Virus record (IMG/VR): IMGVR_UViG_3300028025_001729
Span: 1-28,044 of that record
Length of the DNA stretch: 28,044 nt
Strand: one strand, 5' to 3'
Origin: a virus
The position numbers were made by a program, and so were the translations under genes. Positions 1 through 28,044 of this stretch are shown in pieces. Within the stretch, counting starts at the first letter, position 1. Each line of letters starts with the position of its first letter. The notes under the pieces were generated by a model. It made no database searches, was not told the DNA's origin, and saw nothing but the letters and a program-made list of their open reading frames with translations.

Positions 1-60
1 GCCTTTGACAGAGCCGTAAGTAGTAGAATGGAAGAAATGGTTCCCGACTTCTTTTTCTAA
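1..60 (+). CDS. C-terminal end of a gene, probably terminase large subunit (partial)
   Basis: The open frame runs in from the left edge and gives 19 residues ending in PDFFF before TAA. Nothing in so short a tail is diagnostic. The guess of terminase large subunit rests only on position, directly before a small membrane protein and the portal gene, where the terminase normally sits in HK97-type phages. Confidence 0.5.
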   Translation, partial: AFDRAVSSRMEEMVPDFFF

Positions 61-69
61 GGGTGAATA

Positions 70-201
70 ATGGCAACAGTAATTCAAATAATCGGAGCCG
101 CGCTAGTCGTTGCGGGTATTGCTTTTCTCTCTCTTCCCGTTTCTCTTATTGTCGCTGGAACGGCGGCGGTCTTATTTGGAATTGCTATGGAGCGTAACTA
201 A
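70..201 (+). CDS. small membrane protein, 43 aa
   Basis: The ATG at 70 lies 6 bases after AAGGGTG, a good ribosome site. The product is almost entirely hydrophobic from residue 4 to 40 (Ile, Val, Ala, Leu, Gly) and ends in MERN, so one long or two short membrane segments are expected. Its stop TAA shares its last A with the portal ATG (TAATG), so the two are translationally coupled. Function is unknown; small membrane proteins of this kind are common between terminase and portal. Confidence 0.65.
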   Translation: MATVIQIIGAALVVAGIAFLSLPVSLIVAGTAAVLFGIAMERN

Positions 202-1553
202 TGTTGAATAACCTTTTTGAGAAAAGGGCAATAAGCTTTCAAACCCTATGGGGAGCTGGCGAAGACCTAACAGACCTGAATCAGTCCGGGACGGTTATCA
301 ATTCAGAAACCGCATTCAAGATTACGGCGATTTGGTCGGCGGTATCGCTAATCTCAGACACAATCTCGACCCTACCCCTAGACGCTTACATTCGACGCGA
401 CGGAGCTAGAGGGCCATTCCGACCGAAGCCAGCTTGGGTTTCCAAACCCGACCTAGATCAACAGCCTTCGGCATTCTGGCAATCAGTTATTGTTTCCCTT
501 CTAATTGACGGCAACGCTTTTATTCGCGTCTTCCGTTCTGGCGGTCAAGTCGTGAACTTAGTTCCGCTAAACCCGCACAAGGTTCAAATTCGACGCAACG
601 GTATCGGACGCGTAATGTTCGAAGTTCAAGGAGAGAAAACTCTTCTTAGCTCCGAAGACGTTATCTTTATTTCTGATCTAGTTCGCCCGGGTGAGATTCG
701 CGGAATGGCTAGAGTCGAAGCTCTCAAAGATAACTTTGGTTTATCTATGGCGCTTGAATCTTACGCAGCTCGATTCTTCAGCAACAGCGCAACCCCGCAG
801 GGAATCATAACTTTTCCGGGAAACCTAAACAGCGAACAAGCCGAAAATCTTCGTCGTGGATTTGACTCCGCGCACCGTGGACTAAAGCGTTCACACAAGA
901 CCGGAGTTCTATCCGGTGGCGCAGAATGGAAACCAACCGCCGTAGACCCTGAGAATTCTCAGCTAGAAACTTCCCGCCGCCTATCAGTTGAAGACGTAGC
1001 CCGAGCATTCAACATTCCAAACCATATGCTAGGCGTTCAAGGTTCGACCGCTTACGCTTCGGTGGAACAAGACTCCATATTTTTTGTTCAGCACACACTA
1101 CGCCCAATCGTAACCAAGCTAGAGGTAGCATTCAGTCCGCTTCTAAACGAAGTTCCGGGCGGAGAAAACGCATTCTTGAAATTCAGTTTGGACGGATTAC
1201 TTCGTGGAGATTCTCAGGCCCGAGCTAACTCTTACTCAATCGGACTTCAGGCGGGATATTACACCGTGAACGATATCCGCAGATTCGAAGACCTTACCCC
1301 TATGACCGAAACCGTAGCGGACGAAGTTCGAGTTCCACTAGCTAACGTAGCTATCGCAGATTCTAGAATCTCTACCGACGACAAGAAGGTAGCTATGGCG
1401 CAGAAGCTAGTTCTAGCAGGATACGACCCGAAGGCAGTTCTCGAAGCTCTCGGACTTCCAGCTATTCCACACACCGGAATTCCAAGCACTCAACTTCAAG
1501 CCGTCGCCCAAATTGACCCGGCTAATCCGCAAGGCGTTTACGAGGTTCAGTAA
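201..1553 (+). CDS. portal protein (HK97 family)
   Basis: 450 aa. The portal is the dodecameric ring at the capsid vertex through which DNA is packaged and ejected. Family features visible are the N-terminal stretch AIWSAVSLISDTISTLPL (about 42-60), the region SALLIDGNAFIRV-like at about 97-110 (here VSLLIDGNAFIRV), the segment reading SVEDVARAFNIPNHMLG (about 264-280), and the late VNDIRRFEDLTPM segment, all typical of HK97-type portals. Length is normal for the family. It overlaps both neighbours by one base, in the expected portal-protease-capsid order. Confidence 0.93.
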   Translation: MLNNLFEKRAISFQTLWGAGEDLTDLNQSGTVINSETAFKITAIWSAVSLISDTISTLPLDAYIRRDGARGPFRPKPAWVSKPDLDQQPSAFWQSVIVSLLIDGNAFIRVFRSGGQVVNLVPLNPHKVQIRRNGIGRVMFEVQGEKTLLSSEDVIFISDLVRPGEIRGMARVEALKDNFGLSMALESYAARFFSNSATPQGIITFPGNLNSEQAENLRRGFDSAHRGLKRSHKTGVLSGGAEWKPTAVDPENSQLETSRRLSVEDVARAFNIPNHMLGVQGSTAYASVEQDSIFFVQHTLRPIVTKLEVAFSPLLNEVPGGENAFLKFSLDGLLRGDSQARANSYSIGLQAGYYTVNDIRRFEDLTPMTETVADEVRVPLANVAIADSRISTDDKKVAMAQKLVLAGYDPKAVLEALGLPAIPHTGIPSTQLQAVAQIDPANPQGVYEVQ

Positions 1554-1825
1554 TGATTCTTACAAATCTCTACACGATTGGAACGACTAGACAAGAAGTA
1601 GTCGGGCCAGCTACTCAAAGACAAGTTGTTCACCTTCATAATCAAATGAAATCGGGGAATTACTATATACATATTGGTAATGAAAATGTAACGACTACAA
1701 ACAGCATTCACCTAGATACAGCCGAATCAAAAACGATCACGCTAGAACCGCTAGATAGTCTTTGGGCAGTTGCTACCGCAGCCGGACAAGACTTAGGCGT
1801 TCTAATAGTTAGGCAGAGCCAATAG
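1553..1825 (+). CDS. small beta-rich structural protein, possible decoration or stabilisation protein
   Basis: 90 aa with no recognised catalytic motif, alternating polar and hydrophobic residues throughout, no Cys and no membrane segment. This suggests a small beta-sandwich. Position between portal and protease and translational coupling on both sides (one-base overlaps) fit a minor head component made with the capsid genes. A capsid decoration, head fibre or head-stabilising role is possible, but nothing in the sequence decides it. Confidence 0.6.
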   Translation: MILTNLYTIGTTRQEVVGPATQRQVVHLHNQMKSGNYYIHIGNENVTTTNSIHLDTAESKTITLEPLDSLWAVATAAGQDLGVLIVRQSQ

Positions 1826-3795
1826 TGCCGTATTACATAACCGACAAATCCGCAGACTGCCCGGCTTGGGCCGTAGTAAAAGAAGACGGCGAACTTCTAG
1901 CTTGCCACGACACTAAAGAATCAGCGATTGAACAAGCTATCGCAGTATCCATAGCGGAAGAAACCGAATTCGTTGGAGAACGCGCAGCCGTCGGAGAGCT
2001 AAAGATTGGCGATTGGGTAAGTTGGAACATTCGAAACCCGAAGGTACTTGCGCAGATCGTACTCATAGAAGGCGAACTAGCCGGGCTAGAAGTTTACGAA
2101 TTAGAAGACGAAGTTTACCATTCCACTAGCCGTCTAATGATTATGAACGTCTTCAAGCTTCAAAGAATCCAAATGCCGGAAAGAATCTCCGCGGAAGTAG
2201 AAGACGCAGAAGAAGAAGAATTAGAAGACGAAGGCGAAGAAAATCTCCCTGACAACTACCGCCCGGCACTAGCTCCAGACGTTCCAGAAGGTCGAGCTTG
2301 TGGAAATTGCTTCTTCTTCAATGAAGCCCGACTAAACGACGACGGAGATAAAGCTTGGTGCGAGCGTTGGGACGCATTTGTAGACGGCGGAAACTACTGT
2401 AATGCTTGGCAGCCTAACGAAGAAGATAGGGCAGCGCCCGACGCTTTAGAAGTTGGAGATTCGGTTTCTTGGAATTCTTCAGGTGGAAGAGCGCGTGGAG
2501 TAATTGAAAGAATCGAACGGGACGGAACTATAAATGTTCCAAACAGCGACTTTACAATTTCTGGAACCGAAGATGACCCTGCGGCTTTGATTCGTGTTTA
2601 CCGCCCGGGCCAAGAAGGCTTAGAGCCTACCGAAACTTTAGTCGCGCATAAATTTAGCACTCTAACAAAGATTGAAGAGCTAGACGAAAATCGGGCGGTA
2701 AACCTAACCGCTCCGGCTTATATGAGAGCAGCGGCCCGCCGTGGACTTGAATACTACGCACAAGGTTTAGCCGGGGACGGGCTTGTAGATCGAACCGTAA
2801 GAGAAGCGCGCGCTATGGCAGAAGGAAACGTTACCGCCGACAAATGGGTACGAATTGCCGCTTGGATTGCTAGACACTTAGGCGACCTAGACTCTCCAGA
2901 CGCAAACCCTTCTTCCGAAAACTATCCTTCCGCCGGAGTCGTTGCTCACCTTCTTTGGGGAAGTGGCCCTAGCAAAGCGTCAGCTAACCGAGCTATGAAA
3001 TATGCGCAAGGCGTCGTTGCTAGACTAGAGGAAGAAAATCGCGCAACCATAAGTCAGGAAAGCGAACAAATGGCAAAGATTGAAAAGCGGACTAACGAAG
3101 TTAAGTTCGAACTAAGAGCAGTCGAAGGTGGCGACGGTATGACTTTTACCGGATACGCCGCAGTCTTCAACTCCCCTAGCGAACCCCTACCTTTTATCGA
3201 AAGAATCGCTCCGGGAGCATTCAAGCGTTCACTAAAGGCGCGCAACGATATCAAGCTTCTATACAACCACGACACCGGGGCCGTTCTAGGCTCTACCCGG
3301 GCTGGAACCCTAAAGCTGGAAGAAGATAACTACGGCTTGCGAGTTACCGCCGTGCTACCTGAAACGACTCTCGGAAAAGACGTTCGCACACTTGTTCAAC
3401 GTGGCGACGTATCAGCTATGAGTTTTGGATTCTCAGTTCCAGCTAACGGCGATTCTTGGAACACCGACGGAACCGAAAGAACTCTCCGCTCAGTTAGGAT
3501 TCACGAAGTTTCGATCGTGGCATTCCCGGCTTACCAACAGACCGCTGGAACCGCTACCGTTCGCTCATTTGACGGAGTAGCAAAGCGCACAGAAGTAGAC
3601 GCAGACCAACTAGCGGACGCTTTCCTAGCTATTGAAGACGGCAAAGACCTATCTCTAGAGCAGTCCGAACTTCTAACTAAGGTAATCCAGCGACTAACCC
3701 CGCAGGAAGAAGCCGAAGCTGAAGACAATTCGGCAGAGCTTACAGCGCTAGAACTAAAGAAGAAGAAATTCGAACTCCTAATGAAGAGGTTGTAA
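1825..3795 (+). CDS. multidomain prohead protease (HK97 family, U35-type)
   Basis: 656 aa, about three times the usual protease length; GTG start overlapping the preceding TAG. The C-terminal part (about 416-590) is the protease: FTGYAAVF, ERIAPGAF, LLYNHD (catalytic His), GDVSAMSFGF (catalytic Ser) and HEVSIVAFPAY. The N-terminal part has several modules: a short domain with C12 and C27 (1-50); a Tudor-like segment at 56-115 (GDWVSWN); an acidic Glu-rich linker (122-140); a four-Cys motif C159-x2-C162, C179, C192 followed by W; a second Tudor-like segment at 205-285 (GDSVSWNSSGGRARG); and a helical domain at 295-402. An internal ATG at 3070, 7 bases after AGGAAAG, could give a 241-residue protease alone. 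The N-terminal part may act as a scaffold or delta domain; this is inference. Confidence 0.9.
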   Translation: MPYYITDKSADCPAWAVVKEDGELLACHDTKESAIEQAIAVSIAEETEFVGERAAVGELKIGDWVSWNIRNPKVLAQIVLIEGELAGLEVYELEDEVYHSTSRLMIMNVFKLQRIQMPERISAEVEDAEEEELEDEGEENLPDNYRPALAPDVPEGRACGNCFFFNEARLNDDGDKAWCERWDAFVDGGNYCNAWQPNEEDRAAPDALEVGDSVSWNSSGGRARGVIERIERDGTINVPNSDFTISGTEDDPAALIRVYRPGQEGLEPTETLVAHKFSTLTKIEELDENRAVNLTAPAYMRAAARRGLEYYAQGLAGDGLVDRTVREARAMAEGNVTADKWVRIAAWIARHLGDLDSPDANPSSENYPSAGVVAHLLWGSGPSKASANRAMKYAQGVVARLEEENRATISQESEQMAKIEKRTNEVKFELRAVEGGDGMTFTGYAAVFNSPSEPLPFIERIAPGAFKRSLKARNDIKLLYNHDTGAVLGSTRAGTLKLEEDNYGLRVTAVLPETTLGKDVRTLVQRGDVSAMSFGFSVPANGDSWNTDGTERTLRSVRIHEVSIVAFPAYQQTAGTATVRSFDGVAKRTEVDADQLADAFLAIEDGKDLSLEQSELLTKVIQRLTPQEEAEAEDNSAELTALELKKKKFELLMKRL

Positions 3796-3796
3796 A

Positions 3797-3964
3797 ATGG
3801 CAAACCTAGATAAAATCAAAGAAGCAATTCTAAAGGCTTCAGGGTATCCAGATACGGGTATTGTTCGTGATAACGTGGACACTTGGGCGCAGGCCGTTTG
3901 GGAACTTGATAACGAAGTTAAGCCAAAAGAAATTCGCGTCATAGAAGCTAAAGAAACCCGCTAA
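3797..3964 (+). CDS. hypothetical protein, 55 aa
   Basis: It starts one base after the protease stop; the ribosome site is GAAGAGG within the end of the protease gene. The product is hydrophilic and mostly helical, with the segment TGIVRDNVDTWAQAVWELD. Small proteins of this kind occur between protease and capsid genes in related phages. No function can be assigned. It is the last gene before a strong terminator. Confidence 0.7.
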   Translation: MANLDKIKEAILKASGYPDTGIVRDNVDTWAQAVWELDNEVKPKEIRVIEAKETR

Positions 3965-3998
3965 GGGTTCGTCGGGTTTATCCCCTTTCTCCCGACCG

Positions 3999-4038
3999 CA
4001 ACGCCCGCCGTATTCCTTTCCGGCGGGCGTTGTCTTTT
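3999..4038 (+). terminator. rho-independent terminator after the protease operon
   Basis: A perfect 12-bp stem, CAACGCCCGCCG at 3999-4010 against CGGCGGGCGTTG at 4021-4032, has a 10-base loop and is followed by TCTTTT. It separates the portal/protease operon from the capsid gene. Confidence 0.92.
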
Positions 4039-4057
4039 ACCCGGATTAGTAGAATAG
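4036..4057 (+). promoter_or_regulatory. candidate promoter for the capsid gene
   Basis: TAGAATAG at 4050-4057 resembles a -10 box and lies 17 bases after the terminator stem, with TTTAC at 4036-4040. The same arrangement recurs at 9597-9616. No good -35 hexamer is seen at 16-18 bases. It would give an untranslated leader of about 85 bases before the capsid ATG at 4147, which has a strong ribosome site (AAGGAG at 4133-4138). Confidence 0.5.
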
Positions 4058-4146
4058 AAGTTATGGGTTGAGTCAGCTCCCCGAACTACCGTCTGAGTTA
4101 GCACGGCGGAAATCCAAATAAAAAAATCAAACAAGGAGTAACAACT

Positions 4147-5322
4147 ATGTCAGACTTTCTGAAGTCGCAGGTTGAAGCCCGCAACAACCTAATCGAGCAG
4201 GCCCGAACAGTAATCGAGTCAGCCGAAGCGGAAAAGCGCGGACTAACCGTAGACGACCAAGCAACAATCGAGCGTATTGAGAACGAAATTTCTCAGCGCG
4301 ACGCAGCTATCGACACCGCAAAGAAAATGGAAGAACGTGAAGCCCGCGCAGTAGACGCAGCTCGCAACTCTTTCATTCCTTCTAACGAAGTTCGTGGCGA
4401 CGCAGATATCCTACGCGCAATCGCAAACGGAGAAATGCGTTCACACACATTCGCACCAGAGAAGAGAGCACTTGTTCCTTCCGACAACCTAGTTCCAAAA
4501 TCTTTCTACGACGAAGTTTTCAGCGTGGCGAGATTGGCCGGGCCTATGCTTACTGTTTCTCAGGTAATCAATACCGCAGGTGGAGATACTCTAACAATCC
4601 CGACTCTAACCGGATATTCAACCGCAACAATCAAGAGTGCTGGTTCAGCTATCTCAGACAGCGAACCAACATTCTCAAACGTTCAGCTATCCGCGTTTAA
4701 GTATTCCTTCCTAGTCCCCGTGGCAAACGAACTTCTAGTTGACTCTTCACTAGATATTTCTGCGCTAATCGCGGAGCAGGCTGGAAACGCAATTGGTTTC
4801 GGAATCAACACCGGACTAACAACTGGAACCGGAACTGTAGAGCCAACTGGTATCTTCACAACCGGAGCTTCAGCGGTTACAGGTGGCACCGGAGTTTCAG
4901 GCGCACCGACCTACGAAAACTTGGTCGATTTGCTGTACACTTTGGACGGTCAAGCCCGTTTGCTCCCCGGAGTCGGCTGGTTGATGAACAAGACTGGTCT
5001 TGCGGCAGTTCGCAAAATCAAGGACGGTTCTGGAGCGTTTATCTGGACAGCCGGAAATATCGCACAGGGTCAGCCAGATCAGCTACTCGGATATCCAGTA
5101 TATGAGAACCCGGCCGTTAGTTCAGTCGGTACAGCAGCATTTTCAATCGGCGTAGGACACTTGCCGTCGCTGAAGACAAGAATTGCCGGCGGTGTACAGG
5201 TGGCTCAGTCAGCCGATTACGCTTTCGCAAATGATGTAACAACCTTCCGTGTAACTGCTCGCGTGGATTCAAAATTGACTCACGCCAGCCACTTCGTCAA
5301 ATTTAAGGGCGGAGCAAGCTAA
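4147..5322 (+). CDS. major capsid protein (HK97 fold)
   Basis: 391 aa. The N-terminal ~75 residues are a charged coiled coil (delta/scaffold domain) rich in Glu, Ala and Arg. The rest has HK97 capsid family features: an LVPKSFYDEV segment, SVARLAGPML, TLTIPTLTG, FKYSFLVPVANELL (P-domain/A-domain region), the AGNAIGFGINTGLTTGTG stretch, and the C-terminal RVDSKLTHASHFVKFK. Processing by the upstream protease after the delta domain is expected, around residues 78-105. It is a single-gene transcription unit between two terminators, which fits high expression. Confidence 0.95.
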   Translation: MSDFLKSQVEARNNLIEQARTVIESAEAEKRGLTVDDQATIERIENEISQRDAAIDTAKKMEEREARAVDAARNSFIPSNEVRGDADILRAIANGEMRSHTFAPEKRALVPSDNLVPKSFYDEVFSVARLAGPMLTVSQVINTAGGDTLTIPTLTGYSTATIKSAGSAISDSEPTFSNVQLSAFKYSFLVPVANELLVDSSLDISALIAEQAGNAIGFGINTGLTTGTGTVEPTGIFTTGASAVTGGTGVSGAPTYENLVDLLYTLDGQARLLPGVGWLMNKTGLAAVRKIKDGSGAFIWTAGNIAQGQPDQLLGYPVYENPAVSSVGTAAFSIGVGHLPSLKTRIAGGVQVAQSADYAFANDVTTFRVTARVDSKLTHASHFVKFKGGAS

Positions 5323-5346
5323 GCCAAAAGCATTAGCTAACAGACT

Positions 5347-5398
5347 GGAAAGGTCGCCGGACGGTAGGGTTTCGGCGGCCTTTCCTTTTGTCTTTTTT
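5347..5398 (+). terminator. rho-independent terminator after the capsid gene
   Basis: A 13-bp stem, GGAAAGGTCGCCG at 5347-5359 against CGGCGGCCTTTCC at 5373-5385, contains one G-U pair. It is followed by a T-rich tract up to 5398. Confidence 0.9.
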
Positions 5399-5416
5399 GG
5401 GTGATAATGTTTTTCT
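5399..5416 (+). promoter_or_regulatory. candidate promoter of the glycosylation genes, possibly leaderless
   Basis: GATAAT at 5403-5408 is a good -10 box, 17 bases after the terminator stem, and only 8 bases separate it from the ATG at 5417. Transcription from it would begin about 5415, leaving almost no leader. No Shine-Dalgarno sequence lies directly upstream of the ATG. Leaderless mRNAs are common in actinobacteria. Confidence 0.45.
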
Positions 5417-6628
5417 ATGAAACCTACCAAATCTAAAAATCCCGCACGTGAACAACTTCGCGGAAGTGTTAGCGTCTACTCGAATTCGCCCGATCAGCCC
5501 ACGGGCTACGGACAGCAAGCCCGCTATCTTGTAGACCGACTAAAGCGCGACGGCTTAGACGTGGCAGCTTTATCAAATTACGGACTAGAAGGAATCCGCG
5601 GCGAACTTGAAACGCCTTACGGAAAGATTCCACACTTCGCCCGGGGCTTCGATATGTATTCAAACGATTCAGCGCCCGTAGATCATAAAACTTTTTCAGC
5701 TTCAAAGCCAAACCAACCAAACGCTATGATTACCCTTTACGACGTTTGGGTATTGACCAACCCGGGCTTTGAAGACTTCGACGTTTTAGCGTGGACACCG
5801 CTCGACCACGTAACCCTACCCCCAAGAGTTGAAACATTCCTAAAAAAGAAAAACGTTACCCCGGTTGCTATGGCTCCGCACGGAGTTAGACAATTAGAAG
5901 CTAAGGGGATTGACTGCCGATACGCACCGCACGGAATAAATACTAAAGTTCTAAAGCCAACCTTTGAAATTGACGGGCAACCAATCGAAGAGCATATGGG
6001 AACTAAAGATAGATTCGTCGTTGGAATTTGCGCGGCAAACAAAAGCTCAGGTCTAATTCACCGAAAAGCTTTTTCAGAAAATCTACTGGCCTTCTCGATC
6101 TTCAACAAGAAACACCCAGACGCTATGCTCTACATTCACACCGATCCGGCAGGAAAGGGAATTGGCTGGAATCTTCTTAGTCTTCTTCAGTCATTAGGCG
6201 TCAAGCATAATGACGTTGCTTTCCCAAATCCGCTTTCCTACCGCTACGGAATTTCCCAAGAACACCTAGCCGCTTACTATACGGGAATGGACGTTCTTCT
6301 AGCTACGTCTTACGGGGAAGGATTCGGAATTCCAACTATTGAAAGTTTGGCAGCCGGGACAAGGGTTATAGGTTCTAGCTGGGCCGCAACTCCAGACCTA
6401 GTTTCTGAAGATTCTTGGCTAGTGGACGGTCAGCCTTATTGGGACTCCGGGCAGGACGCTTGGTGGCAAATCCCGAACGTGCCTTCGATCGTCGCCGCGC
6501 TGGAAGAAGCCTACAAGCTAGGAAAGGGCCGTTCGCAAGTTGCTATCGACTTTGCTTCGGACTTTGACGTAGACAAGGTTTGGACGAAATATTGGCAACC
6601 TATCCTTCGGGAAAAATTCTCAAAATGA
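5417..6628 (+). CDS. GT4-like glycosyltransferase (GT-B fold)
   Basis: 403 aa, normal for the family. These enzymes transfer a sugar from a nucleotide-sugar donor with retention of configuration. The C-terminal half shows the donor-binding pattern: RFVVGICAANKS (start of the second Rossmann domain, about 199-210), then GEGFGIPTIESLAAG with the EX7E pair E301 and E309, and TRVIGSSWAATPDL. The N-terminal half has the open glycine loop TGYGQQARYL (29-38). It is the first of three linked sugar genes directly after the capsid gene, which suggests that a virion protein or a virion-bound glycan is the acceptor; that link is inference. Confidence 0.88.
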   Translation: MKPTKSKNPAREQLRGSVSVYSNSPDQPTGYGQQARYLVDRLKRDGLDVAALSNYGLEGIRGELETPYGKIPHFARGFDMYSNDSAPVDHKTFSASKPNQPNAMITLYDVWVLTNPGFEDFDVLAWTPLDHVTLPPRVETFLKKKNVTPVAMAPHGVRQLEAKGIDCRYAPHGINTKVLKPTFEIDGQPIEEHMGTKDRFVVGICAANKSSGLIHRKAFSENLLAFSIFNKKHPDAMLYIHTDPAGKGIGWNLLSLLQSLGVKHNDVAFPNPLSYRYGISQEHLAAYYTGMDVLLATSYGEGFGIPTIESLAAGTRVIGSSWAATPDLVSEDSWLVDGQPYWDSGQDAWWQIPNVPSIVAALEEAYKLGKGRSQVAIDFASDFDVDKVWTKYWQPILREKFSK

Positions 6629-7269
6629 TTCCCGTTCTAGGGTTCGCCGTTTATAGTCAGTTCGACAAGGCGGATAGATTACTAGCTTCGATAGATTACC
6701 CGATTGAACACTTGGTAATCGTAGACAACTCCGGAGCGAAGAACTGGGAACCTAAGCAACCGGAACAAGTAAAGAATCTATGGCTTCTAAGAGTTCCCTT
6801 CGGACTTGGGCTTGTAGGTGCGTGGAATCTAGTGATCAAGTCCACGCCTTACGCTCCCTTCTGGGTTCTAGTAAATGATGACGCTTGGTTTGAGTCTGGA
6901 GCGCTGGAGATAATCGCAACAGAAACAGACCCGGAAGCTCTAACATTCGTAGATATCATTCCGGCTTGGTCTTGCGTTGTATTTGGGGAAGGCGCAATCG
7001 CAAAGGCTGGAGTCTATGACGAACGATTCTATCCGCTCTACTTTGACGACGACGACCTTCACCGCAGAATGGAAAAAGCTGGAGTAAAGATTCAAAGACT
7101 AGAAGCTAAAGTTCACCACGAAAACAGCTCTAGCCTAAAGAACAAGACAATAGAAAATAATCGAACCTACGACGCTAACAGAAAGCTAATGGACAAGAAG
7201 GTAATTGAGAATGACTTCTCTCCGGGCTACTGGGACTTAGAAACTAGAAGGGCTAACCGTTGGGACTAA
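6625..7269 (+). CDS. GT2-like glycosyltransferase (GT-A fold)
   Basis: 214 aa from ATG 6625, which overlaps the previous stop as ATGA. An upstream in-frame TTG at 6580 is less likely because it lies deep in the preceding gene. It reads like a short GT2 enzyme: IVDNS near residue 32, GLVGAWN (62-68, the usual G-xx-xA-xN segment), WVLVNDDAWF with the DXD-like NDD (84-86), and FDDDDLHRRM (140-149) at the catalytic-base position. It probably adds a second sugar after the GT4 enzyme. No membrane segment is seen, so it should act in the cytoplasm. Confidence 0.85.
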   Translation: MIPVLGFAVYSQFDKADRLLASIDYPIEHLVIVDNSGAKNWEPKQPEQVKNLWLLRVPFGLGLVGAWNLVIKSTPYAPFWVLVNDDAWFESGALEIIATETDPEALTFVDIIPAWSCVVFGEGAIAKAGVYDERFYPLYFDDDDLHRRMEKAGVKIQRLEAKVHHENSSSLKNKTIENNRTYDANRKLMDKKVIENDFSPGYWDLETRRANRWD

Positions 7270-7679
7270 TCGTTTACACCGGGGGAACCTTTGACCTTTT
7301 TCATTCGGGCCACGCTAACTTTCTGGAACGTTGCTCGGAGCTGGGTTCGGTTACCGTTTCCCTAAACACCGACGAATTCATAACCGCCTACAAAAAAAAG
7401 CCGCCAGTTATGAGCTACGCAGAAAGAGCTAGGGTTCTTCTTAGTTGTCGGTATGTTTCTAGGGTTATCCCAAACTACGGCGGCGCAGACTCTACTTCCG
7501 CAATCGAAACAATCGCTCCCGATCTAATCGTTATTGGCTCGGACTGGGCGCGACGGGACTATTACTCTCAAATGGGATTCACGCAAGATTGGCTAGACGA
7601 AAGGGGAATTGGCTTGGTCTACATTCCCTACACGGACGGAATCAGCTCGACGGCTATAAAAGCCCGGCTGGTAAGATAG
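7260..7679 (+). CDS. cytidylyltransferase-like nucleotidyltransferase
   Basis: 139 aa, TTG start within the end of the preceding gene. It has the two signatures of the HIGH-type nucleotidyltransferase superfamily: TGGTFDLFHSGH with H15-x2-H18, and ISSTAIKAR near the C-terminus (ISSTxIxxR). Length and motifs fit glycerol-3-phosphate cytidylyltransferase (TagD-like) or the nucleotidyltransferase domain of heptose enzymes. It would activate a phosphorylated polyol or sugar as a CDP or ADP derivative, presumably the donor for one of the two glycosyltransferases upstream. The exact substrate cannot be read from the sequence. Confidence 0.87.
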   Translation: MGLIVYTGGTFDLFHSGHANFLERCSELGSVTVSLNTDEFITAYKKKPPVMSYAERARVLLSCRYVSRVIPNYGGADSTSAIETIAPDLIVIGSDWARRDYYSQMGFTQDWLDERGIGLVYIPYTDGISSTAIKARLVR

Positions 7680-7700
7680 AACCGAACAAAGGAAAATCTT

Positions 7701-8297
7701 ATGGCAATCGTAAACGGATATTGCTCACTTGCGGAAATCAAAGCTTCCGCTCGAATTACCGACAACGTGGACGACACGCTTCTAGAGCTTGCGGTCGAAT
7801 CAGCTTCCCGAATGGTGGATAGTTACACCCAGCGCTATTTCTACAACGCTGGAACCGCAACCCGGTTATTCGCTCCGCAGGATTCTTACGTTAGCGAAAT
7901 TGACGATCTAATTTCTTTGACTACTCTTCAGACTTCGGACGGCGACGACTTCGGCACAACTTGGGCCGCTAAGGATTATCAGCTAGAGCCACTAAACGGA
8001 AACGTGGACGGTCTTACAGGACACCCAGCTACGCGTATCAGGGCCGTAGACGACTTTATATTCAACGTCCTAGACGGAGAGGCAACCGTTAGAGTTGTGG
8101 GCGTCTGGGGCTGGTCTGCGGTTCCGGTGGCAGTAAAACAAGCAACGGTAATTCAGGCCGCAAGAATTTTCAAACGTAACGACTCCCCTTTGGGTATCGC
8201 CGGTTTTGGCGAAATGGGGGCCGTCCGCGTAGGAGTTCAACTAGACCCAGACGTAAAGCACTTGATAGACGTTTACAGAAAAGTTAGATTCGCCTAA
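7701..8297 (+). CDS. head-tail connector (adaptor) protein
   Basis: 198 aa, ATG preceded by AAAGGAAAA. The helical N-terminus (SLAEIKASARITDNVDDTLL, then AVESASRMVDSYTQRYF) and the downstream VKQATVIQAARIFKRNDSP segment match the gp6/gp15-like connector family that forms a ring under the portal. The position, after the capsid and before tail completion and major tail genes, is the usual one. Its last base overlaps the next ATG. Confidence 0.85.
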   Translation: MAIVNGYCSLAEIKASARITDNVDDTLLELAVESASRMVDSYTQRYFYNAGTATRLFAPQDSYVSEIDDLISLTTLQTSDGDDFGTTWAAKDYQLEPLNGNVDGLTGHPATRIRAVDDFIFNVLDGEATVRVVGVWGWSAVPVAVKQATVIQAARIFKRNDSPLGIAGFGEMGAVRVGVQLDPDVKHLIDVYRKVRFA

Positions 8298-8704
8298 TGG
8301 CTTCGATTACCGACCTTCGGGCTGGACTAGCTACCCAACTAGCAACGATCACCGGGCTACGAACAACCACGGAAACCCCAGACACAATAAACCCGCCTAT
8401 CGCCATTGTGAACGTTGCGAATGTAAACTATGACAAGTCTTTCGCCCGGGGACTAGACGAATACAACTTCGTCGTTACTCTAATTGTTGGACGCGTTGGG
8501 GAGCGTTCGGCGCAAAAGCTTCTAGATTCTTACGTTAGCACTACGGGAAATCCTTCCGTCAAGCTGGCGATAGAATTAGATAGGACGCTCGGCGGCAAAT
8601 GCGACACGCTCCGAGTAACCGATATGAGAAACTATGGCTCTCTTGTAATTGGAGAGGTTACCTACTTAGCAGCCGAATTCAACGTCATAGTTTACGCAAA
8701 ATAA
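8297..8704 (+). CDS. tail terminator / tail completion-like protein
   Basis: 135 aa. The pattern ITDLRAGLATQLATITGL, a following Pro-rich NPPIAIVNV strand, a middle YNFVVTLIVGRVGERSAQKLLD segment and a final AAEFNVIVYAK strand is the alpha-beta layout of small tail-terminator or head-closure proteins. It overlaps the connector gene by one base and sits immediately before the major tail gene, which supports a role capping the tail at the neck. The precise neck role is inferred from gene order. Confidence 0.75.
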   Translation: MASITDLRAGLATQLATITGLRTTTETPDTINPPIAIVNVANVNYDKSFARGLDEYNFVVTLIVGRVGERSAQKLLDSYVSTTGNPSVKLAIELDRTLGGKCDTLRVTDMRNYGSLVIGEVTYLAAEFNVIVYAK

Positions 8705-8719
8705 AACCGCTAGTAAAAT
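8691..8719 (+). promoter_or_regulatory. possible promoter before the major tail gene
   Basis: TTTACG at 8691-8696 and TAAAAT at 8714-8719 are 17 bases apart, and the latter is part of AGTAAAATAG, similar to the GTAGAATAG boxes at 4049 and 9608. AGGAG at 8720-8724 is the ribosome site for ATG 8735. A transcript from this promoter would retain little of that site, so the case is weak. Confidence 0.3.
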
Positions 8720-8734
8720 AGGAGAACAAAAGAA

Positions 8735-9154
8735 ATGGCAAAATTCATAGTAACCGCAACCGCAGTAAAGATTGGAAGCACTAACGTTTCTGATTCTGTT
8801 GCTTCAGCGACGCTAGAACTTACTTCCGCAGACGTGGACGTAACAGACTTTTCAAGCAACGGTTGGACAGAAGTTATAGGCGGGCTAAAATCCGGAACCC
8901 TTAGCTTGGATATCCACGCAGATAACGGAGTTGGAGCAATCACAACAATTCTGAACCCGCTTCTTGGAACAATCGCAACCGTAACAATCGCTCCAAATGG
9001 AACCGTAGGTTCTTCAACTAACCCGATCTACACCGTTCCAGTTCTTGTAAATTCCTTCTCTCCGGTGGCGGGAGCCGTGGGGGATTTATCCACGTTCTCA
9101 GTCAGTTTCCCGACAAGTGGATCAGTCAGCTTCGCAACTGCCGGAACCGTCTAA
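8735..9154 (+). CDS. major tail protein (tail tube)
   Basis: 139 aa, rich in Thr, Ser, Val and Gly with alternating beta pattern, and no Cys. It has the features of tube subunits: an early DSVASATLELTSADVDVTDF strand region, GGLKSGTLSLDIHAD, and a late FSPVAGAVGDLSTFSVSF. The gene lies between tail completion and a frameshifted tail-assembly chaperone, which is the diagnostic position of the tube protein. It has its own strong ribosome site and possibly a promoter, fitting high expression. Confidence 0.88.
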   Translation: MAKFIVTATAVKIGSTNVSDSVASATLELTSADVDVTDFSSNGWTEVIGGLKSGTLSLDIHADNGVGAITTILNPLLGTIATVTIAPNGTVGSSTNPIYTVPVLVNSFSPVAGAVGDLSTFSVSFPTSGSVSFATAGTV

Positions 9155-9163
9155 GGGTAAAAA

Positions 9164-9418
9164 ATGAAACTTACCCTACGAATTGAGTTCTCAGACGGAA
9201 CGCACAAAGACGTCCTAGTGTCTGCCGCCGATATGGTGGCGTTCGAAGACAAGTTCAACGTTTCAATCGCAAGACTGGACGACCCAAGAATCGGCTGGTT
9301 GCTATTCCTTGCTTGGCATTCAGAAAAGCGTAGGAAAGAAACAACCGCAGAATACGAAACTTGGTTAGATTCAGTCGAGTCAATTGGAGCAACTGAAGAC
9401 CCAAAAGCTCCAAAATAG
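9164..9418 (+). CDS. tail assembly chaperone, short (G-like) form
   Basis: 84 aa, start ATG 9164 nine bases after the tube protein stop. The N-terminal domain is MKLTLRIEFSDGTHKDVLVS and a helical part follows. It ends just after a slippery CCCAAAA heptamer, with stop TAG at 9416-9418. In siphophages such proteins bind the tape measure during tail assembly and are not part of the virion. Located between the tube and tape measure genes, as expected. Confidence 0.85.
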   Translation: MKLTLRIEFSDGTHKDVLVSAADMVAFEDKFNVSIARLDDPRIGWLLFLAWHSEKRRKETTAEYETWLDSVESIGATEDPKAPK

Positions 9419-9564
9419 TAGGACTAGGCGATAAGTCTGCTCATTGGTTCATAGCTTCACTAGCGGTCGAGTCAGGAATTCCTCCGAATGTTTTATTGGA
9501 GCAATCCGACCGAATGCTTTGGACAATGAACAGGTGGCTAATCGCTAAGAACCTTCCGCGATAG
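9164..9564 (+). CDS. tail assembly chaperone, -1 frameshifted (GT-like) form
   Basis: The heptamer CCCAAAA at 9400-9406 is in the right phase (C CCA AAA) for -1 slippage. After slippage, reading continues SSKIVGLGDKSAHWFIAS and on to TAG at 9562-9564, giving about 133 residues (81 in frame 0, 52 in frame -1). The second part has no plausible start of its own and is coding-like (helical, Trp/Leu-rich, including GIPPNVLLEQSDRMLW). This is the G/GT arrangement known from lambda and most siphophages; both forms are needed in a fixed ratio. Confidence 0.85.
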
Positions 9565-9566
9565 GT

Positions 9567-9600
9567 GAAGCCCCGGCAAACGCTGGGGCTTCTCTATTTA
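9567..9600 (+). terminator. rho-independent terminator after the tail chaperone
   Basis: An 11-bp stem, GAAGCCCCGGC at 9567-9577 against GCTGGGGCTTC at 9582-9592 with one G-U pair and an AAAC loop, is followed by TCTATTTA. It would reduce transcription from tube to tape measure. Confidence 0.85.
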
Positions 9601-9616
9601 CATTTCGGTAGAATAG
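9597..9616 (+). promoter_or_regulatory. candidate promoter before the neck/tape measure operon
   Basis: TTTAC at 9597-9601 followed 7 bases later by TAGAATAG at 9609-9616, 16 bases after the terminator stem, repeats the arrangement before the capsid gene (4036-4057). The predicted start of transcription, about 9621, is within ten bases of the next start codon. Confidence 0.5.
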
Positions 9617-9623
9617 ATACGAG

Positions 9624-10142
9624 GTGAGTATGGAAACGGTAAGAATTGACGTCGAGGGCGTTCAAGAAACCCTAAACATTCTCAGAAAATTTCAGCCTGA
9701 AAGTCTTGCGCAACTTCGCAGAGATATAAAAAACGATTCAGGACTAAACGCTGCGGTATCTTCCGTAAAGGCTGAGATTCCCCCGGTAGCTCCCTTGTCT
9801 GGAATGATGAATCACAACGGAAGAACGCAGTATCGAATTCCGCGAGTTGCTCCTTCTTTGAGGTCGCCTAAACGCACAATGTCTAGCCAAGAATCTTCAC
9901 TTATTACGATCGCCACAACTTCACCGAAAGACGGAATAGGTTTTGAGATTATAGATATGGCAGGTAGGGGAAGCGGCGGTAGGACTCCACGCGGCCGAGC
10001 TATGATTGCGAACCTTGCTAAGAAAGCGTCCCGTTTCGTCTACCCGGGTTTCGAAAAGAAACAAGAAGGAATAGAAAAAGGCGTACTAAGAATTCTTGAA
10101 GACTACGCCGCTAAAGTCAATGTAAAGCTAAGGGTAATGTAA
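9624..10142 (+). CDS. neck / HK97 gp10-like minor protein
   Basis: 172 aa from GTG 9624; an in-frame ATG at 9630 with AGGTGAG just before it may be the true start. The N-terminal helix GVQETLNILRKFQPESLAQLRRDI, a central AGRGSGGRTPRG loop and a C-terminal helix region (GFEKKQEGIEKGVLRILEDY) fit the small HK97-gp10 family of neck/tail-completion proteins. Position just before the tape measure is less common than before the tube protein, so the exact role is uncertain. Confidence 0.65.
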   Translation: MSMETVRIDVEGVQETLNILRKFQPESLAQLRRDIKNDSGLNAAVSSVKAEIPPVAPLSGMMNHNGRTQYRIPRVAPSLRSPKRTMSSQESSLITIATTSPKDGIGFEIIDMAGRGSGGRTPRGRAMIANLAKKASRFVYPGFEKKQEGIEKGVLRILEDYAAKVNVKLRVM

Positions 10143-12349
10143 TGGCCGTCAAAATACCGATTATCACCGTCTTTGATTCTAAGGGATTGAAGCAGGCTCA
10201 ATACCAGCTAAATAAAGTTCGCGGAAACTTCCAGAATCTAGGACGAAACGCGGCAATCGCCGGAGCCGCCGTCGGCGCGTTCGGTGCGGCTATCGCCGTT
10301 TCAGCTAGAAGCCTTGCTCGAATTCAAAGAATCAATATACAGACCGAAACCGTTCTAAAGTCCACCGGGACAACGGCAAACGGAACCGCTAAGGATATTG
10401 AAAACCTAGCCGGAAGTCTAGAAGCTCTAACCGCGACCGAAGCCGAAACAATTCAAGAAGGCGCGAATCTTCTTCTAACATTTAAGAACATTCAAAACCA
10501 AGCGGGCGCTGGTAATGATATCTTCAACCAGACTACCGCGGCTATGGTGGACGTGGCCCGGGCTATGGGAACTAGCGCAAGCGGTGAAGCTATCCGTCTT
10601 GGAAAAGCGCTAAACGATCCCGTAAAAGGAATTTCTGCGCTTACGCGTGTTGGTATTACATTCACCGAACAACAAAAAGCACAGATAAAAGCACTTTCTG
10701 ATTCTGGCGACATTATGGGCGCGCAGAAAATAATTCTTGCGGAACTTCAATCTCAATTCGGCGGAAGCGGTGCGGCATTCGCTAAGTCGTTCACAGGTCA
10801 GCTACAACTTCTTCAGCACGAACTTGGAACCGTTGGTGAAGAAGCAACTATGGCAGTTATGCCAGCTCTTCAACAAATGGTAGACGGCTTTAGAGAACTT
10901 CTTCCAGTTGTCGGGCCACAACTAAAAGCCGCAATAGCTTCGGTGGACTGGAAGGCTTTTGCTAAGAGTCTTGTAGACACAATTACTTTCTTAATTCAAA
11001 ACGCAGAAGCAATTATGAGAGTTGTTACGGCTTTATTTATTTTGAACACAACCTACAACGTAGTCAAGGCCGCAACTGGACTTTTCAACGCCGCAGCGGT
11101 TATTCTTGGAAACACTTTCACAATAACCGCCGGAAAAATTGGACTAGCTACCGGCGCGGTAAAGCTATTTAGAACCGCTCTTATTACTACTGGAATCGGT
11201 GCGCTGGTTGTTGGACTTGGTTTCATTATCGAAGCGATCATAAACACAAACGACGCAGCGAAAGAAGGAACCCCATACGTAGATAACTATGGCGGTGCTA
11301 TTAGAAAGTCCGGTGGGGACGCTGAATGGGCAGCGGGCAAATATGGAGTAGCAGCTAAAGCAGCTAACGACTTCAACAATGTAGTTTCTTCTATTGATCT
11401 CACTAAGATTCCACGAACCGCCGCAAGCAGTCGGCCGCTACGAGGTGGGCAAGCTGAGGCATTCTTCGCCGGACAAGACATTCGATTTGGTCAAGACGAC
11501 GATAAAAAGGGAGGTGCGACACCTGCCCAAAGAACTACTTTTGCTCAAAGTCTTACACAAGGTTTAGTAGCACAAAACAGAACTAATAAACTTATTGGTT
11601 TGAACCTTTCCGAAGGAGCAGCCGAGCTAGCCCTTTCGACAGTTGAAAATAAAAGACAATTTAAAAAACTAATCACTAACCTAAGCAAGCCCGGAGCAGC
11701 TGCCACAGCACAGAGTCGATTCAATAGAAGTGCTGCTGGTATAGCCGAACTTGCTCAAATCAAAGCTCAAATACAATCTGACCAAGACGAAGCCGATAGA
11801 TTACGAAAAGAAGGTATTGCCGCTGATAAGGCAGTAGCAGACGAACGCGAAAGAATATATAAGTCATTCGCTGATTCAGTAGCAAGCACATTTTCAAGTA
11901 TCAAGGACTCAATCGTTGGAGCATTTAGCCTTCCAGAGCTAGGCGGTTCGACCGATTCAATTATCCGTAATATGGATAAGCTTCTTGGCCGCGTAAAATC
12001 ATTCTCTACAAACATTAGTCAGCTATCTTCTATGGGACTAAACCCGACACTTCTTGCGCAAGTTATTCAGGCTGGGCCAGTTCAGGGCGCACGTTTGGCG
12101 GCTTCTTTAGTGGCCGGGGGAGCAGACGCGCTAGGACGAATAAACGCAGGCTTTGGAGAAATTCAAACTCTAGGTTCTGAAATTGGTATGACTGGAACCC
12201 AATCAAGATTTGGGACTTCCCAACAACAACAAGTAATAAACATAAACATAGAAGGCGGATTAGATTCTTCCGCAGCTATTGGTAAGGCCGTAGTAGACGC
12301 CGTTAGAGCTTATGAGCGAACTTCTGGCGCAGTTTGGCAGGGCGCATAA
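10142..12349 (+). CDS. tape measure protein
   Basis: 735 aa. It sets tail length and is threaded through the tube; by the usual ratio of about 0.15 nm per residue the tail would be near 110 nm. Evidence is the length, position after the frameshifted chaperone, an N-terminal Ala/Gly-rich hydrophobic stretch (about 36-52), the family segment TEAETIQEGANLLLTFKNI, then ALNDPVKGISALTRVGITFTEQQ, central hydrophobic segments (about 285-375), and a Gln-rich helical C-terminal half. The C-terminal QQQVININIEGG segment precedes a short helix, as in related proteins. Confidence 0.94.
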   Translation: MAVKIPIITVFDSKGLKQAQYQLNKVRGNFQNLGRNAAIAGAAVGAFGAAIAVSARSLARIQRINIQTETVLKSTGTTANGTAKDIENLAGSLEALTATEAETIQEGANLLLTFKNIQNQAGAGNDIFNQTTAAMVDVARAMGTSASGEAIRLGKALNDPVKGISALTRVGITFTEQQKAQIKALSDSGDIMGAQKIILAELQSQFGGSGAAFAKSFTGQLQLLQHELGTVGEEATMAVMPALQQMVDGFRELLPVVGPQLKAAIASVDWKAFAKSLVDTITFLIQNAEAIMRVVTALFILNTTYNVVKAATGLFNAAAVILGNTFTITAGKIGLATGAVKLFRTALITTGIGALVVGLGFIIEAIINTNDAAKEGTPYVDNYGGAIRKSGGDAEWAAGKYGVAAKAANDFNNVVSSIDLTKIPRTAASSRPLRGGQAEAFFAGQDIRFGQDDDKKGGATPAQRTTFAQSLTQGLVAQNRTNKLIGLNLSEGAAELALSTVENKRQFKKLITNLSKPGAAATAQSRFNRSAAGIAELAQIKAQIQSDQDEADRLRKEGIAADKAVADERERIYKSFADSVASTFSSIKDSIVGAFSLPELGGSTDSIIRNMDKLLGRVKSFSTNISQLSSMGLNPTLLAQVIQAGPVQGARLAASLVAGGADALGRINAGFGEIQTLGSEIGMTGTQSRFGTSQQQQVININIEGGLDSSAAIGKAVVDAVRAYERTSGAVWQGA

Positions 12350-13584
12350 TGATTAGCCCAAAAGTCGAAATTGGTTTTGACTTAGGCGCTAACACTCCAA
12401 CGGGCTTCAAGTTAGATGACCCGGTTCGAGGAGTTCTTGATAACACAACTTATATTCTTGCCGGAGAACTTTTCTATGATATTTCTCCCCGGGTTCAAAC
12501 GGTTTCGGTAAAACGCGGAAAGAGCGAAGCCCTAGATCGTATCGACGCAGGTATCTCTACAATCGTTCTGGACAACAACGACCGACTATTTGACCCGCTT
12601 TACGAAGCTGGGTTGTATTACGGGCAGTTAGTCCCGCGCCGTCAAATTAGAGTTTCCGCTAATGACGCACCCGTGTTCTACGGCTACGTTGAAGACTTCG
12701 ACCTAGAGTATCTACCGGGCAACCGTGCCGAAGTTCGTATCGAAATTGCGGACGCTTTCGGTGCTTTAGCCAACGCAGAAATTGACGAATTCGACCCGCC
12801 TAGCGAGCTTTCTGGAGCGCGTGTAACCCGCGTTCTAGACCTTCCCGAAGTGAACTGGCCGATCGAGTTGCGAGAGATTGACACCGGACGAACCCTTCTT
12901 CTAGATTCTTCCGTGTCGGGAATTTCCGCTCTTGAATATCTTCAGCGTGTATCAACTTCTGAATTTGGAAACCTTTTTATCTCTAAAGACGGAGACCTAA
13001 TCTTCAAGGAGAGAAACGCTTCCACGACTACCCCGGACTTTATTTTCTCGGACGACCCTGCGCCTTCAGCTTCAACTAAGGTTCTTTTCTCTACCGTCCG
13101 GGCTATCTACGGTTCGGAGAATCTCTACACGCGAATTTATCTAGCCAACACCGACACAATCCCTGAAGAAGTAATTCTAGAGAATGAAGCGTCCACCGGA
13201 CTTTACGGCGTAAGAACTTATTCCAATACCAATTTACTAGTCCAAGAGCCAGCCGATTTGGAAGACCTAGCCCAAGCCTTGCTAGTTACTTACGATTCTC
13301 CGCTCTATCGATTTGAAGCCGTTACGGTCGTTCTGGACAAGCTAACAGACCCGCAGACTGAAGCAATATTGAACTTGGAAATCGGGGATATCGTTCAAGT
13401 CCATTTCACGCCGTCGGGCATTCCCCCGGCTATTGAATTGCCTTGCCGCATTATCGGAATCAACCATAACTGGGAGCCGACGATCAAGCGAACAACCTTC
13501 TCACTTGAAACCCTAAACTTCGGTGTCTTCGTCCTAGATTCTCCGCTCCTTGGAGAGCTAGACAACGACCGCCTAAGCTACTGA
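12349..13584 (+). CDS. minor tail protein (distal tail region)
   Basis: 411 aa from ATG 12349, which shares one base with the tape measure stop; an upstream TTG at 12334 is less likely. The N-terminal half (SPRVQTVSVKRGKSEALDRI, then GISTIVLDNNDRLFDPLY and VFYGYVEDFDLEY) is a beta-rich domain often found in tail-tip proteins of actinophages, and the C-terminal half (residues ~230-400) is also beta-rich. Directly after the tape measure this is the place of distal tail or baseplate hub proteins. Confidence 0.82.
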   Translation: MISPKVEIGFDLGANTPTGFKLDDPVRGVLDNTTYILAGELFYDISPRVQTVSVKRGKSEALDRIDAGISTIVLDNNDRLFDPLYEAGLYYGQLVPRRQIRVSANDAPVFYGYVEDFDLEYLPGNRAEVRIEIADAFGALANAEIDEFDPPSELSGARVTRVLDLPEVNWPIELREIDTGRTLLLDSSVSGISALEYLQRVSTSEFGNLFISKDGDLIFKERNASTTTPDFIFSDDPAPSASTKVLFSTVRAIYGSENLYTRIYLANTDTIPEEVILENEASTGLYGVRTYSNTNLLVQEPADLEDLAQALLVTYDSPLYRFEAVTVVLDKLTDPQTEAILNLEIGDIVQVHFTPSGIPPAIELPCRIIGINHNWEPTIKRTTFSLETLNFGVFVLDSPLLGELDNDRLSY

Positions 13585-13614
13585 TAAACTAAAGAAAGAA
13601 CAAAGGAATCCAGA

Positions 13615-14004
13615 ATGCCAAGAAAGACCTTTACCGCGGGCGACGTACTCACGGCCGCAGACGTCAATCAATATTTATCAAATGAAGCGGTTTTTGCTAG
13701 CAGCACCGCAACAACTTACACCGTGCTTACTTCTGATCGCTACGAAACTTTAGTCTTTAGCGCAGCCTCCGCCGTTACGGTAACAGTAGGAACCGCAACG
13801 GCTTTTCAGCCGGGCGAAAGGATTGATATTCTCCAAGACGGAGCAGGAACGGTAACAATCGCCCGGGACGGAACCGCAGTATCTTTCGCAGGTCGAGGAA
13901 CCGCAGGAACCGCTTACAGAATTGGGCAACGCTACGACGCCGTTTCTGTTGTTTGCGTTGGAACTAACTCTTACCGCATTATTGGTAACGCAACGGCAGT
14001 CTAA
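13615..14004 (+). CDS. small tail-tip or fibre protein
   Basis: 129 aa with ribosome site AAAGGAA upstream. The N-terminal motif FTAGDVLTAADVNQYL is a recurrent start of phage tail/fibre proteins, where it probably attaches the protein to the tail. The rest is Thr/Val/Ala-rich beta sequence with QPGERIDILQDGAGTVTI. It may be a trimeric attachment piece for the adhesin in the next gene, with which it overlaps by one base; that partnership is inferred. Confidence 0.7.
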   Translation: MPRKTFTAGDVLTAADVNQYLSNEAVFASSTATTYTVLTSDRYETLVFSAASAVTVTVGTATAFQPGERIDILQDGAGTVTIARDGTAVSFAGRGTAGTAYRIGQRYDAVSVVCVGTNSYRIIGNATAV

Positions 14005-14903
14005 TGACTCTCTCAGCGTTAGGTATTTTTAGTGCTGCTGCTACTCGTGCTATTTCTAATCTCATACACTTTTTAGTTATAGCTGGTGGCGGTGGAGGTG
14101 GTTCTACTTCTGGCGGTGGCGGTGGTGCTGGTGGTTATAGAACAAGCTTTAGCACATCTGGAGGTAATTCTTCCGCTGAATCAGCTCGTGTCATTGGCAC
14201 AAACATTATTCTCGGAACTAATTACACAGTTACCGTTGGAGCTGGTGGTGCGGGAGCCTCTAATACAAGTTCAGCTGGTAGTACCGGCACATCAGGGTTC
14301 AACTCAACTTTTTCAACCATAACTTCTACTGGCGGTGGAGGTGGTGCTGGAAATGGTTATGGTGGCCCTCCTCTATCTGGAGGTTCTGGTGGTGGAGGTG
14401 GAGTTGAGCTAAACAATACGGGAGCTTCTGGAACTGCTAATCAAGGTTTTGCTGGTGGAAATAATGCTGGTGGTGGCGGTGGTGCCAGCTCAGTCGGCTC
14501 AAACTCTTATGGTAATGGCGGTACTGGACTAGCTTCAACAATTACAGGTACATCTATTGGTCGTGCTGGTGGAGGTGGAGGTGGTGCTAGGTCAATTGAC
14601 GGGCAAAATACTGCTGGAACTGGAACTAGTGGTGGTGGAAATGGTGGAAACGGAGTCACTCCTGTTTTTGCTACAACTGGAACTATAAATACTGGTGGAG
14701 GTGGTGGTGGTGGTGACTACGCCACCTCTGGAAATAGTGCTTATAGGATTGGGGCAGCAGGTGGTTCAGGAGTAGTAATTTTGAGGTATGACAGTAACTA
14801 CACAATTACAATCGGAGCTGGACTTACTGGCACTACGACGACTGTCGGAGATGACAAGGTTACAACAATCACACAAGGTACTGGAAATGTGAGTTGGGCA
14901 TAA
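14004..14903 (+). CDS. glycine-rich tail adhesin
   Basis: 299 aa. After an N-terminal hydrophobic stretch ending FLVIAGGGGGG the protein is a series of poly-Gly runs (near 28-45, 112-117, 128-136, 156-162, 191-197, 233-240) separated by Ser/Thr/Asn/Ala segments, and it ends in GGSGVVILRY plus a short beta tail. This is the layout of phage glycine-rich receptor-binding proteins, which are expected to fold as poly-Gly II bundles with the variable loops contacting the host. Codons are mostly GGT/GGA with many GCT and ACT, unlike the rest of the structural genes, which suggests recent acquisition. Confidence 0.82.
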   Translation: MTLSALGIFSAAATRAISNLIHFLVIAGGGGGGSTSGGGGGAGGYRTSFSTSGGNSSAESARVIGTNIILGTNYTVTVGAGGAGASNTSSAGSTGTSGFNSTFSTITSTGGGGGAGNGYGGPPLSGGSGGGGGVELNNTGASGTANQGFAGGNNAGGGGGASSVGSNSYGNGGTGLASTITGTSIGRAGGGGGGARSIDGQNTAGTGTSGGGNGGNGVTPVFATTGTINTGGGGGGGDYATSGNSAYRIGAAGGSGVVILRYDSNYTITIGAGLTGTTTTVGDDKVTTITQGTGNVSWA

Positions 14904-15262
14904 TGGCACATTACGCATTTTTAGATGACAACAACATTGTGACGGAAGTTATTACAGGAATTGACGAAACTGAGCTTATTGAAGGTCTTGATACAGAAAC
15001 TTGGTACGGCAATTTTAGAGGACAAGTTTGTAAAAGAACAAGCTACAACGGCAAGATTAGAAAGAACTACGCTGGTTTTGGCTTTACTTATGATTTAACT
15101 CGTGACGCTTTTATTCCACCTAAGCCATACCCTAGCTGGCAACTTATAGAAGAAACCTGCCAATGGGAATCACCAACACCTTATCCAACTGACGGATTCA
15201 CTTACTCTTGGAATGAAGCAGAACTAGCTTGGGAGCTAGTGGATTTCTCTGGCAATAACTAA
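14903..15262 (+). CDS. small tail-associated protein following the adhesin
   Basis: 119 aa from ATG 14903 (TAATG overlap; an upstream start at 14894 is less likely). It has MAHYAFLDDNNIVTEVI, then WYGNFRGQVCKRTSYNG, KNYAGFGFTYDLTRDAFIPP and PYPSWQLIEETCQWESP, a pattern I recall as a recurrent family in aquatic phages, usually close to tail fibres. Rich in Trp and Tyr, beta-like. Function is unknown; it may cap or help assemble the adhesin. Confidence 0.72.
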   Translation: MAHYAFLDDNNIVTEVITGIDETELIEGLDTETWYGNFRGQVCKRTSYNGKIRKNYAGFGFTYDLTRDAFIPPKPYPSWQLIEETCQWESPTPYPTDGFTYSWNEAELAWELVDFSGNN

Positions 15263-15507
15263 TGGCTGAGGAAACAACTGGGGTACGCATAACCCAGCAA
15301 GCAATTTACGCCAAGCAACTTGAGCATGGGGAGATCCTAGTCAGGTTGCTAGAAAAGCTCGATCACCTAGACGACGTCCCGGAGCGTATCCGAGAAGTTG
15401 AACTAACCCTTGCCCGGTTAGCTTGGATTGAGAAAATTGCCTATACCGGGTTAGCCGCAGGAATCACCGGGCTAGGTTCGGCCCTATTTTCTTTGATCGT
15501 AAGGTAG
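15262..15507 (+). CDS. membrane-anchored coiled-coil protein, lysis cassette
   Basis: 81 aa. Residues 10-56 are a charged amphipathic helix (heptad-like Leu/Val/Ile spacing) and 58-80 a single membrane segment ending in LIVR. It resembles XhlA-type lysis accessory proteins in layout. It directly precedes the endopeptidase gene, with a 4-base gap, so a role in holin function or endolysin release is likely, though a virion role cannot be excluded. Confidence 0.7.
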   Translation: MAEETTGVRITQQAIYAKQLEHGEILVRLLEKLDHLDDVPERIREVELTLARLAWIEKIAYTGLAAGITGLGSALFSLIVR

Positions 15508-15511
15508 AACT

Positions 15512-16009
15512 ATGCGCTTTCCTTTTGATAAACCAATCCCAACAATTACCAAACTGGGATTATACGGCTGGCGAATCCACCCAATCGAGAAAGTTCGTAA
15601 GCACCATAACGGCGTAGATTATGCCGTCGAAATCGGTCGCCCGGTTCGAGCTATCGCCGCCGGAAAAGTAATCTATGCCGGGCCTTCAACGATCAAGTTT
15701 CCGAACGGTGAACCCGCCGGGGCTGGATACATTGTCCGACTTAGCCACAAGATAAACGGGGAATGGATTACTTCTTCTTACTATCACTTGAAAAAAGGCT
15801 CTATCAAAGACGCAGAAATAAAAGTTGGGGACGTAGTTTTCGAAGGCGAGAAACTAGGAGAGTCTGGAAACACCGGAGAATCTACCGGGCCACACCTTCA
15901 CTTCGAGATTCAGCGCGGAAAGCGCTACATTTACACGAACAACGGAACCCGCTTCACCGAACCGACTAGCTATATCAAAACCCAAATAGCTCTTGATAAA
16001 CTAAAGTGA
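15512..16009 (+). CDS. M23-family endopeptidase (endolysin)
   Basis: 165 aa. It carries the zinc site of M23 (lysostaphin-type) peptidases: H32-x-G-x-D36 in HHNGVDYA, H92 in SSYYHL, and H128-L-H130 in TGPHLHFE. These enzymes cut the peptide cross-bridges of peptidoglycan. There is no signal peptide, transmembrane segment or clear wall-binding domain, so release must depend on the neighbouring membrane proteins. No mycolate esterase (lysin B) gene is seen, so the host probably lacks a mycomembrane. Confidence 0.92.
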   Translation: MRFPFDKPIPTITKLGLYGWRIHPIEKVRKHHNGVDYAVEIGRPVRAIAAGKVIYAGPSTIKFPNGEPAGAGYIVRLSHKINGEWITSSYYHLKKGSIKDAEIKVGDVVFEGEKLGESGNTGESTGPHLHFEIQRGKRYIYTNNGTRFTEPTSYIKTQIALDKLK

Positions 16010-16278
16010 AAATCTTTGACGCTCTAATGCTTCTTCGGGAGCAAGAAGGCGAAGACGCTTCTGGCCCGTCTTGGAAGTATCGCCGAAAGCTAATCTATGC
16101 CGGTTATCGCTTGGGCTTCGTTATGATTATCTTCGGAATGGGAACTTTCTTTTTTGACAAAGAAGTATCCGTCCAACTTGTTATAGGTGGAGTGGCCCTT
16201 ATCTCCATTATCCTTACTGCGTACACGGCGTCTGCTACCTTTGAAGACGTAAACCTCTACAAGAAAGAAGAAGAATAA
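16006..16278 (+). CDS. two-pass membrane protein, possible holin or antiholin
   Basis: 90 aa, GTG start overlapping the endolysin stop (GTGA). Two membrane segments at about 29-50 and 55-78 are joined by a short charged turn (DKE), and the C-terminus is charged (KKEEE). This size and topology fit class II holins. Two candidates follow each other, so one may be the antiholin. Confidence 0.7.
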   Translation: MKIFDALMLLREQEGEDASGPSWKYRRKLIYAGYRLGFVMIIFGMGTFFFDKEVSVQLVIGGVALISIILTAYTASATFEDVNLYKKEEE

Positions 16279-16463
16279 TGTTCAATCTAAAGCCACCCGT
16301 AAGAAAATGGATATACGGAATTGTCGCCGCAACCGTTCCGCTACTGATTAGCTTGGGAACAATTACCAACGAACTAGGGGCGCAAATTCTAAACGTCGCC
16401 GCAGCTCTACTAGCAATCGGTAGCTCTGCCCTAGCTATCTCTTACGTCCCCGACGCTGAATAA
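16278..16463 (+). CDS. holin-like protein, two membrane segments
   Basis: 61 aa, start ATG coupled to the previous stop (TAATG). Residues 12-30 and 35-57 are hydrophobic with a short NELG turn, the N-terminus is basic (PPVRK) and the C-terminus is acidic, which matches r1t-type holins of actinophages. It is the last gene of the rightward lysis cassette. Its 3' end overlaps the 3' end of the opposite-strand whiB-like gene by 22 bases. Confidence 0.75.
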   Translation: MFNLKPPVRKWIYGIVAATVPLLISLGTITNELGAQILNVAAALLAIGSSALAISYVPDAE

Positions 16464-16723
16464 CGCTCAGCTTCGGTAGTGCCTCCCCAAATGCCCGATA
16501 CCCGGGTTGATAGGGCATAATCTCGGCATTGTAGTCTAATTGGGCAGCGTTGGCAGATACCTTTGGCTATTTCTTCTACCAATTTCTGCGAACTTCGGCT
16601 CACCTCTTGGGCAAAAAACACGTCTGGAAGCTCTTCGCAATCAACGGAACCGACCTCCCGGATAGCTTCGTGGAGTTCTAGGTATTTCCGCTCTATGCCT
16701 AATAATTGTCGTAGGGTAGTCAT
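16442..16723 (-). CDS. WhiB-family transcriptional regulator
   Basis: 93 aa, the only complete gene on the minus strand. It has the four cysteines that bind a 4Fe-4S cluster, C29, C57, C60 and C66 (C-x27-C-x2-C-x5-C), and the GIWGG turn (77-81) followed by TEAER. WhiB proteins act with the primary sigma factor of actinobacteria and are confined to actinobacteria and their phages, so this gene is the best indicator of host. A 49-base divergent gap separates it from the exonuclease gene. It ends in a convergent overlap with the holin gene, so reading through either gene produces antisense RNA to the other. Confidence 0.94.
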   Translation of the reverse strand: MTTLRQLLGIERKYLELHEAIREVGSVDCEELPDVFFAQEVSRSSQKLVEEIAKGICQRCPIRLQCRDYALSTRVSGIWGGTTEAERYSASGT

Positions 16724-16772
16724 AATCTAGACCTTACCGAAACATTCACCCAGATTGAAAGGAATCTGAAAA

Positions 16773-17660
16773 TTGATAAAAGGGGAAATTGAACTAAAGG
16801 AATTAGGGGACGCCGTTCTTCTAGGGAACTTCGAATCCGGCTCGAAAGAGTGGCACGATCTACGCAACGAAGAAGGAGCCGTCGGCGGTTCCGATATTGG
16901 GGCAATCGCTTCACTTTCTCCATTCGAGAGCGCAATTACAAAATGGGCCAAGAAGACCAAACAAATCCCGGACGACTTTGAACCGTCTATGGCTATGCGT
17001 CTAGGCACAAAGCTAGAAACCCCAATCTTGGAAATCTTCGCTGAAGAACACCCAGAATACGAAATCTACACAACCGGAACTTGGGCGCATAAAGAATTCC
17101 CGTGGCAACGCGCTAACCCGGACGCGCTCTACAAGAAGGCAGACGGCACTTGGGGCATTATCGAAGTCAAGTTTTCCCGGGATTACTGGAGCGAAGTTCC
17201 GCAGCATTACCGGGCGCAGGTTCTTTGGTATATGAACGTCTTTGGAATTCAGGAAGCAAAGCTGGTAGCCCTAGCAGGTTCTAGTTATCAAGAATTCGAA
17301 GTTGAATGGGATACCTTCGAAGCGTCTTCACTTATTGCCGCCGCCTACCGTTTTAGGGAATCGGTTCTAAAAGTTCAAATGCCAGATTGGGACGGAAGCA
17401 ATTCCACATTTGAAACTATCCGGGCTATGAATCCTAAAATCGAAGACGGAGAAGAACACCTAGACGAACTAGGACTCCACTACTTCGAAGCTCTAGACAC
17501 TTTCGAGAAGGCAGACAAAAAGCTCACCGAACTAAAGAGCCGCGTTTTGAAGGCTATGGGCGGAAAGAAAAAGGGAATCGTCTACGGCGAACACGCGATC
17601 AGTCTGCGCGCTCGCGGAATGGGCAATCCATACTTACACAACGAAAAGAAAGGGAAGTAA
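16773..17660 (+). CDS. YqaJ-type (lambda-exonuclease-like) nuclease
   Basis: 295 aa. It has the features of the YqaJ/lambda exo branch of PD-(D/E)XK nucleases: W27-H-D-L-R31, GGSDIG (38-43), LGTKLETPI (77-85), catalytic D117 in NPDALY, E131-V-K133 in GIIEVK, and YRAQVLWYMNV (146-156). It degrades a DNA 5' strand to make 3' tails for the annealing protein encoded next. The TTG start at 16773 is chosen because GAAAGGAA lies about 8 bases upstream and the frame upstream is unsupported. The promoter should lie in the 49-base divergent gap. Confidence 0.88.
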   Translation: MIKGEIELKELGDAVLLGNFESGSKEWHDLRNEEGAVGGSDIGAIASLSPFESAITKWAKKTKQIPDDFEPSMAMRLGTKLETPILEIFAEEHPEYEIYTTGTWAHKEFPWQRANPDALYKKADGTWGIIEVKFSRDYWSEVPQHYRAQVLWYMNVFGIQEAKLVALAGSSYQEFEVEWDTFEASSLIAAAYRFRESVLKVQMPDWDGSNSTFETIRAMNPKIEDGEEHLDELGLHYFEALDTFEKADKKLTELKSRVLKAMGGKKKGIVYGEHAISLRARGMGNPYLHNEKKGK

Positions 17661-17662
17661 AA

Positions 17663-18172
17663 ATGGCACAATTCAATCTCAACGAGTACGAAACAGTCGA
17701 AGAAAGACACGCAAGAGCAATAGCGGAGTATCCAGATATCAGGTGCGTAATTGTCAATCACACAACACCGCAAGACCGCGCCGTTGGAACTTGGGTTGTC
17801 GAAGCTAGGGTTTACCTAAACGCTGAAGATCAAGAACGGGAACTGCCAAAAGCTACTGAATGGGCTTTTGAAGTAGACGGCGTGGGAATGGCTAACAAAA
17901 CTTCAGCATTGGAAAATGCGTGTACTTCCGCGCTTGGTAGAAGTTTGCGCTGGGCATTAGGCGGTTCTAAAGGCCCGTCAAAACAAGAAATGGAAAAGGT
18001 TGCTCGCGGTCAGACTCCAAAACTACCTAGCCGTGATTGGTTATCCGAAGCGGACGCTTTAGGAAAAGATATCGACAAGTTGCGACTACTCTATTCAGAA
18101 GCTAAAACTGCTAAGGCTTCTGAAGAAGTGCTAGGTCGAATCAAAGAACTAGCAGCGTTAGCGGGCGCATAA
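17663..18172 (+). CDS. putative single-strand annealing protein (ERF/Rad52-like), low certainty
   Basis: 169 aa starting 3 bases after the exonuclease stop. Its central segment NKTSALENACTSALGRSLRW resembles the conserved ETSAIGRAL-type helix of ERF-like annealing proteins, and the N-terminal half has a beta-hairpin-like WVVEARVYL. Being next to a YqaJ exonuclease is the classic place for an annealing partner. Overall identity to textbook ERF proteins looks weak by eye. The C-terminal third is Lys/Glu-rich helix. Confidence 0.6.
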   Translation: MAQFNLNEYETVEERHARAIAEYPDIRCVIVNHTTPQDRAVGTWVVEARVYLNAEDQERELPKATEWAFEVDGVGMANKTSALENACTSALGRSLRWALGGSKGPSKQEMEKVARGQTPKLPSRDWLSEADALGKDIDKLRLLYSEAKTAKASEEVLGRIKELAALAGA

Positions 18173-18501
18173 TGGAAACCCCGGGCCAGATCGTCGAAGA
18201 GCTTCAGCGAATAAGTAAGGAAATGGAAAAAGGAGCTTCGGCTCTCTACGACGCAGAAGTAAAACTAGCGGACGCAGAAGCAACTTATGACAAGTCCGTT
18301 TCCCTATCTTTCCTAAATAGTCAAGGCACGGTAGCAGACCGTCAAGCGGTGGCAAAGCTTCAAGCCGTAGACGAAAAGCTAAAGGCAGACCTAGCCCGGG
18401 CGGAGTTCAATCGGGTAAAAATGAAGATGAAAGTCCTATCCGATACGGCCACAATGACCGCAGTCATTAGCCGGAACGTAGAACTCCAATGGCGGAGCTA
18501 G
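18172..18501 (+). CDS. coiled-coil protein in the recombination operon
   Basis: 109 aa overlapping the previous stop as TAATG. It is almost all charged helix (Lys/Glu/Ala with regular Leu/Val spacing), so probably a dimeric coiled coil. No catalytic motif. Small helical proteins like this are often next to the annealing protein in actinophages; a role with the recombination complex is inference. Confidence 0.72.
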   Translation: METPGQIVEELQRISKEMEKGASALYDAEVKLADAEATYDKSVSLSFLNSQGTVADRQAVAKLQAVDEKLKADLARAEFNRVKMKMKVLSDTATMTAVISRNVELQWRS

Positions 18502-18527
18502 ACTAATGGGCGGGAGAGTGGCGGCTT

Positions 18528-18761
18528 ATGAAGATTCGGGAGAAGTGTTCTTGCGGGGCAGTATTTCAAGCCGCAGGGGACGAAGCTACTCAGCTTTACA
18601 AGAATTGGATTCGTCGCCATTCCTGCCCTGCTCCAACTTCGGAAGAAATTCTAAACTTTCGAGATACGGACAGCTCTTCAAGTATTGGATTCTCCGCGGA
18701 CTACTCCGGGACGGGCTTAGACCTACCCGCGAAGAAGTATGACCCGTGGGAAGATGAATAA
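18528..18761 (+). CDS. small zinc-ribbon-like protein
   Basis: 77 aa. ATG 18528 lies about 9 bases after GGGAGAG. It starts with MKIREKCSCGAVF and later has WIRRHSCP, which together supply three Cys and a His for a small metal site. The C-terminus is acidic and Ser-rich. A competing frame at 18506 lacks such motifs and is rejected. Function unknown; nucleic-acid binding is likely. Confidence 0.72.
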   Translation: MKIREKCSCGAVFQAAGDEATQLYKNWIRRHSCPAPTSEEILNFRDTDSSSSIGFSADYSGTGLDLPAKKYDPWEDE

Positions 18762-19089
18762 AAAAGAGTTCCAAAAGTATCTCGATCGAGATAAGGCTTG
18801 CCCTTGTTGCGGAACAACTGGCCCGGAGCTAATTCCCCAACACCGCGCAAACCGTGGAATGGGTGGAAGTAAAGAACGCAATCGCCCGTCAAACATTATC
18901 GTTTTTTGTTCGTACTCAAATGGGCTAATGGAATCGGCGTCGGGCTTCGCAGCTAAGGCACGGACGCTGGGTTGGAAGCTTTATTCGCACGAAAACCCGG
19001 CAGAAACTCCGGTGCGTCTATGGGACGGTTGGTTCGTATTAGACGATAACTTTGGAAGAGTGAGAAGCGAATCTCGGGAGCAGGGCTAA
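18739..19089 (+). CDS. HNH-like endonuclease with degenerate final histidine
   Basis: 116 aa; starts ATG 18739, overlapping the previous gene by 23 bases (ATG 18754 is an alternative). The pair C21-x2-C24 in ACPCCG, then LIPQHRA (H35), N52 in RPSNIIVF and C57 fit an HNH/treble-clef nuclease. The third-motif His expected after the second Cys region is Asn (SNGL). Either it is a divergent HNH enzyme or a non-catalytic metal-binding relative. Confidence 0.65.
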   Translation: MTRGKMNKKEFQKYLDRDKACPCCGTTGPELIPQHRANRGMGGSKERNRPSNIIVFCSYSNGLMESASGFAAKARTLGWKLYSHENPAETPVRLWDGWFVLDDNFGRVRSESREQG

Positions 19090-19637
19090 TGATTGAATTC
19101 AATCTAGAACCCTACCTTGAAGCCGCCCAAGCTAGATCGGAAGAGCTTGGGGAACTGAAGCGCTCAATGCGTGGAACGCAAGCCAATCAAGTCGGGGCGC
19201 TTGGAGAACTAATCGGGCTTGATTATCTTCGGGGTTGTGGACTTCAGGTCGAAGAAGTTTTTTCTACTAGCTATGACGTCGCCGTAAACATAGACGGAAA
19301 GCCGAAGACGCTAGAGTTCAAGACAAAAGAAAGAACCGTCGTTCCGCAACCGTTTTATGACTGTACCGTTCCAGCTTACAATCATTCGCACCAGCGCCCA
19401 GATTACTTCTTGTTTATTAGCCTTCTAAGCTCGGGAAAATCAAATGAGATAACTCGGTTCTCCCGGGGCTTTATTTTGGGTAGTATCACACTTGAAAGAT
19501 TCGAAGAAGTTTCGACGCCGTGGAACCCTAGTCAGACCGACAACTCTAACGGCTGGAAGCCTACGATTGAATGCCACAATGTTTCAATTAGCCAATTAGC
19601 ACCGCCGATAAGAAAGGGAATTCTTGCCACTCATTAG
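19089..19637 (+). CDS. PD-(D/E)XK nuclease-like protein
   Basis: 182 aa, one-base overlap with the previous gene. E40 (GALGELIGLDYL), D63 (TSYDVAVNIDG) and E76-x-K78 (LEFKTK) match the catalytic core of PD-(D/E)XK enzymes, with K80 a further basic residue. Possible roles are a resolvase-like or restriction-type endonuclease used in recombination or host DNA breakdown. The rest does not match a named family I recognise. Overlaps the replication initiator by 14 bases. Confidence 0.65.
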   Translation: MIEFNLEPYLEAAQARSEELGELKRSMRGTQANQVGALGELIGLDYLRGCGLQVEEVFSTSYDVAVNIDGKPKTLEFKTKERTVVPQPFYDCTVPAYNHSHQRPDYFLFISLLSSGKSNEITRFSRGFILGSITLERFEEVSTPWNPSQTDNSNGWKPTIECHNVSISQLAPPIRKGILATH

Positions 19638-20304
19638 GGGACACCATTCGTTCGACGATCACTTCACGCAGATACCTAATGCGTGGCTTCGGGACGCTCG
19701 AATCTCATTAGGCGCTAAAGGATTACTAGCGCAGCTACTTTCTCACGCTCCGGGCTGGCGCATTAGTCAAGAATCTTTAGGCCACTCAAACGGAGTCGGG
19801 CGCGACGCAATCCGAACGCTGATAAACGAACTGCTCGAAGCTGGGTATCTAATGCGCTCCGAAGACCGAGAGAGAACGGAAAAAGGGTATCTAGGTGGAT
19901 ACACCTACACAACCCAAGACCCTACGGGCGAACCTACGTTGGATAACCCTACGCAGGACAATCCGCTACATAAGAACAACAATATTAAGAACAACAACTT
20001 AAAGAACAACGAGAGAATATATAGCGATTCAATCCAAATTCACTTTGAATCCTTTTGGAATCTCTACCCTAAGAAGACCGACAAGGGCGCAGCGCGACGG
20101 GCATTTAGAAAAGCGGCGAAGAGCCAAGACCTAGCTCTAATCGTGGACGCCGCCGGACGCTATGCCGAAGACCCAAATCTGCCCGAAAAGCAATTCATAA
20201 AGAACCCGGCGACTTGGCTAAACGCCGAAGCTTGGAACAATGGCCCGCTTCCAAAACGAAAGACAACCGATTCAAAGGCGCTGGAGGAATGGGCTAATGA
20301 CTAA
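19624..20304 (+). CDS. winged-helix replication initiator / replisome organiser
   Basis: 226 aa, TTG start within the end of the preceding gene. Residues 14-100 are a winged helix: FTQIPNAWLRDARISLGAKGL, SQESLGHSNGVGRDAIRTLI and EAGYLMRSE. A low-complexity linker of Pro, Thr, Asn and Lys (98-130) carries three KNN-type repeats. The C-terminal part (139-218) is a second folded domain with FWNLYPKKTDKGAARRAFRKA and FIKNPATWLNAEAWNN, the form common in phage initiators of the DnaD/RepA-like type. It should bind the phage origin, perhaps inside this gene, and recruit helicase loader. Confidence 0.82.
   Translation: MPLIRGHHSFDDHFTQIPNAWLRDARISLGAKGLLAQLLSHAPGWRISQESLGHSNGVGRDAIRTLINELLEAGYLMRSEDRERTEKGYLGGYTYTTQDPTGEPTLDNPTQDNPLHKNNNIKNNNLKNNERIYSDSIQIHFESFWNLYPKKTDKGAARRAFRKAAKSQDLALIVDAAGRYAEDPNLPEKQFIKNPATWLNAEAWNNGPLPKRKTTDSKALEEWAND
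19972..20010 (+). repeat. three direct 9-mer repeats, iteron-like
   Basis: AAGAACAAC occurs at 19972, 19987 and 20002, exactly 15 bases apart, inside the initiator gene, and is followed by AATATATAG. Upstream CCTACG occurs three times (19921, 19933, 19950 region). Exact 15-base spacing encodes KNN repeats and could also be an origin. Confidence 0.6.
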
Positions 20305-20659
20305 GAACGAACTCAAAGAGCTAATGGAATATCTGAGCGCAATAGACAACAGACAACTCAGCCCGGAGAAGCTTCAGGTCTGGTTCGATCTAATCGGCTA
20401 CCTAGACTTCGCAGCGGCGAAAACTGCCGCGATCGAAGCTCAGCGCGACGAATCCATAAGCTACGTAGAAGCTAAGCACGTTATCGCCTACGCCCTACGA
20501 ATCAAGGAAAAAAGGAAAGCTGAAGCAACCCGGGGAACTTCTTACGCTGAAGAAAAGAAGGGAACTCCCCAACCGAAATGCGCTCACGGTATCGGGATTC
20601 TAAGTTGCGGGCCGTGTTGTCGAAACGCAGCTATCCAAGCCGGGCTTATAAAGGGCTGA
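20297..20659 (+). CDS. possible helicase-loader-like replication protein
   Basis: 120 aa from ATG 20297 with an excellent GGAGG at 20284-20288; the upstream part of the frame is not used. The N-terminal ~80 residues are helical (WFDLIGYLDFAAAKTAAIEA, then YVEAKHVIAYALRIKEKR), which resembles phage helicase-loader-type proteins. The C-terminus has CAHGIGILSCGPCCRNA, a compact Cys/His metal site. It overlaps the initiator by 8 bases, so the two are made together. The helicase itself is not in the window; the host enzyme may be used. Confidence 0.65.
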   Translation: MTKNELKELMEYLSAIDNRQLSPEKLQVWFDLIGYLDFAAAKTAAIEAQRDESISYVEAKHVIAYALRIKEKRKAEATRGTSYAEEKKGTPQPKCAHGIGILSCGPCCRNAAIQAGLIKG

Positions 20660-20671
20660 TACTCTAATGCG

Positions 20672-20941
20672 GTGGAAGATAACGAAGCAATATGTAACCG
20701 TTGCGGGCATATTTGGCGCGTCAAGCTCGACGACCCCAAGACGGGCGTTCGTTGCGCAGACTGCCGAATGGGGCAATCTCATATTGTCAAATATGGGAAT
20801 ACCAAGTGTCTTCCGTGGCAGGGAGAGTTCGATCCTGAAACTCTTACCCAACCAATCTTCGAGGGGAACCCAGTTCTTCCCGGAATTCGGAACTGCGGTC
20901 ATTCGGACTGTTGTAATCCGGAGCATATAAAAAAGTCCTAG
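20672..20941 (+). CDS. zinc-binding protein, paralogue of the gene at 27348
   Basis: 89 aa, GTG start. It has C-x2-C pairs (ICNRCG; CADC), then TKCLPWQGEFD, LPGIRNCGHSDCCNPEHI. The last motif (CGHxDCxNxxH) looks like a treble-clef or HNH-like metal site. The same layout is in 27348..27704. A second frame at 20667 lacks this conservation and is rejected. The DNA-binding or nuclease role is inferred from the metal sites only. Confidence 0.75.
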   Translation: MEDNEAICNRCGHIWRVKLDDPKTGVRCADCRMGQSHIVKYGNTKCLPWQGEFDPETLTQPIFEGNPVLPGIRNCGHSDCCNPEHIKKS

Positions 20942-20957
20942 CTAACTGTTAGGCTAG
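20938..20957 (+). promoter_or_regulatory. interrupted palindrome before the SSB gene
   Basis: CTAGCTAACTGTTAGGCTAG is nearly symmetric (one extra G in the right arm). It overlaps the stop codon of the upstream gene and lies 21 bases before the SSB ATG. It may be a protein-binding site or a weak hairpin; the run following it is A, not T. Confidence 0.35.
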
Positions 20958-20977
20958 AAAAAACGAAAGGTAATGAA

Positions 20978-21301
20978 ATGGCAACAGTAGAAGTAAAGGG
21001 CGAAATCGTCGGTCTGGTTTTCCAGAACAAGGGCGTCCAGATTCTAGAAACATTCAAAAGCAAAGACGGCGAAAAGCGCGACGCAAGATACACCGCTTGG
21101 CTAGACACACCGACAACCAGTCTTCAGGTCGGGCAAAAGGTTTCCGCTCGCGGGCTTCTTTCGGCGGCAATCGGAAACTACAAGAACAAAGAAGGAGAAG
21201 ACAAAACCGTAGTGAACTTGTCTATCAACTTCGCAACGATCAAACTAGACGGCTCAGAAGCTCCAGCTATGACCCCTACTCACGAAGAGCTACCCTTCTA
21301 G
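20978..21301 (+). CDS. ssb: single-stranded DNA-binding protein
   Basis: 107 aa, ATG preceded by AAAGG. An OB-fold-type beta pattern (VEVKGEIVGLVFQNKGVQIL, then QVGQKVSARGLLSAAIGNY) ends in an acidic, hydrophobic tip HEELPF, the typical SSB C-terminal contact for partner proteins. Position between the initiator group and the resolvase fits. It is shorter than bacterial SSB, with little linker. Confidence 0.8.
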   Translation: MATVEVKGEIVGLVFQNKGVQILETFKSKDGEKRDARYTAWLDTPTTSLQVGQKVSARGLLSAAIGNYKNKEGEDKTVVNLSINFATIKLDGSEAPAMTPTHEELPF

Positions 21302-21453
21302 TGTTTCTCCGTTGGCTAGTCCCGTCGGCGTCCGGAATCTTATTCGTGGAGTTCGCTTCCGAATCTTCCGGCTTCCTACACGTCGTCGGGCTAGTCTTCG
21401 GTTGTTTTTATCTTTGGGCAGGAATCTCCGAAGCGTGGCGTCAATATGCCTGA
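21301..21453 (+). CDS. small membrane protein, 50 aa
   Basis: The GTG start shares one base with the SSB stop (TAGTG). Residues 3-20 and 28-45 are hydrophobic, giving one or two membrane segments, with Trp-rich ends. The frame runs further upstream inside ssb but that part is a shadow. Function unknown; overlaps the resolvase gene by 8 bases. Confidence 0.55.
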   Translation: MFLRWLVPSASGILFVEFASESSGFLHVVGLVFGCFYLWAGISEAWRQYA

Positions 21454-21847
21454 GATTCTCATAGATGTAACAGGCGACCCGGCTTCGCAAGGTTCACACT
21501 CAGTAATAAACGGGCGAATCGTTCAAGTCAATTCTTCAAAGCATAAGACTTGGAGAAACGCCGTAGCGTTCGCAGCTATGGACGCAATCCCGGAAGGTTG
21601 GGAACTGCTAGACGAACCGCTCGAACTCTCCGTGATCTTCTACCTTCCCCGGCCCAAGACCGCTACCCGGAAGTACCCGTCCGTAATGCCCGATACCGAT
21701 AAGCTCTTGCGCAGCGTTGGGGACTCACTCACCGGGGTAATCTGGGTAGACGATTCAAGGGTTGTTCGCCTAACTGCTACGAAGCTCTACGCGGACGCTA
21801 GACGCCCCGGGGCTTTGATAAGGGTAAACACTCTACCCGACGCCTAA
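21446..21847 (+). CDS. rusA: RusA-like Holliday-junction resolvase
   Basis: 133 aa. The RusA pattern is clear: MPDTDKLLRSVGDSLTG (81-97), with D83, D85 and D93, then WVDDSRVVRL (100-109) with D102-D103. The N-terminal VTGDPASQGS segment and a central LSVIFYLPRP strand also fit. It cuts Holliday junctions before packaging. Normal length. Last gene of the rightward DNA module before the AT-rich gap. Confidence 0.88.
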   Translation: MPEILIDVTGDPASQGSHSVINGRIVQVNSSKHKTWRNAVAFAAMDAIPEGWELLDEPLELSVIFYLPRPKTATRKYPSVMPDTDKLLRSVGDSLTGVIWVDDSRVVRLTATKLYADARRPGALIRVNTLPDA

Positions 21848-22034
21848 AAAGGCTTCTACGGGCATTCTACGCCCGCAAATCTATCGAACAACCGTTCGAA
21901 CTACCTTAAATTGTAACGATTCGGTAACAATCCCCCAAAATCTTTAGAAATTTGCCAAAATTTGTCGAAATTCCCGAATTTCTATGCTAATTTATTACTA
22001 ACCGGGGAAGCCGGGGTAATGAAAGGGAAAAGAA
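21848..22034 (+). promoter_or_regulatory. AT-rich gap with phased A-tracts, candidate early promoter or origin
   Basis: This 187-base stretch has no gene. It starts with a small hairpin CGGGC/GCCCG (21859-21875), then a TTGTAAC...GGTAACAA partial dyad (21911-21930). From 21937 A-runs recur about every 10 bases (AAAA, AAA, AAAA, AAA, AATT, 21937-21982), a phasing expected to bend DNA. TTGTCG (21962) and TATGCT (21983) are 15 bases apart, a weak promoter pair; CCGGGG is repeated at 22002 and 22011. It precedes the run of small genes. Confidence 0.55.
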
Positions 22035-22253
22035 ATGACAACAGTAGAAACCGCAAAGCTAATTCGCAAAGAACTAGGCAAGCTCTACCCAGAAGTGAAA
22101 TTTTCGGTTCGCAAGGCTCACGCAGGTACAATCTACGTATTCCACAACGTCGAAAACCTTACTTGGAGAACCGCACTTCAGCAGAGTCTAAGAAGCTTTG
22201 AAAACTGGAACGAATTCCGCACCGAATACGTCTTTGAACAATACGCCGCATAG
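22035..22253 (+). CDS. hypothetical protein, 72 aa, LPD29-like
   Basis: First gene after the AT-rich gap, with AAAGGGAAAAGAA before its ATG. The segment TAKLIRKELGKLYPEVKFSVRKA resembles the small domain of large polyvalent proteins (LPD29 type) found singly in many phages. Function unknown. An overlapping frame starting at 21962 is a shadow. Confidence 0.7.
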   Translation: MTTVETAKLIRKELGKLYPEVKFSVRKAHAGTIYVFHNVENLTWRTALQQSLRSFENWNEFRTEYVFEQYAA

Positions 22254-22268
22254 TCGGGAGGAATTCAA

Positions 22269-22496
22269 ATGAAAAAAATAACGGTGATCAAGCGCCTAGA
22301 AAATGAAGACGGGGAGTTTATTCAACTGACTCATAACGGAGCAGAAGCAGGGCGAGTCTACCGAGTAGAAATAAAGCTTTATTCTGCTCATTGGGACGAA
22401 TGGTGGACTTACCGCCAGACAGAAATAAACGACCGACTAGCGCGCGAAAGATTTGAAGACCTAAAAGGACACGTTCAAAGAAAGGTAGTAGCGTAA
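22269..22496 (+). CDS. hypothetical protein, 75 aa
   Basis: Strong ribosome site GGGAGGAATTCAA before ATG. Charged, with a Trp-rich centre (SAHWDEWWTYRQTE) and a helical basic C-terminus. No family recognised. The last base of the stop starts the next gene. Confidence 0.7.
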   Translation: MKKITVIKRLENEDGEFIQLTHNGAEAGRVYRVEIKLYSAHWDEWWTYRQTEINDRLARERFEDLKGHVQRKVVA

Positions 22497-22654
22497 TGAA
22501 ACTATTCGGATTCTTTATTCTTTTTGTTGCGATCTTGGTTGGTAGTTGGAAGCTTCAGGAAATAGACCTACTTCTTGGATACACACTTGGAGTCTTTGGG
22601 TTTCTTGGAACGACTATCTTCTTCGTGGACTACCTAGCTAGGAAGTATCTCTAA
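22496..22654 (+). CDS. small two-pass membrane protein, 52 aa
   Basis: Starts at the TAATG overlap. Residues 3-17 and 26-45 are hydrophobic (Phe/Leu/Ile-rich), and the C-terminus is basic (ARKYL). Too short for automatic prediction but framed by overlapping start and stop signals on both sides. Function unknown. Confidence 0.6.
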   Translation: MKLFGFFILFVAILVGSWKLQEIDLLLGYTLGVFGFLGTTIFFVDYLARKYL

Positions 22655-22812
22655 TGGCGCTGGAGCTAATCCCGGTTCTTTTCTTCGCTTGGTTGGTCGA
22701 GCTTACGCAACTCATTCAATCGAACGCCGGAATTCTATTTTTTCTTCCGCTCTTTGCGATCGTCTGGACGGTAGGAGTTATCTCCATTATGCGAAGGTGG
22801 GACGGAAGATGA
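22654..22812 (+). CDS. small membrane protein, 52 aa
   Basis: ATG at 22654 shares one base with the previous stop (TAATG), and its TGA overlaps the next ATG (ATGA). Residues 4-18 and 24-45 are hydrophobic, ending IMRRWDGR with positive charge. Tandem arrangement with the preceding membrane protein suggests the two may act together or be related. Confidence 0.6.
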   Translation: MALELIPVLFFAWLVELTQLIQSNAGILFFLPLFAIVWTVGVISIMRRWDGR

Positions 22813-22994
22813 ACGAAGTTGAATTTGTTCTCCGCCGGATTCTAAAAGTCGGACACGAGTACGCAAAAGAGCAAAGCGCAACAAGAAACGACAATCCAGC
22901 TCTAGGACTCTACCGATACACCGCCCAGCTTCAACTACTCAATTACCTAGAAAATCAGTTCTTGGAAAGGACAATAAATGACAAGCAAGACTAA
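22809..22994 (+). CDS. hypothetical protein, 61 aa
   Basis: ATG 22809 is chosen over a longer in-frame start at 22689 because it overlaps the previous stop (ATGA) and the upstream part belongs to the membrane gene. Mostly helical, charged, with GLYRYTAQLQLLNYLENQFL. No family recognised. Confidence 0.65.
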   Translation: MNEVEFVLRRILKVGHEYAKEQSATRNDNPALGLYRYTAQLQLLNYLENQFLERTINDKQD

Positions 22995-23214
22995 CCCGGC
23001 AATCGAGTTCGGAAATGACGACTTCAATCCAAACCAATTCAGCTACCAGACTGCGCAACAGGACGGAATCCTTATGGGCCGTCTTCTAATGCGGGACGAA
23101 GTTCTTCGCCTAATCAAAGCAACGAACCCGGTTCCAACTAAAGCCGTAGCCAAGATTCTCGATCTAGTGGAAGGACTAAACGCAGATGTTTACGCTTCTG
23201 AAATTGCCCGTTGA
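22978..23214 (+). CDS. small helical protein, candidate member of a paralogous family
   Basis: 78 aa, overlaps the previous gene by 17 bases. After an acidic Asn-rich start, residues 25-70 read AQQDGILMGRLLMRDEVLRL and then AVAKILDLVEGLN, a helix-turn-helix-like two-helix layout shared with five or six small genes downstream. Function unknown. Confidence 0.65.
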   Translation: MTSKTNPAIEFGNDDFNPNQFSYQTAQQDGILMGRLLMRDEVLRLIKATNPVPTKAVAKILDLVEGLNADVYASEIAR

Positions 23215-23377
23215 AACTTTATCCGCTTACAACAAAGGACGGCGGGACGAACAAGCCGCAGTTGAAAATCTCTTAGAGTTTCTAACAATGAAGCAACTAC
23301 TAGACCCAGCAACTTTGAACCTGCTAATCGAAGAGCTATCAAAGATTGACCGCAGACCAAGAAAGGAATTGGAATGA
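23186..23377 (+). CDS. small helical protein, candidate member of a paralogous family
   Basis: 63 aa, ATG inside the end of the previous gene. It has AYNKGRRDEQAAVENLLEFL followed by a second helix LNLLIEELSKI and a basic tail. This is the same first-helix pattern as its neighbours (G-x3-(D/E)xx..LLE). Confidence 0.62.
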   Translation: MFTLLKLPVETLSAYNKGRRDEQAAVENLLEFLTMKQLLDPATLNLLIEELSKIDRRPRKELE

Positions 23378-23613
23378 ATTTCAGCGAAGAAGATTACGTC
23401 GTCGGAAGACTTGGAACCACCTATCGAGCTATAGACGTTTACGAAGACGGCAAGTACGTAGGGAAAGGATTAGAGCAAGAACGCATTATCAAGTTGCTAG
23501 AGAACTGGGAATGTGAAAACGAGATGTGCTACTGCACTTTTTATCGTGAGCCAGACCGCCATTGTAAAACTGCGCTAGAGCTAATCGAACTAATCAAAGG
23601 AGAGCAAAGGTGA
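23374..23613 (+). CDS. small protein, family member with a Cys cluster
   Basis: 79 aa, ATGA overlap. The helix GKYVGKGLEQERIIKLLENW is followed by a loop with four Cys (CENEMCYC ... HC) and then ALELIELIKGEQR. The pattern ERIIKLLE plus a late ELI..IK helix is typical of many small actinophage proteins. The Cys cluster could hold a metal. Confidence 0.68.
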   Translation: MNFSEEDYVVGRLGTTYRAIDVYEDGKYVGKGLEQERIIKLLENWECENEMCYCTFYREPDRHCKTALELIELIKGEQR

Positions 23614-23897
23614 GCTGGAAAGACGAAGACGAAGTGACAACCACTTACGGAACGATTCAACAAGTCAAACAGGAAAACTATATCCGTGGTTTTTATGACG
23701 GACTCGACAAGAAGCTAACTAACAACACCGCTTACACCGACGGATTCAAAGCCGGGCAACGCAACGAACGAGAGTATCTTCTCAGCTTCGTCGAAGACCA
23801 CGAAGGAATTCCAATCGTCGTCCAAGACCTAATAGACGAAATAAACGGACGCTACAAAAAAGAAATGAACGACCTATTGAAAGGAATGGGACTATGA
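23610..23897 (+). CDS. small helical protein, family member (duplicated motif)
   Basis: 95 aa, GTG start overlapping the previous stop (GTGA). It has two G-x3-G elements, YIRGFYDGLDKKL and YTDGFKAGQRNEREYLLSFV, then a second helix DLIDEINGRYKK, suggesting an internal duplication of the motif found once in its neighbours. Function unknown. Confidence 0.66.
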   Translation: MSWKDEDEVTTTYGTIQQVKQENYIRGFYDGLDKKLTNNTAYTDGFKAGQRNEREYLLSFVEDHEGIPIVVQDLIDEINGRYKKEMNDLLKGMGL

Positions 23898-24097
23898 CTA
23901 AGGCAGTCGCTAAGAACAAATACGCAGGATACACCAAAGGACAAATGGAGCAGCGCGAGCGGATTCTCCAAATGCTCGAAGAAGAGATTCAGCGCTTCGA
24001 GAAGCACCCTTACAAGCTAGGTTCCTTTGACACGCACGGAATCTATCTCGGGCTAAAAATCGCACACCTACACGTAAAGGAAATGAAATGGACTTAG
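23894..24097 (+). CDS. small helical protein, family member
   Basis: 67 aa, ATGA overlap with the previous stop. YTKGQMEQRERILQMLEEEI is a clear copy of the family helix, with an HPY loop and a second helix ending in KEMKW. Function unknown. Confidence 0.66.
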   Translation: MTKAVAKNKYAGYTKGQMEQRERILQMLEEEIQRFEKHPYKLGSFDTHGIYLGLKIAHLHVKEMKWT

Positions 24098-24213
24098 AAA
24101 CGAAACTAGACCTTCTGCTAATTGAGCTAGAAACTTACGCCGATATGATCAAGCAACTAGAAAGGGATATGGTGGCGTTCAATGAATGGCTTCAGACCGA
24201 ACTCGAAGGATAA
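24088..24213 (+). CDS. small acidic coiled-coil protein, 41 aa
   Basis: ATG 24088 lies within the end of the previous gene and has AAAGGAA upstream. The product is acidic (DLETKLDLLLIELETY) with heptad-like Leu and ends in ELEG. No family recognised. It overlaps the next gene by 32 bases. Confidence 0.55.
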   Translation: MDLETKLDLLLIELETYADMIKQLERDMVAFNEWLQTELEG

Positions 24214-24373
24214 GAAAGAGCGCAAGCTAACGTTCGCATTCGCCCGGGGCTATCACCGCGCGACAATTGCGGAGCGGGAAAGAATAATCGCCGACCTACT
24301 CAAAGACGCAGTAGTAATTACCAACGTGGACGTTGAGATTCTAGAAAGGATTGTTGAAATTGTCGAAGGCTAA
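24182..24373 (+). CDS. small helical protein, family member
   Basis: 63 aa. A basic start (NSKDKKERK) is followed by FARGYHRATIAERERIIADL and a second helix EILERIVEIV, matching the family pattern of a Gly-turn, ERERI and a final hydrophobic helix. Function unknown. Confidence 0.62.
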   Translation: MNGFRPNSKDKKERKLTFAFARGYHRATIAERERIIADLLKDAVVITNVDVEILERIVEIVEG

Positions 24374-24473
24374 GCACCGCGGAAAAAGGAAACCGTTTTA
24401 TCTTCGTCGGCAGCTTCTTTGGCTCCGATACCGGATTCGTCTATTCGTAATTGACAGACGCAAACGTGGCTAA
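24360..24473 (+). CDS. very basic small protein, 37 aa (tentative)
   Basis: TTG at 24360 follows GAAAGGA by about 10 bases and overlaps the stop of the preceding gene by 14. The product has about 16 Arg/Lys in 37 residues with aromatic and Leu residues between, no Cys. Such peptides often bind nucleic acid or membranes. Support is only from position and composition. Confidence 0.42.
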   Translation: MSKAKHRGKRKPFYLRRQLLWLRYRIRLFVIDRRKRG

Positions 24474-24585
24474 AGCGCCAGAAATAGAATACGCTGGACT
24501 AGAACCCGAACTCGGGAACTTAGAACTTGATCTAGTAAGGGGACAAAATGCTAGAAGACCTAAAACCGCCGCTCAGAATTGGTAG
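24466..24585 (+). CDS. small acidic protein, 39 aa (tentative)
   Basis: GTG at 24466 overlaps the end of the basic peptide gene, and the frame ends 38 bases into the next gene. Acidic in the first half (Glu, Leu-rich), basic in the second. Ribosome site weak (CAGACGCAAAC). It fills the only gap in this part of the operon, but may be a chance frame. Confidence 0.38.
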   Translation: MAKAPEIEYAGLEPELGNLELDLVRGQNARRPKTAAQNW

Positions 24586-24763
24586 TTGCGCGGTTAGAAC
24601 TATTCGCAACAAGCTAGAAAAGAAAGACCAAGAAATCCTAGACGGAGCATTAGCAAACTCAGACTTCAACTCCGGGGCTTTAGCCCGTGAACTAAGCTCT
24701 AGGGGACTAAGAATCAGCGACGTTTCAATCCTGCGCCACCGGAAGAAAGAATGTTCTTGCTAG
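24548..24763 (+). CDS. small helix-turn-helix protein with Cys/His ends
   Basis: 71 aa; ATG 24548 after AAGGGGACAAA (AAGGGG). C14 near the start and CSC at the end flank a helical core: KKDQEILDGALAN, FNSGALARELSSRGLRISDV and RHRKKECSC. A pattern of Cys, two helices and a terminal RHRxxxCxC is one I recall as frequent in actinophage genomes, probably a DNA-binding regulator; that identification is by memory of the pattern. Confidence 0.62.
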   Translation: MLEDLKPPLRIGSCAVRTIRNKLEKKDQEILDGALANSDFNSGALARELSSRGLRISDVSILRHRKKECSC

Positions 24764-25914
24764 ATAACCTAGAACCAGCTAAAAAAGTCGAACCAACTCC
24801 ATTCGGTCGCCCCGGCGTAATCTTTGACGGCTCCACCGGAGAAGCTACGACACCTTACGCCGAATCTCCCGCCAGCTTCGAAGAGTTTCTAGAAGCGGCT
24901 GGAATGAACCCCGAAGAGTTCGAAGTTATCGGAACTCCCCGGGTTAGCAAGTGGCAACAGAAAGAAGGCGGAGAATTCCTAACTTCTTTCCGATTCACTT
25001 TCCGCAAACGCACGTCTGGGATTGACCTTCCCTTGCTCTATGCCGAAGCTAAGCGAACTGTAAAAAAGAAGGGCAAATCTTTACAGGTTCCCAAAACCGA
25101 TAAAGCTTTGGTAATTCTTTGGTCAGACTTACAGGTAGGAAAAGTAGATCACCGCGGCGGAACCCTCCAACTAATTCAGCGCGTCGAAGAAACAACTACC
25201 CGGCTTATTCAACAAGTCAAGAAAGAAAAACCTTCGAAGGTTATCTTCTGCGACGTCGGAGACACTATCGAGAACTTCATAAACGCTAACGACGCTAACC
25301 AACTTTTTACGAACGACCTCTCAATTATGGAGCAAATAGACCTTGCGACGACTTTAGCTTGGACAACCCTGCGCTCTCTTTGCGAACACGTTCCAGAAAT
25401 CGTTTACTTATCCGTAGCTTCCAACCATTGTCAAATGCGAATAAACAAGCAACGAGTAGGAAAGGGAACCGACGACTGGGGAATCCATATCGGACGAACC
25501 CTAGCCCGGTTAGCTGGGGAAGTCGGTCTGCCAATCAAGTTCGTAGAGCCACAACCGCACGACGAATCTTTAGCTCTTGATATCTTCGACGACGGCTTCC
25601 ACGTTCTAGGGCTATGGCACGGACACCAATCACCGCGACCCGATCAAGTTCCGACTTGGTGGCGGCAACAAGCATTCGGTAATCAACCAGTAGCGGCAGC
25701 GACAATCGGAGTGAGCGGACACTTTCACCATTTGCGCGTAGTCGAGCTAGGTTCAACACCGCGCGGAACTTCTCGCTTCTGGGTACAGGCGGCGACTATG
25801 GACAACGGCTCCGGTTGGTGGAAGAGACAAGCGGGCGAAGATTCTCAGCCCGGACTTGTAACGTTCTTCTTAGAAAAGGGAATCGACTTTACCGGAACCG
25901 TCTACAAGCTCTAA
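24751..25914 (+). CDS. calcineurin-like metallophosphoesterase
   Basis: 387 aa, overlaps the previous gene by 13 bases. The metal-site motifs are in order: SDLQVGK (125-131; first motif D126-x-Q128 instead of DxH), VGDTIEN (169-175), SNHC (224-227; usually GNHE), HGH (290-292) and GHFHH (323-327). A leader of about 110 residues precedes the fold, including ESPASFEEFLEAAGMNPEEF, seen in similar phage enzymes. Such enzymes are often nucleases or nucleotide phosphodiesterases; which one is open. An exonuclease role with the recombination genes is plausible. Confidence 0.85.
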   Translation: MFLLDNLEPAKKVEPTPFGRPGVIFDGSTGEATTPYAESPASFEEFLEAAGMNPEEFEVIGTPRVSKWQQKEGGEFLTSFRFTFRKRTSGIDLPLLYAEAKRTVKKKGKSLQVPKTDKALVILWSDLQVGKVDHRGGTLQLIQRVEETTTRLIQQVKKEKPSKVIFCDVGDTIENFINANDANQLFTNDLSIMEQIDLATTLAWTTLRSLCEHVPEIVYLSVASNHCQMRINKQRVGKGTDDWGIHIGRTLARLAGEVGLPIKFVEPQPHDESLALDIFDDGFHVLGLWHGHQSPRPDQVPTWWRQQAFGNQPVAAATIGVSGHFHHLRVVELGSTPRGTSRFWVQAATMDNGSGWWKRQAGEDSQPGLVTFFLEKGIDFTGTVYKL

Positions 25915-25932
25915 AGAAAGGAAAGGGGAGAA

Positions 25933-26499
25933 ATGAAGATAGGAAGTTTATTCAGCGGATACGGCGGGTTAGACCTAGCCGTTAGCAAAATCACGGGCGC
26001 AGAAGTCGCGTGGCATTGTGAATGGGAAGAGGCTCCGAGCAAGGTTCTAGAAGCTCACTTCCCGGGCGTTCCAAACTATCGGGACGTTAGCAAGGTCGAT
26101 TGGGAAGCCGTCGAACCCGTGGATATTCTTACGGGCGGTTTTCCTTGTCAGGACTTATCCCTAGCGGGTAAGCGCGCAGGATTACAAGAAGGAACACGCT
26201 CCGGATTATGGTCGGAGTTTTACAAAGCAATTTCAATCATCAAACCAAAATTAGTAGTAATTGAAAACGTAAGGGGTTTACTAAGTGCCAAAGCAGATAG
26301 CGGAATGGAATACGGACCTGAAATTATGGACAAACTCAAAGGGCAACCAGCTCTTAGAGCATTGGGAGCCGTTCTTGGCGACTTGGCCGAAATCGGGTAT
26401 GACGCAAGGTGGACGGGCGTTCGAGCTTCCGACGCTGGAGCAGCTCACCAACGATTTAGAGTCTTTGTCGTCGCCTATCCTTCGAACTCCAGCAGCTAG
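25933..26499 (+). CDS. cytosine-5 DNA methyltransferase, catalytic (alpha) subunit
   Basis: 188 aa, about half the usual length. It carries motif I (SLFSGYGGLDLA, 5-16), motif IV with catalytic Cys72 (GFPCQDLS, 69-76), motif VI ENV (111-113) and motif VIII (HQRFRVF, 172-178), then stops after VVAYPSNSSS. It lacks the target-recognition domain and motifs IX-X, which are in 26285..27178 in another frame. ATG 25933 follows AAAGGGGAG. Needs the second polypeptide to be active. Probably methylates phage DNA against host restriction. Confidence 0.9.
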   Translation: MKIGSLFSGYGGLDLAVSKITGAEVAWHCEWEEAPSKVLEAHFPGVPNYRDVSKVDWEAVEPVDILTGGFPCQDLSLAGKRAGLQEGTRSGLWSEFYKAISIIKPKLVVIENVRGLLSAKADSGMEYGPEIMDKLKGQPALRALGAVLGDLAEIGYDARWTGVRASDAGAAHQRFRVFVVAYPSNSSS

Positions 26500-27178
26500 C
26501 GAAGCAGAACGCGGACATCAAACCGAATCCGTTGCTAGAGCTAGAGGCGGACAAGTAACCCTTAGCGGACAAATGAAGGAACTTTTTCCAACGCCGATAG
26601 TTAGCGATTGGAAGAATGGAATCAGTTCACCGGGGTATGGAATGAATTTACCTATGACCGCAAAGAGCCTTCTTCCGACAACAAGGGTAAGTATGGCTAA
26701 TGGCCCGACTCAAAAAGAAATAAAAGAAGGAAACCCAAAGAGCAGAATCGAAGTTGAAGTAATGCTCTTTCCTACTCCTAACACTATGGAACACAGAGAA
26801 ATAAAGACACCCGAACAAATTCAAGCTATGAAAGACAAGTCGCCGGGCGGATACCGTAATCTTCGAGAGTCAGTAGTAAACGAAATGCCCGAAACAAATT
26901 GGGGAAAGTTTGAACCAGCTATCCGACGCTGGGAACAGGTCTTAGGTAGACCATCTCCAGCACCGACCAAGCCCGACGGTAAGGACGGAGCGCACCGCCT
27001 AAGTTCTATGTTTACCGAATGGCTAATGGGATTACCTGAAGGCTGGATAACTGGGCTAGGACTAAAGCGTAACGACGAACTAAAGTTAGCGGGGAATGGA
27101 GTAGTTCCACAACAGGCGGAACTTGCTTTACGGCTACTATTGGAAGACGACAACTTGCTAGAGAAAATAAAGAAATGA
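26285..27178 (+). CDS. cytosine-5 DNA methyltransferase, target-recognition (beta) subunit
   Basis: 297 aa. GTG 26285 lies 8 bases after AAGGGG and 215 bases before the end of the catalytic gene, which it overlaps in another frame. Residues 31-50 (LATWPKSGMTQGGRAFELPT) and LRTPAAS (66-72) are the recurrent text of target-recognition regions in phage methyltransferases; LFPTP and FPTPIVSDWK follow. The C-terminus has WGKFEPAIRRWEQVLGRP (206-223), MFTEWLMGLPEGW (242-254) and motif X-like AGNGVVPQQ (269-277). So it supplies target recognition plus motifs IX-X. No catalytic Cys. A true protein, not a shadow: these motifs are conserved. Confidence 0.82.
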   Translation: MPKQIAEWNTDLKLWTNSKGNQLLEHWEPFLATWPKSGMTQGGRAFELPTLEQLTNDLESLSSPILRTPAASEAERGHQTESVARARGGQVTLSGQMKELFPTPIVSDWKNGISSPGYGMNLPMTAKSLLPTTRVSMANGPTQKEIKEGNPKSRIEVEVMLFPTPNTMEHREIKTPEQIQAMKDKSPGGYRNLRESVVNEMPETNWGKFEPAIRRWEQVLGRPSPAPTKPDGKDGAHRLSSMFTEWLMGLPEGWITGLGLKRNDELKLAGNGVVPQQAELALRLLLEDDNLLEKIKK

Positions 27179-27345
27179 AAGCACTAAAGCAATATCTAAG
27201 AGCCTTGAACCACGGTAAGGAATTAGAACGCCTAACCATTATCAATTGGCTAGAAGAAGTAGAACAGATAGACGCGTTCGGAGATACGGACGTCAAGGGT
27301 ATTATCGAAGCACTCAAAGAAGAGATACATAAACGAAGGGACTAG
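27175..27345 (+). CDS. small helical protein, probable distant family member
   Basis: 56 aa, ATGA overlap with the methyltransferase stop. It has HGKELERLTIINWLEEVEQI then DVKGIIEALKEEI, the same two-helix layout as the cluster at 22978-24373 (G..LER..I..LLE, then a final helix). Function unknown. Confidence 0.65.
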   Translation: MKALKQYLRALNHGKELERLTIINWLEEVEQIDAFGDTDVKGIIEALKEEIHKRRD

Positions 27346-27347
27346 AA

Positions 27348-27704
27348 ATGAATTGCGAGCGGTGCGGAATGGAAGTTAGCGAAGCGGCAGTAGAAAGAAG
27401 AAAGGCACGGGGAACCTATGACGGCAAATGCTCAGACTGCCGTAATGGAATGGCAACCGAAATCAAATACAACGGAACGGTCTGCCGTCCGTGGCGTGGA
27501 GAAGTGGACGAATTCTTCAACCCAATAGACAAGAACCTAAAGCTTTATCTTCCGGGCTTCAGGACTTGCTTACACAAAGACTGCGTAAACAAAGAACACA
27601 TAATAAAAGCCCCAAGCGATCTAGAGCTAGAGCGAAACGATATCAGCTACCGCACCGGATATCGAAGCCAGTATCAGGATTACGCTCGGGAGCTATCCGC
27701 CTAA
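27348..27704 (+). CDS. zinc-binding protein, paralogue of the gene at 20672
   Basis: 118 aa, AAGGGA 8 bases before ATG. Motifs in order: NCERCG, KCSDCR, IKYNGTVCRPWRGEVD, LPGFRTCLHKDCVNKEHI. The same motifs in the same order and spacing appear in 20672..20941, with an extra C-terminal tail here (ELERND ... ARELSA). The HxDCVNxxH end recalls treble-clef/HNH-like nucleases. Function not known. Confidence 0.78.
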   Translation: MNCERCGMEVSEAAVERRKARGTYDGKCSDCRNGMATEIKYNGTVCRPWRGEVDEFFNPIDKNLKLYLPGFRTCLHKDCVNKEHIIKAPSDLELERNDISYRTGYRSQYQDYARELSA

Positions 27705-27904
27705 TGCCTAGTCTGGGAAACGAAGCTACGGTAGCTGGAACCGAAGTTTGGCTAACGCCGCCGTACATTCTCGAAGCTCTTGGAGCGTTTGACTTAGACC
27801 CTTGCGCTTCCCTAGATCGTCCCGGGTTACTGCCACCGGGGGTCATAGGGGAGCGTTATCTATCTAAGGGCTTGTTGCTTCGGCGTCTGTTACAGCTTCT
27901 ATGA
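27704..27904 (+). pseudogene. phage adenine-N6 methyltransferase (Dam-like), N-terminus only
   Basis: The first ~42 residues read VWLTPPYILEALGAFDLDPC and then ASLDRP, the standard start of phage Dam-like N6-adenine methyltransferases (target of the fold being DPPY/NPPY downstream). After DRP at about 27823 the sequence becomes unrelated (GLLPPGVIG...) and stops at 27902-27904, so the catalytic motif is missing. The break coincides with CCCGGG at 27821-27826, and the following bases encode a gene on the other strand. The ATG shares one base with the previous stop. Either a genuine deletion or inversion, or an assembly join. Confidence 0.75.
27815..27846. other. probable inverted join
   Basis: The plus-strand methyltransferase frame is lost at or near the palindrome CCCGGG (27821-27826). 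From here on the coding sense is on the minus strand. On the minus strand, an ATG at 27846 begins MTPGGSNPG before reaching the same palindrome, which might be the start of the gene following HNH (for example terminase small subunit). That would make the right-hand end a reverse-complement copy of sequence from the genome's left end. Confidence 0.5.
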
Positions 27905-28044
27905 GCTGGAAGTAGTTCTGCGGTTGCTCCGTGAGCTGAAGCTTGAACGTGATCGGCTTCGAATGGGTCATTTTCTTTTTTTCCTTCTCCGCATAAGTGG
28001 CAAAGAATCGCATTCTCTCGGACTGCCCTAGCGCGAGCTGCGTA
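27856..28044 (-). CDS. HNH endonuclease, C-terminal 62 residues (partial, runs off the edge)
   Basis: Reading the minus strand from the right edge gives CHLCGEG, then EADHVQASAHGA, LLPAHRSCNRRRSNK and stop. This is the standard HNH layout: C-x2-C, DH-type first His, N-terminal-like Leu-Pro-x-His and C-N-x3 end. HNH genes usually sit next to the terminase small subunit at the genome end and help packaging. It lies on the opposite strand from all other late genes, which is abnormal. Confidence 0.87.
   Translation of the reverse strand, partial: YAARARAVRENAILCHLCGEGKKENDPFEADHVQASAHGATAELLPAHRSCNRRRSNKPLDR

Follow-up and report, generated by a model that had tools for sequence, protein, structure and literature searches.

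Two genes of a tailed phage, here called alpha and beta, overlap in different reading frames and together carry the conserved motifs of a cytosine-5 DNA methyltransferase (C5-MTase). The overlap is conserved among relatives and both of its frames are under selection; beyond it, beta carries an array of cassettes that are shuffled between phages, followed by a module that has switched between the two frames. We put at roughly 75% the probability that the pair is an orphan two-chain C5 methylase, with separately translated chains and a modular specificity subunit residing on beta.

The window, that is, the whole stretch of 28,044 nucleotides that was analyzed, is an IMG/VR virus record. It encodes a WhiB-type transcription factor (PF02467) on the minus strand at 16442-16723, opposite to the surrounding genes, which points to an actinobacterial host. 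Positions 5417-7679, which separate the capsid genes from the head-tail genes, encode a glycosyltransferase (PF13692), a second, short ORF resembling a glycosyltransferase (no Pfam hit) and a cytidylyltransferase (PF01467). This location is unusual, and the three genes possibly serve in virion decoration. Similarity to all close relatives ends at about 27711. The remainder, 27712-28044, holds a truncated ORF beginning EVWLTPPYILEALGAFDLDPCAS (no Pfam hit), whose start we take to resemble that of an N6-adenine methylase, and a fragment of an HNH endonuclease on the opposite strand, running off the end; this segment reflects either phage mosaicism or an assembly artefact at the contig end.

The features of the two genes are listed in Table 1. 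Both ORFs, the length and frame of their overlap, the motifs and the AAGGGG sequence 8 nt before the GTG start of beta proved to be exactly as a sequence-only reading of this DNA had described them. The start of beta is offset by 352 nt from that of alpha, which places it in the +1 frame.

Table 1. Features of the alpha/beta locus in the window
Feature	Position	Strand	Remarks
Alpha gene, C5-MTase catalytic half	25933-26499	+	ATG start, 188 aa
ENVRG codons of alpha motif VI	26263-26277	+	ENV invariant in alpha alignment
AAGGGG, ribosome-binding site of beta	26271-26276	+	Within the V-R-G codons of alpha motif VI
Beta gene, S module + specificity cassettes + IX-X module	26285-27178	+	GTG start, 297 aa
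Dual-coded overlap of alpha and beta	26285-26499	+	215 nt; beta in +1 frame of alpha
S module of beta, MPKQIAEWN...TWPKSGMTQGGRAFELPT	26285-26452	+	Nearly always +1 to alpha in the survey
Cassette 1 (putative recognition element), ILRTPAASEAERGHQ...	26477-26581	+	Type 5, common to 15 other loci
Cassette 2 (putative recognition element), LFPTPIVSDWKNG...	26582-26668	+	Type 8, in 9 loci
Cassette 3 (putative recognition element), LLPTTRVSMANGPTQKEIKEGNPKSRIE...	26669-26764	+	Type 1, in 54 loci
Cassette 4 (putative recognition element), LFPTPNTMEHREIKTPEQ...	26765-26902	+	Type 3, in 43 loci
C module: WGKFEPAIRRWE, motif IX-like FTEWLMGLPEGW, motif X GNGVVPQQA	26903-27145	+	From alignments; in alpha frame in single-chain relatives

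Profile searches assigned alpha to the C5 cytosine DNA methyltransferases: it covers positions 1-162 of the 324 of PF00145 (Pfam, E 5e-36), TIGR00675 was also matched above its cut-off, and the closest solved relatives are M.HhaI and M.HaeIII. Motifs I (GSLFSGYGGLD), IV (GGFPCQ, with Cys72), VI (ENVRG) and VIII (HQRFRVF) are all present on alpha, and PC and ENV are invariant in alignments with its relatives. Motifs IX-X of the family are carried by beta; the homologous module shares a chain with motifs I-VIII in three related loci (L178, L049 and L043). Beta itself matches phrog_1008, labelled 'DNA methyltransferase' (E 1e-57), and alpha belongs by profile match to phrog_363, a family of 327 positions in which alpha and beta match complementary parts, 54-219 and 256-320, the second weakly (E 0.015). 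The labels of these two families miss the overlapping pair. NCBIfam and PADLOC hold no model for beta, and a search of the beta profile against solved structures gave chance-level matches only.

The sequence-only reading had favoured real dual coding over an indel. A search of IMG/VR with beta yielded 47 loci. Nearly all related loci with both parts retain the +1 overlap, at alpha identities from 95% down to about 45%, and its length by ORF in these loci is about 200-350 nt. The +1 frame of the overlap contains no stop codon in any of 37 loci (a count that leaves out L018, anchored at the wrong ENV), against about 86 expected from shuffling of synonymous codons within each alpha. In the window the frame is likewise stop-free, and synonymous shuffles of its alpha average 3.8 stops (p 0.0005). 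These shuffles preserve both the alpha protein and its codon usage. When scored against a profile of the beta N-terminus, the +1 text exceeded all 40 shuffles in 43 out of 43 loci tested.

The codon-level comparison of the two frames among relatives, which had also been suggested, revealed a signature of selection in both. Over 105 split loci compared pairwise, changes that are silent in alpha and alter beta occur at 0.70-0.76 times the rate upstream of the overlap, and changes that alter alpha and are silent in beta occur at 1.7-1.9 times that rate, both with narrow bootstrap intervals. A shift in the same direction is seen in the 42 loci whose IX-X module is read in the alpha frame; at 75-90% identity the alpha-silent, beta-changing ratio for such loci was 0.53 (interval 0.37-0.76), from 20 pairs only. 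At high identity, part of the similarity in the second frame is due to shared ancestry; the shuffling and substitution tests argue that selection maintains that frame. The earlier claim of dual coding is thus upheld by the conserved overlap, the absence of stops, the two-frame substitution pattern and a conserved ribosome site and start codons placed in motif VI. Its estimate of about 70 codons meaningful in both frames holds for the window; among relatives the figure varies between about 60 codons and the full length of alpha. The arrangement is real and old, and it recurs both among actinobacterial viruses, in hundreds of them, and among other bacteria.

Beta starts inside motif VI of alpha, and an in-frame TAA is the codon directly before its GTG. 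The codons of alpha at this point are biased: in 46 of the 105 split loci ENVRG has AGG for its Arg, a codon that makes up about 12% of Arg codons overall, and in 63 of them the Ser codon holding the GTG is AGT, compared with about 18% of Ser codons. In a second clade beta probably starts at an ATG or TTG slightly further upstream. Since the ribosome site and start of beta are conserved, the S module is selected and the alpha stop lacks conserved sequence, separate initiation is favoured over frameshifting, and we infer that beta is initiated separately within alpha.

The N-terminus of beta, the S module, has the consensus ...WN...WPxSGMTxxGxxFELP in relatives. In the window its GMT is the +1 reading of GYDA in alpha, and in Streptomyces phage Samy LENVA of alpha reads SWRTSQ in the +1 frame. 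The C module has the pattern WGKFEPAIRRWE ... FTEWMMGLPEGW ... GNGVVPQQA, corresponding to motifs IX-X. Among 260 loci classified by profile, S is almost always in +1; C shares the +1 ORF of S in 149 of them and is read in the alpha frame in another 79. A count based on regular expressions broadly agrees and leaves some loci unclassified, the profile-based counts being firmer. Mycobacterium phage Martik has an alpha of 408 aa with motifs I-X and S as a separate nested ORF of 61 codons. In L178 and L179, which belong to the window's own clade, motifs I-X occupy one frame of 479 residues, and S is still open in +1. C is also found in the alpha frame in Babsiella (gp55 annotated inside gp54), Actinomyces phage xhp1 and Gordonia phage Derg. 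Relatives with a single continuous frame had been named as evidence that would speak against dual coding; they do exist, but both L178 and Martik keep S in +1. A tree of 151 alphas shows 12 changes in the frame of the C module, several of them forced by well-supported branches, with S staying in +1. Because S is selected in +1 even where C is in the alpha frame, it seems, from these comparisons, to be maintained for its own sake. The presence of C on either chain, with S and alpha both kept, is the strongest comparative argument for one joint complex.

Other arrangements were seen in single loci or small groups. The C module is in the third (+2) frame of alpha in L023, L032, L190 and L084, apparently as a separate third ORF; these could be three-piece enzymes or sequencing indels. 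An acidimicrobial homologue (L087, 2013-3492) is a single chain with LPTP cassettes, its IX-X module is in the alpha frame and no S module is recognisable; this form possibly predates the second frame or follows its loss. Mycobacterium phage Tweety (L273) has two copies, at 2001-2786 and 3341-4453: gp69 is cut short after motif VIII with its +1 S ORF still open, and gp72 is full length. One of these copies may be decaying.

The middle of beta is an array of 'LPTP' cassettes of about 30-45 residues. We collected 491 cassettes from 209 ORFs carrying the C module, and 401 of them fell into 32 types of at least three members when typed at 55% identity or above (single-linkage clustering had merged most of them into one family). 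The types recur in differing positions and neighbourhoods, indicating that their order and number are shuffled between phages. The window has the array 5-8-1-3, compared with 10-0-4-8-1-3 in L002, although the alpha of L002 is 95% identical. Some cassettes are shared across phyla: identity to actinophage cassettes reaches about 65-70% for alphaproteobacterial ones, cassette 3 of the window has 62% identity with one of these (L097), and a cassette from Lacticaseibacillus phage R23.9 shares 79% identity over 34 residues with one from an actinophage. The alpha stop lies a median of 12 codons past the first LPTP-like motif, just inside the first cassette; in the window it is the TAG at 26497-26499, within cassette 1. 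As the cassettes lie downstream of the overlap, the array could be exchanged without damaging the catalytic chain. By their position, their variability and analogy, we infer that the cassettes are exchangeable target-recognition elements. The suggestion that target specificity is placed on a separate, swappable gene gains support from these arrays, the pair formed by the window and L002 being an example, with the recognition role itself putative.

In the AlphaFold2 model of beta, residues 1-50 (S) mostly have pLDDT of about 90 and form four short strands, the C module reaches about 92, and much of the cassette region is below 70 (pTM 0.40). Foldseek found nothing significant for this model; the best three of its four weak matches were C5-MTases. 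The single-chain protein of L178 gave a model with about 98 in the catalytic half, about 96 in the C module and low values in the cassettes (pTM 0.65). Its best matches were M.HhaI (E 6e-15) and M.HaeIII, with most of the score for the C5-MTase fold coming from the catalytic half (TM about 0.46 of target). The L178 model supports the view that the C module would form the end of the C5-MTase fold.

Related pairs occur well beyond actinophages. In Pseudomonadota genomes and Spirosoma (L091-L101) alpha comprises motifs I-VIII and X, as it does in Klebsiella phage 2 LV-2017, Lacticaseibacillus phage R23.9, Rhodobacter phage RcIroh, Acidovorax phage Alfacinha1 and Synechococcus phage Ssp-JY39. In these relatives a +1 ORF with PTP cassettes and a motif IX-like NPxxxxWLMGxP spans most or all of alpha, and the open +1 stretch is longer than in synonymous shuffles in 13 of 13 such loci (p from <0.001 to 0.034). 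The nested ORF of L092 matches phrog_1008 (E 3e-17) and so belongs to the same beta family. This family was found in 20 of 299 sampled genomes of Pseudomonadota, the phylum of L092, and in 8 of 296 sampled Actinomycetota genomes, the phylum of L056. Several records annotate one of the two frames only, Martik among them; for Alfacinha1 (L264, 1435-2568) and Ssp-JY39 (L265, 1387-2502) the annotated CDS is the beta frame and the catalytic alpha frame is unannotated.

C5 methylases made of two chains or encoded by overlapping genes are already known in kind. The genes of M.EcoHK31I overlap in different frames, the small chain being nested. Motifs I-VIII and X are on the alpha chain of this enzyme and IX is on beta; in M.AquI, alpha has I-VIII and beta has the distal variable region with IX-X (PMC3404938). 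The window resembles M.EcoHK31I (and M.EaeI) in having a large catalytic chain and a motif IX chain read from a different, overlapping frame, in this case over 215 nt selected in both frames. It differs in that alpha ends after VIII, leaving X and the recognition region to beta; the layout with recognition region and X on alpha and IX alone on beta is not found in the window. Its overlap is moreover partial, and the pair is a phage-borne orphan with a cassette array. Exactly the M.EcoHK31I split is seen in L091-L101 and L261-L265, including the Klebsiella and Lacticaseibacillus phages. Compared by motif layout rather than sequence, the window has a split identical to that of M.AquI, I-VIII and IX-X, but its overlap is long, dual-coded and selected in both frames, and its beta has the extra S module. 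The comparison with both enzymes made in the sequence-only reading was therefore apt: the motif split is that of M.AquI, and the alternate-frame overlap and the Pseudomonadota relatives are those of M.EcoHK31I. Multispecific C5-MTases of Bacillus phages have several target-recognising elements in one chain. The array of putative variable recognition elements is similar in layout; in the window, however, it is on a second chain, in another frame, and made of LPTP cassettes. What appears to be new is the breadth of the arrangement, the evidence for two-frame selection, the S module, the switching of IX-X between frames and the shuffled cassettes. No description of the overlap in phage methylases was found in the openly accessible literature that was searched, and priority is uncertain.

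Three other explanations of the locus were weighed. That the layout results from a sequencing or assembly frameshift, or from decay of a single-chain gene with the second-frame text as a ghost of alpha, would fit with the fact that alpha conservation forces some of this text (GYDA giving GMT) and that GC-rich genomes keep alternative frames open. However, the window and most relatives have about 48% GC, the same arrangement recurs in independent contigs and in finished phage genomes, and null models that preserve alpha yield stops and low profile scores. A technical frameshift was rejected on the conserved overlap, the zero stops, the substitution classes and the profile-score null, and a by-product of alpha conservation was rejected on the alpha-preserving shuffles; we regard this explanation as extremely improbable. 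A programmed +1 frameshift near the alpha stop, with the beta start unused or minor, would produce one fused C5-MTase with the ordinary order of I-VIII, recognition region and IX-X, and single-chain relatives such as L178 and Martik do exist. We consider it unlikely, as a search for a frameshift site found none and neither the surroundings of the alpha stop nor the alpha C-termini are conserved, whereas the ribosome site and start of beta are. Furthermore S, which lies upstream of any shift site, is selected in the beta frame even where IX-X is in the alpha frame and needs no shift.

It could also be that alpha and beta are partly independent, with S or the whole of beta acting as a regulator or partner, for instance by binding host enzymes, and catalysis proceeding without S. 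The 61-codon S ORF beside a full-length alpha in Martik-type phages and the lineages with no recognisable S, such as L087, can be read in this way. Against it stand the joining of S to the recognition and IX-X modules on one chain in most loci and the constant position of S with respect to motifs VI-VIII; we consider this reading unlikely as well.

In the two-chain methylase that we favour, alpha would supply AdoMet binding and catalysis through motifs I-VIII, and beta, translated from its own ribosome site within motif VI, would bring S, the interchangeable recognition cassettes and IX-X, completing an alpha/beta heterodimer. Movement of C between frames with S fixed in +1 is expected if the modules cooperate whichever chain bears them. 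The array might be exchanged or lengthened with no harm to the catalytic chain, altering which sites are protected. Protection of phage DNA is the usual role of such methylase genes, and here it would be directed against host restriction; none of the window ORFs examined was recognised as a restriction gene. More tentatively, the pair might represent a large cross-phylum class of phage C5-MTases with the recognition apparatus in a second frame, in which S was born by overprinting the universal motifs VI-VIII and became a required carrier of the cassettes, and IX-X was passed between frames.

Long same-strand, dual-coded regions with selection acting on the two frames are rarely encountered and difficult to prove, and the hundreds of loci available here allow tests at codon resolution. 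The arrangement accounts for the many methylases of phages and prophages that are annotated as half genes or in the wrong frame, and predicts a missing partner for each. In the modular recognition array, methylome sequencing could assign cassettes to target sites. The natural series of split, nested and single-chain forms bears on the origin of two-chain C5 methylases such as M.EcoHK31I.
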